Below are positions 1 through 64,000 of a stretch of 64,000 bases of DNA, piece by piece. The translations under genes were made by a program, and so were the position numbers. This DNA is from Phenylobacterium sp. (GTDB lineage: Bacteria; Pseudomonadota; Alphaproteobacteria; Caulobacterales; Caulobacteraceae). The stretch lies in NCBI GenBank assembly GCA_018001015.1, contig JAGNIV010000013.1, positions 34,952 through 98,951 of the forward strand, given 5' to 3'. Positions within the stretch are counted from its first letter, which is position 1, and every line of letters begins with the position of its first letter. The notes under the pieces are model-generated. The model had not been told where the DNA came from. It saw only the letters and a program-made list of their open reading frames with translations, and made no database searches.

Positions 1-1
1 A

Positions 2-1153
2 TTCCAGCACGACTGGGGCAACGCCACCTTCGACGACGCCGGGTCCTCGGAGGCCATGCAGTTCCTGCTGCGCATGTACCTCGAAAAGCGCGACCCGCGC
101 TTCAAGCCGGCCCTGGACCGGGCGCTCGATTTCGTCCTGGCGAGCCAGTACCCCAACGGCGGCTGGCCCCAGCGCTGGCCGGCCGGGCGGCCTTTCATCC
201 AGCACGGCGCCGACTACACCGGCTACATCACCTTCAATGACGACGTGGCGGGCGAGAACATCAAGTTCCTGGTCATGGTGGCCCAGACCCTGGGCGACCC
301 GCGCGTCGGGCCGGCGATCCGTCGGGCCATGGACGTCTTCGTCATCACCCAGCAACCCGCGCCCCAGGCCGGCTGGGGGCTGCAGCATCGGGTGGACGAC
401 CTGAAGCCGGCGGCGGCCCGCAGCTATGAGCCCCTGGCCCTGACCACCCACACGACGGCGGCCAACGCCGCCCAGCTGATGAGCTTCTACGAGCTGACCG
501 GCGATCCGAAGTACCTGGCCCGCGTGCCGGAAGCGCTCGACTGGCTGGCCAAGGTGGCCCTGCCCGAGCCCAGGCCCGACGGCCGCACCCATCCGACCTT
601 CCTGGAGATCGGGACCGACCGGCCGCTCTACATCCACCGGCGCGGATCCAATGTGGTCAACGGCGCCTACTATGCGGACGGCGATCCGCAGAAGACGCTC
701 GCGCACTACAGCTCATTCCGCCTGGTGAAGCTGGACGACCTGCGGGCACGCTACGCGGCGCTGAAGGCGACCCCGCCGGACAAGGTCGCAGCAAATTCGC
801 CGCTGACCCACAAGGGCCCGCTGCCGCGCTTCTTCGCCAACCAGGACTTCGCCACCTCCGACCTCAACGGCGGCGGAACGATGGCCCCCCTGAAGGCCAA
901 CCCCGAGACCGTCGCCAGACTGGTGGCCGACCTGAACACGCAGGGCTACTGGCCCACCCCCCTGGTGGCTGCCAGCCATCCCTATTCAGGCCCGGGTCCC
1001 GCGACCCCGACCCCCGGCGACTATTCCCAGACCCATGTCGGCGACGCCTGGGACACCTCGCCCTATCCGACCGACAAGCCGGTGATGGGCATCTCCACCT
1101 CGGCCTTCATCAAGAACATGGGCGTCCTGATCAGCGCGGTGGACGGCGGCTAA
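2..1153 (+). CDS. Pectate lyase, family PL10-like, 3' part (5' end outside window)
   Basis: The reading frame is already open at base 2, so this is the C-terminal part of a longer gene. The frame encodes the glycine/tryptophan-rich stretch YPNGGWPQRWP, then YITFNDDVAGENIKFL, which is typical of PelA-type (PL10) pectate lyases that cleave polygalacturonate by beta-elimination outside the cytoplasm. A later stretch, EIGTDRPLYIHRRG, and a tyrosine- and proline-rich C-terminus also fit this family. The first in-window ATG (56) is internal, not a start. The signal peptide cannot be seen. The stop overlaps the stop of the convergent SMR gene by four bases. The family call is from motif memory; no alignment was run. 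Confidence 0.85.
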   Translation, partial: FQHDWGNATFDDAGSSEAMQFLLRMYLEKRDPRFKPALDRALDFVLASQYPNGGWPQRWPAGRPFIQHGADYTGYITFNDDVAGENIKFLVMVAQTLGDPRVGPAIRRAMDVFVITQQPAPQAGWGLQHRVDDLKPAAARSYEPLALTTHTTAANAAQLMSFYELTGDPKYLARVPEALDWLAKVALPEPRPDGRTHPTFLEIGTDRPLYIHRRGSNVVNGAYYADGDPQKTLAHYSSFRLVKLDDLRARYAALKATPPDKVAANSPLTHKGPLPRFFANQDFATSDLNGGGTMAPLKANPETVARLVADLNTQGYWPTPLVAASHPYSGPGPATPTPGDYSQTHVGDAWDTSPYPTDKPVMGISTSAFIKNMGVLISAVDGG

Positions 1154-1479
1154 ACCGCCGCCTTCGAATACAGGTTGATCACCAGCACCCCAGCCAGGAT
1201 CATCCCCATGCCCAGCACGGCGGGCAGATCGAGCTTCTGCTTGAAGACCACCCAGGCCAGCAGGGTGATCAGCACGATGCCGATCCCCGACCAGATGGCG
1301 TAGCTGATCCCGACGGGCACCGTCTTCATCGACTGGGCCATGCAATAGAAGGCCACCCCGTAGCCCCCGGCCGAAATGATCGACGGGAGGGTCTTGGTGA
1401 ACCCGTCCGACGCTTTCAGCGCGGTGGTGGCGATCACCTCGCAGACGATGGCGATGCCGAGCCAGGCGTAGCCGTTCAT
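1150..1479 (-). CDS. Small multidrug resistance (SMR) family transporter
   Basis: This 109-residue protein has the normal size and four-helix hydrophobic pattern of EmrE/SugE-type SMR transporters, which act in the inner membrane as dimers exchanging protons for cations. The first helix carries the essential membrane glutamate in AIVCEVIATTALKAS, and the later motif GISYAIWSGIGIVL matches the conserved Ala-Ile-Trp-Ser-Gly segment. These features favour the EmrE/QacE multidrug branch over the guanidinium exporter (Gdx) branch, but substrate cannot be fixed from sequence. It is alone on the minus strand, converging with the pectate lyase gene. Confidence 0.9.
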   Translation of the reverse strand: MNGYAWLGIAIVCEVIATTALKASDGFTKTLPSIISAGGYGVAFYCMAQSMKTVPVGISYAIWSGIGIVLITLLAWVVFKQKLDLPAVLGMGMILAGVLVINLYSKAAV

Positions 1480-1533
1480 GGGCGTCGTCCTTCAAATGTC
1501 CGCGCGAATCGCCGGGTCCCGTCACGCGACCTG

Positions 1534-2466
1534 CTAGTGCTTGCCGCGATCCCGGCCGAAGTTGGGTTCGGCGCTTTCCTGGCCCGCCGCGATGATGCCG
1601 CGGCGGATTTCGCGGGTGCGGGTGAACAGTTCGAACAGCTTGTCGCTCTCCCCCCAGCGGATTTGCCGCGACAGCGCCTGCAGGTCCTCTGTGAAGCGGC
1701 CCAGGATCTCCAGCACCGCCTCCTTGTTGGCCACGAAGACGTCGCGCCACATGGTGGGGTCCGACGCCGCGATGCGGGTGAAGTCGCGGAAGCCCCCGGC
1801 GGAGTACTTCATCACCTCGGCCTGGGTGACCTCCTCCATGTCGGCGGCGGTGCCGACGATGTTGTAGGCGATCAGGTGGGGCAGGTGGCTGGTGACGGCC
1901 AAAACCAGGTCGTGGTGCCGGTCGTCCATCAGCTCGACATTGGCGCCCAGGGCCCGCCAGAATTCCGAGAGCTGGCTGACCGCCTCCAGATAGGCGTCAT
2001 CCTGCCGGGGCTGCGGCGTCAGGATCACCCAGCGGCTCTGGAACAGCTCGGCGAACCCGGCGTCGGGGCCGGAGTGCTCGGTGCCGGCGATGGGGTGGCC
2101 TGGCACGATGAAGACGCTGTCGGGCAGGGCGGCGACCAGGGCCTGGGCCACCGAGCCCTTCACCGAGCCCACGTCGGTGACGATGGCGCCGGGCTTCATG
2201 GCCGGCGCGGCGGCCTTGGCGGCCTCGCCCATCGCCAGCACGGGCACGGCGAAGACCACCAGGTCGGCGCCCTCGACCGCTTCGGCGATGTCGCCGGTGA
2301 CGCGGTCGGCATAGCCCAGCTCGACGATGCGGCCGCGGTGCGCCTCGCTGAGGTCGGCGACGATCACCTCGCCCACGGCGCCGGCCTCGCGGGCCGCCAG
2401 GATCACCGAGGAGCCGATCAGGCCGCAGCCGATCACCGCCATGCGGGGGAACAGGATCTCGCCCAT
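1534..2466 (-). CDS. tyrA: Prephenate/arogenate dehydrogenase
   Basis: This 310-residue enzyme oxidatively decarboxylates prephenate (or arogenate) in tyrosine synthesis. The N-terminus has the NAD-binding Rossmann motif VIGCGLIGSS, followed by TDVGSVKG and GHPIAGTEHSGP, which are hallmarks of the TyrA family, and the C-terminal half is the helical dimerisation domain. The start chosen is the ATG at 2466, which overlaps the TGA of hisC by one base (TGATG), so the pair is probably translationally coupled. The frame stays open upstream but that extension is low-complexity shadow of hisC. It is last in the chorismate mutase-hisC-tyrA operon. Confidence 0.93.
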   Translation of the reverse strand: MGEILFPRMAVIGCGLIGSSVILAAREAGAVGEVIVADLSEAHRGRIVELGYADRVTGDIAEAVEGADLVVFAVPVLAMGEAAKAAAPAMKPGAIVTDVGSVKGSVAQALVAALPDSVFIVPGHPIAGTEHSGPDAGFAELFQSRWVILTPQPRQDDAYLEAVSQLSEFWRALGANVELMDDRHHDLVLAVTSHLPHLIAYNIVGTAADMEEVTQAEVMKYSAGGFRDFTRIAASDPTMWRDVFVANKEAVLEILGRFTEDLQALSRQIRWGESDKLFELFTRTREIRRGIIAAGQESAEPNFGRDRGKH

Positions 2467-3587
2467 CAGGAGTTCACGAAGGCGGCCAGCGCCTCCACCA
2501 CGGCGCGGTTGTGCTCTTCGAGGCCGATGGTGATCCGCAGATGGTCGGGCAGGCCATAGCCCCCGACCCCCCGCACGATGATTCCCTTCGAGGCCAGGAA
2601 GGCCTCGGCCTCCCTGGCGGTCTTGCCCGGCGTCCTGGGGAAGCCCACCAGCACGAAGTTGGCCGCCGAGGGCACCGGCTCGAGCCCCAGGCCGCCCAGC
2701 TGCTGGACCAGATAGGGCCGCCACTGTTCCACCAGGGCGAGCGAGCGGGCCTGGAAGTCGTCGTCCCCCAAGGCCGCGACCGCCGCCAGCTGCGCCGGAA
2801 TGTTGACGTTGAAGGGCAGGCGGATGCGGTCCAGCGCGTCGGCCATCTCGACGGGCATATAGCCCCAGCCCACCCGCAGGGCGGCCAGGCCGTGCAGCTT
2901 GGAGAAGGTGCGGGTGACCACCACGTTCTCGAACTCCCGCACCATGGACATGCCGTCCTCGAAGGCCGGGTCGGCCACGAACTCGGCATAGGCGCCGTCC
3001 AGCACCAGCACGACGCTGGGGGCCAGACCCGCATGCAGGCGGCGGATCTCCTCACCGGTGATCCGGGTGCCGGTGGGGTTGCCGGGGTTGGCGACGAAGA
3101 CCAGGCGGGTGCGGTCGTCCACCTCCGCCAGCAGGGCGTCGACGTCGATGCGGTGGTTGATCTCCTTGGCGAACTTCACGCTCGCCCCGCAGGCCCGCGC
3201 GCCGATGGCGTAGGCGCCGAAGCCGAACTCGCCCTGGACGATGTTGTCGCCGGGTTCGAGGAAGGTCTGGTTCAGCAGCTGGAAGATCTCGTCGGAGCCG
3301 CAGCCGAAGATCAGCCGCTCGGGCTCCAGGCCATACTTTTCGGCGATGGCGGTCCGCAGGATCGTGGTGCGGCCGTCGGGATACATGTGCAGCAGGTCGA
3401 TGGCGCCGGCGAAGGCCGCCTTGGCGTCCGGGCTGCAGCCCAGGATGTTCTCGTTGGCCGACAGCTTCAGCGGATGTTCGATACCCTCGACCTTGGCCTT
3501 GCCGGGCACATAGCAGGCGATGTCGAGGATGCCGGGCTTCGGCGTGGGCCGCTGGGCCTTGGCGCGGTCGAGGACGGTGTCGGACAT
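2466..3587 (-). CDS. hisC: Histidinol-phosphate / aromatic aminotransferase
   Basis: This is a 373-residue class I/II pyridoxal-phosphate aminotransferase of the HisC type. The Schiff-base lysine is in TRTFSKLHGLAALRVGWG (Lys about 230), the cofactor aspartate is in VLDGAYAEF, and NPGNPTGT and KLSANEN are conserved substrate/cofactor motifs. Placement between chorismate mutase and tyrA suggests a role in aromatic as well as histidine transamination, as in many alphaproteobacteria. I prefer the ATG at 3587; a TTG four codons upstream (3599) is possible. A one-base stop/start overlap links it to tyrA. Confidence 0.92.
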   Translation of the reverse strand: MSDTVLDRAKAQRPTPKPGILDIACYVPGKAKVEGIEHPLKLSANENILGCSPDAKAAFAGAIDLLHMYPDGRTTILRTAIAEKYGLEPERLIFGCGSDEIFQLLNQTFLEPGDNIVQGEFGFGAYAIGARACGASVKFAKEINHRIDVDALLAEVDDRTRLVFVANPGNPTGTRITGEEIRRLHAGLAPSVVLVLDGAYAEFVADPAFEDGMSMVREFENVVVTRTFSKLHGLAALRVGWGYMPVEMADALDRIRLPFNVNIPAQLAAVAALGDDDFQARSLALVEQWRPYLVQQLGGLGLEPVPSAANFVLVGFPRTPGKTAREAEAFLASKGIIVRGVGGYGLPDHLRITIGLEEHNRAVVEALAAFVNS

Positions 3588-3619
3588 GGGACGCTTCAAG
3601 CGGGAGTGAAGCCCGCCTC

Positions 3620-4426
3620 TTACACGTCCAGCGGGGCGGGTGCAGCCCCGATCACCCCGGAAAGGCGCCCGGGCGCGCGGGCCAGGCGCTCGTCGCCGGC
3701 CTGATAGAAGCCCATCAGGGCGAAAAGCTTCAGGCCGCCGGCCTCGGCGATCAGGTCCCCGGCCACGCCGTCGCGCGACAGCGCCTCCTCGATGGACGCC
3801 GCCGACCCCGGTGCGTCGGTGACCCAGAAGGTGCGGTCATCCCCCGTCGGTTCGACCTCGACCTCGGCGACGGCCAGCGCGCTCATCGGGCCCCAGGCGG
3901 CGAGACAGGGGAGGGCGGCGAACACCTGCAGCTTGGGATCGGCCAGCAGCCGGCCCCACCAGGGTGCGTCGACCGCCAGGGCCAGCACCCCCACCCCGCC
4001 CAGGGTCTTGGCCGCGGCCAGCGCCTCCTCGGGCTTGGCCAGCGTGCGCAGCGGAGGGGCGGCGCCGAAGCGGTGGCGGGCGAACTCGACGGCGCGGGCC
4101 GGGTCCTTGCCCCCCCAGACGTTGATATGGAAGGGCCCCTGGCGCGAGAGGCTGTCGCCGATCAGTTCGCGCCAGATGCGGACGACCAGGCTGGGCCTCG
4201 CCGCCGTGCGCGGCCTGGCCAGCAGGCGCCGCAGCAGGGCGGTCTCGCGGCCGGGGCGCAGGGCGAACTTGTCGCCGTCTCCGGCGGCGGCCTTGGCGGT
4301 CGCCACGTCCTTGGCGAGACCCGCGCGCTCATCGACCAGGGCCAGCAGGGCGGCGTCGATCTCGTCCAGGCGCGCGCGCACGGCGTCCAGCGACGGCGCG
4401 GCGAGCTTGGGATCGACGTCGGCCAT
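3620..4426 (-). CDS. Chorismate mutase domain protein
   Basis: The 268-residue protein begins with an AroQ-class chorismate mutase domain of about 90 residues (LDAVRARLDEIDAALLALVDERAGLAKDVATAKA, then RPGRETALLRRLL), followed by an extension of about 170 residues. The extension has some resemblance to the prephenate dehydratase-like or ACT-like C-terminal part found in alphaproteobacterial homologues, but I cannot assign it. It would convert chorismate to prephenate, feeding tyrA. The start is the ATG at 4426; the open frame continues upstream without family-like sequence. It is 32 bases upstream of hisC and is the first gene of that operon. Confidence 0.85.
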   Translation of the reverse strand: MADVDPKLAAPSLDAVRARLDEIDAALLALVDERAGLAKDVATAKAAAGDGDKFALRPGRETALLRRLLARPRTAARPSLVVRIWRELIGDSLSRQGPFHINVWGGKDPARAVEFARHRFGAAPPLRTLAKPEEALAAAKTLGGVGVLALAVDAPWWGRLLADPKLQVFAALPCLAAWGPMSALAVAEVEVEPTGDDRTFWVTDAPGSAASIEEALSRDGVAGDLIAEAGGLKLFALMGFYQAGDERLARAPGRLSGVIGAAPAPLDV

Positions 4427-4583
4427 TTTGTTCCCCGAAAACGAAGGTTCGGCGCTTAAGTCATCGCGTGCCCCCGCGCAATAGGCCCATCGGCCGCAAT
4501 AAAGTTGCACGGGAAACCGGTTCCCGCCCAAAGCCCGCGTCCGCCGGTTGCCGAGCCGCCGCCGTCACGCCATGGTCGGGGCC

Positions 4584-5141
4584 ATGAAGCTCAATCTCGG
4601 ATGCGGGTTCGACAAGCGCGACGGCTGGCTGAACGTCGACAACTTCCCCGAATGCCAGCCCGATCAGCGGCTGGATATCGAGAACACCCCCTGGGACCTG
4701 CCCACCGATGGTTTCCGGCATGTGCTGATGAAGCACGTCCTGGAGCACGTCGGCGCTGACTTCAAGGTGTTCGCCGCGGTGATGCGGGAGCTGTACCGGG
4801 TCACCGCGCCGGGCGGCCTCGTGGAGATCCATGTCCCTCACGTGCGCCACGATACCTACTGGTCCGACCCCACCCACGTGCGGGCCTTCACGCCGCTGAC
4901 CTTCAAGATGATGTCCAAGGCGCAGAACCGCGCCTGGATGGCCGCGCGGGCCAACTACACCATGCTGGCCATGCTGATGGACGTGGACTTCGAGATCGCC
5001 CACGCCGTGCAGGTCTATGATCCCCACTGGATGGCCAAGGTGGAACGCGGCGAGATGACCCGCGAGGCGCTGCGCGAACAGGCCGACCAGCTCTGGGGCG
5101 TCGTGCGCGAGCTTCAGGTCACCCTGCGGGCGGTGAAGTAG
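4584..5141 (+). CDS. SAM-dependent methyltransferase-like protein
   Basis: The protein opens directly with a class I methyltransferase motif I (MKLNLGCGFDKRDGWLNVD), followed by the acidic loop and the HVLEHVG segment of Methyltransf_11-type enzymes. About 185 residues is short for the fold but normal for this subgroup, which often acts on sugars or lipids in surface polysaccharide loci. Substrate is unknown. The start at 4584 places the glycine-rich loop at the N-terminus; an ATG at 4572 is an alternative. The 3' end overlaps the convergent glycosyltransferase by 23 bases. Confidence 0.85.
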   Translation: MKLNLGCGFDKRDGWLNVDNFPECQPDQRLDIENTPWDLPTDGFRHVLMKHVLEHVGADFKVFAAVMRELYRVTAPGGLVEIHVPHVRHDTYWSDPTHVRAFTPLTFKMMSKAQNRAWMAARANYTMLAMLMDVDFEIAHAVQVYDPHWMAKVERGEMTREALREQADQLWGVVRELQVTLRAVK

Positions 5142-6777
5142 CCGGCGGGGCCAGGCGCAGCAGGCCCATCTTGGCCAGCCGCCCGACGATCACGATCATC
5201 ATCGAGGGCTCGCAACGGGTCGCCCGCGCCAGGTCGCCGACATCGGTCTCCCCCTGGTCGAGGTGGGCCAGGGTGGCGGCCAGCAGGGCCTCTGGGGTGC
5301 GCCACAGGCCAAACAGACCCGAGGCCAGCCGGTCGTGCCATCCGACGCCGGGGTCAGGACCCGGCGCGACGCGCGTGGCGGGGGTGATGTGGTGGGTCGG
5401 ATAGGTGGCGAAGCTCGCGAACGGATCGGGGCGGCTGGGGGAGGCCGTCGGCGCGGGCCCGTCGGGGACACGGGCTTGCCGCAGCGCGGTCTGCTGCGCC
5501 CAGAGCGCCTGGTACTGGCCATAGACCCCCCGCCAGTCGAACACCTCCCGGGCCCGCCGCTGGCCGCTCTCGCCCATCCGGCGGCGCAGATCGGGGCGAC
5601 AGACCAGCTCGCTCAGGCGATCGGTCAGGATCTGGAAATCCACCGAGACGGTGGTGCTCAGCCGCGACATGTAGAAGTCGTAGGTGGTGGCGTCGGTCTC
5701 GTAGTCACGGGCCATCTCGGCTCCGGCCTCTCCCGGCCCCGGCGACCAGGTGGGAATTCGGAACCCATCCAGGCCGTCGCGCACCGTGTCCTTGTAGCCG
5801 TCCCAGTCGCTGACCACCGCCGGCAGCCCTGCCGCCATGGCCTCCACCGGGGTCAGGCCGAAGGTCTCCTGCACGCTGTCGGCCAGGGACAGGAAAATGT
5901 CCGCCGCGCTCCAGGCCAAGCGGTAGACCGCGCTGTCCTGGCCATCGACGAAGACCTGCCGCACGTCGGGACAGATCCAGGCCGCGCTCTGGCGGTACAT
6001 GGCCTCGGTTTCGGGGTTGGAGAACTGTCCCGCCTGGACGAAGGCGATCCTCCGGCCGGTCCGCTCGGCCACCGCCTGCAGGCCGCGCCACATCCCGTAG
6101 GGGTGGGCCTTGCTGGCGGGCGCCAGGCGGCCACAGAACAGCACCGCAATCTCGTCCTCGGCCAGGGCCAGGGCGTGGCGCGCGACGATGCGGTCGCTGG
6201 GCGTGAAGGCGAAGTCCTCGGTATGCACCCCCAGCGGAATGACCGGCAGCAGCGGCAGGGCCGGGGCGATCGGCGCCTTCAGCCGCCAAGCCAGGTAGTC
6301 GGCCTGCTCGGCGAGCAGGCCGACTACGGTGTCGCGCGCCACCCGCGAGGTGCAGATCAGGGCGTCCCAGGGGGCGATGGGGGCGGTCAGCAGGCCGGTG
6401 ATCTCGGCCATGGCCCGGGAGGAGGCGATGGTGTGGGTCAGGCCGCAGATGGCATAGGCATCGATCCCGGCCCGCAGCCGCAGCCGCGCGGCGTCATCGA
6501 GGCCGGGGCCGGGCGTATAGAGCAGGCCGCGCTCGCGCATCTGGTCGAATCGCTGTGGCTGGACCCAGCCGATCTGGGCTGCCGGATCGATCTGCCGCAC
6601 CAGGTCGCCGAAGATCTCGGCCGAGCGCCGCCGCGCGGTATAGGCCCACACCGGCTGGCCCGCGCGGCCCTGGACGGCGGCGCGCAGGAAGCCGGCGCCC
6701 GCCGACTGGCGTCCCAGGATCCCGGGACCGGTGACCACATAGCCGTCCGGCTCGAAGAGGATCGCGGGCGTGGTCAT
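5119..6777 (-). CDS. GT4-type glycosyltransferase with C-terminal winged-helix-like domain
   Basis: The 552-residue protein contains a GT-B glycosyltransferase domain: LFCGRLAPASKAHP marks the start of the donor-binding half and SVQETFGLTPVEAMAAGLPAVVSDWDGYKD is the E-x7-E signature of family GT4. After a proline-rich linker (about residues 435-485) there is a small domain (about 487-543). It contains TDVGDLARATRCEPSMMIVIVGRLAKMGLLRL, which looks like a MarR-type winged helix. That combination is unusual. The start ATG (6777) overlaps the stop of the preceding 87-residue gene (TGATG). The sugar and acceptor are unknown. Confidence 0.85.
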   Translation of the reverse strand: MTTPAILFEPDGYVVTGPGILGRQSAGAGFLRAAVQGRAGQPVWAYTARRRSAEIFGDLVRQIDPAAQIGWVQPQRFDQMRERGLLYTPGPGLDDAARLRLRAGIDAYAICGLTHTIASSRAMAEITGLLTAPIAPWDALICTSRVARDTVVGLLAEQADYLAWRLKAPIAPALPLLPVIPLGVHTEDFAFTPSDRIVARHALALAEDEIAVLFCGRLAPASKAHPYGMWRGLQAVAERTGRRIAFVQAGQFSNPETEAMYRQSAAWICPDVRQVFVDGQDSAVYRLAWSAADIFLSLADSVQETFGLTPVEAMAAGLPAVVSDWDGYKDTVRDGLDGFRIPTWSPGPGEAGAEMARDYETDATTYDFYMSRLSTTVSVDFQILTDRLSELVCRPDLRRRMGESGQRRAREVFDWRGVYGQYQALWAQQTALRQARVPDGPAPTASPSRPDPFASFATYPTHHITPATRVAPGPDPGVGWHDRLASGLFGLWRTPEALLAATLAHLDQGETDVGDLARATRCEPSMMIVIVGRLAKMGLLRLAPPATSPPAG

Positions 6778-7040
6778 CAGAACCTCAAGGCCAGATCCTC
6801 GGCCCGGGGATCGGAGCCGCCGGCCAGCAGGCCGGTGAGCGGATCGCGGGCGATGGCCTGCGCCGCCCCGCCGCCGCCGGCGAAGGCGGCGTCCACCGCG
6901 TCGCCGCCGCGCTTCAGGACGTCGAGGGCCACCGCCACCGTGAGCGGATGGGCGGCGGCCACCATACCGCCCTGGCCGAACGCCGGCGACATCCGCCGCC
7001 TTGAGAAGCCGGCCGAAATGGCGCTCGGCTGGCCCAGCAT
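6777..7040 (-). CDS. Short gamma-glutamyltransferase N-terminal-like protein (possible gene remnant)
   Basis: This 87-residue frame carries GGMVAAAHPLTVAVALDVLKRGGDAVDAAFAGG, closely resembling the N-terminal substrate-domain motif of gamma-glutamyltranspeptidases. The rest of that 550-residue enzyme, including the catalytic threonine, is absent. Both ends are joined to neighbours by TGATG overlaps, with DUF2125 upstream and the glycosyltransferase downstream, so it is probably translated. It could be a shrunken relic preserved for translational coupling, or a small independent protein. No enzymatic function should be assumed. It could also be chance similarity, although the motif match is long. 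Confidence 0.6.
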   Translation of the reverse strand: MLGQPSAISAGFSRRRMSPAFGQGGMVAAAHPLTVAVALDVLKRGGDAVDAAFAGGGGAAQAIARDPLTGLLAGGSDPRAEDLALRF

Positions 7041-8104
7041 CAGTAGATCCGGGGCGAGGCGCCGACCGCCACGGGCCCGAGCGTCATGCGGCCGGCCTGG
7101 AAGGTCAGGGTCGCGCGGGCCACGTCGCTGCTGTCCTGCCGGGCGGCGGCCACGGCGGCGGCGGCCAGCGCCGTCTCCGGCGGCAGGGTTCCCGTCGCGG
7201 CCATGGCGGCCAGGGCGCGCGGCGCCTGGCGCAGGGTGACGTCCATGGACCCCACCAGCCGGCCGTCATAGCCGACGCCCAGTTGTCCGCTCTGGGCGCC
7301 GATCAGGGCGTCGCCGGCGGTGACGCCCGCCTGCCGCACCTGGATCAGGCCGCCGCTGTTGCTCCAGGCCCGGACGGCGGCGGGCCAGGTCTGGCCCTTG
7401 AAGCCGCTCGCCTTGGTGACGAGGCTATCCCAGACGATGGAGACCGGCTTGTCCCCGGCCAGCTGGGCGAACAGGCCGCTGAGCTGGGCCTTGCCGTTAT
7501 CGACCTTGAACAGGACCGCGCCCTGGTCGTCGGGACCGGGCCGCAGGTGCAGCTCCACCTTTTCGGCGGCCGAGAGGCCAAAGGGCTGGGCCCCGGCGCC
7601 AGCGGCGAAGGTCAGCTTGCGGCCCTCGAAAGAGAAGGCGGGCGGCCGCTTGTCGAGACCGCTGAGGCTGGCGCGCAGCAGTTCGCCGCGCACCTCCACC
7701 GGACCGCCGACGGGCCGGGTCAGGGTCAGGCCCTGGGGCGCCGCCGAGATCCAGTGACCCAGGGAATACAGGAAGGCCTCGGCCTCCAGCCGGGGCGCGG
7801 CGACGGCCCAGCCGCCGGGTTCGCGGATACGGGCGTCGGTCAGCACCACATCGAGACGGAAGGGATAGCCCCCCAGCGTGCGGTCCTTCCAGGAGATCTC
7901 GTAGCCGGCCGATCGCAGCTCGGTGACGGCGGCGTCCATCCGGGTGGCGGCCTGGCCGCGCACCTGCAGCCACAGGGCCGTCCATCCCGCCGCGGCGAGC
8001 AGCAGGACGACGAACGGCGCATAGAGCCAGAACCTTCGCGGTTTGCGGGCGGGTTCCGGATCGGGCACAGGGGGAGCTTCGGGGGTCTTGGAACGGCGGG
8101 CCAT
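7040..8104 (-). CDS. DUF2125 family membrane-anchored protein
   Basis: The 354-residue protein has one N-terminal transmembrane helix (about residues 25-46, RFWLYAPFVVLLLAAAGWTALWL) after a proline- and arginine-rich cytoplasmic tail. A long periplasmic region follows with the pattern of DUF2125 proteins: YEISWKDRTLGGYPFRLDVVLTDARI near the start and a beta-rich body. Function is unknown. Its ATG shares three bases with the ATG of the divergent chaC-like gene (CATG at 8102-8105), so there is no intergenic space. It is first in a coupled trio with the 87-residue protein and the glycosyltransferase. Confidence 0.85.
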   Translation of the reverse strand: MARRSKTPEAPPVPDPEPARKPRRFWLYAPFVVLLLAAAGWTALWLQVRGQAATRMDAAVTELRSAGYEISWKDRTLGGYPFRLDVVLTDARIREPGGWAVAAPRLEAEAFLYSLGHWISAAPQGLTLTRPVGGPVEVRGELLRASLSGLDKRPPAFSFEGRKLTFAAGAGAQPFGLSAAEKVELHLRPGPDDQGAVLFKVDNGKAQLSGLFAQLAGDKPVSIVWDSLVTKASGFKGQTWPAAVRAWSNSGGLIQVRQAGVTAGDALIGAQSGQLGVGYDGRLVGSMDVTLRQAPRALAAMAATGTLPPETALAAAAVAAARQDSSDVARATLTFQAGRMTLGPVAVGASPRIY

Positions 8105-8636
8105 GTCTGTTGAGCGCTGGGTTTTCGGTTACGGGTCGTTGATGTGGCGGCCTGGCTTCGCATACGTCGAACGCCAGAGCGCCACCCTACATGGCCGCCG
8201 CCGCGCCTTCTGCATCTATTCCGTCCACCACCGTGGCACCTATGAACGCCCGGGACTGGTCTTGGGTTTGGCGCCCGGCGGCGCGGTGCGCGGCGCCGCC
8301 TACCGGGTGGCGGAAAGCGACTGGGCCGAAACCTACGCCTATCTGCGCGAACGCGAGCAGCCCACCGAGACCTATGTGGAGAGCAGCGCCCACGTCCGCC
8401 TGGGGGACGGTCGCCGGGTCGAGACCCTGGTCTTCCTGTCCGACACCGGCCATCCGCAATGGGCCGGTGCGCTCAGCCTGGAGCGCCAGGCGCAATTGAT
8501 CGCCGGGGCCACCGGCCTGTCAGGCAAGAACGTCGACTACCTGCGCGACCTGGTGGAGCACCTGCGGGCCGAGGGCGTCCACGACGTGGTCATGGCGCGA
8601 TTGCTGGGGCTGGTGGAGCAGAGAGAGCTGGGCTGA
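8103..8636 (+). CDS. chaC: Gamma-glutamylcyclotransferase, ChaC-like
   Basis: This 177-residue protein starts with VFGYGSLMW, the substrate-binding loop of ChaC-type glutathione-specific gamma-glutamylcyclotransferases. It contains YLREREQPTETY, whose glutamate matches the family's catalytic region. Such enzymes release 5-oxoproline from glutathione in the cytoplasm. The start at 8103 overlaps head-to-head with the DUF2125 start; the frame is open further upstream but that part lies antisense to DUF2125 and has no family sequence. No strong ribosome-binding site is visible. A dispersed repeat follows the stop. Confidence 0.9.
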   Translation: MSVERWVFGYGSLMWRPGFAYVERQSATLHGRRRAFCIYSVHHRGTYERPGLVLGLAPGGAVRGAAYRVAESDWAETYAYLREREQPTETYVESSAHVRLGDGRRVETLVFLSDTGHPQWAGALSLERQAQLIAGATGLSGKNVDYLRDLVEHLRAEGVHDVVMARLLGLVEQRELG

Positions 8637-8649
8637 CACCCTGATTCCT

Positions 8650-8820
8650 TCTCCCCCTGCGGAGCAGGGTTGGATGAGGGTCTCACCAGCCTATCCAGAT
8701 AACCCCTCCCGTCATCCCGGCCGTAGCGAAGCGGAGAGCCGGGACCTAGGGGCAACTGCACTGCACAGGCCCCTGGGTCCCGGCTCTGCGGCCCTCACGG
8801 GCCTTGACCGGGATGACGTG
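8650..8820. repeat. Dispersed intergenic hairpin repeat, copy 1
   Basis: This block follows chaC and shares with the block at 9663-9866 a 36-base core (8711-8746 against 9741-9776) that differs at a single base. It also shares looser flanks rich in words such as GGATGAGGG and CCTGGGTCCCGG. GTCATCCCGG at 8711-8720 can pair with CCGGGATGAC at 8808-8817, so the element can fold into a long imperfect hairpin. It fills the gap 8637-8892, which otherwise contains no gene. Repeats of this sort are common between genes in Caulobacterales; the function is unknown. Confidence 0.85.
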
Positions 8821-8892
8821 TATTTTGCTTCAGAGCGGAGCACGCCCCTCGGCGTCAGCTTCGCCGCAACCCCGCACGCGAAGAGAAACAGC

Positions 8893-9633
8893 CTATGCCG
8901 CGACCGGCGGCCGGTACGCCGGATCCTCGGCGAGCAGCGTCTCGGTGGCGGTCTCAATCCGCTCCTCCAGGGTGCGCATGAACTCGCCCCGCTTCAGGCC
9001 CGGTGGGATCGGCTCCAGATATTCAAACACGATGACGCCCGGCGTCAGGTTGAAGCCCTTGCGCGACCAGTGGACCCCGGCGTTGGTGGCCATCGGATAG
9101 ACCGGCAGATCCAGCTCGCGGTAGAGGGCCGCGATGCCGGGCTTGTAGTCGCCGGGCGCGCCGGGTTCGCCACGAGTGCCCTCCGGGAAGATCACCAGCT
9201 GGCGCGGAATCTTGAAGCGGTCCTTGGCGTCGCGGACCAGCTTGCGCAGCGCGGTGGAATGCCCCGCGCGGTCAACACTGATCATCGTGGCCTTCATCGC
9301 GAACCAGCCGAAGAAGGGGATCATCAACAGCTCCTTCTTGGTGACGAAACAGGCGTCCGGCAGCAGCGAGAACTGCGAGAAGACGTCGAACATCGACTGG
9401 TGCTTGGGGGCCACCAGGGCCGCCGTGGTGGGCATGTATTCGCGTCCGCGCACCTCGACCTCGATCCCGGCGATCACCTTCAGCAGCAAACGGATGCCCC
9501 GGCTCCACAGGCCGAAGGTCGCCGCCGTCCAGCTGCGCGGCGCGATGAGCATCGGGGTGAGGATCACCAGGGAGACGAAGACCGACCAGGCGTAGAACAC
9601 CACGGCGAAGGTCAGGGAGCGAAGCTTCTGCAA
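8893..9633 (-). CDS. plsC: 1-acyl-sn-glycerol-3-phosphate acyltransferase
   Basis: This 246-residue membrane enzyme adds the second acyl chain in phosphatidic acid synthesis. The catalytic HX4D motif is seen as KHQSMFD (His78, Asp83) and the glycerol-phosphate-binding motif as FPEGTRG (about 149-155). A hydrophobic N-terminal segment (residues 8-30) anchors it to the inner membrane. The start is a TTG at 9633 with an AAGGG-type ribosome-binding site; the next in-frame ATG would remove part of the anchor. It stands alone between two copies of a dispersed repeat. Confidence 0.92.
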   Translation of the reverse strand: MQKLRSLTFAVVFYAWSVFVSLVILTPMLIAPRSWTAATFGLWSRGIRLLLKVIAGIEVEVRGREYMPTTAALVAPKHQSMFDVFSQFSLLPDACFVTKKELLMIPFFGWFAMKATMISVDRAGHSTALRKLVRDAKDRFKIPRQLVIFPEGTRGEPGAPGDYKPGIAALYRELDLPVYPMATNAGVHWSRKGFNLTPGVIVFEYLEPIPPGLKRGEFMRTLEERIETATETLLAEDPAYRPPVAA

Positions 9634-9654
9634 GGTCAGGCCCTTCGGAAATGA

Positions 9655-9870
9655 GAATCCTTCTCGCCTTGCGGGAGAAGGTGGCCGGTCAGCGACCGGT
9701 CGGATGAGGGGTCGATACCCTTATCCAGCAAACCAACCGCGTCATCCCGGCCGCAGCGAAGCGGAGAGCCGGGACCGCGTAGCGGCGGCGCGAAGCAGCC
9801 ACCCTGGAGCCCAGCCCCGTCACCTGGGTCCCGGGTCTCCCCTGCGGGTCGCCCGGGATGATGGATGTTG
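9655..9870. repeat. Dispersed intergenic hairpin repeat, copy 2
   Basis: This is the second copy of the repeat seen at 8650-8820. The conserved core is at 9741-9776 and the closing arm CCGGGATGAT at 9853-9862, again giving an inverted repeat that could fold. A separate small inverted repeat (GGCCGGTCAGCGACCGGTC) lies near 9683-9701 within its left flank. Apart from this element I see nothing in the 259-base gap between plsC and the DUF218 gene. Confidence 0.85.
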
Positions 9871-9892
9871 TCTTGGGAATGCGGCGCGACCC

Positions 9893-10486
9893 TCATTCCT
9901 TCGGCCCAAGCTTCCGCACCGCCTCGCGGCCGAGGATCGCCAGATACTTGGAATATTCCACGACCATCAGGCGGGCGCCGCCGCTGGTGCGCCACCAGCG
10001 CTTGGCGTTCACGATCCTTGTCGCCACCGGATAGGGCCGCAGGTCGACGTCGGGCATGGTGGCCCGCAGCTCCAGCATGGCGCGGGGCATGTGATAGTCG
10101 GCGGTGACCACGATCAGGCTCTTGTAGCGCAGGTTCCGGGCCCAGTCGGCGGTCTCGCGCGCATTGCCCACCGTGTCGGCGGCGGTGAAGTCCAGGTCCA
10201 CGCAGCAGTCATAGAGCCGGCGGACCGCCTTGCTCACTGTGCGGATGTCCTCGCGGCTGGCCTCGGGATTGACCCCGGACACCAGCATCCGCTGGGCCTT
10301 GCCATCCTCCAGCAGGTTCACGGCGGCCGCCAGGCGCTCGTTGGAGCCGGCGCCGGTAAGGGCCACGATGCCGTCGGCGCGGGCGGGCTCGGCGACCGGG
10401 GTGGAGGTTTCGATGCGGGCGGTGAAGGAGAGCAGGCCAGCCGTCCAGATCAGGGCGGCCACCAGGAGGGCGACGAGGCTTCTCAT
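9893..10486 (-). CDS. DUF218 (YdcF/SanA-like) membrane protein
   Basis: The 197-residue protein has an N-terminal membrane anchor (residues 4-22) and a DUF218 fold. IVALTGAGSNERLAAAVNLLEDGKAQRMLVSGVNPEASREDI is the glycine-rich first motif, and DTVGNARETADWARNLRYKSLIVVTADYHMPRAMLEL carries the family's TxxNAxxT-like and SxYHmpRA segments. Related proteins (SanA, YdcF, ElyC) affect envelope or cell-wall precursor metabolism. Its ATG overlaps the ftsX stop by four bases (ATGA), so it belongs to the ftsE-ftsX operon, which is consistent with a cell-wall role. Confidence 0.88.
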   Translation of the reverse strand: MRSLVALLVAALIWTAGLLSFTARIETSTPVAEPARADGIVALTGAGSNERLAAAVNLLEDGKAQRMLVSGVNPEASREDIRTVSKAVRRLYDCCVDLDFTAADTVGNARETADWARNLRYKSLIVVTADYHMPRAMLELRATMPDVDLRPYPVATRIVNAKRWWRTSGGARLMVVEYSKYLAILGREAVRKLGPKE

Positions 10487-11373
10487 GTCATCTTCGCGAT
10501 CAGGGCCTGGGCGGTGAGGCGCGCGGCCACGGCGGCCACCAGACCCGCCGCCACGGGGCAGGGCAGGACGGCCAGCAGATCGGTCCAGACGATGGGCAGC
10601 ACCGGGGTCAAGCCTTGTCCCCCTCCCATGAGGCGCAGTATCGCCCCCATGATCGCCGCACCGCCCGCCCCGAACAAGCCCGCCAGCGCGGCCATGCGCG
10701 CAAAGCGCATCTGGAACAGGCGGGCGATGAAGTCGTTCTCGGCCCCGGCCAGGTGCAGCACCTCCACCACCTCGTGGCGCGCGGTGAGGCCCGCGCGGGT
10801 GGCGAAGGCCACCACGGCCCCCGCCGCCGCGGCGATCAGGGCGAAGACCGCCACCCCGACCCAGCGGGCGAAACCGGCGGCGCGCTGAATGTCCTTCAGC
10901 CAGATGGAGTGATCATCGACCACGGCGTCCAGGCCCTGGGCCTTTAGCGCCTTGTCCAGGCTCTGGGGCGTGGCCGGCGCCTTGGGATCGAGGTCCACGG
11001 CCACCAGGCGCGGCACCGGCAGGTCGTCCAGGTCGGCGATGTCGCCAAGCCAGGGGGCGATCAGCGCCTCGGCCTTCTCCTTCTCCAGGGCGCGGACCTC
11101 GCCGACGCCGGGCAGGCCGGAAAGCGCCTCGGCGGCGCGGGCGGCGGCGCTGTCGGGGGTCTCGGCGCCCTTGGCCCGCACGATCACCGTGGCCTGGCCG
11201 GTGAGCTGGTCGCTCCAGCCCCGGGCGGCGCGGTCGGTGGCCAGCACGGTCAGGGCCGTCAGGCAGGCCAGGAAACAGAGGGTGGCCACCACGAAGATCA
11301 GCGAGCCGTCGCGGGCGTCGGCCTCGGGCAGGAAGGCGGCGGGCTTCCAGCGGCCGGGATCGAAGTCGCTCAT
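10483..11373 (-). CDS. ftsX: Cell division protein FtsX-like permease
   Basis: The 296-residue protein has four predicted transmembrane helices: one near residue 25-50 (FVVATLCFLACLTALTVLATD), a large periplasmic loop, then three in the C-terminal half. This is the FtsX layout. FtsEX works at the septum to activate peptidoglycan hydrolases. The start overlaps the ftsE stop by four bases and the 3' end overlaps the DUF218 gene, so all three are coupled. Sequence in the periplasmic loop is divergent, as is usual for alphaproteobacterial FtsX. Confidence 0.9.
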   Translation of the reverse strand: MSDFDPGRWKPAAFLPEADARDGSLIFVVATLCFLACLTALTVLATDRAARGWSDQLTGQATVIVRAKGAETPDSAAARAAEALSGLPGVGEVRALEKEKAEALIAPWLGDIADLDDLPVPRLVAVDLDPKAPATPQSLDKALKAQGLDAVVDDHSIWLKDIQRAAGFARWVGVAVFALIAAAAGAVVAFATRAGLTARHEVVEVLHLAGAENDFIARLFQMRFARMAALAGLFGAGGAAIMGAILRLMGGGQGLTPVLPIVWTDLLAVLPCPVAAGLVAAVAARLTAQALIAKMT

Positions 11374-12095
11374 CCGCCGCCCCCCACGGGACCCAGCTGG
11401 GTCAGCCGGCCCTCCTCCAGGTGCAGCACCGGCTTGCCCGAGCGGGCCACCAGGTCCTGGTCGTGGGTGGCGATCAGCACGGTGGTGCCCAGGCGGTTCA
11501 GCTCCACGAACAGGCGCAGGATGCGCAGGCCCATCTCGTGGTCGACATTTCCGGTGGGCTCGTCGGCCAAGAGGATGTCGGGCCGGTTGACCACGGCCCG
11601 CGCGATGGCCAGCCGCTGCTTCTCGCCGCCCGCCAGGGTGGCCGGCATGGCGTGCATCCGGCTGCGCAGCCCCACCCAGGCCAGCAGCTCGGCCACGTCC
11701 TGGCGATAGCTGTCGGGCTTGCGGCCGGCGATGCGCAGGGGCAGGGCCACATTATCGAAGGCGCTCATGTGGTCCAGCAGGCGAAATTCCTGGAACACCA
11801 CCCCGATCCGCCGGCGCAGCATCGGCTGCTCCTTCACCGGCACGGCCGACACGTTCTGACCAAACAGGTGTATCAGGCCCTTGGAGGGCTTGGCGGCCAG
11901 ATAGATCAGTTTCAGCAGCGAGCTCTTGCCGGCGCCCGACGCCCCGGTGAGGAAGTGGAAGGAGCCCGGAGCCAGGGAAAAGTTGAGGTCTTTCAAGGTC
12001 TCGGGCGCTCGGCCATAGCGCATCGACACGTCGTCGAAGGCCAGGACGGCGCCCTCGGCGTCAAGCGCCCCCTCATCATGCGGCTGTCTGAGCAT
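11370..12095 (-). CDS. ftsE: Cell division ATP-binding protein FtsE
   Basis: This 241-residue ABC ATPase pairs with FtsX. Walker A is GASGAGKSS (residues 51-59), the Q-loop is in VFQEFRLLDHM, which is characteristic of FtsE, and Walker B is ILLADEPTGNVD. The signature is LAGGEKQRLAIARAV, with A in place of the usual S in LSGG, which is often seen in alphaproteobacterial FtsE. About 16 N-terminal residues precede the domain. The gene is first in the ftsE-ftsX-DUF218 operon, divergent from the zinc-ribbon gene. Confidence 0.93.
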   Translation of the reverse strand: MLRQPHDEGALDAEGAVLAFDDVSMRYGRAPETLKDLNFSLAPGSFHFLTGASGAGKSSLLKLIYLAAKPSKGLIHLFGQNVSAVPVKEQPMLRRRIGVVFQEFRLLDHMSAFDNVALPLRIAGRKPDSYRQDVAELLAWVGLRSRMHAMPATLAGGEKQRLAIARAVVNRPDILLADEPTGNVDHEMGLRILRLFVELNRLGTTVLIATHDQDLVARSGKPVLHLEEGRLTQLGPVGGGG

Positions 12096-12300
12096 CGGCC
12101 TTCCCGGCTATCCTAAGCCCGCTCGATGCGCCAGCAGAACCCGTTCGGAGGCGGCCGGGGCCCTGCGGCCCCAGGGTCAAGCTTGTGGCGCCGCTCGCCT
12201 GACGGGCGAATCTCCTGCCCGGACGATACGCCGCTGCCAGGGATTTGGGTTTTGGCAAGGCCCGCATGTTAGGAATCGCGGTAACAGTTCGCGCTGGATT

Positions 12301-12341
12301 CGGTGCGGGTCCGGAGGGCGAACCTCCAGACCCGCTGACCG
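12301..12341. other. Strong hairpin in the ftsE / zinc-ribbon intergenic region
   Basis: Within the 304-base divergent gap, CGGT-GCGGGTC at 12301-12311 pairs with GACCCGC-TG-ACCG at 12329-12341. The inner stem GGAGG/CCTCC (12313-12317 with 12323-12327) closes a GCGAA loop. The result is roughly 16 pairs with one mismatch and one bulge. It lies about 60 bases upstream of the zinc-ribbon start, so it may sit in that gene's leader. I see no other feature in this gap apart from a small GGGGCC/GGCCCC inverted repeat near 12160-12173. Confidence 0.6.
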
Positions 12342-12399
12342 CGCCAGGGCGGCGACGCTCCAGAACAACAGCCCAGGTTACGAGACCCCTTCCGCTGTC

Positions 12400-13287
12400 A
12401 TGATCCTGACCTGTCCAGAGTGCGCCACCAGCTATTTCGTGGACGATCGCAAGATCGCCCCGGAGGGCCGTGCGGTGAAGTGCGCCTCCTGCGGTCATCG
12501 CTGGACGGCCCATCCCGAGGCGACGCTGGAACTGGACGTCTCGGCCGAGGAAGGCGCGGTCGCGCGCGAGCCCTTCGAACCCGAGGTCGAGGAACCGGCC
12601 GCGCTCAGCGACCTGCCGGGCGCCGAGCTGCCCAAGGTGATCCGCGCCAAGGTGGAGACCACCCGCAAGGTGCGCGAGGCCGCGACCCACGGCATCGTCT
12701 GGGCCGGCATGGCGGCGACGATCGCCATCGTCGTCGGCCTGGCCGTGGTCTTCCGGGTCGATGTGGTGAAGATCATGCCGGGCTCGGCCAAGGCCTACGC
12801 CCTGGCCGGCCTGCCGGTGAACACGCTGGGTCTGGTGATCGAAGGCTCACGGGCCGAACCCGCCCTGCAGGATGGCCACGCCGCGCTCTCCATCTCCGGC
12901 ATGATCCGCAACGTCGAAGACCACGCCATCGTCACCCCGCCCCTGAAGATCGAACTGCTGGACAAGGCCGGCAAGACCATCGTCACCAAGGTCGCCCGGC
13001 CCGCCGATCCGGTGGTCCCGCCCGGCGAGACCCGGCACTTCGCCCTGGCCATCCTCGACCCGCCGACCACGGCCCACGACCTGCAGATCTCCTTCGCGCC
13101 CGACACCGCCAGGTCCAAGGGCAAGAAGATGCACGCCAAGGCGCCCATAGACGCCCACCCGGCGCCGGAACATTCCCTGCGCGGCGCGGCCGAACCCGAC
13201 GTGCCGGAAGCCGCCCACGCCCCCGCGCCGGTGGAGGCCAAGCCGCTGTCCTCTGACAGTCCCTACGCCCTGGAGCCCCATGGCTGA
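12400..13287 (+). CDS. Zinc-ribbon (MJ0042-type) single-pass membrane protein
   Basis: The 295-residue protein begins with a zinc ribbon whose four cysteines are in LTCPECATS (C5, C8) and VKCASCGHRW (C28, C31). An acidic linker follows, then one transmembrane helix (about residues 94-117) and a periplasmic DUF3426-like beta domain containing ALSISGMIRNVEDHA and VVPPGETRHFALAILDPP. This architecture is frequent beside ftsE in alphaproteobacteria; its role is unknown but membrane-linked regulation is plausible. The 3' end overlaps the phosphoribosyltransferase gene by eight bases. Confidence 0.85.
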   Translation: MILTCPECATSYFVDDRKIAPEGRAVKCASCGHRWTAHPEATLELDVSAEEGAVAREPFEPEVEEPAALSDLPGAELPKVIRAKVETTRKVREAATHGIVWAGMAATIAIVVGLAVVFRVDVVKIMPGSAKAYALAGLPVNTLGLVIEGSRAEPALQDGHAALSISGMIRNVEDHAIVTPPLKIELLDKAGKTIVTKVARPADPVVPPGETRHFALAILDPPTTAHDLQISFAPDTARSKGKKMHAKAPIDAHPAPEHSLRGAAEPDVPEAAHAPAPVEAKPLSSDSPYALEPHG

Positions 13288-13801
13288 TCCCGTCGTCCTG
13301 CTGTCCGAAGCCGAGGTCGCCGCCCGCGTCGCGGCCCTGGCCGCCGAGATCGCCCCCCGGATCGACGACGACACCGTGGCGGTCTGCCTGCTGACCGGCG
13401 GCCTGTGGTTCGCCTCCGACCTGACGCGGGCCCTGTCGCGGCTGGGCCGGCACGTCCGCTTCGACGCCCTTTGGCTGGCCTCCTATGGCGACGAACGGGC
13501 CAGCCTGGGCCGTTGCGAGGTCCGCGCCGATCTGCAGCGCCCCTTGTCTGGCCGCACCGCCCTGATCATCGACGACGTCATCGACACTGGCCTGTCGCTC
13601 TCCGAAGCCAGCCGCCTGGTCGGTGACGCCGGGGCGGCGCGGACCTTCACCGCCGTCTTCGCCTCCAAGCCCTGGCCCACCCCGCGCGCCATCGTCCCGG
13701 ACTTCGTCGCCTGGGAGGCGCCGGCCCGCTACCTGGTGGGCTACGGCATGGACGCCGCCGGCGCCCTGCGCGGCCTGCCGTACATCGGCGCGCTGGACTA
13801 G
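13280..13801 (+). CDS. Phosphoribosyltransferase (hypoxanthine type)
   Basis: The 173-residue protein has the type I phosphoribosyltransferase PRPP loop ALIIDDVIDTGLSL (about residues 94-107), the VCLLTGGLWFASDL loop near residue 35, and a C-terminal ARYLVGYGMD segment typical of hypoxanthine phosphoribosyltransferase. It would salvage purine bases to nucleotides using PRPP. It starts inside the last codons of the zinc-ribbon gene and is probably co-transcribed with it. A GGGGCCCC-centred inverted repeat at about 13819-13835 lies between its stop and lysA and could act as a terminator, although no T-run follows. Confidence 0.85.
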   Translation: MADPVVLLSEAEVAARVAALAAEIAPRIDDDTVAVCLLTGGLWFASDLTRALSRLGRHVRFDALWLASYGDERASLGRCEVRADLQRPLSGRTALIIDDVIDTGLSLSEASRLVGDAGAARTFTAVFASKPWPTPRAIVPDFVAWEAPARYLVGYGMDAAGALRGLPYIGALD

Positions 13802-13859
13802 TTAGGGATCCGAACTTGTTTCCGGGGCCCCGGGAACCACTTCATAGGGCGCCCAAAGG

Positions 13860-15128
13860 TCACAGCCAGTCCGGCATGGCCTCCCGGGCCAGCATGTCCT
13901 CATAGGTCGGCCGGGGCCGGATCACCGCGAACCGGTCGCCGTTCACCAGCACCTCGGGGACCAGCAGACGGCTGTTGTACTCGCTCGACATCACCGCCCC
14001 GTAGGCGCCGGCGCTCATGAAGGCCACCAGGTCTCCGGCCTCCAGGCGCGGCAGGTCGCGATCGCGGGTGAAGGTGTCGCCGGTCTCGCAGATCGGGCCC
14101 ACCACGTCATAGGTGACGGGGTCGCCGGCGCGCGGCTTCACCGGCCGGATGTCGTGATAGGCGTCGTACATGGCCGGGCGGATCAGGTCGTTCATGGCCG
14201 CGTCCAGCACCGCGAACTTCTTGCCCTCGGGGCGCTCATGGATGTGCTGCACGGTGGACAGCAGGACGCCGGCGTTGGCGCTGATCATTCGGCCGGGCTC
14301 GAAGGCGAACTGGACGTCCAGACCCTTCATGGTGCGCGCGATCATGGCCGCGTAGTCGGCGGGCGTGGCCGGGGTCGGCATGTTGAAATAGGGCACGCCC
14401 AGGCCGCCGCCCAGGTCCAGCCGCTCGACAGCCAAGCCCTCGCCCCGCAGGCGCTCCACCAGGCCGCGCATCTTGACGAAGGCCTCCTCCAGCGGGGCGA
14501 GATGGGTGATCTGGCTGCCGATATGGCAGGTGACGCCCACGGGCTTCAGGCCGGCATTGTTGGCGGCCTGGGCGTAGAGCCGCTCGGCTTCCGAGAAGGA
14601 GACGCCGAACTTGTTGTCGGACTTGCCGGTGGAGATCTTGGCGTGGCCGCCGGCCGAGACGTCGGGGTTTACGCGAATGGCGATGGTCGCCCGGGTCCCC
14701 AGCGACTGGGCGACCTTCGAAGCCATGTGCATCTCGGGCTCGGACTCGACATTGATCTCGCCGATCCCGTTCTTCAGGGCGAAGGCGATCTCGGCCTCGC
14801 TCTTGCCGACGCCGGAGAACACGATGCGCTCGCCGGGAATTCCGGCGGCCAGGGCCCGGCGAATTTCGCCCTCCGACACCGTATCGGCGCCGGCGCCCAG
14901 GTTACCCAGGGTGCGTAGCACCGCGACATTGGAGTTGGACTTCACCGCGAACGCGATCAGCGGATCGCCTAGGCCCTCATTGACCAGGGCGTCGCGCAGC
15001 ACGGTGTAGTGCCGCTCAAGGGTGGCGGTGGAATAGACATAGACCGGCGTGCCGACGGCTTGCGCGATCGCGGTCAGGCCGACCTCCTCGCAGGCGAGCT
15101 CGCCCCCCGAAAGCTCGAAGTGGTTCAT
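13860..15128 (-). CDS. lysA: Diaminopimelate decarboxylase
   Basis: This 422-residue pyridoxal-phosphate enzyme of the alanine racemase-like fold catalyses the last step of lysine synthesis. The cofactor lysine is in LIAFAVKSNSN (about residue 63), followed by GAGADTVSEGEI and the C-terminal catalytic cysteine region GPICETGDTF. EPGRMISANAGVLL is also typical. The start ATG overlaps the lptM stop (ATGA). The order argH-lptM-lysA on the minus strand is a conserved proteobacterial arrangement. Confidence 0.95.
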   Translation of the reverse strand: MNHFELSGGELACEEVGLTAIAQAVGTPVYVYSTATLERHYTVLRDALVNEGLGDPLIAFAVKSNSNVAVLRTLGNLGAGADTVSEGEIRRALAAGIPGERIVFSGVGKSEAEIAFALKNGIGEINVESEPEMHMASKVAQSLGTRATIAIRVNPDVSAGGHAKISTGKSDNKFGVSFSEAERLYAQAANNAGLKPVGVTCHIGSQITHLAPLEEAFVKMRGLVERLRGEGLAVERLDLGGGLGVPYFNMPTPATPADYAAMIARTMKGLDVQFAFEPGRMISANAGVLLSTVQHIHERPEGKKFAVLDAAMNDLIRPAMYDAYHDIRPVKPRAGDPVTYDVVGPICETGDTFTRDRDLPRLEAGDLVAFMSAGAYGAVMSSEYNSRLLVPEVLVNGDRFAVIRPRPTYEDMLAREAMPDWL

Positions 15129-15409
15129 CGCGGACGGGCGTAGGGGTCGTTCAGCGCCCCCTGCGGGCCGCTGGCCATCGGGTCGTTGGTGCTCTCGATC
15201 GGCGCGGACCGCTGGGGCGACGGATCGGAATTGGTGTCGCGCGGATCGATGGTGCGGATCGAGCGCGCGGGCTTTGCGCCGGCGTCGGCGTTCGAGCGGG
15301 CCTGTCCGATGGGGCCGGGGCGTTCCAGCTCGCCCATCTTGCCGCAGCCCGACAGGACAGTGGAGGAGAGGGCAAGCGCGCCGATCAGCGCGAGGGGGCG
15401 AAGGGTCAT
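15125..15409 (-). CDS. lptM: Small LptM-like lipoprotein
   Basis: This 94-residue protein starts [24 protein letters not shown], a lipoprotein signal peptide with lipobox LSGC (Cys22), and continues as a short low-complexity, proline-rich tail (GELERPGP). The position between argH and lysA and the GCGxxGxLxxPGP pattern match LptM (YifL), which helps the LptD/LptE machine mature in E. coli. The start at 15409 overlaps the argH stop (ATGA) and puts the lipobox at the proper distance; an earlier ATG at 15427 would add six residues. Confidence 0.8.
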
Positions 15410-16824
15410 TTCAGCATATCCTTCCAACGCGCGACTTGGGCGCGAACCTGGTCCGGCGCGGCGCCGCCGTAGCTTTTCCGGCTCCCGGCGGAAGCCCGTG
15501 GGGTGAGAACGTCATAGATCTCGGCGGTGATCCCCTGGGACAGGGCCTGAAGCTCCTTCAGGGGCAGGTCGGAGAGATCACAGCCAAGCTGCTCGGCCCG
15601 TTTCACCGCCGCGCCCGTCACATGGTGGGCGTCGCGGAACGGCATGTCGAGGGTGCGGACCAGCCAGTCGGCCAGATCGGTGGCGGTGGAGAAGCCCGCG
15701 CCGGCGGCGGCGGCCATCCTCGCCGAGACCGGCTCCATGTCGTCCACCATCCCGGCCATGGCGGCCAAGGACAGCTCCAGGGCGTCGAAGGCCTCGAAGG
15801 TGGGAACCTTGTCCTCCTGCATGTCCTTGGAATAGGCCAGCGGCAGGCCCTTCATCACCACGGCGAGCTGGGTGAAGGAGCCCATCAGGCGCCCGGTCTT
15901 GGCGCGCACCAGTTCGGCGGCGTCGGGGTTCTTCTTCTGCGGCATGATCGAGGAGCCGGTGGTGAAGGCGTCGGTCAGCTTGATGAAGCCGAACTGCGGC
16001 GTCATCCAGATCACGATCTCCTCGGCCAGGCGCGACAGGTGGATCGCCGTCAGCGTGCCGGCGGCCAGGGCCTCCAGGGCGAAGTCGCGGTCCGAGACGC
16101 TGTCGAGGGAATTGGCGGTGGGCCGGTCGAACCCGAGCGCGCGGGCCGTGGCGTCACGGTCGATGGGGAAGGGGGAGCCGGCCAGGGCCGCGGCGCCCAG
16201 GGGGCATTCGTTCATGCGCCGCCGCGCGTCGGAGAAGCGCCCGGCGTCGCGGCCGAACATCTCCACATAGGCCATCAGGTGGTGGCCGAAGGTGACCGGC
16301 TGGGCTGGTTGCAGGTGGGTGAAGCCCGGCATCAGGGTCTCGGCGTGGGCCTCGGCCTTGAGGATCAGCGCCTGCTGCAGGGCGCGGAGCTGGGCGATGG
16401 TGCGGTCGCAGGCGTCGCGGACCCAGAGCCGGAAGTCGACGGCCACCTGGTCGTTGCGGGAGCGGGCGGTGTGCAGGCGTCCGGCCACCGGCCCGATCAG
16501 CTCGCGCAGCCGGGCCTCCACGTTCATGTGGATGTCTTCGAACTCGTCGCGATAGGGGAAGGTCCCGGCGGCCATCTCGGCCTCGATGGCCTGCAGGCCG
16601 CCCTGGATCGCCTGTTCGTCGGCGCTTGTAATGACGCCCTGCTTGCGCAACATCGCGGCGTGCGCGCGGGACCCCGCCAGGTCCTGCGGCGCCAGGCGCT
16701 TGTCGAACCCGATGGAGACGTTGATCGCCTGCATCAGCTCGGCCGGTTTCGCGCTGAACCTTCCGCCCCACATGGCCTGGCCAGATGCGGGCGCGTCAGA
16801 ACCGTGAGTGGAGTCGTCGGACAT
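15406..16824 (-). CDS. argH: Argininosuccinate lyase
   Basis: The 472-residue enzyme splits argininosuccinate to arginine and fumarate. The fumarase/aspartase superfamily signature [16 protein letters not shown], the early motif [14 protein letters not shown] and the [17 protein letters not shown] segment are diagnostic. The chosen ATG (16824) shares bases with the ATG of the divergent tlpA gene (CATG at 16822-16825). An in-frame start 11 codons upstream would lie inside tlpA and adds no family sequence. The upstream bases show no ribosome-binding site, so initiation may be leaderless. Confidence 0.95.
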
Positions 16825-17446
16825 GAGCCAAGCACCCGATGAGACGTCGAAGCCCAAATCGGGCCTCCTGAAAGGCGCGCTCTGGGGCGTCGCCCTGCTG
16901 GGCGTCGCGGCGGTTGTCTACATCATGGCGCAGGCATCCATAAACCCCCGCCAGTCAACCAGCCTGAAGAGTCTGGCCAAGGGCGAGATGGCCAAGCTGA
17001 CCTTCCCGGCCGAAGCGGGCCCCGCGCCGGTCACCAGCTTCCAGGACGCTGACGGCAAACCGGTGCGTCTGGCGGACTTCCAGGGCAAGGTGACGGTGGT
17101 CAATCTGTGGGCCACCTGGTGCGGCCCGTGCGTCATCGAGATGCCGACCCTGGCCAAGCTGGCGGCGGAATATCAGGGCCAGCCGGTGGCCGTGGTGGTG
17201 GTCAGCATCGACGGCGATCGCGACGCCGACAAGGCGCGCCTGTTCATCGCCAAGCACGCCCCGCTGGTCTTCTACCGCGATCCCAAGCTGAAGCTGCCCT
17301 ACGACTTCAAGCCGGCGGCGACCGGGATGCCCACCACGGTGATCTTCGGCAAGGACGGCGTCGAACGCGCCCGGCTCTCGGGCGGTGCGGACTGGTCCGG
17401 CGCCGAGGCCAAGGCGGTGATCGACAAGGTGCTGGCCGAGAGCTGA
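16823..17446 (+). CDS. tlpA: TlpA-family thiol:disulfide oxidoreductase
   Basis: The 207-residue protein has one N-terminal transmembrane helix (residues 18-37) and a periplasmic thioredoxin domain with the active site WATWCGPC (Cys100, Cys103) and the cis-proline in GMPTTVIF. TlpA proteins keep periplasmic thiols reduced, for instance for cytochrome c oxidase assembly or cytochrome c maturation. A GGAG sits nine bases before the ATG. In many alphaproteobacteria tlpA lies divergent from argH, as here. Confidence 0.92.
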
Positions 17447-17472
17447 TCCGGGTTGGCCGTTTCCCCCTGGCC

Positions 17473-17916
17473 CTAAGCCAGTTCCTTCTGCTTGCTGCGA
17501 AGGGCGCCGTCGGGGCCGGTCAGGGCGCGCATGAAGCTGACCAGGGAGGCGCGCGCGTCCTGCGGCAGCTTCTCGAAGGCGGCCAGAAGTTCCAGGGCGC
17601 CGGGTGTGCGCATACGCGACAGCAGGTCCAGGTCGCCGACGGCGTCGTGGCCGGGCGTGTCGAGCACGTCCATCAAGTCCACCACGCGGCAGCGCAGGGC
17701 GCGGGCGATCTGCACCAGACGCGAGAAGGAGATGCGGTTCGCGCCGTTCTCATATTTCTGAATCTGCTGGAAACTGACGCCGCACTGTTCGGCCAAGGCC
17801 TCCTGCGACATGCCGATCGTTCGTCTGCGGATTCGCACCGCTGCCCCCAGGGCGACGTCCATCGGATCCGGGGTCTTGTTGGATGGCTCCGGCACGGTTT
17901 GATTCTCCTCAACCAT
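17473..17916 (-). CDS. XRE-family helix-turn-helix regulator
   Basis: The 147-residue protein has a Cro/C1-type helix-turn-helix domain (about residues 23-80): RIRRRTIGMSQEALAEQCGVSFQQIQKYENGANRISFSRLVQIARAL. A C-terminal tail of about 60 residues follows. This size and the phrase GVSFQQIQKYENGxNR are typical of a large alphaproteobacterial family that includes regulators of cell-cycle or stress genes. Target genes cannot be told from the sequence. It converges with tlpA and faces a long intergenic region. Confidence 0.9.
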   Translation of the reverse strand: MVEENQTVPEPSNKTPDPMDVALGAAVRIRRRTIGMSQEALAEQCGVSFQQIQKYENGANRISFSRLVQIARALRCRVVDLMDVLDTPGHDAVGDLDLLSRMRTPGALELLAAFEKLPQDARASLVSFMRALTGPDGALRSKQKELA

Positions 17917-18542
17917 GGCGCGCGCTCGGTGGGGGCGGCCGGGCGCGGCGCTTTAAGATTCGGCGAGTAAAGGCGAATACTACAGCTTTGCAAAGCTACA
18001 TGAGCGTCGCAGTCGACAATCCCGCTGATCACGTTCGATACCCGTGGCGCACGGCTTTGAGATACGAGGGATTCCACTTGAAAATCAGTCGCGATAGCGC
18101 GCAATTCCGGCCTCGAGTGTCGGTGGCGTGGACCTTCTCCAAGGGCGCCCAGGAGCGGGCGTATGGCCATACGCGAAATCCTATACTCAGTTTGGGTAGA
18201 AATCGCTCATCGAACTTGAGTTGTGGAATGGACCAAAACGGAGGGTTCAACCGGCACGGGTTCTAAAAACTGCTACGGGCGGAGTCAGCCTGGGTCGCGG
18301 CCCCCCAGAATGGGGCGAATACCGGTGCGCGACTATCCTCCGCGCGCCGCGTTAACGGTCCTGGTGGAAGGCGCCCGGTTTAGTGGAAAAACCCCGCGGA
18401 CGAAGGGCGCCGTCCTCGCCGCGCCTGATGAGGCGTAAGGTGATGCGCTTGTTATTGCCGGTCACCGCGCCCGTGATAAGACGCCGCGGCGCCGGGAGCC
18501 GGGTTGGGGCGCGAGCCCTGCGGGCACGTCGAGGAGCCTCTC
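17917..18542. other. Long intergenic region with a perfect 16-base palindrome
   Basis: No convincing gene is seen in these 626 bases. The part at 17975-18260 is clearly richer in A+T than its surroundings, as expected of a promoter region for the XRE gene. A perfect palindrome, GCGTATGGCCATACGC, lies at 18159-18174 and could be an operator. Short open frames across the region have no ribosome-binding site or family-like sequence. An unrecognised small RNA cannot be excluded. Confidence 0.5.
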
Positions 18543-19448
18543 ATGACCCGCGCCCTGATCGCCGCCATCGAGACCGGCGGCTCCAAGATTCTCTGCCGGG
18601 TCACGGAGGCGCACAAGGACCCAGACGCGGCCGGTGGGGGGGCGGCCGTCCAGCGGTTCACGACCACGACGCCCCAGGCGGCGATGGCCGAGCTGGTAGG
18701 GGCCATCAAGGGTGCGATTGCGCCGGGCGACCACCTCGCCGCCATCGGCCTGGCGAGCTTCGGCCCGCTGGTTGTCGATCCCGCCTCGCCCGATTGTGGC
18801 CTGATGCTGTCGACGCCCAAGCCGCACTGGAGCGGCTTCAACCTGTCCAAGTCCCTGGCCGAACGGCTGGAGGCGCCGGTTATCCTGGAGACCGACGTGG
18901 CGGCCGCCGCCATCGCCGAGCAGGCCATGGGCGCCGCGTGCGGCCTGGACGCCGTGGCCTATGTCACGGTGGGAACCGGGATCGGCGGCGCGCTGGTGAT
19001 CAACGGCCATTCACTGAAGGGCGCTCTGCATCCGGAGATCGGACATCTGCCGATCAAGCGGCGCGAAGGCGACGCCACGCCCAGCGCCTGTCCCTTCCAC
19101 GACGACTGCGCCGAGGGGCTGACGGCGGGGCCGGCGCTGGGGAGACGGCTGGCCGATGGCGAAACCCCGGCCGACCGCGCCGACATCCGGGCCCTCGCCG
19201 CCGACTATCTTGGCCAGCTCTGCGCCAGTCTCACGCTAGCCTGGTCGCCGCGCTGCATCGTGCTGGGCGGCGGGGTGCTGTCGACGCCGGGCCTGCTGGC
19301 CGAAGTGGCCGTCGCCCTGACCCGGAATCTGGGCGTCTACGGCGCGGCGATGGTCGCAGGTCCGAACTATCTGCGGCCGCCGATCTTGGAACACTCAGGC
19401 CTGGAAGGCGCCCTACTCCTCGCGCGGCGTCAGGTCTCGAACCGGTAA
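18543..19448 (+). CDS. ROK-family fructokinase
   Basis: The 301-residue kinase belongs to the ROK family: AAIETGGSKILCRV is the phosphate-binding loop, VAYVTVGTGIGGALVING is the second nucleotide motif, and HPEIGHLPIKR with CPFHDDCAEGLTAGPAL is the zinc-binding signature, close to that of fructokinases (CPFHGxCxEGLxSGPA). It would phosphorylate fructose at the expense of ATP. A GAGGAG ribosome-binding site sits ahead of the ATG at 18543, which decides the start against an in-frame ATG at 18504. Confidence 0.88.
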   Translation: MTRALIAAIETGGSKILCRVTEAHKDPDAAGGGAAVQRFTTTTPQAAMAELVGAIKGAIAPGDHLAAIGLASFGPLVVDPASPDCGLMLSTPKPHWSGFNLSKSLAERLEAPVILETDVAAAAIAEQAMGAACGLDAVAYVTVGTGIGGALVINGHSLKGALHPEIGHLPIKRREGDATPSACPFHDDCAEGLTAGPALGRRLADGETPADRADIRALAADYLGQLCASLTLAWSPRCIVLGGGVLSTPGLLAEVAVALTRNLGVYGAAMVAGPNYLRPPILEHSGLEGALLLARRQVSNR

Positions 19449-19486
19449 GCATCGCGGCGCGGATCGCGGGCCGACAGGTCGCAATC

Positions 19487-20005
19487 TCAGAGGGCGCCCG
19501 CGGGCGCCAGCGAGATATCGACCATGATCTCGGCGGAGATGGCTTCCAAGGCGACCTGGACATTCTCTCCGGTCAGCGCGGGTGGCAGGCGCAGGCGGGC
19601 GTTCAGGTGGAACAGCGCGCCACCGGAGTGGGGCTCGGCGCTGATACGGGTTTCGAAGGCTTCGATATTGACGTCCAAGCCGCTCAGGATCGCCGTCACC
19701 TGGTGTACGATGCCCAGCCGATCCTGGCCGACCAGGGCGAAAAGCACCTCATCGCCGCCGCCGCCGGGCGCATCGAGCGCTGGAGCGATGCGTACCTCAA
19801 GGCCTTCGGCGTCCACCGCCGCCACGGCCGACCGCAGCGCCTCGACGCTGTCGGCCTCGACCAGCACTGATCCGACATAGAGCCCGCCGAGCCGGCTGAG
19901 ATGACTTTCCAGCCAGTTGCCGCCCGCCGAGAGCACGGCGGCGGCCAGGGCCTGGGTGAGGCCGGGCCGGTCGCTGCCGGTTACGCTGAGGATCAGGTTC
20001 GCCAT
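19487..20005 (-). CDS. Tandem ACT-domain protein, GcvR-like
   Basis: The 172-residue protein has two ACT domains: residues 1-75 (LILSVTGSDRPGLTQALAAAVLSAGGNWLESHLSRLGGLYVGSVLVE) and about 86-165 (VLFALVGQDRLGIVHQVTAILSGLDVNIEAFETRI). This is the layout of GcvR, the glycine-cleavage regulator of enterobacteria, and related amino-acid-sensing proteins. No gcv genes are nearby, so the gcvR name is not applied. It is divergent from mobA with 95 bases between the starts. Confidence 0.82.
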   Translation of the reverse strand: MANLILSVTGSDRPGLTQALAAAVLSAGGNWLESHLSRLGGLYVGSVLVEADSVEALRSAVAAVDAEGLEVRIAPALDAPGGGGDEVLFALVGQDRLGIVHQVTAILSGLDVNIEAFETRISAEPHSGGALFHLNARLRLPPALTGENVQVALEAISAEIMVDISLAPAGAL

Positions 20006-20100
20006 GGGCGAACTCTGTCGGACTGACCCTCGCCGCAGTCAATCCGGATTTGCGCCTCGGCCGTTGACCTGCGCCCGCGCCCGCTCCAACTGTCCCGCCC

Positions 20101-20664
20101 ATGAGCGACTCCCCCACCCTTGGCGCGATCATCCTGACCGGCGGGGCGTCGCGTCGGATGGGGACGGACAAGGCGGCGCAGCTGTGGGACGGCCGCCGCG
20201 CCGTCGATCTGGTGGCCGACCTGGCCCGCGCCCTGGGGGCCACGGTCATCGTCTCGGCGGGGGACGGCGAGTTCGGCCTGCCCCGGGCGCCCGATCCGGC
20301 GCCGCTGAGCGGGCCGGTGGCCGGGGTGCTGGCGGGTCTGGACCTATTGGGCGGCCAGGTCGCCCGGGTGCTGGTGCTGGCGGTGGATGCGCCGACGATC
20401 CGCCCAGAGGATCTGGCGCCCTTGCTGGCGGCCGAGGCTCCGGGTGCGGCGTTCGTGGGCCAACCCCTGCCGATGGTGCTCGATCTGGCGGCGCGTCCGG
20501 GGGACGCCCAGGCCGACTGGCCGCTGCGGAGGTTCGTGGAGCGGGCGGGTTTGATCCAGTTGGCGCCGGACCCGGTGCTCCTGCCCAGGTTGCGCGGCGC
20601 CAATACTCCGACGGAGCGTGATCGCTTGGCGGGTGAGCCGGATGGGCCTAAGGCGCCCAAATGA
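20101..20664 (+). CDS. mobA: Molybdenum cofactor guanylyltransferase
   Basis: This 187-residue nucleotidyltransferase attaches GMP to molybdopterin. The N-terminal motif [17 protein letters not shown] is the family's GTP-binding signature, and [16 protein letters not shown] holds the metal-binding aspartate region. The product, molybdopterin guanine dinucleotide, is needed by NasA encoded downstream, so its location next to the nitrate cluster makes sense. It is somewhat shorter than E. coli MobA. A tRNA-like or promoter element was not seen in the 101-base gap to nasT. Confidence 0.85.
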
Positions 20665-20765
20665 GTTGCGATGTTTGCCCTGAAAACAGGCGCCCAGGCT
20701 GCGCCCTAGGCGATTTGCGCCATGGTGGTGGCGTCTTGCCCGGCCTTGGCGGTTAGCAGAGCCCC

Positions 20766-21344
20766 ATGCGTGTCCTAGTCATAGATCCCGACCCCGCCCG
20801 CGCGGCGCTGGTGGCCGAGGGGCTGGATGGCGTCGATCCGCTGGAGGTCCGCCAGACCGCGCAGTTCGACGCCGCCGAGGTGGCGAGCTTCTCGCCCGAC
20901 ATCATCGTGGTGGCCTGCGACAGCGCCGACCGCGACACCCTTGAGAGCCTGCGCGAGGCGGGCGAGACCAATCCGCGCCCGGTGGTGATGTTCGCCGACC
21001 GCTCCGAGCCCGGCCTGGCCGAACAGGCGATCCGCGCCGGGGTGGCGGCCTATATCGTCGACGGCCTGGCGCCGGCCAGGGTGCGGCCGATCCTGGAAGT
21101 GGCGATGACCCGGTTCTCCTTGATGCAGCAGCTGCGTGGGGACCTGGCCAAGGCCAAGGCCAACCTGGAGTCCCGCAAGGTGGTGGACCGCGCGAAGGGT
21201 TTGCTGATGAAGGAGCGAGGCCTGGACGAGGACGCCGCCTACAAGTTGCTGCGCAAACTGGCCATGGACACCGGACGCCCGATCGGCGCGGTGGCGACGG
21301 ATTTGCTGGCCTTCGCGGGCGTGCTGAAGGGGGACGCGTCGTGA
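20766..21344 (+). CDS. nasT: ANTAR-domain response regulator NasT
   Basis: The 192-residue protein has an N-terminal pseudo-receiver domain (RVLVIDPDPARAALVAEGL through VVMFADRSEP). A C-terminal ANTAR RNA-binding domain follows (about 125-185, LESRKVVDRAKGLLMKERGLDEDAAYKLLRKLAMDTGRPIGAVATDLL). NasT binds paired hairpins in nas/nir leader RNAs and prevents premature termination when released from NasS by nitrate or nitrite. It overlaps nasS by four bases (GTGA), and a structured leader is present before narK. Confidence 0.95.
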   Translation: MRVLVIDPDPARAALVAEGLDGVDPLEVRQTAQFDAAEVASFSPDIIVVACDSADRDTLESLREAGETNPRPVVMFADRSEPGLAEQAIRAGVAAYIVDGLAPARVRPILEVAMTRFSLMQQLRGDLAKAKANLESRKVVDRAKGLLMKERGLDEDAAYKLLRKLAMDTGRPIGAVATDLLAFAGVLKGDAS

Positions 21345-22396
21345 ACAGCCTGACCCTGGGGTTCATTCCCCTGACCGACTGCGCGCCCCTGGTGGTCGCC
21401 GAGGCCAAGGGCTTCTTTGCGGACGAAGGCCTGGACGTGACCCTGAGCCGCGAGGCCTCCTGGGCCACCATCCGCGACAAGGTGACGGTCGGCGCGCTGG
21501 ACGCCGCCCACATGCTGGCTCCCATGGCCCTGGCCGCCACGGCGGGCGCGGGAGGTCCTGTGGCGCCGATGATCGCCCCCCTGGCGCTGGCGGTGAACGG
21601 GGCGGGCGTGACCCTCTCCAACCGGCTCAGCCAGGCCCTGCCGATGGGCGCGCAGAGCCTTCAGGAGATCGCCGGGGCATTGGCCGCCTTCATCGACCAG
21701 CGCCGAGCGGGCGGCGAGCCGCCACTGACCTTCGCCGTCGTCTTCCCCTATTCGATGCACAACTACGCCCTGCGCTACTGGCTGGCGGAGGCCGGGGTGG
21801 ATCTGGACCGCGATGTGCGGCTGGTGGTGACGCCCCCGCCGCGCATGGTGGAGCAGCTGCGCACCGGCCAGGTGGACGGGGTCTGCGTCGGCGCGCCGTG
21901 GAACGCGGTGGCCACGCGGGGGGGGCTGGGGCGCGTGGCCCTGCGCACTTCGCAGTTCTGGCCGGCCGGACCCGACAAGGTGCTGGGGGCCGGCGCACAC
22001 TTCGCCGAGGATGATCGCTTGCCGCCGCTGCTGCGGGCGTTGGTCCAGGCCCAGGCTTGGTGCGACGTGGCTGAACACCGTGACGAGCTGGCCTCTCTTC
22101 TGGCCCAGCCGAACTATGTCGGAGCCGCCGCCGAAGCGATCGCCCCTGCGATTGGGGATGAACTGATCTTCCACCGTGACGGCGCAGGCGTTCCGCGCCT
22201 GGAGCACGCCCGGTGGTTCCTCGCCCAGATGCGGCGGTGGAAGCAAATCGGCGCGGAGCTGGACGCCGACGCCCTCATCGCCCGCGTCTACCGGCCCGAC
22301 CTGGCGCTGGCGGCCTTGCAGGCCACGGGACTCGGCCCCGAGGCTCTGACGCCGCCCGGCCCGCTGTTCGACGGCAAGTCCTTCGACGCGGGCTAA
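21341..22396 (+). CDS. nasS: Nitrate-sensing NasS (NrtA/CmpA-like binding protein)
   Basis: The 351-residue protein belongs to the ABC-type nitrate/bicarbonate binding family: LTLGFIPLTDCAPLVVAEAKGFFADEGLDVTLSREASW and DAAHMLAPMALAA are typical. There is no signal peptide, in agreement with a cytoplasmic NasS sensor rather than a transport protein. It holds NasT inactive in the absence of nitrate/nitrite. The GTG start is embedded in the nasT stop. An inverted repeat begins at its stop codon. Confidence 0.93.
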   Translation: MNSLTLGFIPLTDCAPLVVAEAKGFFADEGLDVTLSREASWATIRDKVTVGALDAAHMLAPMALAATAGAGGPVAPMIAPLALAVNGAGVTLSNRLSQALPMGAQSLQEIAGALAAFIDQRRAGGEPPLTFAVVFPYSMHNYALRYWLAEAGVDLDRDVRLVVTPPPRMVEQLRTGQVDGVCVGAPWNAVATRGGLGRVALRTSQFWPAGPDKVLGAGAHFAEDDRLPPLLRALVQAQAWCDVAEHRDELASLLAQPNYVGAAAEAIAPAIGDELIFHRDGAGVPRLEHARWFLAQMRRWKQIGAELDADALIARVYRPDLALAALQATGLGPEALTPPGPLFDGKSFDAG

Positions 22397-22619
22397 GCGC
22401 CTCGTATTTCATCATCTCCGATTTTGCGGCGCCTGCGAAATAGGCGCTGATGACCAACTGGTCCAGTATCGCCCCGCCACGGCTGACAGGGATCATGTTG
22501 CAGTGCGTCATGAGCGCAGGCCCACGGACAACGACGTTCGCGGCTGATCGAGACGACCGCTCGGATGCGGTCACCCCAACGGCGATGCCGCCGCTCTCGT
22601 TCATCCGAGGTTTCAGTCC
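22396..22619 (+). promoter_or_regulatory. Structured leader before narK, candidate NasT target
   Basis: The 223-base gap between nasS and narK contains several foldable elements. AGCGCCT..TATTTC (22396-22410) is complementary to GAAATAGGCGCT (22437-22448), which also forms a smaller hairpin with GCGCCT at 22429-22434. GACCGC (22555-22560) pairs with GCGGTC (22567-22572) around a six-base loop TCGGAT. CTCGGATG (22560-22567) is also complementary to CATCCGAG (22602-22609), which covers part of the narK ribosome-binding site GAGG (22607-22610). The two pairings exclude each other. The loop has G at position 4 as in ANTAR targets but T, not A, at position 1. Confidence 0.6.
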
Positions 22620-23843
22620 ATGTTGAGCCGCTCCTTCCTCAAGTCGGGCCACACGCCCACCCTGTTCGCCGCCTTCCTCTATTTCGACTTCAGCTTCATG
22701 GTCTGGGTCCTGCTGGGCCCGTTGGGCGTGGCCATCGCCAAGGACTTCAACCTCGATCCCGCCCAGAAGGGCCTGATGGTGGCCATTCCGGTGTTGGCGG
22801 GCGCCCTGCTGCGATTGGTGGCCGGCGTCATGGTCGACCGCATCGGCCCCAAGCGCACCGGCCTGATCGGCCAAAGCATCGTGATCACGGGTCTCGCGAC
22901 CGCCTGGCTTCTCGGGGTTCACAACTATCACCAGGTGCTGGTGCTGGGTCTCCTCCTGGGCGTGGCTGGCGCCTCCTTCGCCGTGGCCCTCCCGCTGGCC
23001 TCCCGCTGGTATCCGCAGGAGCATCAGGGCCTGGCGCTCGGCATCGCCGGTGCGGGCAATTCCGGCACCGCGCTGGCGGCCCTGTTCGCTCCACTGCTGG
23101 CCAAGAGCTTCGGCTGGAACAATGTCATCGGCCTGGCGATCATCCCGCTGGCCATCGCCTTCGTGGTCTATCTGCTGATGGCCAAGGACGCGCCGGAGCA
23201 GCCCGAGCCCAAGAAGCTCTCGGAGTATCTGGACGTTCTGAAGGTCGCCGACGCCTGGTGGCTGATGCTGCTCTACAGCGTGACCTTCGGCGGCTTCGTG
23301 GGGCTGTCCTCGTCCCTGACGATCTACTTCAATTCCGAATATGGGATCGATCCGGTGAAGGCCGGCTTCTTCACCGCCGCCTGCGTCTTCGCCGGGTCTT
23401 TCGTCAGGCCGGTGGGCGGGGCGCTGGCTGACCGCTTCGGCGGGGTGGCGACCCTGATCGTGGTGCTGGGCTTCGCCGCCATCGGCCTGGCGGTGGCCAG
23501 CTTCCAGATGCCCAATGTTTGGATGGCGTTCGCGGTCCTGCTGGCCTCCATGGCGGCGCTGGGCGCGGGCAATGGGGCGGTCTTCCAACTGGCCCCGCAG
23601 CGGTTCCGCAAGGAGATCGGGGTGATGACCGGTCTGATCGGCATGACCGGCGGGGTCGGCGGTTTCTACCTGGCCTCCACCCTCGGCCTGGCCAAGAAGT
23701 TGGCCGGCACCTATCAGCTCGGCTTCCTGGGCTTCGCGGCCCTCGCGGTCTTCGCTCTGCTGGCGCTGGCCGGACTGAAGAACCAATGGCGCGCGGTATG
23801 GCCGACCCTGGCGCCCGCCGACGCCGCTCCGGTCCGGGTCTGA
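22620..23843 (+). CDS. narK: Nitrate/nitrite transporter, NarK/NasA MFS type
   Basis: This 407-residue major facilitator protein has about 12 hydrophobic segments. The nitrate signatures are visible as GALLRLVAGVMVDRIGPKRTG near residue 65 and GNSGTALAALFAPLLAK in the middle, with GAGNGAVFQLAPQRF in the second half. It imports nitrate (and may exchange nitrite) for the assimilatory enzymes downstream. Only five bases separate its stop from the nirB start. The ribosome-binding site (GAGG) may be masked by RNA pairing. Confidence 0.92.
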   Translation: MLSRSFLKSGHTPTLFAAFLYFDFSFMVWVLLGPLGVAIAKDFNLDPAQKGLMVAIPVLAGALLRLVAGVMVDRIGPKRTGLIGQSIVITGLATAWLLGVHNYHQVLVLGLLLGVAGASFAVALPLASRWYPQEHQGLALGIAGAGNSGTALAALFAPLLAKSFGWNNVIGLAIIPLAIAFVVYLLMAKDAPEQPEPKKLSEYLDVLKVADAWWLMLLYSVTFGGFVGLSSSLTIYFNSEYGIDPVKAGFFTAACVFAGSFVRPVGGALADRFGGVATLIVVLGFAAIGLAVASFQMPNVWMAFAVLLASMAALGAGNGAVFQLAPQRFRKEIGVMTGLIGMTGGVGGFYLASTLGLAKKLAGTYQLGFLGFAALAVFALLALAGLKNQWRAVWPTLAPADAAPVRV

Positions 23844-23848
23844 AGCCC

Positions 23849-26317
23849 ATGACCCAGCAAGCTTCCAAGCAGCGTCTCGTCGTCATCGGCAACGGCATGG
23901 CCGGGTGCCGGGTGGTGGAGGACATCCTCAAGCGCGACCCCGGCCGCTACGAGATCACCATCTTCGGCGCCGAGCCGCGGGTGAACTACAACCGCATCAT
24001 GCTCTCGCCGGTCCTGGCTGGTGAGAAGGCCTTCGACGACATCGTCATCAATGACGAGGCCTGGTACCGCGACAACGCCATCACCCTGCACTCCGGCCGT
24101 GCGGTCACCGCCATCGACCGGGCCAGCAAGACGGTGACGGCGCAGGGTGGCCTCGTGGTTCCCTACGACCGGTTGATCCTGGCCAGCGGCTCGGACCCCG
24201 TCCGCCTGCCCCTGCCGGGCGCTGATCTCGCCGGCGTGGTCACCTTCCGCGACCTTGACGACGTGGACCAGATGGTCGCCGCCGCCGACGCGGGCGGCGC
24301 GGCCGTGGTGATCGGCGGAGGCCTGCTGGGCCTGGAGGCCGCCTACGGCCTGGCCAAGCGTGGCATGAAGGCCACCGTCGTCCACCTCATGGACGTGCTG
24401 ATGGAGCGCCAGCTCGACTCGGCGGCCGGCTTCCTGCTCACCGAGGCCCTGGCGCAGCGCGGGGTGGAGACGGTGCTGTCGGCCCAGTCGGAAGCCATCC
24501 TCGGCGAGGATGGCCGGGTCAGTGGTCTGAAGCTCTCCGACGGCCGGGTGCTGCCCTGCTCGATCCTGGTGATGGCGGTGGGTATCCGGCCCAATACGGC
24601 CCTGGCCAAGGCCTCGGGGATTGGCGTGGCGCGCGGGGTGGTGGTCGATGACCAGATGCGCACTGACGATCCCGACATCTATGCGGTGGGTGAGTGCGCC
24701 GAGCACAGGGGCGTGGCCTACGGCCTGGTGGCTCCCATCTGGGACATGTGCAAGACGCTGGCGGCGGCGCTGACCGGCGACGATGCCAGCGCCTATGGCG
24801 GCTCCATGCTCTCGACCCGGCTGAAGGTATCGGGCGTGGATGTCTTCTCCGCGGGCGCCTTCGCGGGCGGGGAGGGTTGCGAGGACATCGTGTTCCGCGA
24901 CGCCGGTCGTGGCGTCTACAAGCGGGTGGTCCTCGAAAACGGCAAGGTGGCCGGGGCGGTGCTGTTCGGCGACGCCGCCGACGGCGGCTGGTACTTCGAC
25001 CTGATGCGCCAGGGGGCCGATGTCAGCGGCATCCGCGAGACCCTGATCTTTGGCCAGGCCATCACGGAGGGTCTGTCGGGCCTGGACCCTAGTGCGGCCG
25101 TTGCGGCGATGTCCGATGACCAGGAGGTCTGCGGCTGCAACGGCGTGTGCAAGGGGCAGATCACCGGCGCCATTACAGCCCAGGGGCTCACCACCCTGGA
25201 CGCCGTCCGCGGGGTCACCAAGGCCTCGGCGTCCTGCGGATCCTGCACGCCGCTGGTGGAGAAGCTGCTGAAGCTGACCCTGGGCGACGGCTTCCAGGTC
25301 CAGACCGGGCCGGCGCCGATGTGCAAATGCACCAGCCACACCCATGATGTGGTCCGCCGGGCGATCCTGGACGGGGGGCTCAAGTCCATGCCGGCCATCC
25401 ATCAGGCCCTGGAATGGACGACGCCGGATGGCTGCGCCTCATGCCGGCCGGCGTTGAACTACTACCTGATCTGCGCCTGGCCGGGGGACTACCAGGACGA
25501 CAAGCAGTCGCGGTTCATCAACGAGCGGGTCCACGCCAACATCCAGAAGGACGGGACCTATTCCGTGGTCCCGCGCATGTGGGGCGGGATGACCACCCCC
25601 GACGAGCTGCGCGCCATCGCCGACGTGGCCGACAAGTTCGCTATTCCGGCGGTCAAGGTCACCGGCGGCCAGCGGATCGACCTGTTGGGGGTCAAGAAGG
25701 ACGACCTGCCGGCGGTCTGGGCCGACCTCAACGCGGCGGGGATGGTCTCGGGCCACGCTTACGCCAAGGGGCTGCGCACGGTGAAGACCTGTGTCGGCTC
25801 CGACTGGTGCCGGTTCGGGACCCAGGACTCCACCGGCCTCGGCATGCGGCTGGAGAAGTTCATGTGGGGGTCCTGGACGCCGGCCAAGGTCAAGCTGGCG
25901 GTGTCGGGATGTCCGCGCAACTGCGCCGAGGCCACCTGCAAGGACGTCGGCGTGATCTGCGTCGACTCCGGCTACGAGATTCATGTCGGCGGCGCCGCGG
26001 GCCTGCATATCCGCGGCACGGAAATCCTGACGAAGGTCGCCACCGAGGAAGAGGCGATGTGGACCATCTGCGCCCTGGTGCAGCTCTACCGTGAGGAGGG
26101 CTGGTACCTGGAACGGATCTACAAGTGGATGGACCGCGTCGGCCTCGACAGCATCAAGGCGGCCCTGGCCGACCCTGAGGACCGCAGGGCGCTCTATGAC
26201 CGCTTCGCCTACTCGCAGCGCTTCTCGCGCATCGATCCGTGGGCGGAACGTGTCGCTGGCCGTCATACCGAAGAGTTCAATCCGCTTAGCCGCCGCCTGG
26301 AGTTCGAACCCGCATGA
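23849..26317 (+). CDS. nirB: Assimilatory nitrite reductase, large subunit
   Basis: This 822-residue enzyme reduces nitrite to ammonia with NAD(P)H. The N-terminal FAD/NAD domain runs to about residue 400 (VVIGNGMAGCR, VVIGGGLLGLEAAYGL). A BFD-type [2Fe-2S] domain lies around 424-475 (VCGCNGVCKGQI, SCGSCTPLVEKLL), with a further cysteine pair region to about 540. The siroheme/[4Fe-4S] ligands are in CVGSDWC (C648, C654) and CPRNC (C687, C691). The ATG at 23849 gives the conserved N-terminus. It overlaps nirD by four bases. Confidence 0.96.
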   Translation: MTQQASKQRLVVIGNGMAGCRVVEDILKRDPGRYEITIFGAEPRVNYNRIMLSPVLAGEKAFDDIVINDEAWYRDNAITLHSGRAVTAIDRASKTVTAQGGLVVPYDRLILASGSDPVRLPLPGADLAGVVTFRDLDDVDQMVAAADAGGAAVVIGGGLLGLEAAYGLAKRGMKATVVHLMDVLMERQLDSAAGFLLTEALAQRGVETVLSAQSEAILGEDGRVSGLKLSDGRVLPCSILVMAVGIRPNTALAKASGIGVARGVVVDDQMRTDDPDIYAVGECAEHRGVAYGLVAPIWDMCKTLAAALTGDDASAYGGSMLSTRLKVSGVDVFSAGAFAGGEGCEDIVFRDAGRGVYKRVVLENGKVAGAVLFGDAADGGWYFDLMRQGADVSGIRETLIFGQAITEGLSGLDPSAAVAAMSDDQEVCGCNGVCKGQITGAITAQGLTTLDAVRGVTKASASCGSCTPLVEKLLKLTLGDGFQVQTGPAPMCKCTSHTHDVVRRAILDGGLKSMPAIHQALEWTTPDGCASCRPALNYYLICAWPGDYQDDKQSRFINERVHANIQKDGTYSVVPRMWGGMTTPDELRAIADVADKFAIPAVKVTGGQRIDLLGVKKDDLPAVWADLNAAGMVSGHAYAKGLRTVKTCVGSDWCRFGTQDSTGLGMRLEKFMWGSWTPAKVKLAVSGCPRNCAEATCKDVGVICVDSGYEIHVGGAAGLHIRGTEILTKVATEEEAMWTICALVQLYREEGWYLERIYKWMDRVGLDSIKAALADPEDRRALYDRFAYSQRFSRIDPWAERVAGRHTEEFNPLSRRLEFEPA

Positions 26318-26661
26318 ACGCCCTCGTGAAGGAACCCGCCATCCTCTGGACCGACGTGGGCGCCGTGACCGACGTCCCGCGCCGGGGCGCCCGCCGGGTG
26401 CCCAGTCCGCGGGGCGACATCGCCATCTTCCGCACCGGCGACGGCGCGGTCTTCGCCCTGATGGACAAGTGTCCGCACAAGGGTGGTCCCCTCAGCCAGG
26501 GGATCGTGCATGGCCAGTCGGTGACCTGCCCCCTGCACGGCCGGGTCATTGACCTCGCCACGGGTGAGGGGACCGGCGCCGACAAGGGCCACGGCTGCGC
26601 GCCGGTGGTCCCGCTCGAGGTGGTGGACGGCCGCCTGATGCTGGGCATGGTCGGAGGCTAG
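26314..26661 (+). CDS. nirD: Nitrite reductase small subunit, Rieske type
   Basis: The 115-residue protein carries a Rieske-like [2Fe-2S] motif: CPHKGGPLSQG and CPLHGRVIDL, with the C-x-H and C-x2-H ligand pairs retained. Many NirD proteins lack the cluster ligands, so this belongs to the branch that keeps them. It forms the soluble NADH nitrite reductase with NirB. The ATG overlaps the nirB stop, and nasA starts three bases after its stop. Confidence 0.95.
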   Translation: MNALVKEPAILWTDVGAVTDVPRRGARRVPSPRGDIAIFRTGDGAVFALMDKCPHKGGPLSQGIVHGQSVTCPLHGRVIDLATGEGTGADKGHGCAPVVPLEVVDGRLMLGMVGG

Positions 26662-26663
26662 GC

Positions 26664-29339
26664 GTGGCCGACGGCTCGCTGACCCCCGCCGTCAAGACCA
26701 CCTGCCCCTACTGCGGCGTGGGCTGTGGCGTCTCCGGCGTGGTGGCCCAGGGCCGGAGCCTGGCGGTAAGCGGTGACGTCGCCCACCCCGCCAATGAAGG
26801 CCGGCTGTGTTCCAAGGGCTCGACACTCGGCGCCACGGTGGGCCTGGAGGGCCGGTTGCTCGCCCCCATCATCGGGGATCGGGAGGTGAGTTGGTCGGAA
26901 GCCACCAGCCTGGTGGCCCGCCGGTTTTCCCAGACGATCGCGCGGCACGGCCCGGACTCGGTGGCCTTCTATGTCTCGGGCCAACTGCTCACCGAGGATT
27001 ACTACGCCGCCAACAAGCTGATGAAGGGCTTCATTGGCTCGGGCAATATCGACACCAATTCCAGGCTCTGCATGGCTTCGGCGGTGGCGGCTCACAAGCA
27101 GGCCTTCGGGGCCGACCTGGTGCCCGGCTGCTATGAGGACCTCGACCTCGCCGACCTGGTGGTGTTCAGCGGCCACAACGCGGCCTGGACCCATCCGGTG
27201 CTGTTCCGGCGCATGGAGGCCCAGCGCGCCCGCGGCCAGAAGCACGTGGTCATCGACCCGCGCCGGACCGACACCGCCGAGGTGGCCGACCTGCATCTGC
27301 CCCTGGCCCCGCAGATGGACGTGCGGCTGTGGAATGGCCTGCTGGCTGACCTCATCCGGCGCGGGGCGGTGGACCGCAGCTTCATCGCCGAGCACGTCAA
27401 CGGCTTAGCCAGTGTGGAGGCTGAGCTTGCCAAAGCCGACCAGTCGCCGGCCGCCGTGGCCGCCGACTGCGGGTTGCCCCTGAAAGATCTGGAGACCGTC
27501 TTCCAACTGTTCGCGCAGACGCCGAAGACGGTCAGCCTGTTCTCCATGGGCGCCAACCAGTCCGCGCAAGGCGTGGCCAAGGGTCTGGCGATCCTCAACG
27601 CGCACCTGGCGACCGGGAGGATCGGCAAGCCCGGCGCCTGTCCGTTCTCGATCACCGGCCAGCCCAACGCCATGGGCGGGCGTGAGACTGGCGGCATGGC
27701 CAATACCCTGGCCGGCCATATGGACTTCGCTCCGGACGACGTGGCCCGCGTGGCCCGCTTCTGGGGCGCGCCGCAGACTTCCCCCAAGCCCGGCCTCAAG
27801 GCCGTCGACATGTTCGAGGCCGTCCACGACGGGCGCATCAAGGCCATCTGGGTGATGGCCACCAATCCGGCGGTCAGCATGCCCGACGCGGGACGGGTGG
27901 GGGAGGCGCTGGCCAAGTGCCCCTTCGTCGTCGTCTCCGACTGCATGGCCGAGACCGACACCATGGCCTTTGCTCACGTGAAGCTTCCTGCCCTGGCCTG
28001 GGGCGAGAAGGACGGCACGGTCACCAATTCCGAGCGGCGGATATCCCGCCAGCGCGCCCTGTTCCCGACGCCCGGTCTGGCCAAGGCCGACTGGCGGATC
28101 GTCGCCGAGGTGGCCGACGGCATGGGTTTCGGCGACGCCTTCTCCTGGGCCAGCCAGGCCAGCGTGTTCCGCGAATGGGCGCGTCTCACGGCGTTTGAGA
28201 ACGTCGGCCGCACCCTCAATATCTCGGGCCTCGTCGGGCTGTCGCAGGCGGGCTACGACGAGCTCGCGCCCGTCCAGTGGCCGGTGGGCGCCGACCGGCT
28301 CGGCACGCCCCGCCTGTTCACCGACGGCCAGTTTCAAACGGCCGATGGGCGGGCCAAAATGCTGCCCGTGGCGCCCAAGGGTCCGGCTACCGCCTGTGAC
28401 CCGGCGTTCCCGCTTTCGCTGAACACCGGCCGCATCCGCGACCAGTGGCACACCATGACCCGCACCGGCCTGGCCGCCGATCTCTGGCGCCACGCGCCGG
28501 AGCCCTTCGTGGAGATCCACCCCGAGGACGCCGCCGCCGTTGGCGTGATCGAGGGCGGCCTGACCCGAGTCCAGACGGTGCGGGGCGAGGCGGTGGCCAT
28601 CGCCCGGCTGACCGATCGCCAGCGGCGGGGAGGGGTCTTCATGCCCATCCACTGGACCAAGGCCTACGCTCCGTCGGGCCGCTCCAATCCGCTGATCGCG
28701 CCCAGTGTCGACCCCACGTCCGGCCAGCCGGAGTTCAAGCACACGCCGGCTCGGGTGCGGGCCTATCGCGAGACCTGGAAGGGCTTCCTGATCGATCGCA
28801 AGGGGTTCGCGCCGCCCGCGGGCGCGGACCTGATCTGGCGGCGCATCCCGCAGACCGCCTGCACGCTGCACGAGTTCGCCGGGCGCGGGGACGAGGACGA
28901 GCGCGAGGCTCTGCGCCGCTGGATCGGCGAGCCCACGGGCGAGTTGCTGAGCTATGGCGACCCGGCCACCGGCGCTCGGCGCGACGCCTGGATCTCCGGC
29001 GACCGGCTGGAGCGGGTGCTGTTCATGGCCACCGGCGGCGCCCTGCCGCCCCGCGAGTGGCTGGCCGACCTGTTCGAGCACGATGTCCCCTCCGCCGCCC
29101 GGGCCACCCTGCTGTTCGGCCGCCCACCCGGCCCCGTGGTCGACAAGGGGCCCACCGTCTGCGCCTGCCTGAAGGTGGGCGCGCGCACCATCGACGACGC
29201 CGTGAGCGGCGGCGCCGCCACGGTCGAGGCGATCGGCGCGGCCACCGGCGCCGGGACCAACTGTGGTTCCTGCCGTCCCGAGATCGTCCGGCGCATCGCC
29301 GCTCTCAACACCGTCAAGGAGACCCAGGATGCCGCATGA
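26664..29339 (+). CDS. nasA: Assimilatory nitrate reductase, catalytic subunit
   Basis: This 891-residue molybdopterin enzyme reduces nitrate to nitrite in the cytoplasm. The N-terminal [4Fe-4S] ligands are C14, C17, C21 and C49 (TTCPYCGVGCGVSG, GRLCSKG). Molybdopterin domains follow, with NTGRIRDQWHTMTRTG near residue 590 being typical of NasA. A C-terminal BFD-like [2Fe-2S] domain (about 830-880, VCACLKVGARTI and NCGSCRPEIVRRI) is fused, as in Klebsiella-type NasA. The start is GTG at 26664. The usual FAD partner NasC is not encoded in this window. Confidence 0.95.
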   Translation: MADGSLTPAVKTTCPYCGVGCGVSGVVAQGRSLAVSGDVAHPANEGRLCSKGSTLGATVGLEGRLLAPIIGDREVSWSEATSLVARRFSQTIARHGPDSVAFYVSGQLLTEDYYAANKLMKGFIGSGNIDTNSRLCMASAVAAHKQAFGADLVPGCYEDLDLADLVVFSGHNAAWTHPVLFRRMEAQRARGQKHVVIDPRRTDTAEVADLHLPLAPQMDVRLWNGLLADLIRRGAVDRSFIAEHVNGLASVEAELAKADQSPAAVAADCGLPLKDLETVFQLFAQTPKTVSLFSMGANQSAQGVAKGLAILNAHLATGRIGKPGACPFSITGQPNAMGGRETGGMANTLAGHMDFAPDDVARVARFWGAPQTSPKPGLKAVDMFEAVHDGRIKAIWVMATNPAVSMPDAGRVGEALAKCPFVVVSDCMAETDTMAFAHVKLPALAWGEKDGTVTNSERRISRQRALFPTPGLAKADWRIVAEVADGMGFGDAFSWASQASVFREWARLTAFENVGRTLNISGLVGLSQAGYDELAPVQWPVGADRLGTPRLFTDGQFQTADGRAKMLPVAPKGPATACDPAFPLSLNTGRIRDQWHTMTRTGLAADLWRHAPEPFVEIHPEDAAAVGVIEGGLTRVQTVRGEAVAIARLTDRQRRGGVFMPIHWTKAYAPSGRSNPLIAPSVDPTSGQPEFKHTPARVRAYRETWKGFLIDRKGFAPPAGADLIWRRIPQTACTLHEFAGRGDEDEREALRRWIGEPTGELLSYGDPATGARRDAWISGDRLERVLFMATGGALPPREWLADLFEHDVPSAARATLLFGRPPGPVVDKGPTVCACLKVGARTIDDAVSGGAATVEAIGAATGAGTNCGSCRPEIVRRIAALNTVKETQDAA

Positions 29340-30108
29340 CCATGTCGCCGGTCGGGTGCTGCTGGTGGGCGCGGGGCCCGGTCCCGCCGACATGATGACG
29401 GTCCGCGCCATGCGCGCGGTCCAGGGCGCCCAGGCCCTGCTCTATGACGCCTTGGTCGGGCCTGAAATCCTCGACCTCGCGCCCGCCGCCTGCATCCGCA
29501 TCCAGACTGGCAAACGGGCCGGGCGGACCAGCATGGCGCAGGACACGATCAACCGCCTGATGCTGCGCTTGGCGCGGCGCGGCCTCACCGTGGTGCGCCT
29601 GAAGGGCGGCGACCCCTCGATCTTCGGCCGGGTGGGGGAGGAGAGCGCCTTCCTGAATTCTCGCGGCGTGCCGGTGGAGATCGTGCCTGGCGTCACCACC
29701 GCGTGCGCGGCGGCGGCTCAATTCGACTTCCCCCTGACCCATCGCGGCCTGGCGCGCCGGGTGGTGTTCGCCACCGCCACCCTGACGGCGGGCCGGCTGG
29801 TGTCCGACTGGGACGGCGCGGCCGATCCGGAGACCACGCTGGCCATCTATATGGGCGGGGCGGCCGCCGAGCAGATTCGCGATCGACTGATCGCGGCGGG
29901 CCGCTCGCCCTCCACCCCGGTGGCGGTGATCGAGAGCGTCGGTAGTCCACGCGCGCGCATCCTGGCCGGGTCTTTGGACGGCCTGGCGGCCCTGGCCGCG
30001 CGCACCGGCGGCGGGCCGGTGATGATCGTCGTGGGGGAGGTCACCGCCTTGGCGGCCGACACGTTCGCGCAGGAGTCGCCGGATATCCTTCACGTCCTGC
30101 GAGCTTGA
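29329..30108 (+). CDS. cobA: Uroporphyrinogen-III C-methyltransferase
   Basis: The 259-residue enzyme methylates uroporphyrinogen III to precorrin-2, the precursor of the siroheme needed by NirB. Family motifs are VLLVGAGPGPADMMTVRAMRAV at the N-terminus, VVRLKGGDPSIFGRVGEE in the middle and IVPGVTTACAAAA. It lacks the CysG N-terminal dehydrogenase/ferrochelatase domain, so another protein must finish siroheme. The start ATG lies 11 bases inside nasA, preceded by AAGGAG, so the genes are coupled. Confidence 0.93.
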   Translation: MPHDHVAGRVLLVGAGPGPADMMTVRAMRAVQGAQALLYDALVGPEILDLAPAACIRIQTGKRAGRTSMAQDTINRLMLRLARRGLTVVRLKGGDPSIFGRVGEESAFLNSRGVPVEIVPGVTTACAAAAQFDFPLTHRGLARRVVFATATLTAGRLVSDWDGAADPETTLAIYMGGAAAEQIRDRLIAAGRSPSTPVAVIESVGSPRARILAGSLDGLAALAARTGGGPVMIVVGEVTALAADTFAQESPDILHVLRA

Positions 30109-30220
30109 CCGTCAGGACCAAGCGGGAACATGGTTTCCGGACCGCACCCAAGCTGCGGGCCTGGAGGTGTCTCATTTCGCACGCTGACCTCGTCGCGCGC
30201 GGCGCGTCGGCGATCCGCCG

Positions 30221-30937
30221 ATGAGGACCACCCACGGCCGCAGCTTCACCCATGACATCGTCCAGCGCCTGGGCCAGGAGATCGTCTGCGGCGTCTATGG
30301 CGCGCAGAACCCGTTCCCTATCGAGGCCGAGCTGTGCAAGCGCCTGGGGGTGAGCCGCAGCGTGCTGCGCGAGGCGGTCAAGATGCTGACCACCAAGGGC
30401 CTGCTGAACGCCCGCCCGCGCCAAGGCACCTGGGTGGAGCCGGAGACCAACTGGAACCTGCTGGATCCCGACGTGCTGCGCTGGTTCCTGGAGCGCAAGT
30501 TCTCGCCGACCCTGTTGCTGGAGTTCACCCAGGTGCGGTTGGCCATCGAGCCCATGGCCGCCTCCATGGCCGCGAGCCTGGCCAGCGACGAGGCCAAGGC
30601 CGCCATCGTCGTCGCCCTCGACCGCATGAAGGCCGCCGAGCGGGGCGAGGACGATCCGCTGGAGTCCGACATCGCCTTCCACGTCGCCATCCTGCGGGCC
30701 AGCGGCAACCGTTTCCTGGTCCAGATGCGCGACCTGATCGACGTGGCCCTGCGCACCTCCATCCGCCTGACAAACCGCCGCAAGGGCGTCCGCCTGGCCA
30801 GCATCGCCGGCCACCAGAAGGTCTCCGACACCATCCTGGCCGGCGACGCCGAGGGCGCCAGCCGGGCGATGCGCGAGCTGATGCTGGAGGCCCTGGTGAT
30901 GATCGAGCAGGAAGCCGTTGCGGCGAGGCCAGGCTAA
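30221..30937 (+). CDS. GntR-family regulator, FadR/FCD subfamily
   Basis: The 238-residue regulator has an N-terminal winged helix (about residues 8-75, FPIEAELCKRLGVSRSVLREAVKMLTTKGLLNARPRQGTWV) and a C-terminal FCD ligand domain. That domain includes metal-ligand-type residues in ESDIAFHVAIL and AGHQKVSDTIL. The ending DGxNWNLLDPDVLRW-like linker is typical of DgoR/sugar-acid regulators of this class. Neither neighbour looks like a sugar-acid gene, so its target lies elsewhere or is autoregulated. It converges with the giant repeat gene. Confidence 0.9.
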   Translation: MRTTHGRSFTHDIVQRLGQEIVCGVYGAQNPFPIEAELCKRLGVSRSVLREAVKMLTTKGLLNARPRQGTWVEPETNWNLLDPDVLRWFLERKFSPTLLLEFTQVRLAIEPMAASMAASLASDEAKAAIVVALDRMKAAERGEDDPLESDIAFHVAILRASGNRFLVQMRDLIDVALRTSIRLTNRRKGVRLASIAGHQKVSDTILAGDAEGASRAMRELMLEALVMIEQEAVAARPG

Positions 30938-31006
30938 ACGCCCATCGGCCGCGCGCCGGGACATCCCCCGCCCCGCCGGCCCCTACGCCCCGCGCGTTGA
31001 CCTAGA

Positions 31007-34000
31007 TCAGGACGATCCCGCCTGCATGGCGGCGAGCTGTTCCGGCGTGATGCTGGCCATCTGGGTGGGCGTGAAGGCGTCGATCTGGGCGCCGTTCAAG
31101 GCCATCAGCTCGCGGGGCGTGAGCGCGCTGATGCTGGTGATCGAGAGGCTGGCCACCTGGGTCACGGTCAGGCCTGTCAGCTGCCGATCCGTGAAGGATG
31201 ACATCATCGTCGCGTTCAGGCTGTTGAGCTGGGTGGGGGTCAGCGACCCCACCTGGGTCGAGGTCAGGGCCTCGAACTGTGTGGGCTCGAAACCGTTCAG
31301 GTCGGTGGACTTCAGGTTGGCGATCTGGGTCGCGCTTAGCGATGCCACCTGGGTCTCGGTCAGGGCGTCGAACTGACTTTCGCTCAGCGCCCGCAGCTGC
31401 ATCCGCACCAGGCCGCTGAGCTGGGTGACGGTCATGGCGGCCAACTCGGCGCCGGTGAGATAGCCGATCCCGGTGGTGGTCAGCGCGCCGATCTGCTCGG
31501 TGGTCAGGCCGCCGAGCTGGGTCAGGGTCATCTGGGTGATCTGGCTCTCGGTGAGGCCGGTGACGCCGGCGGCCGAGAGGGCCTGGATCTGAGTGGGGGT
31601 CAGGGCGCCGAAGCCGGTTGAGGTCAGGGCCGCGATCTGGGTCGGCGTCAGGCTGCCGACATCAGAGGCGTCCAGCAGGCCGACCTGGGTGGTCCCCAGC
31701 CCCGCCACCTGGGTGGTGGAAAGCGCGCGGACCTGCTCCGGCGTCAGGGCCGCGAACTGGGTCGAGGTCAGGCCGGCGATGTCCTCGGTCGATAGGCCCG
31801 ATATGGCGCCGGCCGACAGGGCGGCGACCTCGGTGGCGGTGAAGGCCGCGATTTGGGTCGCCGACAGGGCCGGGACCTGGTCTGCGGTCAGGCCCGACAC
31901 ACCGCTCGCCGACAGGGCCGCGATATGGGTGGTGCTCATCGCCGCGATCTGGGTGGGCGTCAGGCTGGCGACGTGGGTGGCGGTCAGGCCGCTGACTTCG
32001 GTGGCCGTCAGGTCGGAGAGCTGGGTCTGGCTGAGCGTCGTGAACTGGGTGGCGGTCAGGGCGCCGATCTGGGTGGCGTTGAAGCTGGTCAGCTGGGTCC
32101 GGGTCAGGCCCCCGATCTGGGCTGGGGTCAGGCCGGTGACGCCGGTCGCCGACATGGCGGCCAACTGCGTGGCGCTCAGCGCGGCGAACTGGGTGGGCGT
32201 CAGGGCCGCGACGTGAGTGGGCGTCAGGCCGCTGACCTCGGCCGGCGTCAAGGCCGCCACCTGGCTGGCCGTCAAAGAGACGACCTGGGTCGGGGCGAAG
32301 GCGCCCACCTGGGTGGCGGTCAGGCTGCTGAACTGAGTCAGGCTCAGGCTCGCGATCTCCGTCGAGGTGAGCCCGATGATGCTGTCGGTGGAGATGGCGG
32401 CGATCTGACTCGAGGTCATCGCGCCGAGCTGTTGCTTGGAAAGGCCGGCGATCTGAGTCGCGGTAAGGCCCGAGACGGCCGTGGCGCTCAGCGCGGCGAT
32501 CTCGGTGGGGGTGAAGGCCGCTATCTGGGGCGCGCTGAGGACGGCGACGTGGGTGCTGGCCAGGCCCGCGACGCCGGAGGCCGACAGGGCCGCGATCTGG
32601 GCGGCGGTCATCGCCTGGATGTTTTCCGCTGTCAGGGCGGCGACCTGGGTGTCGGCCAAGGCTGCAACCTGGGTCGTGGTGAAGGCCGCGATGTTCTGCG
32701 GCGCCAGGCCCGCGATGGCCGTGGCCGAGAAGCCTGAGATCTGCTGGGCGGTCAGGCCGGCAAGCTGGGTGGCGCTGAATCCATCGACCTGATCCTCCGA
32801 CAGAGCGGCCATCTGGGTGGCGCTGAGCGCGGCCACCTGGGTCGAGGTAAACCCGCCGATGTCGGCGGCGCTCAGACCGTTCATGGCGCTGGCGCTCAGG
32901 GCCGCGATCTGGGTCGCCTCGAGGCCGGCGATCTGGCCGGCGGTCATGGCCGCCATCTGGGTGGAGGTCAGGCCGGCGATGGCCGGCGCCTTGAGCGCGT
33001 CGATCTGCGTGGCGGTGAAGGCGGCGATCTGGGTCGCGGTCAGGCCGCTCATCGCGGTGGCCGAAAGGGCGGCGACCTGAGACGGCGTCAGGGCCTGGAC
33101 CTGCTCGGTGGAAAGCGCGCCGAGGCTGGTGGCGTTGAGGCCCGCCACCTGCTTGGCGGTCAAACCGTCGAGCTGCGCCGTGGAGAAGCCCTTGATCTGG
33201 TCGGCCGAAAGGGCGGCGAGCTGGGTGGCGGTGAGAGCGTCGATCTGGGTGTTGGTCAGGGCGCCGATCTCGGTGGCGCTCAAGCCGGCCATCGCGGTGG
33301 CCGTGAGGGCCCCGATCTGGCTGGCCTCAAGGCTGGCGACCTGGGCGGCGCTCATGGCCGCGACCTGGATATCTGTCAGGCCGGCGATCTCGGTGGTCTT
33401 GAAGGCGTCGAGCTGGGTGGTGGTGAGCGCCTCGATCTGGTCGAGGCTCAGCCCGCCGATGGCGGCCGAGGTCAGGGAGCCGATCTGGCTGGCCGACAGG
33501 GCTGCGAACTGGGCGATGCTGAGGGCGCCGAGCGAGGTGGCCGTCAGGCCCTTGAGCTGCGGTGCGGTCAGGCCGCCGATCTGGGTCGTGGTCAGCGCCT
33601 CGACCTGATCCCCTGACAGCGCCTGGATCTGAGCCGCCACCAGGGCGCCGACCTGGGTGGAGGCCAGGCCCGCGATGTCCTCGGGCGAGAGGCCGGCGAT
33701 GGCGGTGGGGCTGATCGCCGCCATCTGGGTGGCCTGCAGAGCCGCGATCTGCTCGGTGGTCAGGGCCCGCGCCTGCTCCTCGGTGAACGCCCGCACCTGG
33801 GCGACGCTCAACGACGCGATCTGGGTCGTGGAAAGGGCGCCGAGCTGCTCGGAGGAGAAGGCCGCCAGGGTGGTGGCGCCCAGGCCCTTGATCTGGGTGG
33901 TGCTCAGGGCCGCGACGTCGGCGGTGGAGAGCGCCGATATGGCCGTGGCCGACAGCCCGGTCAGCTGCGCGGCCGTGAGGCTCGCGAGCTGATCGGAGGT

Positions 34001-36757
34001 CATGTCGTCCACCTCTTCGGCGCCGAAGCCCTTGATCTGATTGGCGGTGAGCGCCGCCACCTGGGTCGCGGAGAAGGTGGCGAACTGGCTGGCCGTCAGG
34101 GCCGCCAGAGCGGTGCTGGTCAGGCCCCGCATCTGGGTCGCGCCCAGGGCGCCGAGCTGGGTGGTCGAAAGGACCGCGACCTGATCCTCCGACAGGGCAC
34201 CGACCTGGGCGGTGGACAGGCTGGCGAGCTGGCTGCTGGTAAGGCCGCTCACCTCGTCGAGGGTCAGGGCGCCGATGACGCTGGCGGGCAGGGCCGCGAC
34301 CTGGGTTTCCGAGAAGGCGGCGAATTGGGCGCTCGTCAGTCCGGCCGCCGTGGTCGTGGTGAAGCCCTTGAGCTGGACCGTGGTCAACGCCTCAAGCTGG
34401 GTCGTCGACAGTGACCCGATCTGCTCGGGCGTCAGCGAGCCGATACTGGTGCTCGTCAGGCCGCGAACCTGGGTGGTGGTCAGGGTCGAAATCTGGTGCT
34501 GGGTGAAGGCCGCAACCTGGGTCCCGGAGAGGGTGGCCAGTTCCGGCGCCGTCAGGGCGGTGAGCTGTGTGTCGGCCAGGCTCGCGATCTGGGTGTCGGC
34601 CAGGCCCTGGAGCTGGAAGACCGACAGCCTGGCGATCTGAGTTGTGGTCAGCGCCCCGAGCTGATCGGTCCGCAGCTGACCCATGTTGGTGGCGGTCAGG
34701 CCATTGAAGGCCCCGGGCGTCATGGCGGCGATCTGCGTGGTGGCCAGGGCCTCGACCTGGGCGGCGGTGAAGGCGGCGATCTGGGTGGCCGCCATGCCAC
34801 CCACCTGGGTGGTGCTCAGGGAGGCCACCTGGCTGGCGGTCAGGGCCTGAATCTGCCCGGCGCCGAGAGCCGCGATCTGGGTGGCCGCGAAGGCCGCCAG
34901 CTGGTCGGCGCTCAGGGCGGCGAGGTCGGAGGCGGCGATGCCCTTCATCTGAAGGGCGCTGAGCACCGATAGCTGGGTCGTCTGCAGGCTGGCGGCCTGG
35001 GTGGTGGTGAGGCCGCCGAGCTGGACCGCTGTCAGGGCGCGAACCTGGGTGGTGGTCAGGGCGCCGATGTCGTCGGCGGTCAGGCCGGTGATCGCCGTCG
35101 CCGAGAGGTTGGCGATCTGCACGTTGCTGAGCGCCGCCACCTGTTCGGGGCTCAGGGCGCCGGCCTCGGTGGCGGTGAGGCCGCGGACCTGGGTGGCGGT
35201 CAGCGCCGCGACCTGGCTCACCGACATGGCTTCGATCTGGGTGTCGGAGAGCGCGCCGACCGCGGCGGCGGAAAGGCCCTTGATCTGGGTGGTGCTCAGG
35301 GCCGCGATCTGACTCTCGGTGAACGCCGCCGCCTGGGTTGCGGTCAGGCCGGTCATCCCGGTGGCGGTCAGGGCGGCGAGCTGAGTGTCGGCCAGGGCGG
35401 GTATCTGAGTGGCGCTCAGGCCGCGGACCTGCATCGGCGCGAGCTGGCCCACCTGGGTCACCGTAAGCGCGCCCAGTTGCTCGGCGCTCAGGCCCGCCAT
35501 GTTGATGGCGGTGAGGCCGGAAAGGCCCGCGACCGTCAGCTCCGGAATCTGTTCAGGCGTCAGGGCGCCGACCTGGGTGGCGGTCATCGCCGTCATCTCG
35601 GCGGCGGTCAGGCCCTTGATCTGGGTGGCGCTCAGCGACCCGATCTGCTCGGCGCTCAGCGCCCGGATCTGGCTGGCGGTGAAGGCGCCCATCTGCAGTG
35701 AGCTGAGGGCCCGAAGCTGAACGGCGTCGAGAGAGGCGGTGTCGGCGGCGTCGAAGCCCCGAATTTGGGTGACAGACAGGGCCGACATCTGGGTGGCCGA
35801 CAGGGCGTCGATCTGGTCGACCGAGAGCGCGCCTAGGGCGGCGGGTGTCAGACCCTTGATCTGGGTGGTGGAAAGTGCGGCGACCTGCTCCTGCGAGAGG
35901 GCGGCCAGCTGGCTGGCGGTCAGGGCGCTGACGCCGATCGGGGCGAGAGCGGCGAGCTGGGTGTCGGCCAAGCCCGAGACTTGGGTGGCGGTGAGGCCCC
36001 GGACCTGCTGGAACGACAGCCGGCCGATCTGGGTCGGGGTCAGGGCGCCCAGCTGCTCGCTGCTGAGACTGGCGATACCGGCGGCTGTGACGCCCAGGAG
36101 TCCGCCGACCGACAGGGCCGGGATCTGCTCAGGCGTCAGGGCGCTGACCTGGGTCGTGGTCATGGCCCCGAGTCCGGCCGGGGTGAAGCCCTTGACCTGG
36201 GTGGTGCTGAGCGCCGCGATCTGGGTCGAGCTGAGGGCCTTGATCTGGGTAGGCGTCAGGGCGCCGACCTGGCTGGCGCTGAGCGCGGCGAACTGGTCGT
36301 CGTCGAGGCCGGCGATCTCGGTGGCGGTGAAGCCCCTGACCTGGGTGACGCTCATCGCCGCGATCTGGGTCGCCGAGAAGGCGTCGATCTGGTCCGATGT
36401 CATCGCCGCCAGCTCGACGGCGGTCAGCCCCTTGATCTGGGTGAGGCTGAATGCGGCGATGTCCTCCGCCTCGAAGCCCCTCACCTGGGCGCCGTTGAAG
36501 GCGGCCAGCTGGGCGGCGCTGAAGACGATCTGGCTGGTGGTCAGGGCGCGGATCTGGGTGGCCGCCAGCGCGGTGACCTGCTTGGTGGAGAGCGCCTGAA
36601 GCTGGGTGCCGGCCAGGGCCTCGATCCCCGTCTCCGTCAGGGCCTTGATCTGGCTGAAATTCAGCGCGGCCATGTCGGCCCGGGTCAGGGACTCCAATTC
36701 CTGCCGCGACAGGCCGGCGATCTGGGCCGGGCTGTAAGAGGTGATCGGGGAGGTCAA
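31007..36757 (-). CDS. Giant octapeptide-repeat protein, 1,916 residues, function unknown
   Basis: After a ten-residue start (MTSPITSYSP) the whole protein is one array of 8-residue units with the pattern x-Q-(I/V/L)-x-(A/G)-(L/F/M)-(S/T)-x, for example TQIKGLTA. I count eight full units (11-74), one 7-residue unit (75-81, SQIVFSA) and then 229 units in unbroken register from 82 to 1913, ending GSS. Units 210-217 onwards resemble units 402-409 onwards, a 192-residue duplication. No signal peptide, membrane helix, Cys or Trp is seen. L-(S/T)-x-x-Q resembles a helix N-cap. The start is a TTG with GGGAG upstream. Family not recognised. Confidence 0.85.
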   Translation of the reverse strand: MTSPITSYSPAQIAGLSRQELESLTRADMAALNFSQIKALTETGIEALAGTQLQALSTKQVTALAATQIRALTTSQIVFSAAQLAAFNGAQVRGFEAEDIAAFSLTQIKGLTAVELAAMTSDQIDAFSATQIAAMSVTQVRGFTATEIAGLDDDQFAALSASQVGALTPTQIKALSSTQIAALSTTQVKGFTPAGLGAMTTTQVSALTPEQIPALSVGGLLGVTAAGIASLSSEQLGALTPTQIGRLSFQQVRGLTATQVSGLADTQLAALAPIGVSALTASQLAALSQEQVAALSTTQIKGLTPAALGALSVDQIDALSATQMSALSVTQIRGFDAADTASLDAVQLRALSSLQMGAFTASQIRALSAEQIGSLSATQIKGLTAAEMTAMTATQVGALTPEQIPELTVAGLSGLTAINMAGLSAEQLGALTVTQVGQLAPMQVRGLSATQIPALADTQLAALTATGMTGLTATQAAAFTESQIAALSTTQIKGLSAAAVGALSDTQIEAMSVSQVAALTATQVRGLTATEAGALSPEQVAALSNVQIANLSATAITGLTADDIGALTTTQVRALTAVQLGGLTTTQAASLQTTQLSVLSALQMKGIAASDLAALSADQLAAFAATQIAALGAGQIQALTASQVASLSTTQVGGMAATQIAAFTAAQVEALATTQIAAMTPGAFNGLTATNMGQLRTDQLGALTTTQIARLSVFQLQGLADTQIASLADTQLTALTAPELATLSGTQVAAFTQHQISTLTTTQVRGLTSTSIGSLTPEQIGSLSTTQLEALTTVQLKGFTTTTAAGLTSAQFAAFSETQVAALPASVIGALTLDEVSGLTSSQLASLSTAQVGALSEDQVAVLSTTQLGALGATQMRGLTSTALAALTASQFATFSATQVAALTANQIKGFGAEEVDDMTSDQLASLTAAQLTGLSATAISALSTADVAALSTTQIKGLGATTLAAFSSEQLGALSTTQIASLSVAQVRAFTEEQARALTTEQIAALQATQMAAISPTAIAGLSPEDIAGLASTQVGALVAAQIQALSGDQVEALTTTQIGGLTAPQLKGLTATSLGALSIAQFAALSASQIGSLTSAAIGGLSLDQIEALTTTQLDAFKTTEIAGLTDIQVAAMSAAQVASLEASQIGALTATAMAGLSATEIGALTNTQIDALTATQLAALSADQIKGFSTAQLDGLTAKQVAGLNATSLGALSTEQVQALTPSQVAALSATAMSGLTATQIAAFTATQIDALKAPAIAGLTSTQMAAMTAGQIAGLEATQIAALSASAMNGLSAADIGGFTSTQVAALSATQMAALSEDQVDGFSATQLAGLTAQQISGFSATAIAGLAPQNIAAFTTTQVAALADTQVAALTAENIQAMTAAQIAALSASGVAGLASTHVAVLSAPQIAAFTPTEIAALSATAVSGLTATQIAGLSKQQLGAMTSSQIAAISTDSIIGLTSTEIASLSLTQFSSLTATQVGAFAPTQVVSLTASQVAALTPAEVSGLTPTHVAALTPTQFAALSATQLAAMSATGVTGLTPAQIGGLTRTQLTSFNATQIGALTATQFTTLSQTQLSDLTATEVSGLTATHVASLTPTQIAAMSTTHIAALSASGVSGLTADQVPALSATQIAAFTATEVAALSAGAISGLSTEDIAGLTSTQFAALTPEQVRALSTTQVAGLGTTQVGLLDASDVGSLTPTQIAALTSTGFGALTPTQIQALSAAGVTGLTESQITQMTLTQLGGLTTEQIGALTTTGIGYLTGAELAAMTVTQLSGLVRMQLRALSESQFDALTETQVASLSATQIANLKSTDLNGFEPTQFEALTSTQVGSLTPTQLNSLNATMMSSFTDRQLTGLTVTQVASLSITSISALTPRELMALNGAQIDAFTPTQMASITPEQLAAMQAGSS
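31007..36757. repeat. 24-base tandem coding repeat array
   Basis: At the DNA level the giant gene is a degenerate 24-base tandem array of about 238 units; on the plus strand many units read close to ATCTGGGTGGCGGTCAGG followed by a variable six bases. Units differ by both silent and replacement changes, so the array is old rather than a fresh slippage expansion. All length change appears to have been in whole units apart from one three-base loss in the ninth unit. Long antisense open frames over this region are by-products of the base composition. Confidence 0.85.
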
Positions 36758-37095
36758 TGGGGCGCTCCCGCCGACAAGGCGAGACGACGCGCACCCCGGG
36801 GGGCGGTCAGCTCATCGCTCTTGCACGCGTGGTCCATGCCGACCTTCAATCCGAACGCCTCAACGCGCGCCCGTTAACCCTATGTGCAAAGGCTGTGCCT
36901 GGCGGTTCGCCATGACATTTCATGATGTAAAACAATGGATTGATGCGGATCGGCGCCCCGTTGATCCGGGGCAGGATTTGCCGGGCGGCGCCGCGGCTAC
37001 CCAAAGGCAGGTTGCGCACGCCCGTGCCGGAAACGGGCAAGATCTAGGGCGACACGGTCAGCGCCCCTTCTGGGAGGGCCGCGCCCCGGGGCGAC
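36758..37095. other. Upstream region of the giant repeat gene
   Basis: This 338-base gap contains no convincing gene. A short A+T-rich stretch at about 36905-36945 is the likeliest place for a promoter reading leftwards into the giant gene, roughly 150 bases before its start. It holds the imperfect inverted repeat ACATTTCATGATGT (36914-36927). A GGGAG ribosome-binding site precedes the TTG start. No terminator with a T-run is obvious after the giant gene (30938-31006). Confidence 0.4.
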
Positions 37096-37551
37096 CTAGC
37101 TCGGCCGCTGTTTCCGCAGCGGGCGGACGAAACTGCTCTCCGCGGCCGAAAATCCCGTCGCCTCGGCGAAGGCTTGCAGGCTGGGGTCTTCCGCCACCGC
37201 CGACAGCACCAGATCGCCGCACCCGGCGCTGCGCGCGGCCTGGGAGGCGGCTTTCAGCAGCAGGCGTCCGATGCCCCGGCGCCGGGCGTCCGGGCTGACC
37301 AGCAGCGCGCCGACGAAGGCGGTGGGCAGGTCGGCCAGCAGGGTATGGCGCGGATGGAAGACGATGATCCCGCTAGGCGGGCCCCACTCGACGGCGAGCA
37401 GGACGGTGGCGCGATCGGCCTTCAGGCGGTCCAACCGTGCGGTGATGGCGGCGGCGCTTCCCGGCAGGCCGGCGGCCAACATCAACTCGGCGACGCCCGG
37501 CGCATCGGCAGCGTCGGCGGCGCGAATCTCGAGGCCGAACCGGCTCGCCAA
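37096..37551 (-). CDS. GNAT-family N-acetyltransferase
   Basis: The 151-residue protein shows the GNAT acetyl-CoA-binding motif A: GALLVSPDARRRGIGRLLLKAASQAARSAG, with the R-R-x-G-I-G pyrophosphate loop, preceded by a central strand and followed by ATGFSAAESSFVRPL near the end. The acceptor is unknown. The apparent start is a TTG at 37551 with GGAG nine bases upstream. It lies on the minus strand upstream of the giant gene but with a 338-base gap, so the two need not be co-transcribed. Confidence 0.85.
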   Translation of the reverse strand: MASRFGLEIRAADAADAPGVAELMLAAGLPGSAAAITARLDRLKADRATVLLAVEWGPPSGIIVFHPRHTLLADLPTAFVGALLVSPDARRRGIGRLLLKAASQAARSAGCGDLVLSAVAEDPSLQAFAEATGFSAAESSFVRPLRKQRPS

Positions 37552-37612
37552 GCGATTAAACTCCGCACGTGGGTGCGGTTCATCCGCACCGTTCCATATA
37601 GGCCCTAGCCCC

Positions 37613-38065
37613 TCAGCTTCCCGGCCTCAAAAACCGGATCAGCCGGTGAACGGCGAAGGGCAGGGGCAAGGCCAGGCCCGCGATCCAGTGGCTGGGCGAC
37701 ACCAGCCCCCACGCCCCGTCATCGCCGGCATAGATCAGCAGATAGCCGGTGAGCGTCAGGGTCAGCAACCAGGCCAGGAGGATGGCGCCCGACCAGCGGC
37801 GGCGGCCGATCCGCCAGGCCGCGACGATGTGCAGCCCGCACAGCAGCCCGATCAGCCAGAGGCCGGCGAAGGCGAACAGGCCGTGCAGCCCCAGAGACCA
37901 GGGCTCCAGCACATGCGGCTCCGGCCCCCAGGGTCCCGCCCGGCGAAAGAAGAAGTGGAGAATCAGCCACAAACCGCCGGACGCCCACAGTCCGGATCCC
38001 ACCACGAGGATGGTCAGCCTGGTGCGCGGGCTGAGCCGGATGGGCGTCGCCGATGGGGTCCGCAC
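37613..38065 (-). CDS. Small multi-pass membrane protein, cytochrome b561-like topology
   Basis: The 150-residue protein has four hydrophobic helices (for example LTILVVGSGLWASGGLWLILHFF and LHGLFAFAGLWLIGLLCGLHIVAAW) with histidines near the membrane faces (LHFFF, LHGLF, LHIVAAW, SHWIAGL). That recalls DUF4405 or b561-like haem-binding membrane proteins, but the family is not certain. A GTG at 38065, ten bases after the upstream PepSY-like gene's stop, gives a sensible N-terminus; an ATG at 38146 would add a basic tail read over that gene. It may be a redox partner in the iron-uptake operon. Confidence 0.65.
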   Translation of the reverse strand: MRTPSATPIRLSPRTRLTILVVGSGLWASGGLWLILHFFFRRAGPWGPEPHVLEPWSLGLHGLFAFAGLWLIGLLCGLHIVAAWRIGRRRWSGAILLAWLLTLTLTGYLLIYAGDDGAWGLVSPSHWIAGLALPLPFAVHRLIRFLRPGS

Positions 38066-38075
38066 GGCGGCTTGA

Positions 38076-38351
38076 TCAGGGCTGGACGGCGACGCGGGCC
38101 AGGGTCTTGGGATCGAAGAACGCCTCCACCGGGCGGCCCTTCTCATCGAAGCCGTAGACCTCGTAGCAGCCGTTGAACATCTGCAGCTTGCGGACCACCC
38201 AGCCCTTGCTCTTCAGCAGTTGCACGAGTTCCGAGGTGGGCTTGCGCTCAGCCCGGGGCGCGGCGGCGCAGGACACCTCGCCGTGGGCAAAGGCGACGTC
38301 GGCCGCGGCCAGGGAGAGGGCGGCGACGGTCAGGCAGAGAAGCGTCTTCAT
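38076..38351 (-). CDS. Small periplasmic PepSY-like protein
   Basis: The 91-residue protein has a signal peptide (MKTLLCLTVAALSLAAADVAFA, cleavage expected before HGEVSC) and a mature part of about 70 residues. The segment LVQLLKSKGWVVRKLQMFNGCYEVYGFDEKGRPVEAFFDPKTLARV matches the PepSY-type fold (PF13670). Such proteins often accompany TonB systems and ferric reductases. The ATG at 38351 has GGAG at a proper distance. It lies 14 bases after exbD and before the small membrane protein. Confidence 0.75.
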   Translation of the reverse strand: MKTLLCLTVAALSLAAADVAFAHGEVSCAAAPRAERKPTSELVQLLKSKGWVVRKLQMFNGCYEVYGFDEKGRPVEAFFDPKTLARVAVQP

Positions 38352-38365
38352 CATCGGCTCCAGGA

Positions 38366-38827
38366 TCAAGGTTGCGGAACAGGCGCGGGCGCCTGGATGT
38401 CGGTGGTCACCCTGCCCGAAGGATCGGTGATGAAGCCCACCTTGGCGACGCCGGCCTTGCTGGCCTCGCTCATCACGTCGGCCAGGGTCTCGTACTGGGT
38501 GCGGCGGTCGATGCGCAGGTGCAGCTCGGGGGGCTTGGCCTTGGCGCCGGCGGCGGCGAACCGCTGCAGCATCTGGTCGTGGTTGATCTTGTCGCCGTCC
38601 CAGTAGAGCTGGCCGGCGGCATCGATGGCGAACTGGATGGCCGGCTCGCGGGACTCGTCGGGGGCGCTGGTGGCCTTGGGCAGGTCGATCTTCACCGAAT
38701 TGGTCAGCAGAGGCGCGGTCACGATGAAGATGACCAGCAGCACCAGCATGATGTCCACCAGCGGGATCACGTTGATCTCCGCCATGGGCGCGTTCCTGCG
38801 CCCGCTATCGAAGCCGCCGAACGCCAT
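38366..38827 (-). CDS. exbD: ExbD-type biopolymer transport protein
   Basis: The 153-residue protein has one N-terminal transmembrane helix (about 20-42, INVIPLVDIMLVLLVIFIVTAPLL) containing the essential aspartate in PLVDIMLVLL, then a periplasmic domain of the ExbD/TolR type. Together with ExbB it uses the proton gradient to energise TonB. It is encoded immediately after exbB. Confidence 0.94.
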   Translation of the reverse strand: MAFGGFDSGRRNAPMAEINVIPLVDIMLVLLVIFIVTAPLLTNSVKIDLPKATSAPDESREPAIQFAIDAAGQLYWDGDKINHDQMLQRFAAAGAKAKPPELHLRIDRRTQYETLADVMSEASKAGVAKVGFITDPSGRVTTDIQAPAPVPQP

Positions 38828-38829
38828 CC

Positions 38830-39564
38830 CTAGGCGTCCTGGGTCGCGCGCGCGCGCCGGGGTAGGGCGGGTGGTTCGGTGGAGCCGACCTTCGCCCCGG
38901 TCACCAGGAAGGTGAAGAGGTCGTGGGCGAAGCCGTCGAGGCGGGCGAGCGTGATGCGGTTGCTGCGGACGATGAAGTTGTAGCCGAGGACGGCGGGGAT
39001 CGCGACGGCCAGGCCGATGGCGGTCATGATCAGCGCCTCGCCCACCGGACCGGCGACCTTGTCCAGGGTCCCCGAGCCCGACCGGCTGATGGCCAGCAGG
39101 GCGTGGTAGATGCCCCAGACGGTGCCCAGCAGTCCGACGAAGGGCGCGGTGGCGCCGATCGAGGCCAGCACCGTCAGGCCCGACTCCATCTCCGACGTCT
39201 CCTCGTCGATGGTCCGGCGCAGGGCGCGGGTGATGAACTCGGTGGGGGTCCCGGCCTCGTTGAGGCGGTGGGCGCCATGGCGCTCATGGTGCTGGGCGGC
39301 GACGATGCCCTGCTGGGCGAGGTGAGCGAAGGCGTTGTCAGGCGTTTTGCCGTCCAGCTCGCGGCCGACAACCTCGATGGACGGCGCGTTCCAGAAGAAC
39401 TTCAGGAACTCTTCCGACCGCCGACGCGCCTGGGCCCCGCTCATCGATTTGGTGACGATGAGGTACCAGCTGGTGAGCGAGGCGCCCGCCATCAGGACCA
39501 GGATCGTCTTGGCCACCCAGTCTGCCTGGGAAAGGAAATGGCTAAAGCCTTGGGCGTCTTCCAT
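38830..39564 (-). CDS. exbB: ExbB/TolQ-type proton channel protein
   Basis: The 244-residue protein has three transmembrane helices, the MotA/TolQ/ExbB signature GLTVLASIGATAPFVGLLGTVWGIYHALLAI, and a C-terminal helix with PVGEALIMTAIGLAVAIPAVLGYN. It forms the inner-membrane motor with ExbD for the TonB protein encoded just upstream. The spacing to tonB (9 bases) and exbD (2 bases) marks one operon. Confidence 0.95.
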   Translation of the reverse strand: MEDAQGFSHFLSQADWVAKTILVLMAGASLTSWYLIVTKSMSGAQARRRSEEFLKFFWNAPSIEVVGRELDGKTPDNAFAHLAQQGIVAAQHHERHGAHRLNEAGTPTEFITRALRRTIDEETSEMESGLTVLASIGATAPFVGLLGTVWGIYHALLAISRSGSGTLDKVAGPVGEALIMTAIGLAVAIPAVLGYNFIVRSNRITLARLDGFAHDLFTFLVTGAKVGSTEPPALPRRARATQDA

Positions 39565-39573
39565 GTCGGTCTT

Positions 39574-40272
39574 TCAGCGATTCAGCGAGAATTCCATGGG
39601 CACGATCACCCATGCGGAGACGGCGCGGTCGCCCTGTTTGGCGGGCGCGAATTTCCAGCGTTTCTTCACGACGTCCATCGCCGCGGCGTCCAGTTCGGGC
39701 CAGCCGCTGGAGCGATCCAGCAGCACCTGGGCCGGGGCGCCCTCGGCGCTCACCTGGACACGCAGGCGCACGACGCCTTGCTCGCGCCGGCGGCGGGAGC
39801 CGATTGGGTAAACCGCGCCGGGATTCTTCAGGTAGGCGGCGGTGAAGTTCGGCGGCGTGGTGGTCGCCGCGACCGGGGCGTTGGACGGCGCGGCGAGGCT
39901 GGGCGGCGCCGAGGGTGCGGGTTGGGTCGGTGTCTCCCGCTGAGGCTCGCGTTCCATCGGTGGCGCGGTCATGGGTGACGCGCTCGGGCGCTCGGTCGCC
40001 AGCATCTGCGTCTTGGGCGGCTGCCGCGGCGCGGGGGGCGGGGGCTGCGGCGGCGTGGGCGCCGTGCTGGCGGGGGTCTCGGTGATGAAGCTGACCGAAA
40101 GCGTCGGCTCCGGCGGCGTGATCGTCGGGCCGAGCTGGGCGGCCACGAAGGCGCCGACCAGGCCCGCATGCAGGGCCACGACGATGCCGATCGACGCCGC
40201 GCGATGGCGCACCGTCGCCTGGCCGCCGCGATAGGCGGTCGGACCGCCTGTCATCGACGCCACTTGAACCAT
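39574..40272 (-). CDS. tonB: TonB energy-transducing protein
   Basis: The 232-residue protein has a membrane anchor near residues 28-47 (ASIGIVVALHAGLVGAFVAAQL) with the conserved SxxxH-like histidine, a proline-rich periplasmic spacer (about 60-145), and a C-terminal TonB domain (PIGSRRRREQGVVRLRVQVSAEG and WPELDAAAMDVVKKRWKFAPA). It links the ExbBD motor to outer-membrane receptors. The start ATG at 40272 may be replaced by the ATG seven codons later. A Fur-box-like sequence lies 14-32 bases upstream. Confidence 0.93.
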   Translation of the reverse strand: MVQVASMTGGPTAYRGGQATVRHRAASIGIVVALHAGLVGAFVAAQLGPTITPPEPTLSVSFITETPASTAPTPPQPPPPAPRQPPKTQMLATERPSASPMTAPPMEREPQRETPTQPAPSAPPSLAAPSNAPVAATTTPPNFTAAYLKNPGAVYPIGSRRRREQGVVRLRVQVSAEGAPAQVLLDRSSGWPELDAAAMDVVKKRWKFAPAKQGDRAVSAWVIVPMEFSLNR

Positions 40273-40285
40273 GGCGCTGTCTCTA

Positions 40286-40304
40286 GCTGAGAATGCGTCG
40301 TAAT
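40286..40304 (-). promoter_or_regulatory. Fur-box-like site before tonB
   Basis: Read on the minus strand, ATTACGACGCATTCTCAGC matches the 19-base palindromes before the Fiu-like receptor (44583-44601) at 14 of 19 positions. It sits immediately upstream of the tonB ATG, where bound repressor would block transcription. This is a manual comparison only. Confidence 0.5.
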
Positions 40305-40346
40305 AAAAGCTCGGCGAACGGCCTCTCGCGCCTTGTTTTCAAGCCG

Positions 40347-41030
40347 CTACGTGACCGCCCAGCGGCGAACCAGGTTGTGATAAACCCCCGTCAGCTTCAG
40401 CAGGTTCTCGTCGCCGGCCTTGGCCAGGGGGGTCACGCCCTGGATCGCCTGGTCGAGGTCGAACAACAGGGTGCGCTGGCCCTCGTCGCCGACGAAGCTC
40501 TCGATCCAGAAGAACGACGCGACGCGGGCGCCGCGGGTCACAGGGGTCACCCGATGCAGGCTGCTGGCCGGATAAAGGATCATGTCGCCGGCCGGAAGCT
40601 TGACCGACTGGACGCCGAACGGGCCCTCGATCTCCAGCTCGCCGCCGTCGTACTCGTCGGGCTCCGACAGGAACAGGGTGGCCGACAGGTCGCTGCGCAG
40701 CATCAGCTCGCCGCGCGGCGCCCGCATCAGGGCGCTGTCGACATGGGCGCCGTAGGCCCCGCCACCGGCGTAGCGGTTAAATCGGGGCGGATAGATCTTG
40801 TTGGGCAGGGCGGCCGAGACGAACAGCGGGTTCGCGCCAATCCGGCGCAGGATGTCCTCCCCCAGGGCGACGCCGACCGGATCGTCCTCGGCCAGCTGCT
40901 GGTTGGTCTTCTGGCTGCGCGCCAGGCCACCCGCCGTCGCCGCGCCGTCCTGCCAGGCGCAGCCATCGAGACGCGCGCGGAAGACGCCCACCTCGCCCTT
41001 GTCCAGAACCCTTTCGATGGCGATCAGCAT
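40347..41030 (-). CDS. piuC: PKHD-type Fe(II)/2-oxoglutarate hydroxylase
   Basis: The 227-residue protein is of the PiuC/YbiX family. The iron ligands are His96, Asp98 ([10 protein letters not shown]) and His159 (SSLHRVTPV), and Arg169 (TRGARVASF) would hold 2-oxoglutarate. PiuC genes commonly sit beside catecholate-siderophore receptors such as Fiu/PiuA and are iron regulated; the substrate is not known. The start ATG overlaps the upstream dehydrogenase stop region by seven bases, so they are coupled. Confidence 0.92.
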
Positions 41031-42121
41031 AAATCCTCTCCCGCCGACCGGGGCGAGGCGCCCAGATCGGCCTGTGCGATGTCGGCCAGGCTGGCGCAGC
41101 CGGAGAGCGCCATGCAGATCTCCAGCTCCTCGCGCAGCAGCTTGATCAGGTGCCCGACCCCCAGCGCCCCGGCGACGGACAGGGCATAGGCCTGCAGCCG
41201 GCCGACCATCACCCCGTCGGCCCCCAGCGCAATGGCCCGGAACACGTCCTGGCCCGAGCGCACGCCGCCGTCGAACAGCAGCGGGAAGTCGGGCCCTACC
41301 GCCGCGCGGATGGCGGGCAGGGCGGCGAGGCTGGCCGGCGCGGCGTCCAGTTCGCGGCCGCCGTGATTGGAGACGACCACACCGGCGGCTCCGGCCTCCC
41401 GGGCGGTGCGGGCGTCATCCGGGTGCAGGACACCTTTGAGCCACAGCGGCAGACTGGTCTGGCGCTGCAGCCATTCGACCTCGGTCCAGGTGGGCGCATG
41501 GCGCAGGAAGCCCTGGAAGACGCGGCTCTCGCCGGGCGCCACGGCGGGATCCACCGGGGCGTAGCCCGCAAGGTTCGCGGGGGTCAGTCCGCCGCGGAAC
41601 CCGGCGCGCAGCGAGGTGAGGCCGGGCGCGTGAATCGGCGCGTCGACCGTCAGCATGATGGCGCCGTAACCGGCCGCCTCGGCGCGGCGCGCCAGGTCCA
41701 GGGTCGCGTCCCGAGAGGGCTGGACATAGAGCTGGAACCAGCGATCCGGGCCGGTGACCTGTTCCAGCGGCAGGGACGACAGGGTGCTGACCACCATGCA
41801 GGCGCCGGTGGCGGCGGCCGCCCGCGCGGTCTCGCGCTCGGCCCCGGCATGGAATAACTCCTGGAAGGCCACGGGCGCGAGCCAGATCGGGTGGGGGCGC
41901 CCGCCCAGGCGGCAGGTGGTGGCGCCCGCCGACAGGTCACGCAGCACGCGCGGTGTGATCCGGACGGCCTCCAGGGCGGCGAGATTGGCGGCCACGGCGG
42001 TGTCCCGCCCGGCGCCGCCCGCGACATGAGCGAAGGTCGCGGCCTCCAGCACCTGGCGCGCCAGATCCTCGTAGTCCCGCGCGCAGTGGATGTTCGCCGG
42101 CAGGGCGTCGCCATCGGCCAT
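41024..42121 (-). CDS. FMN-dependent alpha-hydroxy-acid dehydrogenase
   Basis: The 365-residue flavoenzyme resembles lactate dehydrogenase LldD and glycolate oxidase. Conserved stretches are [46 protein letters not shown], the active-site histidine motif [23 protein letters not shown], and [26 protein letters not shown] for FMN phosphate binding. It oxidises a 2-hydroxy acid to a 2-oxo acid. Its place between a siderophore receptor and PiuC is unusual and suggests it could act on an alpha-hydroxy-carboxylate iron chelator. Confidence 0.9.
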
Positions 42122-42200
42122 TTTGACAGCCTCGCAAAACGGGAAACGGGGCCGCGCCCGAACGGCTCGACCCCGGTCCCTTAGCCCCTCTTCAGAGGCG

Positions 42201-44525
42201 TTAGAAGTCGTAGTTCAGGGTCAGGCGGGTGGCCCGCGCATCGCCCTGATAGAGGAAGAAGCCGCCGCGATAGACCGCCAGATAGTACTCTTCATCGGTC
42301 ACGTTGCTGACGTTGAGGCGCACTTCGAAGTTCGGGTTGACGCGGTAGCTCGCGAACAGGTCGAGCACCGTGTAGGACGGCACCGGCCGCGTATAGGCGC
42401 CTGTGATGGCGTCGAAGGGGGCCGCGGTGTCGGGTTGGCCGCCGTAGCGCTTACCCTCGTATTTCACCGCCCCGCCGACATAGAGCTTGTCGGTGGCCTG
42501 GTACTTGAGCTGCACCACGCCCGAGCTCTTGGCGAAGTTGGCCAGGCTCTTGCCGACATTGGCCGGTGTGGCCGAGGCCAGCACTTCGCTTTCCATGTAG
42601 GTCGCGCCGGCCTGGACCGTCAGCTTGTCGGTGAGCGCGCCCGTGGCGCCGACCTCGAAGCCGGTCACCCGGTTCTTGCCGCTGTTGAAGGTGCCGATCG
42701 TGTTGTAGTCGGCGCCCTCCATGACGTCGGACTTGGTGACTTGGAACACCGAGCCGGTCAGCAGCAGCGTCTCGTCGAAGACGTTCCACTTGGCGCCGAT
42801 CTCGAAGCTCTGGGACCGTTCGGGTTTCGCCCCGGCGATCGAGCCGTTGTAGATCACCACCCCGCCATAGCCGCTGCTGGTGCCGACGTCGGACTCGCCG
42901 CCGTTGATGTCGGCGGCGCTGGCGTAGGTGGCGTAGGCGATCACCCCTTCACCCAGCTTGTAGGTCACCCCCAGGTGGCCGTTCCACAGGTCGTCGGAAT
43001 AGGGATAGGAGGCCCTCGCCAGGGTGGTGGTGTTCTGGACATCCAGGGTGAAGTCAAAGGTGTCGTACCGCAGGCCGGCGAAGACGGTCAGCTTGTCGGT
43101 GAGATCGACGGTGTCCATGACCGAGGCCGAGACCGTCTTGATCTGCCAGTCGGTGTCCCAGGTTCCCTTGACGATGCTGCGCTTCAGCAGGCTGTTGCCG
43201 CCGGGGACCAGGGCGCCGTTGGACCCGACCAGGCAGAAGTTGTTGAGCACCGCGCCGGTGCCGGTGATGCAGTTGAAGGCGCCGGTGTTGGTGACGCCAT
43301 AGACCCCGTTCTTCACCGCGTTGTCGGTGTATTCGAGGCTGAAGATCAGCTCATGATCCAGGCCGAACAGGTTGGTGTTCACGAACAGGTTTTCCTGGTT
43401 CGCGAAGTAGCGGACCTCCTGCCAGCCCTGGTGGGCGCTCAGGGTTGTGGTGGCGTAGACCCCGCCCGGGTTGTTGACGCCGGTGGTGGTGGCCCGGCCG
43501 CCGCTGATGACATAGCCGTTGTCGGCCGAGCCGTAGCGCGTCAGGCTGCTAAGGCGGACATTGTCGCTGAAGCGGTACTTCAGGCGGGCGGTGAAGGTGT
43601 TCACGTCCGATTCCAGGAAGTCTTCCTGTTGGACATAGGACGGGACGTTGGAGGCAGGCTTTCCGGCCACCAGATAGCTGCCGACGTCGGGGTTATCCTT
43701 GGCGCGCAGGCCGTAATAGTCGAGCGTCGCTTCGAAGGCGTCGGTGGGGGTGAAGTAGGCCGAGAGGGCCGCGCCCTCGCGCTTGCGGTAGGCCGGGCTG
43801 CGGTTCGGCACATCTTCCTTGGCGTAGAGGCCGTTGGCGCGGATCGCGAAACTGTCGCTCACCACCTTGTTGACGTCGGCGGTCAGGCGCAGGTGGTCGT
43901 CGGAGCCGACCGTGCCCTGCAGGTTGGCGAAGTCGAGGAACGGGGTCGCCTGCTTGGTGATGGCGTTGATCGCGCCGCCCGACGAGCCGCGGCCGGCGAA
44001 GGTCGAGTTCGGGCCCTTGGTGATTTCCAGTTGCTCGATGGCGAAGCTCTCGCGGATCGTCATGCCGGGGTCGCGCAGGCCGTCGACGAAGGTGTCGCTC
44101 TTGGCTTCCTGGCCGCGGATCACATAGCGGTCGCCGAAGGCGTTGCCGTTTTCGCCGGTGCCGAGCGTGATGCCGGGCTGGGCGTCGAGGATCCGCGTCA
44201 GGTCCGTGTAGCCGGAGTCGTCGATCTGGGCCTTGGTCAGGACGTTGATCGTCAGCGGGGTCTCGGCCAGGGGCCGGGTGTGGCGCTCGTCGCCCGACAC
44301 CTTGGCCTTGTAGGGAACACCGGGTTCGGCGTTGGGGTTGGCGTCGATGGCGGTGTCCTGAACCTTGACGGTCGCCAGCTCGGCCTCCTGGGCGACGGCG
44401 TGGGCCGGCATCATCATCATCGCCGACAGGCTGACCGCCACGCCCAGACCGGCGGTGGCCGCCTGGCTCCTGGAGGCCTGACGCAGGCTCGCCGGACGTA
44501 GGGCCCTACCCTTGAAACCACTCAT
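42201..44525 (-). CDS. fiu: TonB-dependent siderophore receptor, Fiu-like
   Basis: The 774-residue outer-membrane receptor has a long N-terminal signal region ending around AMMMMPAHAVAQ. A plug domain follows (ETPLTINVLTKAQIDDSGYTDLTRILDAQPGITLGTGENGNAFGDRYVIRGQEAKSDTFVDGLRDPG) and a beta barrel ends in TRLTLNYDF with the terminal phenylalanine. Plug features match catecholate receptors of the Fiu/PiuA group, supported by the adjacent piuC. The ATG at 44525 is chosen because two Fur-box-like palindromes lie just upstream; a longer frame to 44693 would run through them. Confidence 0.92.
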   Translation of the reverse strand: MSGFKGRALRPASLRQASRSQAATAGLGVAVSLSAMMMMPAHAVAQEAELATVKVQDTAIDANPNAEPGVPYKAKVSGDERHTRPLAETPLTINVLTKAQIDDSGYTDLTRILDAQPGITLGTGENGNAFGDRYVIRGQEAKSDTFVDGLRDPGMTIRESFAIEQLEITKGPNSTFAGRGSSGGAINAITKQATPFLDFANLQGTVGSDDHLRLTADVNKVVSDSFAIRANGLYAKEDVPNRSPAYRKREGAALSAYFTPTDAFEATLDYYGLRAKDNPDVGSYLVAGKPASNVPSYVQQEDFLESDVNTFTARLKYRFSDNVRLSSLTRYGSADNGYVISGGRATTTGVNNPGGVYATTTLSAHQGWQEVRYFANQENLFVNTNLFGLDHELIFSLEYTDNAVKNGVYGVTNTGAFNCITGTGAVLNNFCLVGSNGALVPGGNSLLKRSIVKGTWDTDWQIKTVSASVMDTVDLTDKLTVFAGLRYDTFDFTLDVQNTTTLARASYPYSDDLWNGHLGVTYKLGEGVIAYATYASAADINGGESDVGTSSGYGGVVIYNGSIAGAKPERSQSFEIGAKWNVFDETLLLTGSVFQVTKSDVMEGADYNTIGTFNSGKNRVTGFEVGATGALTDKLTVQAGATYMESEVLASATPANVGKSLANFAKSSGVVQLKYQATDKLYVGGAVKYEGKRYGGQPDTAAPFDAITGAYTRPVPSYTVLDLFASYRVNPNFEVRLNVSNVTDEEYYLAVYRGGFFLYQGDARATRLTLNYDF

Positions 44526-44582
44526 ACTCGATATCCCCGTGCCACTCGCACCGACGCCGTCGCCGGTGAGTTCGGGGTCTAT

Positions 44583-44629
44583 ATTGCGAAGCGTTCGCAT
44601 TATCAACGAAATTGCGACGCGCTCGCATT
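44583..44629 (-). promoter_or_regulatory. Two tandem Fur-box-like palindromes before the Fiu-like receptor
   Basis: ATTGCGAAGCGTTCGCATT (44583-44601) and ATTGCGACGCGCTCGCATT (44611-44629) are 19-base near-palindromes differing at two positions, with centres 28 bases apart. They lie 58-104 bases upstream of the receptor start. The arms TTGCGA/TCGCAT fit the GCGAAT-type sites of alphaproteobacterial Fur. Cooperative binding of two dimers is likely. Binding is inferred. Confidence 0.75.
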
Positions 44630-44730
44630 TTCGACCCGTCTCCGCCTCGGGGGCCGATAGCCCGTCGCCTCCGCCATCGCCGGTCAAGGACAACCTCCGG
44701 AATCTGACAAGTTCTGACCTAGACGGAAGA

Positions 44731-44748
44731 CTGTCACATGGCCGTCAC
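44731..44748 (+). promoter_or_regulatory. Pho-box-like site before phnD
   Basis: CTGTCACATGGCCGTCAC reads as two seven-base half-sites, CTGTCAC and CCGTCAC, separated by four bases, the exact 7-4-7 spacing of PhoB sites (consensus CTGTCAT repeats). It lies 75 bases upstream of the first phosphonate-binding-protein gene. Induction under phosphate starvation is expected but untested. Confidence 0.7.
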
Positions 44749-44822
44749 AGCCACGACATTGCTTGGGGGCAACGTTGATCCCCGATGCTCCGCGCCGCCG
44801 GAGCCCAGTGTGATGGTGTGCG

Positions 44823-45782
44823 ATGGGTCGATCAGCATGGACTTCCGCCGCAGCGGCCTTGGGTCTGCTCGCCGTCTTGTCGGGGTGCGGCGAGAAGCAG
44901 AAGTTGGTGTCCGGCGACTGGCGCAACGGGATCAAGGAAATCCGCATGGCCGTCAGCGGGAGCAATGACGACCCCCGGCTGGTCAAGCGCCGAAGCGCGT
45001 ATCAGGCGCGGCTGAGCCAAGCTATCGGGCTGCCGATCAAGCTGTACGAAAGCTCTGACTACAACGGCGTGATCCAGGCCATGTCTTCCGGCCAGGTCGA
45101 CCTGGCCCAGATGGCAGGTGGCGGCTACGCCAATGTCGACGCCCAGATCGGCAAGCTGGCCGCCCCGATCCTGACCCTTCGCCAGGCGGAGGGGGAGACC
45201 GGCTACTACTCGGCTCTGGTCGTGCGCGCCGACAGCCCGATCCGCTCACTGGCGGACATGAAGGGCCACTCCCTCGGCTATGTCGATTTCAACTCCACCT
45301 CCGGCTACCTGGTGCCACGCGCGAAATTCCGTGAGCAGGGCATCGATCCCGACACCTATTTCAGCAAGACTTCCTTCGCGGGCGGCCATACCCAGGCGGT
45401 GATGGCCCTGGCCAACGGCCAGTTCGACGCCGCCATCCTGCAGGCCAGCGGCGGCGACCCGGTCCATGGCTTCAGCCGCGGCGCCCTGCAGACCATGGCC
45501 CGGCGCAAGCTGGTGGACCTCAAGGACTTCCGCATCATCTGGACCGCCGGTCCGATCCCCAGCGAGGCCTTCGTGGTGCGCACCGACCGGCCGCAGCCGA
45601 TGATCGACACCGTCCGCGGCGCAATGGGGGCCCTGCCCTATGACGAGCCGGACCTGTGGCTGGAGATCGGCCAGCTGGACGGCTCGGCCTACACCTCCGT
45701 CACCCGGGATCACTACAAGGACATCATCGCCCTGCGCGCCGCTGACATCGCGCAGCGGCGCGGGCAGGGGGGGCGGCCATGA
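44823..45782 (+). CDS. phnD: Phosphonate ABC transporter substrate-binding lipoprotein
   Basis: The 319-residue protein has a lipoprotein signal with lipobox LSGC (Cys22) and a PhnD-type binding domain. MAVSGSNDDPRLVKRRSAYQARLSQAIGLPIKLYESSDYNGVIQAMSSGQVDLAQM and LADMKGHSLGYVDFNSTSGYLVPRAKF are characteristic. It captures phosphonates or phosphate esters in the periplasm for the PhnE permeases. Its stop overlaps the next gene by four bases. A Pho-box-like site precedes it. Confidence 0.93.
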   Translation: MGRSAWTSAAAALGLLAVLSGCGEKQKLVSGDWRNGIKEIRMAVSGSNDDPRLVKRRSAYQARLSQAIGLPIKLYESSDYNGVIQAMSSGQVDLAQMAGGGYANVDAQIGKLAAPILTLRQAEGETGYYSALVVRADSPIRSLADMKGHSLGYVDFNSTSGYLVPRAKFREQGIDPDTYFSKTSFAGGHTQAVMALANGQFDAAILQASGGDPVHGFSRGALQTMARRKLVDLKDFRIIWTAGPIPSEAFVVRTDRPQPMIDTVRGAMGALPYDEPDLWLEIGQLDGSAYTSVTRDHYKDIIALRAADIAQRRGQGGRP

Positions 45783-46627
45783 GAAAGCTGCTGCTGGCGG
45801 CCTGCGCCGTCCTGCTGGTCGCCGCCACCGCCAAGGGGCCTTCCGACACGCTGCGGATCGCGGCCATCGGGCCGGCGGCTGGGCCGTGCGCGCCGTTGGG
45901 CGCCAGCGCCGCGCCGGGCGAGAAGGCCTATTACGAGCATCTGGCCGCCCGGCTGGGGATGAAGGTGCTGACCTGCCCGGTCGCCGACCGCGCCGCGGCC
46001 GCCAAGGCCCTGGCGGCCGGCGAACTCGACATGGCTGTGCTGGATCCCGCGAGCTTCACCCCGATTGCGAGCGTCACCCGGTCCATCCTGACGGTCCGCC
46101 CCGAAGGGGACCTCAACCGCATCCCGGTGATCTTGGCGACGCCGGCCGCCGGCCCGGCCAAGCGGCTGGAGGACCTTCGCGGCAAGGTCCTGGCGTTTGG
46201 CGGCGCGACGCCCGCGGCGCGAGCCCTGCCGCAGAAAGTGCTGTCCGATCGGGGGTTTGGAGCAAACGTATTCGCCAAGCGGTTGGACAGCGCCAACGCC
46301 GAGGGCGCCCTGGAGGCGCTGAACGCCGGCAAGGCCGACGCCATCGTCCTGCACGCCGCCGCCTGGCAGAGGCTGTGCACCCCCGACGATCCCAAGGTCA
46401 AACCGCCCTGCGACGATCTCAGGATCCTGCTGAAGGCGCGTCCCCAGGCCGCCCTGGCGATCGTGGTGCGCAAGGATATTTCCGACGAGACCCGCTACCG
46501 GCTGATCGGAATCCATATGCCGATGCACCTGGAGAACAGGGCCGCCTTCGCCTGGGCCTCATCCTGGGCGCCCAAGGCCGCCGAGTTCGAGCCTGCCGAG
46601 GCGCTGGCCCTGGCGGCCACCCGGTGA
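45779..46627 (+). CDS. Second phosphonate-type periplasmic binding protein
   Basis: The 282-residue protein has a signal peptide (MRKLLLAACAVLLVAATAKG) and a PhnD-like fold: AKALAAGELDMAVLDPASFTPIASV and DLRGKVLAFGGATPAARALPQKVLSDRG match the family, but it is clearly divergent from the preceding phnD. It is not a lipoprotein. Two pairs of cysteines (PCAPLG/LTCPVAD and LCTPDD/PPCDDL) may form disulfides. Having two binding proteins for one permease pair suggests two ligands. It overlaps phnE1 (GTGA). Confidence 0.85.
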   Translation: MRKLLLAACAVLLVAATAKGPSDTLRIAAIGPAAGPCAPLGASAAPGEKAYYEHLAARLGMKVLTCPVADRAAAAKALAAGELDMAVLDPASFTPIASVTRSILTVRPEGDLNRIPVILATPAAGPAKRLEDLRGKVLAFGGATPAARALPQKVLSDRGFGANVFAKRLDSANAEGALEALNAGKADAIVLHAAAWQRLCTPDDPKVKPPCDDLRILLKARPQAALAIVVRKDISDETRYRLIGIHMPMHLENRAAFAWASSWAPKAAEFEPAEALALAATR

Positions 46628-47502
46628 ACGCCGTCGCCGAGTTCGAGGCCCTGCGACGACGCACGCTCCGGCGCCGGCGCCTGGAGAGCCTGTCCGGACT
46701 GCTGGTGTTCTCGGCCATCCTGCTGATCTCGTTCCAGCGCAGCCAGTTCTTCTCCTCCGACATCGGCGGCGATCCCCTGGGTCGGATCGGTGACTTCCTC
46801 ACCCGGATGATCCCGGACCTGCAGGGCGAGGTGCTGCTGGACGACCGTCGCACGACCGGGTCGCTGGCCTGGTGGTTCTACGACCTGCCGGTCTGGCTGA
46901 AGCTTGGCTGGCAGACGGTGGAGATGGCCGTGGTGGCCACGGTGCTGGGGGCGGTGGGCGGCTTGCTGGCGTCCTTCCTCTGCGCGCGGAACCTGATGCC
47001 CATCGCCGCTGTCCGCTTCAGCGTCCGACGAATGCTGGAAGCGATCCGCACCTTGCCTGATCTGGTGCTGGCCTTGCTGCTGGTGGCCGCTTTTGGCGTG
47101 GGGCCGCTGGCCGGGGTGATCACCCTGGCCATCTCCACCATGGGCAGCCTCGGCAAGCTGTTTTCGGAGATCAACGAAGAAGTCGATCCCCGCCAGCTTG
47201 AGGCCATGGAAGCCTCGGGCGTCGGCCTCATCGCCAAGATCCGCTATGGTGTGATCCCGCAGGTCCTGCCGAACTACGCCTCATACGCCCTCATCCGGCT
47301 GGAGGGGAATCTGGCGGGCGCGGCGGCTCTGGGGATCGTGGGCGCGGGCGGCATCGGCATCGAGCTGCAACGGGCGATCACCTACACGGAATTCGACACC
47401 TATCTGGCGATCCTGCTGCTGATCGTCGGGATGATCTTCCTGATCGACATGGCGTCGGAGGCGATCCGCCACCGCCTGATCGGCCTGGGAGAAGCCCGAT
47501 GA
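46624..47502 (+). CDS. phnE1: Phosphonate ABC transporter permease 1
   Basis: The 292-residue protein has about six hydrophobic segments and the binding-protein-dependent permease domain: LPDLVLALLLVAAFGVGPLAGVITLAISTMGSLGKLFSEINEEVDPRQLEAMEASG contains the EAA loop that contacts PhnC. VGAGGIGIELQRAI is typical of PhnE. The GTG at 46624 inside the phnD2 stop gives the family-like N-terminus; upstream in-frame sequence is an out-of-family shadow. It overlaps phnE2 by four bases. Confidence 0.93.
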   Translation: MNAVAEFEALRRRTLRRRRLESLSGLLVFSAILLISFQRSQFFSSDIGGDPLGRIGDFLTRMIPDLQGEVLLDDRRTTGSLAWWFYDLPVWLKLGWQTVEMAVVATVLGAVGGLLASFLCARNLMPIAAVRFSVRRMLEAIRTLPDLVLALLLVAAFGVGPLAGVITLAISTMGSLGKLFSEINEEVDPRQLEAMEASGVGLIAKIRYGVIPQVLPNYASYALIRLEGNLAGAAALGIVGAGGIGIELQRAITYTEFDTYLAILLLIVGMIFLIDMASEAIRHRLIGLGEAR

Positions 47503-48320
47503 GCCGCGAGATCCAGGCCCGGGCCTACCTGGCGGCCCCCGCCGCCATGGGGGGGAGCTGGTCGCGTCGGCTGAAGACCGTGGGGCTGACCCTGTTCGCG
47601 GTCGCCGCCTTCGCGGTCATGTGCATCGACCTGAAGCTGGCGCCTGAGGCGTTGCTTGCCGGCATGGACAAGTTCGACCGCCTGGCCGCGAGCGCTTTTC
47701 CGCCAAGCGACGGCGGCGACCTGCCGCGCATCCTCAAGGCGCTGGCCGAGACCTTCGCCATGGCCTTCGCCGGTACGGTGCTGGCCGCGTTGGCCGCCCT
47801 GCCGCTGGGGGTGCTGGGCGCCAAGACGGTGGTGGGACAGCCCGTGCTGCACTTCGCCTTCCGCCGGGTGCTGGATTGGTTCCGGGGGGTTCCGGCCCTG
47901 GTCTGGGCGCTGATTCTGGTCTCGGCCTTCGGGCTGGGTCCGTTCGGGGGCGTGATCGCCTTGGCCCTGGCCGATGTGCCCAGTCTGGCCAAGCTGTTCT
48001 CCGAGGCCATCGAGAACAGTGACCGCCGGCCCATCGACGGCGTCCGGGCCACGGGCGCCTCGCCCCTGATGGTGCTGCGCTACGGCCTGGCGCCGCAGGT
48101 GACGCCCGTCATGGCCAGCCAGGTGCTGTTCTTCCTGGAGAGCAACTTCCGCAACGCCGCAGTGCTGGGGATCGTCGGCGCGGGGGGCATCGGGTTCGAG
48201 CTGGAAGAGCGCATCCGCATCTTCGCCTTCGACCAGGTGTTCTTCATCGTCGGCCTCTACATGGTCTGCGTCGCGGTTCTGGACACCTTCTCCCAACGGA
48301 TCAGGGCTCGGCTGGCCTGA
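47499..48320 (+). CDS. phnE2: Phosphonate ABC transporter permease 2
   Basis: The 273-residue permease mirrors phnE1: FAGTVLAALAALPLGVLGAKT, GVPALVWALILVSAFGLGPFGGVIALALADVPSLAKLFSEAIENSDRRPIDGVRATGAS (EAA loop) and VGAGGIGFELEERI. With phnE1 it would make a heterodimeric channel. Its final 20 bases overlap the end of the convergent sugar kinase gene. The ATPase gene phnC is displaced 1 kb downstream, beyond that kinase. Confidence 0.93.
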   Translation: MSREIQARAYLAAPAAMGGSWSRRLKTVGLTLFAVAAFAVMCIDLKLAPEALLAGMDKFDRLAASAFPPSDGGDLPRILKALAETFAMAFAGTVLAALAALPLGVLGAKTVVGQPVLHFAFRRVLDWFRGVPALVWALILVSAFGLGPFGGVIALALADVPSLAKLFSEAIENSDRRPIDGVRATGASPLMVLRYGLAPQVTPVMASQVLFFLESNFRNAAVLGIVGAGGIGFELEERIRIFAFDQVFFIVGLYMVCVAVLDTFSQRIRARLA

Positions 48321-49164
48321 AGGCGCGGAACACACCGTCCAGGGGCGCGGAGGCCTCCAGGCCGACCGCCAGGGCGCCCCAGGCGCAGGCCTGGGCCAGC
48401 GCCGGTTCCATCTCCGCGCCGGCCGTCAGCGCCTCCAGCAGGCCGGCGGCGAAGCAGTCCCCGGCCCCGGTGGTGTCCACGGCCCGTGCGGGCGGCGGCC
48501 TCACGACGACGGAGCGCCGGCCGTCATGGGCCGTGACCCCGCGCGACCCGCTGGTCAGCACCATCCACTTCAGCCGCTCGCCCACCTGGGCGCGGCCGGC
48601 CGCGAAGGGGTCGGCCAGGGTGGCGGGATCGCAATCATCCACCGAGGCCACGAGGATGTCGCAGGGCCCGGCGAAGGCGCCTGTCGGCCAGTGCGCCAGG
48701 ACCGTTCCACGGCAGGCGGCCGCCCAGGCCTCCGCGCCGGGGAAGGGCGCGCGGACATAGAGGCCCGCGAAGGTTTCGCCAGGCTGAGGCGCGGGCAAGG
48801 GCGGCAGGGTCAGGTGGTCTGGGTCGAGACCCAGGACGACACGCTCGCCGCCGGGCTCGATGAGGATCAGGGTGGTTCGGCTGGTCCCGGCCCGGCGGAC
48901 GACGCGGGTGATGTCGAGGCCGGCCTTCCGGGCCATCGCCAGACAGGCGTCGCCATCGTGGTCTCTCGCCACGCTCCCGCAGACGGCGACCCTATGTCCT
49001 GACCGCGCCAGGGCGACCGCGGCATTGGCCGCGCCGCCGCCGAGGCGTGGGGCCAGCGCGCCGTCCAGGGTTCGACCCAACAGGCGCGCCCCTGACTCCA
49101 GCGGTCCGTTCAGCTGGATCGGCCTGTCCAGGGCCAGGGCGCCGATCACCAGGAAGTCGGCCAT
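48301..49164 (-). CDS. PfkB-family sugar kinase
   Basis: The 287-residue protein is a ribokinase/PfkB-type kinase: LGGGAANAAVALARSGHRVAVCGSVARDHDGD near residue 42 and the ATP/catalytic signature VDTTGAGDCFAAGLLEAL near residue 238 with the base aspartate. The sugar substrate is not predictable. It lies on the opposite strand inside the phosphonate region, between phnE2 and phnC. The start at 49164 fits the family; the frame is open to 49308 through the region holding a Pho-box-like site, which argues against that extension. Confidence 0.87.
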   Translation of the reverse strand: MADFLVIGALALDRPIQLNGPLESGARLLGRTLDGALAPRLGGGAANAAVALARSGHRVAVCGSVARDHDGDACLAMARKAGLDITRVVRRAGTSRTTLILIEPGGERVVLGLDPDHLTLPPLPAPQPGETFAGLYVRAPFPGAEAWAAACRGTVLAHWPTGAFAGPCDILVASVDDCDPATLADPFAAGRAQVGERLKWMVLTSGSRGVTAHDGRRSVVVRPPPARAVDTTGAGDCFAAGLLEALTAGAEMEPALAQACAWGALAVGLEASAPLDGVFRAFRPAEP

Positions 49165-49256
49165 CAGATCCTCCGCAGACAGAACCCCTAGACCAGGCCA
49201 GTGACATCCGGGCGACGCCGACAAATTCTGGCTTGGTCCGGTGCGTGGCCGGTCCG

Positions 49257-49274
49257 GCGTCATGTCCGCGTCAC
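49257..49274 (+). promoter_or_regulatory. Pho-box-like site before phnC
   Basis: GCGTCATGTCCGCGTCAC contains half-sites GCGTCAT and GCGTCAC four bases apart, the 7-4-7 layout of a PhoB site and similar to the site before phnD. It ends 46 bases before the phnC ATG. It would let the displaced phnC-acetyltransferase-phnN group respond to phosphate together with phnD-E. Confidence 0.6.
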
Positions 49275-49319
49275 CGCCCCCGGGTAGCCTTCGAAGGATA
49301 GGTCGCATCCGGAGGTCCG

Positions 49320-50090
49320 ATGCTCGAACTGCATGGCGTCAGTAAGCGCTTTGGCGAAACCCTGGCTGTGAACGGGGTTTCGTTCTCCTGCCAGCGGGGC
49401 GAACTGGTGGGGATCATCGGTCGGTCCGGGGCCGGGAAGTCGACCCTGCTGCGCCTTCTCAACCGGCTGGCCGACCCGACCGAGGGCCGCATCACCTGGG
49501 ACGGGGAGGACGTCAGCCGCCTCAGGGGCCGGGACCTGCGCCAGTGGCGCCGCCGCTGCGCCATGATCTTCCAGCAGTTCAATCTCAGCCCGCGCCTGGA
49601 TGTGATCACCAATGTCCTGGTGGGCGTGGTGGGCGAGCGGCCCCTGATGAGCTCGCTGGTCAAGTTCTTCCCCGCCGCCGACCGGGCCCGGGCCATTCTG
49701 GAACTTGACGCCCTGGACATGGCCGGCGCGGCCCTGCAACGCGCCGAGACCCTGTCGGGGGGGCAGCAGCAGCGGGTGGCGATCGCGCGCGCCATGCTGC
49801 AGGAACCCGACCTGATCCTGGCCGACGAGCCGGTGGCCTCCCTCGACCCGGTCAACGCCGAGGTGGTGATGGACGCCCTGCAGAAGATCTGCCGCGAGCG
49901 CAACGTCCCGGTGATCGTCAACCTGCATAGCCTGGAGATCGCGCGGCGCTACTGCACCCGGGTGATCGCCATGTCCAAGGGCTGCGTGGTGTTCGACGGC
50001 CCCCCGTCCGGCCTGACTCCGCAGGTCGTGGACCGCGTCTATGGCCGCGTCAGCGCGCCCGAGCCCTTCAGTGTCGTGGAAGCCGCTTGA
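49320..50090 (+). CDS. phnC: Phosphonate ABC transporter ATP-binding protein
   Basis: The 256-residue ATPase has Walker A GRSGAGKSTLLR, the Q-loop MIFQQFNLSPRLDV, signature LSGGQQQRVAIARAM and Walker B LILADEPVASLDPVNAE, all as in PhnC. It drives uptake through PhnE1/E2. A CCGGAGG ribosome-binding site precedes the ATG. Its stop overlaps the next gene by one base (TGATG). Confidence 0.95.
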   Translation: MLELHGVSKRFGETLAVNGVSFSCQRGELVGIIGRSGAGKSTLLRLLNRLADPTEGRITWDGEDVSRLRGRDLRQWRRRCAMIFQQFNLSPRLDVITNVLVGVVGERPLMSSLVKFFPAADRARAILELDALDMAGAALQRAETLSGGQQQRVAIARAMLQEPDLILADEPVASLDPVNAEVVMDALQKICRERNVPVIVNLHSLEIARRYCTRVIAMSKGCVVFDGPPSGLTPQVVDRVYGRVSAPEPFSVVEAA

Positions 50091-50779
50091 TGGATTTGCG
50101 TCTGGCCGACCGGCCTCTGGAAGACGGCTACCTCTACTTCGACCGCTATGTGCCGGTTGAGCCCACCGAGCCACGCGATGCCGCCGCCCCGGTGGTGCAC
50201 AAGGACGCCCAGGTCCACGACTCGATCCTCGGTCCTTGGACCCGGGTCGGCGCCCGCACGAGCTTTTCCGAGGTCTCGATGGGCGCCTACAGCTACATCG
50301 TCAATGACGCCTCGGCGGCCTATGCGGAGATCGGCAAGTTCTGCTCGATCGCCCGCGACGCCCGGATCAATCCGGGCAACCATCCGACCTGGAAGGCGGC
50401 CCTGCACCACTTCACCTACCGGTCGCGCTCCTACGAGCTGGGCGCCGAGGACGACCATGCGTTCTTTGAATGGCGGCGCTCGCACACCGTGACCCTGGGC
50501 CACGACGTCTGGATAGGTCACGGCGCGACTGTCCTGCCGGGCGTCAGCATCGGAACGGGGGCTGTGGTTGGGGCCGGCGCGGTGGTGTCCAAGGACGTGC
50601 CGCCCTTCACCATCGTCGGCGGGGTTCCGTCCACGCCGATCCGCGAGCGCTTCCCCAAGGCGGTGCGGGATGGTCTGTTGGCGATTTCCTGGTGGGACTG
50701 GAGTCATGAGCGCCTCGCCGACGCCCTCGAGGACTTCCGAAGCCTCGACGCCGACGCCTTCGTCGAAAAGCACGCCTGA
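50090..50779 (+). CDS. Hexapeptide-repeat acetyltransferase of phn loci
   Basis: The 229-residue protein forms a left-handed beta helix: [52 protein letters not shown] and [46 protein letters not shown] are runs of hexapeptide units with the catalytic-type histidine in [15 protein letters not shown]. This matches the transferase that is recurrent in C-P lyase gene clusters (phn_thr type). The acceptor is unproven; N-acetylation of aminoalkyl-phosphonates, as for PhnO, is one idea. The ATG at 50090 overlaps the phnC stop. Confidence 0.88.
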
Positions 50780-50786
50780 GGTCGGC

Positions 50787-51320
50787 ATGCTGGTGCTCGT
50801 GGTCGGTCCGTCAGGAGCCGGCAAGGATACCCTGCTGGACGGCGCGCGGACGGCCCTGGCCGGCGACCCGGACTTCGTCTTTCCTCGCCGCGAGATCACC
50901 CGGCCGGCCGAGGCGGGCGGCGAGAACCATGTTCCCGTCGATGACTCCCTGTTTTCCGCCCGTGAGGCGTCGGGCGGTTACGCCCTGACCTGGCGCGCCC
51001 ACGGCCTGGCCTATGGCGTCCCGGCGACGATCCGTGAGGATCTGGCGGCCGATCGCACCGTGGTGGTCAATGTCTCCCGCGCGGTGCTGGAAGAGGCCCG
51101 CGCCCGCTTCGGCGTCCTGCGCGTGCTGGTAGTGACCGCCGACCCGGAGATCCTCAGCCGCAGGCTCGCCGCGCGGGGGCGCGAGAGCGTCGCTGACATC
51201 GCCGCGCGCCTGGCCCGCGCCGAGGCGATCGCCGTCACCGGCGAGGATGTCGTGGAGGTACGGAACGATGGGATGCCCGAGGAGGGCGTGGCTCGGTTCC
51301 TGGCCGCCCTCAGGCGCTGA
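50787..51320 (+). CDS. phnN: Ribose 1,5-bisphosphate phosphokinase
   Basis: The 177-residue kinase has a guanylate-kinase-like P-loop [14 protein letters not shown] (residues 4-17), then [17 protein letters not shown] and [15 protein letters not shown], as in PhnN. It phosphorylates ribose 1,5-bisphosphate to PRPP, recycling the ribose moiety released after C-P cleavage. A GAGG ribosome-binding site precedes the ATG, seven bases after the acetyltransferase stop. The last 11 bases overlap the convergent DUF1045 gene. Confidence 0.93.
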
Positions 51321-51999
51321 AGTCGAAGCGCTGCAGAATACGGAACGGCGCCTCACGGTCGTCCTGCTTGAAGACCGAGAGACCGTCGAAGAGGTGCGGA
51401 CCGGTCTCGGCCACGAAGTGGTCCTTCAGCGCCGCCAGGACCCGCGCACGCAGCGCCTCGTCGCGGATGGCGCCGGTCAGGGTCATGTGAAAGCGGAAGT
51501 CCTCGAAGACGTACGGGTAGCCCCAAGCCACCAGCCTCGCGTCCTGCTCGGGGGTAAGGGGAGCCTTGCGCCGGCGGGCGAGGTCGGCGTCCGACGGCGG
51601 AGCGCGGAAGCCATCGAAGTCGCGGACGCAGAGGGCGTGCAGGGCCTGCATCTCAGGGGAGGGATGTTGCAGCTGGAAGGCCAGGAAGCGACCCAGGGCG
51701 GCGGGCGCTATGGGAACCTCGAAGGCCGGCAGGCGGGCAGCCCCGAGGGCGACCTGATCCAGGAGTTCGGCCTCGCTGCGCCGGTCGGCCATCTCGAAGG
51801 GCGCCTTGAGCGTCGCGTGGAAGCCGTAGCCCTTCGGGTCTTCGGTCAGGGTGTCGAGGTCAAGGTCCTCAAGTCCCGCTGGCGACGCGCGCGCCACGAC
51901 CTTCCCCGCATGGGCGTCATAGCCCAGCCAGGCCGAGGCCTTGTCCCAAAGGGCCGAGTTGGCCCGGGGTGCGTAGTAGATCGCGTAGCGAGCGGTCAT
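51310..51999 (-). CDS. DUF1045 protein, 2H phosphoesterase-like, of phn operon
   Basis: The 229-residue protein belongs to the DUF1045 group found in C-P lyase operons. Two H-x-T motifs, HATLKAPF (His61, Thr63) and FHMTLTG (His171, Thr173), are those of the 2H phosphoesterase superfamily, which hydrolyses cyclic phosphates. No phnP is present in the window, so this protein may open the cyclic ribose phosphate formed by the C-P lyase; that is inference. The ATG overlaps the phnM stop (ATGA). It is the last gene of the phnG-M operon. Confidence 0.88.
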
Positions 52000-53135
52000 G
52001 CGGTCCGCAGACCCCGCAGCCAGACCTCGGTGGGAACCGGCCAGCCAGCCGTGCGCCGGGCGATGCGGACAAGGTCGGCGCGCTGCCCCGCCGCGATCTC
52101 GCCGCGGTCGTCTAGGCCAAGGCTGCGCGCCGGCGTCGCGGACACGGTGGCGAGCGCGCGCTGGGGCGTCCACCCCAGATCGTCGATCAGCATGAAGGCG
52201 GAGCGCAGCATGGAGAGGGGCACATAGTCGGAGGCCAGGATGTCGAGCACGTCGTGCTCGGCGCATTCGCGGGCCGACAGGTTGCCAGAGTGCGAGCCGC
52301 CGCGCACGAAATTCGGGCCGCCCATGCAGATGGCCATGCCGTAGGACTTCGAGCGGAGCGCCGCCTCCAGGGTCACGGGGAACTCGGCGATGACGCAGCC
52401 GTCGTCGTGGGCCTCATCGACCTGTTCCGGCGTGGCGTCGTCGTGGGCGCAGATCGGCACGCCGTATTCTCGGGCGAAGGCCACCACGCTGCGGCGATTG
52501 GACGGGGCGACGCCGGGATCACGCCCGGCGTGGCGCCTTGCCAGCATCTCGCCGATCTCGGCCTCGTTGCGGCCGGCGGCCACCATGCGGGCCTCAAGGG
52601 CCTCGACATTGGCGGTCTGCCGCTGGCCCGGCGTGTGGTCCATCACCGACAGCAGCTTCAGACGGGGATTGTCGGCGTGCGGCTCCAGCAGCGCCAGCAG
52701 TTCCGGATTGGTCACTTCGCAGCGCAGGTGCAGCAGATGCTCGGCCCGCAGGGCGCCGTCGGCCTGGGCCGCGTCCATCCCGGCGATCATGGGGCCGAGG
52801 GCCTCCTTGCGGTCGAGGCCTTCCTTGCGCCCATGCAGGCTGAGGGAATCCAGCACCGTGGTGATGCCGGCCGAGGCGCACTGGCCGTCATGGGCGAGCG
52901 CCGCGCCATAGGCGTCCCACAGGGCGCCGGGACGGGGCTGATAGTGTTTTTCCAGGTTGTCGGTGTGGATGTCCACCAGGCCCGGGATCAGCCAGTCGGG
53001 GCCCCAGTCCAGAGCGCCCGCCGAGGCGCTGTCGCGCGGCTCCACGGCGAGGATCACCTCGCCGCTCACCACGACCTCGCCGCGCACCAGGCCCTGGGGC
53101 GTGACGATGTTCTGCGAGAAGATCCGCTGTTCCAT
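51996..53135 (-). CDS. phnM: Alpha-D-ribose 1-methylphosphonate 5-triphosphate diphosphatase (copy 1)
   Basis: The 379-residue amidohydrolase removes pyrophosphate from the ribose triphosphate intermediate. Metal-binding motifs are LVDIHTDNLEKHYQPRPG, MDHTPGQRQ and ICAHDDATPEQVDEAHDDG, with SATPARSLGLDDRGEIAAGQRADL at the C-terminus. It lies between phnL and the DUF1045 gene in the minus-strand operon. A second phnM occurs at 58664-59794 and is clearly divergent in sequence. Confidence 0.94.
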   Translation of the reverse strand: MEQRIFSQNIVTPQGLVRGEVVVSGEVILAVEPRDSASAGALDWGPDWLIPGLVDIHTDNLEKHYQPRPGALWDAYGAALAHDGQCASAGITTVLDSLSLHGRKEGLDRKEALGPMIAGMDAAQADGALRAEHLLHLRCEVTNPELLALLEPHADNPRLKLLSVMDHTPGQRQTANVEALEARMVAAGRNEAEIGEMLARRHAGRDPGVAPSNRRSVVAFAREYGVPICAHDDATPEQVDEAHDDGCVIAEFPVTLEAALRSKSYGMAICMGGPNFVRGGSHSGNLSARECAEHDVLDILASDYVPLSMLRSAFMLIDDLGWTPQRALATVSATPARSLGLDDRGEIAAGQRADLVRIARRTAGWPVPTEVWLRGLRTA

Positions 53136-53137
53136 GA

Positions 53138-53842
53138 TCAGGCGGCCGCCTTGAACTCGGACACCCCAAACAGGCGGGTGGCGACGGCGTCGCGGACGTC
53201 ATGGTCGTGGAAGATGCCGATCATGGCGGCGCCCCGGCCCAGGGCTTCCTTGATGAGGGTCACGACGATGGCGCGGTTCTCGGCGTCCAGGGAGGCGGTG
53301 GGCTCGTCCAGCAGCATGACCGGGTAGTTGCGGATGAAGCTGCGCGCGATGTTCACGCGCTGCTGCTCGCCGCCGGAGAAGGTGGCGGGCGGCAGATCCC
53401 AGTGGGCGCGCGGCAGGCGCAGGGCCGAGAGCAGCGTTTCGGCGCGGGCCCGGGCCTCCTCGGTGGCGACGCCGTTTTCCAGCAGCGGCTCCATGACCAG
53501 ATGCAGGGTCGAGATGCGCGGGATCACCCGCAGGAACTGGCTGACATAGCCCAGGGTCCGGCGGCGAACGTCCAGCACCTGATGCGGCAGAGCCTGGGTG
53601 ATATCGACGTACTCACCATCGTGCAGCACCCGCACGGAGCCCTGGGTTGGGAGGTAGTTGCCGTAGATCGAGCGCATCAGGGTGGACTTGCCGACGCCGG
53701 ACTCCCCGGCCAGGACCACGCACTCGCCGGGGCCGACCTCCAGGGTCAGGCGTTCGAAGACCGGAATCTGCGCGGAGTCGGCGTTGTGCAGGACGAAGGT
53801 CTTGGCCAAGTCGTCCACGACGATCAGAGGAAGGTTGCTCAT
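53138..53842 (-). CDS. phnL: C-P lyase complex ATP-binding protein PhnL
   Basis: The 234-residue ABC protein has Walker A GESGVGKSTLMR, signature FSGGEQQRVNIARS, Walker B VMLLDEPTASLD and the PhnL-typical segment RRRTLGYVSQFLRVIPRISTL. It is part of the C-P lyase machinery rather than a transporter ATPase. The start ATG at 53842 lies 8 bases after phnK; the upstream open frame is a shadow. Confidence 0.94.
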   Translation of the reverse strand: MSNLPLIVVDDLAKTFVLHNADSAQIPVFERLTLEVGPGECVVLAGESGVGKSTLMRSIYGNYLPTQGSVRVLHDGEYVDITQALPHQVLDVRRRTLGYVSQFLRVIPRISTLHLVMEPLLENGVATEEARARAETLLSALRLPRAHWDLPPATFSGGEQQRVNIARSFIRNYPVMLLDEPTASLDAENRAIVVTLIKEALGRGAAMIGIFHDHDVRDAVATRLFGVSEFKAAA

Positions 53843-53850
53843 GGTGGGCC

Positions 53851-54669
53851 CTAGATCTGCAGGACGGAGGAGACGAGGAGCTGGGTGTACGGGTGCTGGG
53901 GATCGTCCAGCACCTGGTCGGTGAGGCCCGTCTCCACCACGAAGCCGCTCTTCATGACCAGCAGCCGGTCGGCCATCAGCCGGGCGACGGCCATGTCGTG
54001 GGTGACGATGATCACGGCCAGGTTCAGGTCGCGGACCAGTTCGCGCAGCAGGTCGAGCAGGCGGGCCTGCACCGAGACGTCGAGGCCGCCGGTGGGCTCG
54101 TCCATGAACACTAGGCGGGGGCCGTGGATCAGGTTTCGGGCCACCTGGATCCGCTGCTGCATGCCGCCGGAGAAGTTGCGCGGTTTGTCGTCGATGCGGC
54201 GGGTGTCCAGCTCGACGCGGTCCAGCCAGGCGATGGTGGCCGCCCGCATCCGGCCATAGTGCCGGTCGCCGATGTTCATCAGCGGCTCGGCGACATTGGC
54301 GCCGCCCGAAACTCGCATGCGCAGGCCGTCGCGGGGGTTCTGGTGCACGAAGCCCCATTCCTCGCGCTGCATGCGCCGACGGTCAGGCTCGTTCAGGCCG
54401 TAGATGTCGGTGAGGCCGAAGCGGCTGGTGTCGAACTCCACCTTGCCGGCGGTGGGCGGGAGCTTGCCGGAGATGGCGTTGAGCAGGGTGGTCTTGCCCG
54501 AGCCGCTTTCGCCGACGATGCCCACGACCTCGCCGGGGCGTAGCTCGAAGGAGACGTTCCTGCAGCCCACCACGTGGCCATAGGACTTGGTGAGGTCGGT
54601 CACCCGCAACAGCGGCGCGACCTGGGTCATCCCGGAAGCCCGGGGTTTGGTCATGACGACAGCGTCCAT
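53851..54669 (-). CDS. phnK: C-P lyase complex ATP-binding protein PhnK
   Basis: The 272-residue ABC protein has Walker A GESGSGKTTLLN, signature FSGGMQQRIQVARN and Walker B LVFMDEPTGGLDVSVQARLLD. WGFVHQNPRDGLRMRVSGGANVAEPLM is characteristic of PhnK, which binds the PhnGHIJ core. A 12-residue N-terminal extension precedes an internal ATG (about 54630). The ATG at 54669 overlaps the phnJ stop by one base. Confidence 0.94.
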   Translation of the reverse strand: MDAVVMTKPRASGMTQVAPLLRVTDLTKSYGHVVGCRNVSFELRPGEVVGIVGESGSGKTTLLNAISGKLPPTAGKVEFDTSRFGLTDIYGLNEPDRRRMQREEWGFVHQNPRDGLRMRVSGGANVAEPLMNIGDRHYGRMRAATIAWLDRVELDTRRIDDKPRNFSGGMQQRIQVARNLIHGPRLVFMDEPTGGLDVSVQARLLDLLRELVRDLNLAVIIVTHDMAVARLMADRLLVMKSGFVVETGLTDQVLDDPQHPYTQLLVSSVLQI

Positions 54670-55577
54670 CACGCCGGCTCCTTGTCGAGGGCGGCGAGCT
54701 GGTGGCCGGCCATCGGGCCGGCATGGCCCGCGGCGCGGCGGTCGGCGCAGAAATTGCTGTCGGAGCAAACGAACATCCGGTCTCCGGAGTCGTCCAGCAC
54801 CACCTCGTCGAGATAGCTCTCCGTGGCCCCGCACAGGGCGCAGTCTTCTTCCCAGGTCTGGGTCTCGAAGGGATGATCCTCGAAGTCCAGGCTACGCACA
54901 TTGGTATAGGGCGGGACGGCGTAGATGCGCTTCTCGCGCCCGGCGCCGAACAGCAGGATGGCCGGATTGTCGCCCATCTTCGGGTTGTCGAACTTGGGGA
55001 TGGGCGAGGGGCTCATCAGGTAGCGCTCCTCGATCATGGTGGGGTAACCCACCGTCGAGGCGATGTAGCCGTGGGTGGAGACGCTCTCGTAGAGCGAGAC
55101 GTACTGCAGGCCGTATTCCTCATAGGCGTGCATGGCGCGGGTCTCGGTCTCGCGAGCCTCCAGGCCGCGCAGCGGCTCGGGTTGCGGCACCTGGAAGATC
55201 AGCACCTGGCCTTCGGTCAGGCCCTTTTCCGGGATGCGGTGGCGGGTCTGGATGATGGTCGCCTCACCCGTGTCCTCGGTGGTGGCGACGTCGGCCACCT
55301 GGGCGAAGAACCGGCGGATGGAGACGGCGTTGGTGGTGTCGTCGGCGCCCTGGTCGATGCACTTGTAGACATCGTCGGGACCGATGATCGCCGCGGTCAG
55401 CTGGATGCCGCCCGTGCCCCAGCCATAGGGCACCGGCATCTCGCGCGAGCCGAAGGGCGCCTGATAGCCGGGAATGGCCAGGGCCTTGAGGATCGCGCGG
55501 CGGATCATCCGCTTGGTCTGCTCATCCAGGTAGGCGTAGTTGTAGTAGCGCTCAGGTTCGTTCGGACGCGCGGTCAT
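54669..55577 (-). CDS. phnJ: Carbon-phosphorus lyase catalytic subunit PhnJ
   Basis: The 302-residue radical-SAM enzyme cleaves the C-P bond of ribose 1-alkylphosphonate 5-phosphate. The diagnostic C-x2-C-x21-C-x5-C arrangement is intact: Cys246, Cys249, Cys271 and Cys277 (DCALCGATES and MFVCSDSNFCA). The N-terminal part YAYLDEQTKRMIRRAILKALAIPGYQAPFGSREMPVPYGWGTGGIQ is highly typical. The start overlaps phnI (ATGA). Confidence 0.97.
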   Translation of the reverse strand: MTARPNEPERYYNYAYLDEQTKRMIRRAILKALAIPGYQAPFGSREMPVPYGWGTGGIQLTAAIIGPDDVYKCIDQGADDTTNAVSIRRFFAQVADVATTEDTGEATIIQTRHRIPEKGLTEGQVLIFQVPQPEPLRGLEARETETRAMHAYEEYGLQYVSLYESVSTHGYIASTVGYPTMIEERYLMSPSPIPKFDNPKMGDNPAILLFGAGREKRIYAVPPYTNVRSLDFEDHPFETQTWEEDCALCGATESYLDEVVLDDSGDRMFVCSDSNFCADRRAAGHAGPMAGHQLAALDKEPA

Positions 55578-56680
55578 TCGGCGGCTTCCTTCATCGCGGC
55601 GGCGCGCTCGGCATAGTCGCGGCGCTGGCGGCGGATCAGTTGCAGGTCGGCCTGGAAGTCGACGTAGTGCGGCAGTTTCAGGTGCTGCACGAAGCCCGAG
55701 GCCTCCACATTGTCGGAGTGGTAGAGGACGAATTCCTCGTCCTGGCAGGGAGCCGAGGCCTCGCCGGCGGCCGCGTCGCGCAGGGCCCGGTCGACGATGG
55801 CCATGGACATCGCCTTGCGCTCACAGTGGCCGAAGGTCAGTCCGTAGCCGCGGGCGAACTGCGGGGCGGTGTCGATCCCGCCGCCGTAGGTGGAGATCAT
55901 CTGGCACTCGGTCAGGGTCAGGTCGCCGATCTCGATGGCGAAGCCCAGTTCGTCGGGGATGAACTCGACGGCGACCTCGCCAAGGCGGATTTCGGCGCAG
56001 AGCGGGTGGGTCGAGCCCCAGCCGCGCTGCGAGGAGTAGGCCAGGGACAGCAGGAAGCCTTCGTCGCCACGGGCCAAGGCCTGCAGGCGCTGGTCGCGGC
56101 CGGCCGGGAAGGCCATCGGTTCGCGCGTCAGGTCGAAGGGCGCGGGCGCGTCCTCGGTGCGGACGTCCGGCTCCAGCAGGTCCTCATGGGCGAAGACCGA
56201 GGCGATGGTGGCCATGGGGTAGGCCTGGGCTTCTTCGGCCTCAAGCGCGCCTTCCACGGGGGTTTCGCCGTTGGCGGCCAGGGTGAAGTCCAGCAGGCGG
56301 TGGGTGTAGTCGAAGGTCGGGCCAAGCAACTGACCGCCAGGGATATCCTTGAAGGCCGCCGAGATGCGGCGGCGTACCGCCATCTGACCCGTCTCGACGG
56401 GCAGGGAGGCGCCGAAGCGGGGCAGGGTGGTGCGGTAGGCCCGCATCAGGAAGATGGCTTCCGGCAGGTCGCCCCCCGCCTGCTTCACCGCCAGGGCCGC
56501 GAGGTCGCGGTCGTAGCAGGAGCCTTCGCTCATCACCCGGTCGACCGAGAGCGAGAGCTGCTCGCGGATCTGATCGGTTTCAATTTCCGGGATCGCGACG
56601 TCGCCGCGGCGATCCTCGGCGAGCCAGCGGTGCGCGTTGGTGATCGCCCGCTCGCCGCCCTTAACTGCCACATAGGCCAT
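55574..56680 (-). CDS. phnI: Phosphonate ribosyl-transfer protein PhnI
   Basis: The 368-residue protein, which with PhnGHL joins the phosphonate to the ribose of ATP, opens with the family start MAYVAVKGGERAI. It contains SVDRVMSEGSCYDRDLAALAVKQAGGDLPEAIFLMRAYRTTLPR and later FARGYGLTFGHCERKAMSMAIVDRAL and YHSDNVEASGFVQHLKLPHYVDFQADL. Length is normal. It is one base from phnH and overlaps phnJ. Confidence 0.96.
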   Translation of the reverse strand: MAYVAVKGGERAITNAHRWLAEDRRGDVAIPEIETDQIREQLSLSVDRVMSEGSCYDRDLAALAVKQAGGDLPEAIFLMRAYRTTLPRFGASLPVETGQMAVRRRISAAFKDIPGGQLLGPTFDYTHRLLDFTLAANGETPVEGALEAEEAQAYPMATIASVFAHEDLLEPDVRTEDAPAPFDLTREPMAFPAGRDQRLQALARGDEGFLLSLAYSSQRGWGSTHPLCAEIRLGEVAVEFIPDELGFAIEIGDLTLTECQMISTYGGGIDTAPQFARGYGLTFGHCERKAMSMAIVDRALRDAAAGEASAPCQDEEFVLYHSDNVEASGFVQHLKLPHYVDFQADLQLIRRQRRDYAERAAAMKEAAE

Positions 56681-56681
56681 G

Positions 56682-57296
56682 TCAGTCTCCCTTGATGGTG
56701 ACGCGTGTCGACCGCGGCAGCGCGGTCACGCGGTCGCCGGCGACGAAGATGAAATCGAGGCCGAACTGGAATTGTTCGTGGTTGGCCTGGACCTGCGCCC
56801 AGAAGCCGTCGGGCAGGCCGGCCAGGGCCAGGGCCATCTCGGTCTTGATCCCCGGTCCGGTCAGAACCACCGGCGCGCCGCCCTCCAGGGCGGGCAGCTG
56901 GATCACCAGGGTGGTGGAGCGGTCCGGGTACTTGGCGTCGCCCATGTTGAAGGCGGTGAGCTCCGGCGCCGACCCGAGCTCGGTGATCAGGGCGAAGGCC
57001 GCGGCCATCGGGTCCGCGGTCAGCGGCGCTCCGCAATGGAATCGAATCCAACCCTCGGCGGTCCCGCCGCGCAGGGCGGGGTCGAGCCAGACCTGGGTCT
57101 CGAAGTCGAACAGGGTCAGGGCGATGGCGCCGGCGGCGCGGTCGAGGCCCTGCGGCGCGTCCGGGGCGAAGCCCAGGTCATGGATGACGCCGGGCCGGGC
57201 CATGGCCTCCATCACCTTGCGGAAGACGGCCTGGCTGCCCCGGGTCGGATCGGGGAAGGCCGGGGCGATGGCGGCGAGATCGAGGACAGCGGACAT
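56682..57296 (-). CDS. phnH: C-P lyase core subunit PhnH
   Basis: The 204-residue protein matches PhnH: DPTRGSQAVFRKVMEAMARPGVIHDL near residue 16 and KYPDRSTTLVIQLPALEGGAPVVLTGPGIKTEMALALAGLPDGFWAQVQANHEQFQFGLDFIFVAGDRVTALPRSTRV towards the end. It forms the PhnGHIJ core complex. The ATG overlaps the phnG stop by one base. Confidence 0.95.
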   Translation of the reverse strand: MSAVLDLAAIAPAFPDPTRGSQAVFRKVMEAMARPGVIHDLGFAPDAPQGLDRAAGAIALTLFDFETQVWLDPALRGGTAEGWIRFHCGAPLTADPMAAAFALITELGSAPELTAFNMGDAKYPDRSTTLVIQLPALEGGAPVVLTGPGIKTEMALALAGLPDGFWAQVQANHEQFQFGLDFIFVAGDRVTALPRSTRVTIKGD

Positions 57297-57766
57297 CAGC
57301 CGGGGCTCCGGGTGCGGACCATGGTGAAGAAGTCGACCTTGGTGGCGGCGGCCTTGCGCGCGGCGGTGTACCGGCGCTCGTCCTGGGCGCGGGCCAGCTT
57401 GGCGATCACAGCGCCCTCGACCGTGGGGCGCAGGTCCGCCGACTGCATCATGGCGTCCACCGCCGCGGCGATCTCGGCATGCTTGCGGTCGCGGCCGGCG
57501 ACGTAGCCGATCCCGGTCTCGCCGCTCTCAAGGCGCACCGCGGCGCGGGTCACCGTCATCTCGCCCAGATTGAAGGCGTCGCCCGTGCCGCCCATGCGGC
57601 CACGCACCAGGACCATGCCAATCTCCGGGCTGCGCAGGGCGCGGTATTCCGGCCGGGCAGCAATGCCCTCCCAGGCGGCGAGCACTTCCCCCGGCTGGGC
57701 CTTGGCCAGGATGGAGAGCCAGCGTCGCCGTTCGGGCGCCCCCTCGACAACTGGTTGAACCGCCAT
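57296..57766 (-). CDS. phnG: C-P lyase core subunit PhnG
   Basis: The 156-residue protein has PhnG features: RRRWLSILAKAQPGEVLAAWE at the N-terminus, IGMVLVRGRMGGTGDAFNLGEMTVTRAAVRLESGETGIGYVAGRDRKHAEIAAAVDAMMQ in the middle. It is the first gene of the operon phnG-H-I-J-K-L-M-DUF1045, all linked by short gaps or overlaps. The ATG at 57766 has a perfect GGAGG eight bases upstream, which decides the start; a longer frame to 57850 would run through the divergent promoter region. Confidence 0.94.
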   Translation of the reverse strand: MAVQPVVEGAPERRRWLSILAKAQPGEVLAAWEGIAARPEYRALRSPEIGMVLVRGRMGGTGDAFNLGEMTVTRAAVRLESGETGIGYVAGRDRKHAEIAAAVDAMMQSADLRPTVEGAVIAKLARAQDERRYTAARKAAATKVDFFTMVRTRSPG

Positions 57767-57932
57767 CGATAACCTCCGACAAATAAGCAGTATGTTGTAT
57801 TCGCTTAAGTCGAGTGTTAGTTGAGCGCTAATGGAGCGGCAACAAACCAATGATGAAGTTTCTTTGACATCAATAGAACTTGTCTAGATTGGTGTCGCAA
57901 GACTGATAAGAGTCGGTGCTAGGGATGCCGCC
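57767..57932. promoter_or_regulatory. Divergent phnG / phnF regulatory region
   Basis: This A+T-rich 166-base gap holds promoters for both directions. On the plus strand TTGACA (57864-57869) and TAGATT (57885-57890) make a possible promoter with a short 15-base spacer. AACTTGTCTAGATTGG (57877-57892), centred on TCTAGA, resembles the operators of HutC/PhnF-type GntR regulators. On the minus strand ATGTCAAAGAAACTTCAT (57870-57853) is a weak Pho-box candidate (7-4-7). All are by-eye matches. Confidence 0.5.
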
Positions 57933-58640
57933 ATGGCCCTCTGGCGCACGATCTCACAGTCCTTGGAACGCCGGATTCTGGCGCGGGAGCTGACGCCCGG
58001 CGACAAGCTGCCGACCGAGTTCGAGCTGTCGCGGGAGTTCATGGTCAATCGCCACACGGTGCGCCGCGCGCTGTCGGACCTGCAGGACAAGGGGATCGTC
58101 GAGTCCACCCAGGGGCGGGGCAGCTATGTCCGACGCCCCTCGACGCCGATGCAGTTGCAGCGTCGTCCGCGGTTCTCCGACCATGTCCGCGAACGTGGCC
58201 GAATTCCGCGTACCGAGACCCTGAAGCTGACGGCGCGGGCGGCCGACTCCAAGATCGCCGCTCAGCTCGGCCTGCGGGTCGGTCAGCCGGTGATCTACCT
58301 GGAGCGCCGCCGGTTCATCGACGACGAACCCACCGGCATCAGTCAGCACTATTTCAGCCACGACCGGTTCCCGACCTTCATCGACATGTACCGGGCCAGG
58401 GGATCGATCACCCACACGCTGATCGACTCCGGCATCCCCGACTACACCCGCCGGCGCACCGCCATTTCGGCCCGGCTGCCCACAGCCGACGAGGCCGAGC
58501 AGCTGCGCATTCCGCGGCACGTCCCGCTTCTGGTGCACAGCTATCTGAACATCGACGGCCTCGGCCGACCCCTGGAGTACGGGATCTCCCGCTCCACGAC
58601 CGAGGTGTTGATCGACTTCCCCGAGCCAGAGCGGTCCTGA
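57933..58640 (+). CDS. phnF: GntR/HutC-family phosphonate regulator PhnF
   Basis: The 235-residue regulator has a winged-helix domain (about residues 4-70, RILARELTPGDKLPTEFELSREFMVNRHTVRRALSDLQDKGIVESTQGRGSYV) and a UTRA ligand domain (about 90-230) with VIYLERRRFIDDEPTGISQHYF. It most likely represses the phn genes and itself in the absence of phosphonate. AGGGA precedes the ATG. It is divergent from phnG and 23 bases upstream of the second phnM. Confidence 0.92.
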   Translation: MALWRTISQSLERRILARELTPGDKLPTEFELSREFMVNRHTVRRALSDLQDKGIVESTQGRGSYVRRPSTPMQLQRRPRFSDHVRERGRIPRTETLKLTARAADSKIAAQLGLRVGQPVIYLERRRFIDDEPTGISQHYFSHDRFPTFIDMYRARGSITHTLIDSGIPDYTRRRTAISARLPTADEAEQLRIPRHVPLLVHSYLNIDGLGRPLEYGISRSTTEVLIDFPEPERS

Positions 58641-58663
58641 CCCGCAAACCGAAAGGAACCGCC

Positions 58664-59794
58664 TTGGAACTCGCCTTCAAGAACGCCCAGGTCGTCACCG
58701 CCGATGACTCGTTCCTCGGCTCGGTGCTGGTCCGGGACGGCAAGATCGTCGCGATCGACCGCGGCGGCTCGATCGGAGAGGACCTGGCTGGAGACGTCCT
58801 GATGCCGGGCGTGATCGACCTGCACACCGACAATCTGGAGAAGCACTTCTTTCCCCGGCCCAACATCGACTGGAATCCCATCTCAGCGGCGGTGACCCAT
58901 GACGGCTGCTGCCTGTCGGTGGGGGTGACCACCGTGTTCGACAGCCTGAGCATCGGGACGTTCAATCCGTCCGTCGCGCGCAATCACGACAACCTTCCCC
59001 GGCTGGCCAATGGCCTGCTGGCCGCCCGCGACGCCGGCATGCTGAAGGGCGATCATCGCCTGCACTGGCGCTGCGAGACCCCGGCCGATGACTTGCCGGC
59101 GCGGTTGGAGCAGATGGCGGGTCACCCGATGACCTCGCTGTTCTCGCTGATGGACCACACACCCGGCCAAAGGCAGTACCGCAATATCGAGAAGCACCTG
59201 GCCAACTGGGCCGCGAACGGGATGTCTCCCCAGGACATCGACGAGCGCCTGGCCGGCATCCACGACCGTCAGGGCCGCAATGCGGCCAACAACCGCCGCC
59301 TGGTGGCGGACCTGGCCAGGTCGCGGGGGATACCCCTGGCCAGCCACGATGACGAGGACGTCGAGCACGTTGACGAGGCCGCCGACCTGGGCGCCACCGT
59401 CTCGGAATTCCCCGTCACCATCGAGGCCGCCCGGCGCGCCCGGGAGCGCGGCATGGTGGTGGTGATGGGCGGGCCCAACCTGATGCGGGGCGGTTCCTAT
59501 TCGGGCAACGTCCCGGCCTCGGAGCTGGCCGACGCCGGCCTGTTGGACGCCTTCGCCTCCGACTATGTGCCGCGCAGCCTGATCGAGTGCGCCTTCGCCC
59601 TAACGGCGCCGCCGTTCGGCTGGGACCTGGCCCGGGCCGTGGCCGTGGTGACCGCCGCTCCGGCCCGTGCGGCCCAACTCACTGACCGGGGCGTGATCGA
59701 GGCCGGCCGTCGCGCTGACCTCGTGCGGGTCAACACCTGCGGCGATCTGCCCGTCGTCCGCGGCGTCTGGGTCGAGGGCCAGCGCGCCGCCTGA
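58664..59794 (+). CDS. phnM: Alpha-D-ribose 1-methylphosphonate 5-triphosphate diphosphatase (copy 2)
   Basis: The 376-residue protein is a full-length PhnM paralogue: VIDLHTDNLEKHFFPRPNIDW, LMDHTPGQRQYRNIEKHL, ASHDDEDVEHVDEAADLGATVSEFPVTIEAA and MVVVMGGPNLMRGGSYSGNVPASEL. It retains the metal-binding motifs of copy 1 but differs widely elsewhere, so it is not a recent duplication. The start is TTG at 58664 preceded by AAAGGAA. It forms an operon with phnF; some bacteria have this phnF-phnM order natively, so copy 1 could be the acquired one. Confidence 0.93.
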   Translation: MELAFKNAQVVTADDSFLGSVLVRDGKIVAIDRGGSIGEDLAGDVLMPGVIDLHTDNLEKHFFPRPNIDWNPISAAVTHDGCCLSVGVTTVFDSLSIGTFNPSVARNHDNLPRLANGLLAARDAGMLKGDHRLHWRCETPADDLPARLEQMAGHPMTSLFSLMDHTPGQRQYRNIEKHLANWAANGMSPQDIDERLAGIHDRQGRNAANNRRLVADLARSRGIPLASHDDEDVEHVDEAADLGATVSEFPVTIEAARRARERGMVVVMGGPNLMRGGSYSGNVPASELADAGLLDAFASDYVPRSLIECAFALTAPPFGWDLARAVAVVTAAPARAAQLTDRGVIEAGRRADLVRVNTCGDLPVVRGVWVEGQRAA

Positions 59795-59800
59795 CGCCGG

Positions 59801-60028
59801 GTGCGTATCGTCACCCTCAACACCTTTAAGAACGAGGGCCGCTACCTCCGTCACCTGCGGCTGCTGGGCCTCGTCGCCCACCGCGCTCCGTCTCGACGCA
59901 AGGTCCGCACGCACCAGGTCCGCGACCTCCACAGCACCTCCGGCCTGGCGATCCTGACCCGCGCTCAGGGCGTCGCCGACGTCCTCGCCCTGGCCAGCCA
60001 TCCCGCCGTCGGACTGGATCTGGCCTGA
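59801..60028 (+). pseudogene. Decayed endonuclease/exonuclease/phosphatase-type gene of phn locus
   Basis: The 75-residue frame starts MRIVTLNTFKNEGRYLRHLRLL, as in metal-dependent endonuclease/exonuclease/phosphatase (EEP) proteins found in phn clusters. It then jumps to KVRTHQVRDLHSTSGLAILTR, which in intact homologues lies well downstream. The metal-binding glutamate segment (LQE) between is missing and the frame ends soon after. This is best explained by an internal deletion plus 3' loss, leaving a non-functional remnant six bases after phnM copy 2. Start would be GTG. Confidence 0.65.
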
Positions 60029-60039
60029 CCCCAAAGAAA

Positions 60040-60067
60040 ACGCTCCCACACAGGCGTGTGGGAGCGT
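60040..60067 (-). terminator. Intrinsic terminator hairpin, minus-strand receptor gene
   Basis: ACGCTCCCACAC (60040-60051) pairs perfectly with GTGTGGGAGCGT (60056-60067) around AGGC. Read leftwards it is followed by TTTTCTTTGG, so it fits an intrinsic terminator for the TonB-dependent receptor gene that ends at 60126. Confidence 0.8.
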
Positions 60068-60074
60068 GAAGTGT

Positions 60075-60106
60075 TCAGCCGGACGCTGCGGAGAGCGTCC
60101 GGCTGA
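60075..60106. terminator. Second strong hairpin between converging genes
   Basis: TCAGCCGGACGCT (60075-60087) pairs over all 13 bases with AGCGTCCGGCTGA (60094-60106), loop GCGGAG. No T-run follows on either side, so it may assist termination or protect the 3' end of transcripts rather than terminate alone. Confidence 0.65.
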
Positions 60107-60125
60107 GGGGATTTGCGGCGGAGGA

Positions 60126-62516
60126 CTACATCTTGACCTTGGCCTCAAGACCGAAGGTTCGCGGCTCGTTGAATGAGCCGGTGATGCCGGTCGTGAGGCT
60201 GATGTTGCGGGAGTAAAGGTACTCCTTGTTGAACAGGTTGCGCCCCCAGAGCGAGACGCTCAGCCTGGCGCCGGAGTCGGCGAGCTGGATGTCGGCGAGC
60301 GAGATGCGGCCGTTGAACACCAGTCCGGGCTCGCTCTTGATCGCCTTGAGGGTCGGGCCGGGATCGCGGTCGGTGGCGTAGGAGCCGGAGTCCCAGTTGC
60401 CGTCGAAGTGGGTCCGCAGGGTGAAGGTCTCGAAGGGCCGGACATAGTCGACCGCCAGGTTGGCGGCATGCTCGGGGGTGTATTCCTGATAGATCACGGT
60501 CGGAGTGGTGGGCACCACCATGCCGACGCCGGGCACGAAGGTGGGGAAGGGATTGATCGTCGGCGCCAGGTGGACATAGGCATAGGTGTAGCTGGCCGAG
60601 AGGGTCAGCCCCTCCATGGGGATGAGGGTGAAATCGGTTTCCACGCCGCTCACCCGGCCCTTGCCCGGGATGTTGACGGTGTCGGTGGTCGTGCGGGTCG
60701 TCGTCGCCCCAGTGATGATGTTGCCGTTCGCGTCGTACGAATAGTAGGGCGCCGAGAAGTCGACCTGTACGTCCGTATACTCGCCGGTATAGGCCGCGAT
60801 ATTCAGACGCGCGCGGTTGTCCAAGAACTGGGTCTTGGCGCCGATCTCGAACATCGAGACTTCTTCGGGATCGAAGGCCTGGTAGCTCAGTGATCGGGAA
60901 TTGGCCCCGCCGGACTTATAGCCGGTGCTCCACTTGCCGTAGGCTTGGATGTCCGGCGTCACATCCACCGCGACGGTGATCATCGGATCGATCCGCGACC
61001 AGCTCTTGCTGAAGCCGAGCACCACCGGCTTGCCGAATTGGTTGATCGGCAAGGCGTTGTTGACGACGTAGAGTTCGCCGTCCTTCTTGTCCTTCGTCCA
61101 GCGTAGGCCGCCGGTCAGGTGGACGATGTCGTTGAAGATCGGAGGCGTCCAGGTGAGTTGCCCATAGACACCATAGCTGTCGGCGGCGACCCGGCTCGCC
61201 CGGTCGATCGGGGCGGTGGGAAACAGGATCGGTATGTCGATGGCGATGGGGGCGACGTTGGGGCCTAGCGGCAGCGGGGTGGCCGCGGTCCCCGTGGCGT
61301 TGAACTGCAGGGAGTTATAGGTCTGCGCCATGTCGTCGACGTTCTCGTGATAGGCGAGGGCGCCGACGACGTACTTGAAGAGATCGACTTCGCCGAGCGC
61401 CTGGAATTCCTGGCTGTACTGATCCTGGACAAATTCAGCGAGGCTGTAGCGGGCGAACTGTCCGTTTGGCGTGAACACCGCTCCTGAGCTGCTGTTGGAG
61501 AACTGGGTCTGGGTCAGTTCCCGATAGGAGGAAATTGACTTCAGCGTCAGGGCCGGAGACACCTCCCACTTCAGGGTCAGGGCATGGCCCGACTGAGTGC
61601 CGACGCTGGGCTGTAGCGGTATGCCGACCGACGCCGTCTTGACCCGGTTGGGCAGGACGGGGGTCAGGGGCGCGAGTTTGTTGCTGCCCGCCTTGACGTT
61701 GTAGGAATAGAGCGTGCTCGACTCGTCATGGCTCGTGTCGAAGGAATAGTTGGCGGTGAAGTCGTCCGTCGGACGCCACTGAACCTGGGCGTGAACGCCG
61801 CGGCGCTCGATGGCGCCGAAGTCGGAGGCGCCGGCCATCGGATTCTTCACGACCCCGTCGCGGCCGGTGATGACGCCGTCCAGCTTGATGCTGACATCCC
61901 GGTATTCCGGTAGATCCAGATGGAGCTCGCTTTCGTAGCGGCCGAAGTTGCCGAGACCCGCGCCCACCTCAAGATGGAACTCCCCGGTCGGCTTCTTGCT
62001 GGTGATGTTCAGGGCGCCGCCCTCGGTGTTGCGGCCGAACAAGGTCCCCTGCGGCCCCTTCAGGACCTCGAAGCTCTGGACGTCGTAGAGGGCGGCGTTC
62101 AGACCTTGCGGGCGGCCGAGATACACGCCGTCGATATAGACGCCGACGCCCGGGTCTCGAGCCGGCTGGTTGGTGTCGATCATCACCCCGACGCCACGAA
62201 TGTTCAGGATCAGGCTGAAAGGGCGCGACGCATAGGGCATGACCCGCAGGCCTGGCGCGCCGCCGGTGACCAAATCGGCCAGCGACTGGACGTGGCGGTC
62301 TTCAAGTTCCTCGCCGCTCAGGGCCGAGATCGAGATCGGCGTCTTCTGGAGGTTGGTTTCACTCCTGGTGGCGGTGACCACCACCTCGGAAAGTCCGACG
62401 CCTCCCTCGGCGTCCGCCGCCTCGTCCGCCCAGGCGGGCGATGCGCCGGCCAGAATGAGCACTGATAGAGCCGCGCCGCAAAGCGCGGTCTCGCGATGAC
62501 TGTGCCGAGATTTCAT
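60126..62516 (-). CDS. TonB-dependent outer-membrane receptor
   Basis: The 796-residue protein has a signal peptide (ending near GASPAWA), a TonB-box-like segment GLSEVVVTATRSETNLQKTPISISALSGEEL, and a plug domain with LILNIRGVGVMIDTNQPARDPGVGVYIDGVYLGRPQG and LKGPQGTLFGRNTEGGALNITSKKP. A barrel ends in FGLEAKVKM. This type is abundant in Caulobacterales and sphingomonads and often imports plant-derived or complex organic compounds. The ligand is unknown. A strong GAGGGGGT ribosome-binding site precedes the ATG. No Fur-like site was seen upstream. Confidence 0.92.
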   Translation of the reverse strand: MKSRHSHRETALCGAALSVLILAGASPAWADEAADAEGGVGLSEVVVTATRSETNLQKTPISISALSGEELEDRHVQSLADLVTGGAPGLRVMPYASRPFSLILNIRGVGVMIDTNQPARDPGVGVYIDGVYLGRPQGLNAALYDVQSFEVLKGPQGTLFGRNTEGGALNITSKKPTGEFHLEVGAGLGNFGRYESELHLDLPEYRDVSIKLDGVITGRDGVVKNPMAGASDFGAIERRGVHAQVQWRPTDDFTANYSFDTSHDESSTLYSYNVKAGSNKLAPLTPVLPNRVKTASVGIPLQPSVGTQSGHALTLKWEVSPALTLKSISSYRELTQTQFSNSSSGAVFTPNGQFARYSLAEFVQDQYSQEFQALGEVDLFKYVVGALAYHENVDDMAQTYNSLQFNATGTAATPLPLGPNVAPIAIDIPILFPTAPIDRASRVAADSYGVYGQLTWTPPIFNDIVHLTGGLRWTKDKKDGELYVVNNALPINQFGKPVVLGFSKSWSRIDPMITVAVDVTPDIQAYGKWSTGYKSGGANSRSLSYQAFDPEEVSMFEIGAKTQFLDNRARLNIAAYTGEYTDVQVDFSAPYYSYDANGNIITGATTTRTTTDTVNIPGKGRVSGVETDFTLIPMEGLTLSASYTYAYVHLAPTINPFPTFVPGVGMVVPTTPTVIYQEYTPEHAANLAVDYVRPFETFTLRTHFDGNWDSGSYATDRDPGPTLKAIKSEPGLVFNGRISLADIQLADSGARLSVSLWGRNLFNKEYLYSRNISLTTGITGSFNEPRTFGLEAKVKM

Positions 62517-62588
62517 GATGACCCCCTCTGGTGAGGAGGTCAGCTCTACGGAGCCCGCGATTCGGTTAGGTCACGCTGGCGAGAAACA

Positions 62589-63254
62589 TTGGTGATCGTG
62601 CTGCAATTTGTTGAACGCACGGCGGGGGGCCGCGCCACTTCGTCCGCGTCTCCGGCGACGTATGCCCGCCCGCCACGATCAGAAAGGGAACGGGGCTACG
62701 TCGAGCATTGCCTGGGGGGCCGGGATAGAGAGGCTGCCACCGAACTGTCTGTACACTCCCAACTCGCCATTCTTGTAGAGGTCCGAGCCATAGAGATAGG
62801 GGCCGAGGCTCAGGAAGGCGTAGAACAGCTCGACTGGTTCTATGATGAGGAGACGTTTTCGACCTGCAGCCTCTGGGATCTGAAACGGCGCGCGCGAGAT
62901 GGAATGTTGCTCGTCGATGTCGCTGGGGGAAGCTGGCGGATAGTGCGGGTGATCGACATAGGGCCGAGAGGAAAGTCCTGGAAACGCATCCTTAGGATCA
63001 TCTTTCGCGGTGATCGCCGAGTCCGATACGACCTCGTCGAAGAAGATCCCCTCGATTTTGACGCAGTGCTGGATCGGGTTTGCAGGTCGATCCAAGCCAA
63101 CCCGGATCACTGGCGGGACGATGAGGCCGTCGCAGGCGAGGACGGCCCACTTCGTGATGAGCAGGAGATGTTGGATGAACAAATAGAACGAGTGCGAAGT
63201 GCTACCAACCTGCGCGGGGTGATCGACGCGCTTCAATATAATCTGATGAACTGA
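62589..63254 (+). CDS. Hybrid reading frame; only C-terminal ~145 residues look like a real protein
   Basis: The part from about 62820 to the stop encodes LDWFYDEETFSTCSLWDLKRRARDGMLLVDVAGGSWRIVRVIDIGP and a charged tail ending LRGVIDALQYNLMN, which has the composition of a genuine small hypothetical protein. The preceding 70-odd codons run antisense through a duplicated fragment of the neighbouring small gene (62675-62798) and look artificial. No good start lies at the junction, so the gene has probably lost its own 5' end by recombination. Function unknown; an immunity-type protein is only a guess. Confidence 0.4.
   Translation: MVIVLQFVERTAGGRATSSASPATYARPPRSERERGYVEHCLGGRDREAATELSVHSQLAILVEVRAIEIGAEAQEGVEQLDWFYDEETFSTCSLWDLKRRARDGMLLVDVAGGSWRIVRVIDIGPRGKSWKRILRIIFRGDRRVRYDLVEEDPLDFDAVLDRVCRSIQANPDHWRDDEAVAGEDGPLRDEQEMLDEQIERVRSATNLRGVIDALQYNLMN
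62675..62798 (-). pseudogene. Duplicated 3' fragment of the small gene at 63455-63778
   Basis: This segment matches 63451-63574 without gaps over about 124 bases, with roughly ten differences. On the minus strand it encodes YLYGSDLYKNGELGVYRQFGGSLSIPAPQ, the C-terminus of the 107-residue protein, but the upstream two-thirds of that gene are absent. It is thus a truncated copy. Confidence 0.75.
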
Positions 63255-63454
63255 TCGTCTGAAACGAGAGGTGGAGGGGTTTGGGGGCCGAACAGGGCCT
63301 TCGGAGAACAGGCCAGATGACGGATTGGTCTCGCTGGAAGCCCGGTGCGCCGGGGCTTTGGTGACTTGGTCTCGGAGAAGAGCCAAGTTGCCCTGACTGT
63401 CTGGCGGTGGACGCAGTCGGAGGTCCAGCGTCTCCAGGATGAACAGGCCGACGA
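63255..63454. other. Intergenic accessory DNA
   Basis: No gene is supported in these 200 bases. The sequence lies between the hybrid frame and the small minus-strand gene and is of lower G+C than the main chromosome part. It may be what separates two halves of the duplication. Confidence 0.4.
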
Positions 63455-63778
63455 TCAGAAAGGGAACGGAGCTCTGTCGAGCATTGACTGGGGGGCCGGG
63501 ATAGAGAGGCTGCCACCGAACTGTCCGTACACTCCCAACTCGCCATTCTTGTAGAGGTCCGACCCATAGAGGTACGCGGACAGCGTTTTCAGCCCAAGGG
63601 CGAGAGCCTGCAGGCTCGAGACACCACTGATCTTGCGCTCCACGTTTATGGGTTCGCTGATCTCAAACCTGCAGGACCATAATCCCTCGTATTCGTCCCA
63701 TTCAGGCGCCAACACCCGGACGCTCACCTTCGCGGCGCTGTATGACAGATCCAATTCAACCGCCGCGATTTCAGTCAT
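63455..63778 (-). CDS. Small conserved hypothetical protein (DUF6968-like)
   Basis: The 107-residue protein MTEIAAVELDLSYSAAKVSVRVL continues with PEWDEYEGLWSCRFEISEP and ISGVSSLQALALGLKTLSAYLYGSDLYKNGELG, a pattern I associate loosely with DUF6968-type small proteins. No signal peptide or membrane segment is present. A truncated copy of its 3' end lies at 62675-62798. It sits beside an IS21-type fragment, so it is probably accessory. Function unknown. Confidence 0.65.
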   Translation of the reverse strand: MTEIAAVELDLSYSAAKVSVRVLAPEWDEYEGLWSCRFEISEPINVERKISGVSSLQALALGLKTLSAYLYGSDLYKNGELGVYGQFGGSLSIPAPQSMLDRAPFPF

Positions 63779-63836
63779 CTGTTACCGTCTGCCGTGGGTC
63801 TGGAGAGGCGGCCATCCGACCTCGCCATCAGTTGCA

Positions 63837-64000
63837 ATGCAATGGGCTTCCCTCTCAGAAGCGCTCTGGAGGCAGGCCAACGCCGCCGGCGCCAGGAAGG
63901 ATCGGCTGACGCTGACGCGGATGGCCGATCTGCTATCCCGGGAGGGATATGAGGGCAGCTATGATGCTGTGCGAAGGTACGCTGGCCGCTGGTCGTCCAA
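63837..64000 (+). mobile_element. IS21-family transposase (istA-like), fragment running off the window
   Basis: The frame from 63837 encodes WRQANAAGARKDRLTLTRMADLLSREGYEGSYDAVRRYAGRW, matching the region after the helix-turn-helix of IS21-type IstA transposases, where E-G-Y-x-G-S-Y-D-A-V-R-R-Y is typical. The usual first ~90 residues are not found upstream; that space is taken by the small minus-strand gene. So the element is 5' truncated or uses an atypical start. The rest lies beyond base 64000. Confidence 0.65.

Follow-up and report, generated by a model that had tools for sequence, protein, structure and literature searches.

The HMW1A/HMW1C system pairs a soluble GT41-type enzyme with a large exported adhesin, and the serine-rich repeat glycoproteins of Gram-positive bacteria combine locus-encoded cytoplasmic O-glycosylation, a huge Ser/Thr-rich repeat protein and an exporter of their own. 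Both resemble the arrangement proposed here for proteins built of ALTTAQ octapeptides, but neither is the same; HMW glycosylation is N-linked (to Asn), on an unrelated adhesin with a different exporter, and in the serine-rich repeat systems the repeats, the enzymes and the exporter are all unrelated. A precedent for a cytoplasmic protein of TPRs plus glycosyltransferase that acts on an exported filament protein is FlmG of Caulobacter, which is reported to modify flagellin before export (PMC7591256). The ALTTAQ-linked enzyme differs from FlmG in being a Pfam GT41 protein, and its proposed acceptor is a repeat array. Our preferred reading, to which we assign a probability of about 0.5, is that ALTTAQ proteins are exported, O-glycosylated helical rods and that the copy in the window (the whole stretch of 64,000 nucleotides of Phenylobacterium DNA analysed here) is modified in trans by the GT41 of a paralogue.

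The window gene and the elements needed for its delimitation are the following.

31007..36757, minus strand: ALTTAQ-repeat open reading frame, 1,916 aa, type (group) A (reading frame confirmed, Pfam match, period-8 self-identity)
31025..36520, minus strand: main array, residues 80-1911, with 229 octapeptides and no break in register (unit parse)
36765..36769, minus strand: GGGAG resembling a Shine-Dalgarno sequence, 7 bases upstream of the TTG start (read from the sequence)

A dynamic unit parse yields 238 octapeptides, the number estimated in the initial annotation, and leaves only residues 73-79 (a register break) and 1912-1916 outside the units, which are numbered here as [S/T]1 x2 x3 Q4 [IVL]5 x6 [AG]7 L8. 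Periodicity is clear, with a self-identity of 0.33 at lag 8 versus 0.07-0.09 at lags 1-7, and of 0.33-0.36 at the multiples of 8 from 16 to 56. Cys and Trp, noted earlier as absent, were both counted as zero, and the net charge is about -66 (count of K, R, D and E). The TTG start codon is supported because GGGAG lies upstream and because the ATG, GTG and ATG starts of three orthologues align with it. As DNA the array is degenerate; Tandem Repeats Finder reports it in pieces only, mostly with a period of 24 bases or multiples thereof. Long repetitive antisense frames of up to about 300 aa (plus strand, 35739-36599 and others over 31007-36877) look like shadows of this GC-rich 24-base period rather than genes.

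The gene truly belongs to a repeat family that is known but functionally unexplained: Pfam PF20080 (ALTTAQ repeat, ALTTAQ_rpt) matches 72 stretches of the protein with 761.7 bits (E 9e-236), well above the curated cut-off of 26.4 bits, and NCBIfam gives no match over its cut-offs. To our knowledge the Pfam entry describes a sequence repeat without an assigned function, and an open-access full-text search for ALTTAQ or HeliScrew returned no paper. The earlier statement that no characterised family has this plan is thus half right: the array is covered by a known family, whose function the profile search did not reveal. Matches to leucine-rich repeats, CAAP1, polyphosphate kinase and PHROG entries were taken as low-complexity. 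Leucine-rich repeat proteins have units of 20-30 residues with beta strands, and such a protein does not fit the period of 8 or the strand-free helical model of residues 1-400; a filamentous haemagglutinin, considered for the “heme utilization protein” label of relatives, was rejected with no beta-helix or FHA-type Pfam match and the same residues modelled as helical. A phage origin was rejected as well, since tblastn with residues 1-400 gave no match among 50,697 phage records. Two ALTTAQ proteins (L159:11737-16422 and L160:7490-10588) are publicly annotated as “heme utilization protein”, a name for which we found no support.

ALTTAQ proteins occur in 18 of 101 Phenylobacterium genomes (E 1e-6) and in 6 of 385 genomes spread over the class (E 1e-4). 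The source genome encodes three: the window protein on contig C58 represents type A, a 2,496-aa protein on C13 type B and an 807-aa protein on C50 type C; type D has 1,207 aa. The type A gene has exactly 1,916 codons in four species, whose products are 81-92% identical and align without gaps (MAFFT, residues 1-400 and 717-1916), and shifting the register by whole units lowers identity from 0.81-0.92 to at most 0.38. Type B has 2,496 codons in four species (85-91% identical), and the greater similarity among its units brings the shifted-register identity up to 0.63; type C measures 807, 807 and 806 aa in three species, and more distant type B genes vary in length (1,728, 1,730 and 2,560 aa). 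One type B array (L049:5179-13995) is broken into several frames, by sequencing error or true decay. The dN/dS ratio is 0.16-0.27 for type A (six species pairs) and 0.19-0.25 for type B, and 0.09-0.21 for the neighbouring FadR-type gene. Among close species every unit is thus conserved individually, and the array is free of drift.

The initial annotation recognised neither head nor tail in the protein; alignment reveals both.

36542..36757, minus strand: N-terminal head, residues 1-72, made up of the first 9 octapeptides (orthologue and paralogue alignment)
36521..36541, minus strand: residues 73-79, where the register breaks within the head; F-x-A-A-Q-L follows (alignment, unit parse)
36458..36475, minus strand: FEAEDI at residues 95-100 (also present in group A homologues from other families)
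31385..31408, minus strand: VRMQLRAL, residues 1784-1791, with the tail signature R-x-Q-x-R (alignment)

Groups B and C have the register break at the same place, mostly as V-F-D-T-x-Q-L, and it is also present in homologues from Niveispirillum and Hyphomicrobiales; in group D the alignment shows no such stretch. These two homologues, at 37-40% identity, share both the head (break and FEAEDI) and the tail, with FEAEDF in place of FEAEDI in Hyphomicrobiales L147, and the R-x-Q-x-R signature is invariant in 6 of 6 aligned homologues.

For residues 1-400 AlphaFold2 (21-sequence input) gives a model with pLDDT 94.0 and pTM 0.80, in which about 49 units are represented by 47 helices of 4-6 residues each, spanning roughly unit positions 2-6; nearly every octapeptide of this part is thus predicted to form one short helix. 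AlphaFold2 is reported to be over-confident at times on perfect repeats (PMC11795689), and this caution stands, although the ALTTAQ units are natural and diverged. By sequence, the closest solved chain is PDB 9zem, “HeliScrew4” (120 aa; phmmer E 5e-17 over 103 residues), which from its name and regular sequence is probably engineered. It follows the same octapeptide pattern, but is a short chain in which most of the aligned Gln/Ile are preceded by Asp, Glu or Lys instead of Thr; it is absent among the 50 Foldseek matches listed for the model. Best among those listed is mesothelin (query TM 0.20-0.27), followed by distant armadillo-type solenoids, and none of them is a convincing solved structural relative. 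The solenoid of short helical turns suggested earlier from the bare sequence is supported by the model of residues 1-400 and by the sequence similarity to 9zem.

In Phenylobacterium, the type B gene is followed by a same-strand TPR-GT41 gene in 9 of 9 loci read, and in the source genome, too, a GT41 adjoins the 2,496-aa paralogue on C13. No GT41 was found in the examined flanks of type A (0 of 5), type C (0 of 6) or type D (0 of 3) loci; 14 of the 23 Phenylobacterium ALTTAQ loci read are without a flanking GT41, and the nine with one are all type B. The enzyme of the type B loci matches PDB chains of OGT (UDP-GlcNAc-peptide transferase 110 kDa subunit), which we take to be human, with a phmmer E of 3e-98, and the OGT of Xanthomonas with 2e-84. 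A GT41 of at least 59% identity is encoded in 15 of 18 ALTTAQ-bearing and in none of 83 other Phenylobacterium genomes, and the three ALTTAQ-bearing genomes without it are those with type D, of which one is 70% complete; GT41 relatives with 33-46% identity are present in ALTTAQ-free genomes as well. In the class sample, GT41 (E 1e-130) was found in 4 of 385 genomes, all within the six that bear ALTTAQ.

Scanning a collection of genomes from 84,980 species with a GT41 alignment gave 63 loci (several being the same contigs as genomes of the other samples used), 59 of which are flanked by an ALTTAQ array. Between the GT41 gene and the closest array edge there are 11-377 bases, except in L096 (555) and L101 (1,177), and the array is on the opposite strand in L094, L096 and L101; the four loci showing no array are L073, L095 (525 bases upstream examined), L119 and L121 (30% identity). 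An FkbM/TPR protein is encoded near 33 of the 63 (E 1e-6; 19 if half of the query is aligned) and a UDP-glucuronate decarboxylase near 21 (E 1e-6; 20 if half of the query is aligned). The latter matches PDB UDP-glucuronate decarboxylase 1 (E 6e-123), a hint of xylose or a methylated sugar. No recognisable connection of ALTTAQ with GT41 or with type I secretion came up in the open-access literature searched; the association with GT41, and the Thr pattern at position 3 of ALTTAQ arrays described below, are newly found here.

To one side of the window gene, by an assignment made partly by eye, lie nitrate/nitrite genes and a regulator of GntR/FadR type, and to the other side TonB-ExbBD genes and one that is acetyltransferase-like; neither a GT41 nor a type I exporter was matched in the 64-kb window, and an exporter search of the source genome gave nothing beyond ABC transporters that are 28-47% identical to one query. 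The 2,496-aa paralogue stands among flaF, flbT, GT41, FkbM, UDP-glucuronate decarboxylase and flagellin genes (L009:307-18038), a local flagellar-glycan neighbourhood found in its sub-clade; by its size, TPRs and place, a 597-aa TPR protein encoded by a separate gene there (L009:16245-18038) is probably the FlmG counterpart. A general flagellar role was rejected, flagellin being found in the examined flanks of only 3, and flaF plus flbT of 2, of the 63 GT41 loci.

Export genes are linked to ALTTAQ in other lineages. Among 57 plasmid records with ALTTAQ, 14 were opened, picked for annotation and variety; in 8 of them a GT41 lies no more than 12 kb away, and in four (Pseudomonas asturiensis, another Pseudomonas, Cereibacter and Pseudoroseomonas) the array has genes for a type I ABC transporter and HlyD beside it. 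The same pair occurs in 2 of the 63 GT41 loci (L100 and L106, Roseomonas; L109 has HlyD alone) and in 2 of 12 further loci (L151 and L153), and a type I exporter in none of the 23 Phenylobacterium ALTTAQ loci. In L148:7559-10987, 16 parsed ALTTAQ units lie within a frame that also matches Cadherin_4 (cadherin-like adhesin), presumably an exported context; in L148 the repeat can act as a spacer inside another protein. The surface or secreted role envisaged in the initial annotation is thus backed indirectly: relatives have GT41 and type I secretion genes in linkage, and the L148 array lies in an adhesin frame.

Threonine was counted in loci with a GT41 match of at least 500 aa and at least 20 units; 77 loci were read and 69 passed (those failing were L065, L073, L074, L095, L111, L117, L119 and L121), with duplicate contigs (L067, L068, L079, L080) and repeats of L042 and L044 (L059, L060) omitted. 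All ALTTAQ frames of a locus were pooled, including those of the two-gene loci L150, L092 and L112 and a short reverse frame in L075. The GT41 class at least 49% identical to the enzyme of the source genome is called alpha. Where alpha is the only class (n=55), position 3 is Thr in a median of 72% of units (49-94) and position 2 is Ser/Thr in 48% (22-81), whereas the corresponding values are 5-18% and 71-96% where all GT41s of the locus are other than alpha (n=8, 37-46% identical); loci with alpha and a second class (n=6) have 63-90% and 82-95%. In the alpha-only loci position 3 holds Thr in 71% and Ser in 7%, and position 1 in 41 and 33%. Five arrays (three of type D, L147 and L148) come from genomes, one of them 70% complete, in which the alpha class was sought and not found; there position 3 is Thr in 6, 6, 8, 21 and 19% and position 2 Ser/Thr in 16, 12, 11, 28 and 31%, and the capping position 1 is still Ser/Thr in 70-100%. 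Niveispirillum L152, from a genome with both GT41 classes, has 24 and 29% at positions 3 and 2, and a GT41 in the genome alone therefore need not mean a Thr-rich array. Six plasmid loci without a GT41 in the 12-kb flank, placed in no class (L161, L164, L167, L168, L171, L172), have 8-29% Thr at position 3 (Gln units) and 46-78% Ser/Thr at position 2; the plasmid of L167 encodes a GT41 elsewhere. Two GT41 classes stand beside one array, with Ser/Thr frequent at both positions, in L162:1900-5702, L151, L153, L100, L106 and L109.

On a tree of 40 GT41 sequences (38 of the 69 loci plus two second copies), the labels for GT41 class and site need three changes versus 9.4 on shuffles. The position-2 pattern goes with Rhizobium-type enzymes and, far off, with those of Pseudomonas, Cereibacter and Rhodovastum, with which the second GT41s of L151 and L153 group. 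The five both-class loci included form one clade, which suggests that they perhaps arose as one event; the small rank-test p-values are therefore not independent evidence. Arrays and enzymes are inherited together, which counts against the preferred reading.

On the preferred reading, the window gene product would be a long rod or superhelix with one short helix for nearly every octapeptide, in which Ser/Thr at position 1 would cap the helix, Ile/Val at 5, Ala/Gly at 7 and Leu at 8 would pack, and positions 2, 3 and 6 would face outward. The cytoplasmic TPR-GT41 encoded beside one paralogue would glycosylate Thr at position 3 in many units, and in some lineages a neighbouring type I system would then export the protein, which would form a stiff, sugar-coated fibre at the surface or in a matrix. 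The copy in the window would be a stand-alone paralogue, modified in trans by the GT41 beside the 2,496-aa protein. It is a possible, though unproven, substrate because position 3 is Thr in 50% of its units and well kept, though no GT41 or exporter was matched in the 64 kb. A more specific proposal, which we hold at a little under even odds, is that ALTTAQ arrays are dedicated GT41 substrates with a positional code, one GT41 class acting on Thr at position 3, others on Ser/Thr at position 2 and both-class loci using both, and that they form exported fibres with regularly spaced O-glycans on an eight-residue helical scaffold.

It may instead be that group A, with the window gene, is an unglycosylated structural rod, spacer or ruler and that GT41 substrates are confined to group B and similar arrays. 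The exact conservation of length would suit a length-critical rod, none of the five group A loci read has a flanking GT41, and Thr at position 3 reaches only 21% in L147 and 24% in L152. We nevertheless consider this rather doubtful, as the window protein has Thr in 118 of 238 units (50%) at position 3 versus 36 of 238 (15%) at position 2; about half of the units is the low end of the alpha-class range and less than the 83% of the type B paralogue, but among orthologues Thr is kept in 92% of 354 comparisons at position 3 versus 81% of 108 at position 2. The Thr pattern could also reflect shared ancestry, or a preference of helix N-termini, with no relation to glycosylation. Such an origin would fit the co-inheritance of arrays and enzymes and the way the positional classes follow clades, as well as the low values of L152 at both sites and the high Ser/Thr content at position 2 (79, 79 and 81%) in the alpha-only L049, L050 and L090, each with one GT41 in the locus; we regard it as unlikely, for Thr at position 3 is low in three separate alpha-less places (group D, L147 and L148) with the capping position unchanged.

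That the ALTTAQ protein is a partner or scaffold of the GT41 and the acceptor something else, such as flagellin or a polysaccharide, is suggested by the flagellin, flaF and flbT genes near the linked paralogue of the source genome and by the clustering of glycan-type genes (UDP-glucuronate decarboxylase, FkbM methyltransferase); with flagellin at so few of the GT41 loci, and with Thr at position 3 or 2 by GT41 class poorly accounted for, we find it distinctly improbable. A hypervariable or artefactual array without function might be suspected from the repetition and from the fragmented assemblies of several genomes, and the initial annotation had itself raised an assembly artefact. The exact 1,916-codon gene is, however, found in the assemblies of three further species, and the unit-by-unit orthology over four species, the loss of identity in shifted register and the dN/dS values render such an array very unlikely. 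Glycosylated helical rods, with the window copy modified in trans, are the reading that we prefer over these.

If it is true, bacterial relatives of the animal O-GlcNAc transferase would have a native substrate with a readable site code, an explanation would be at hand for an orphan repeat family whose observed range extends from many Alphaproteobacteria to plasmids of Pseudomonas, and a helical rod glycosylated at regular spacing would be on offer. The association with GT41 and the way the site varies with the enzyme make the function of ALTTAQ proteins directly testable; genomes titled Caulobacter vibrioides carry the GT41-ALTTAQ pair, and the idea can therefore be tested in a standard laboratory species.
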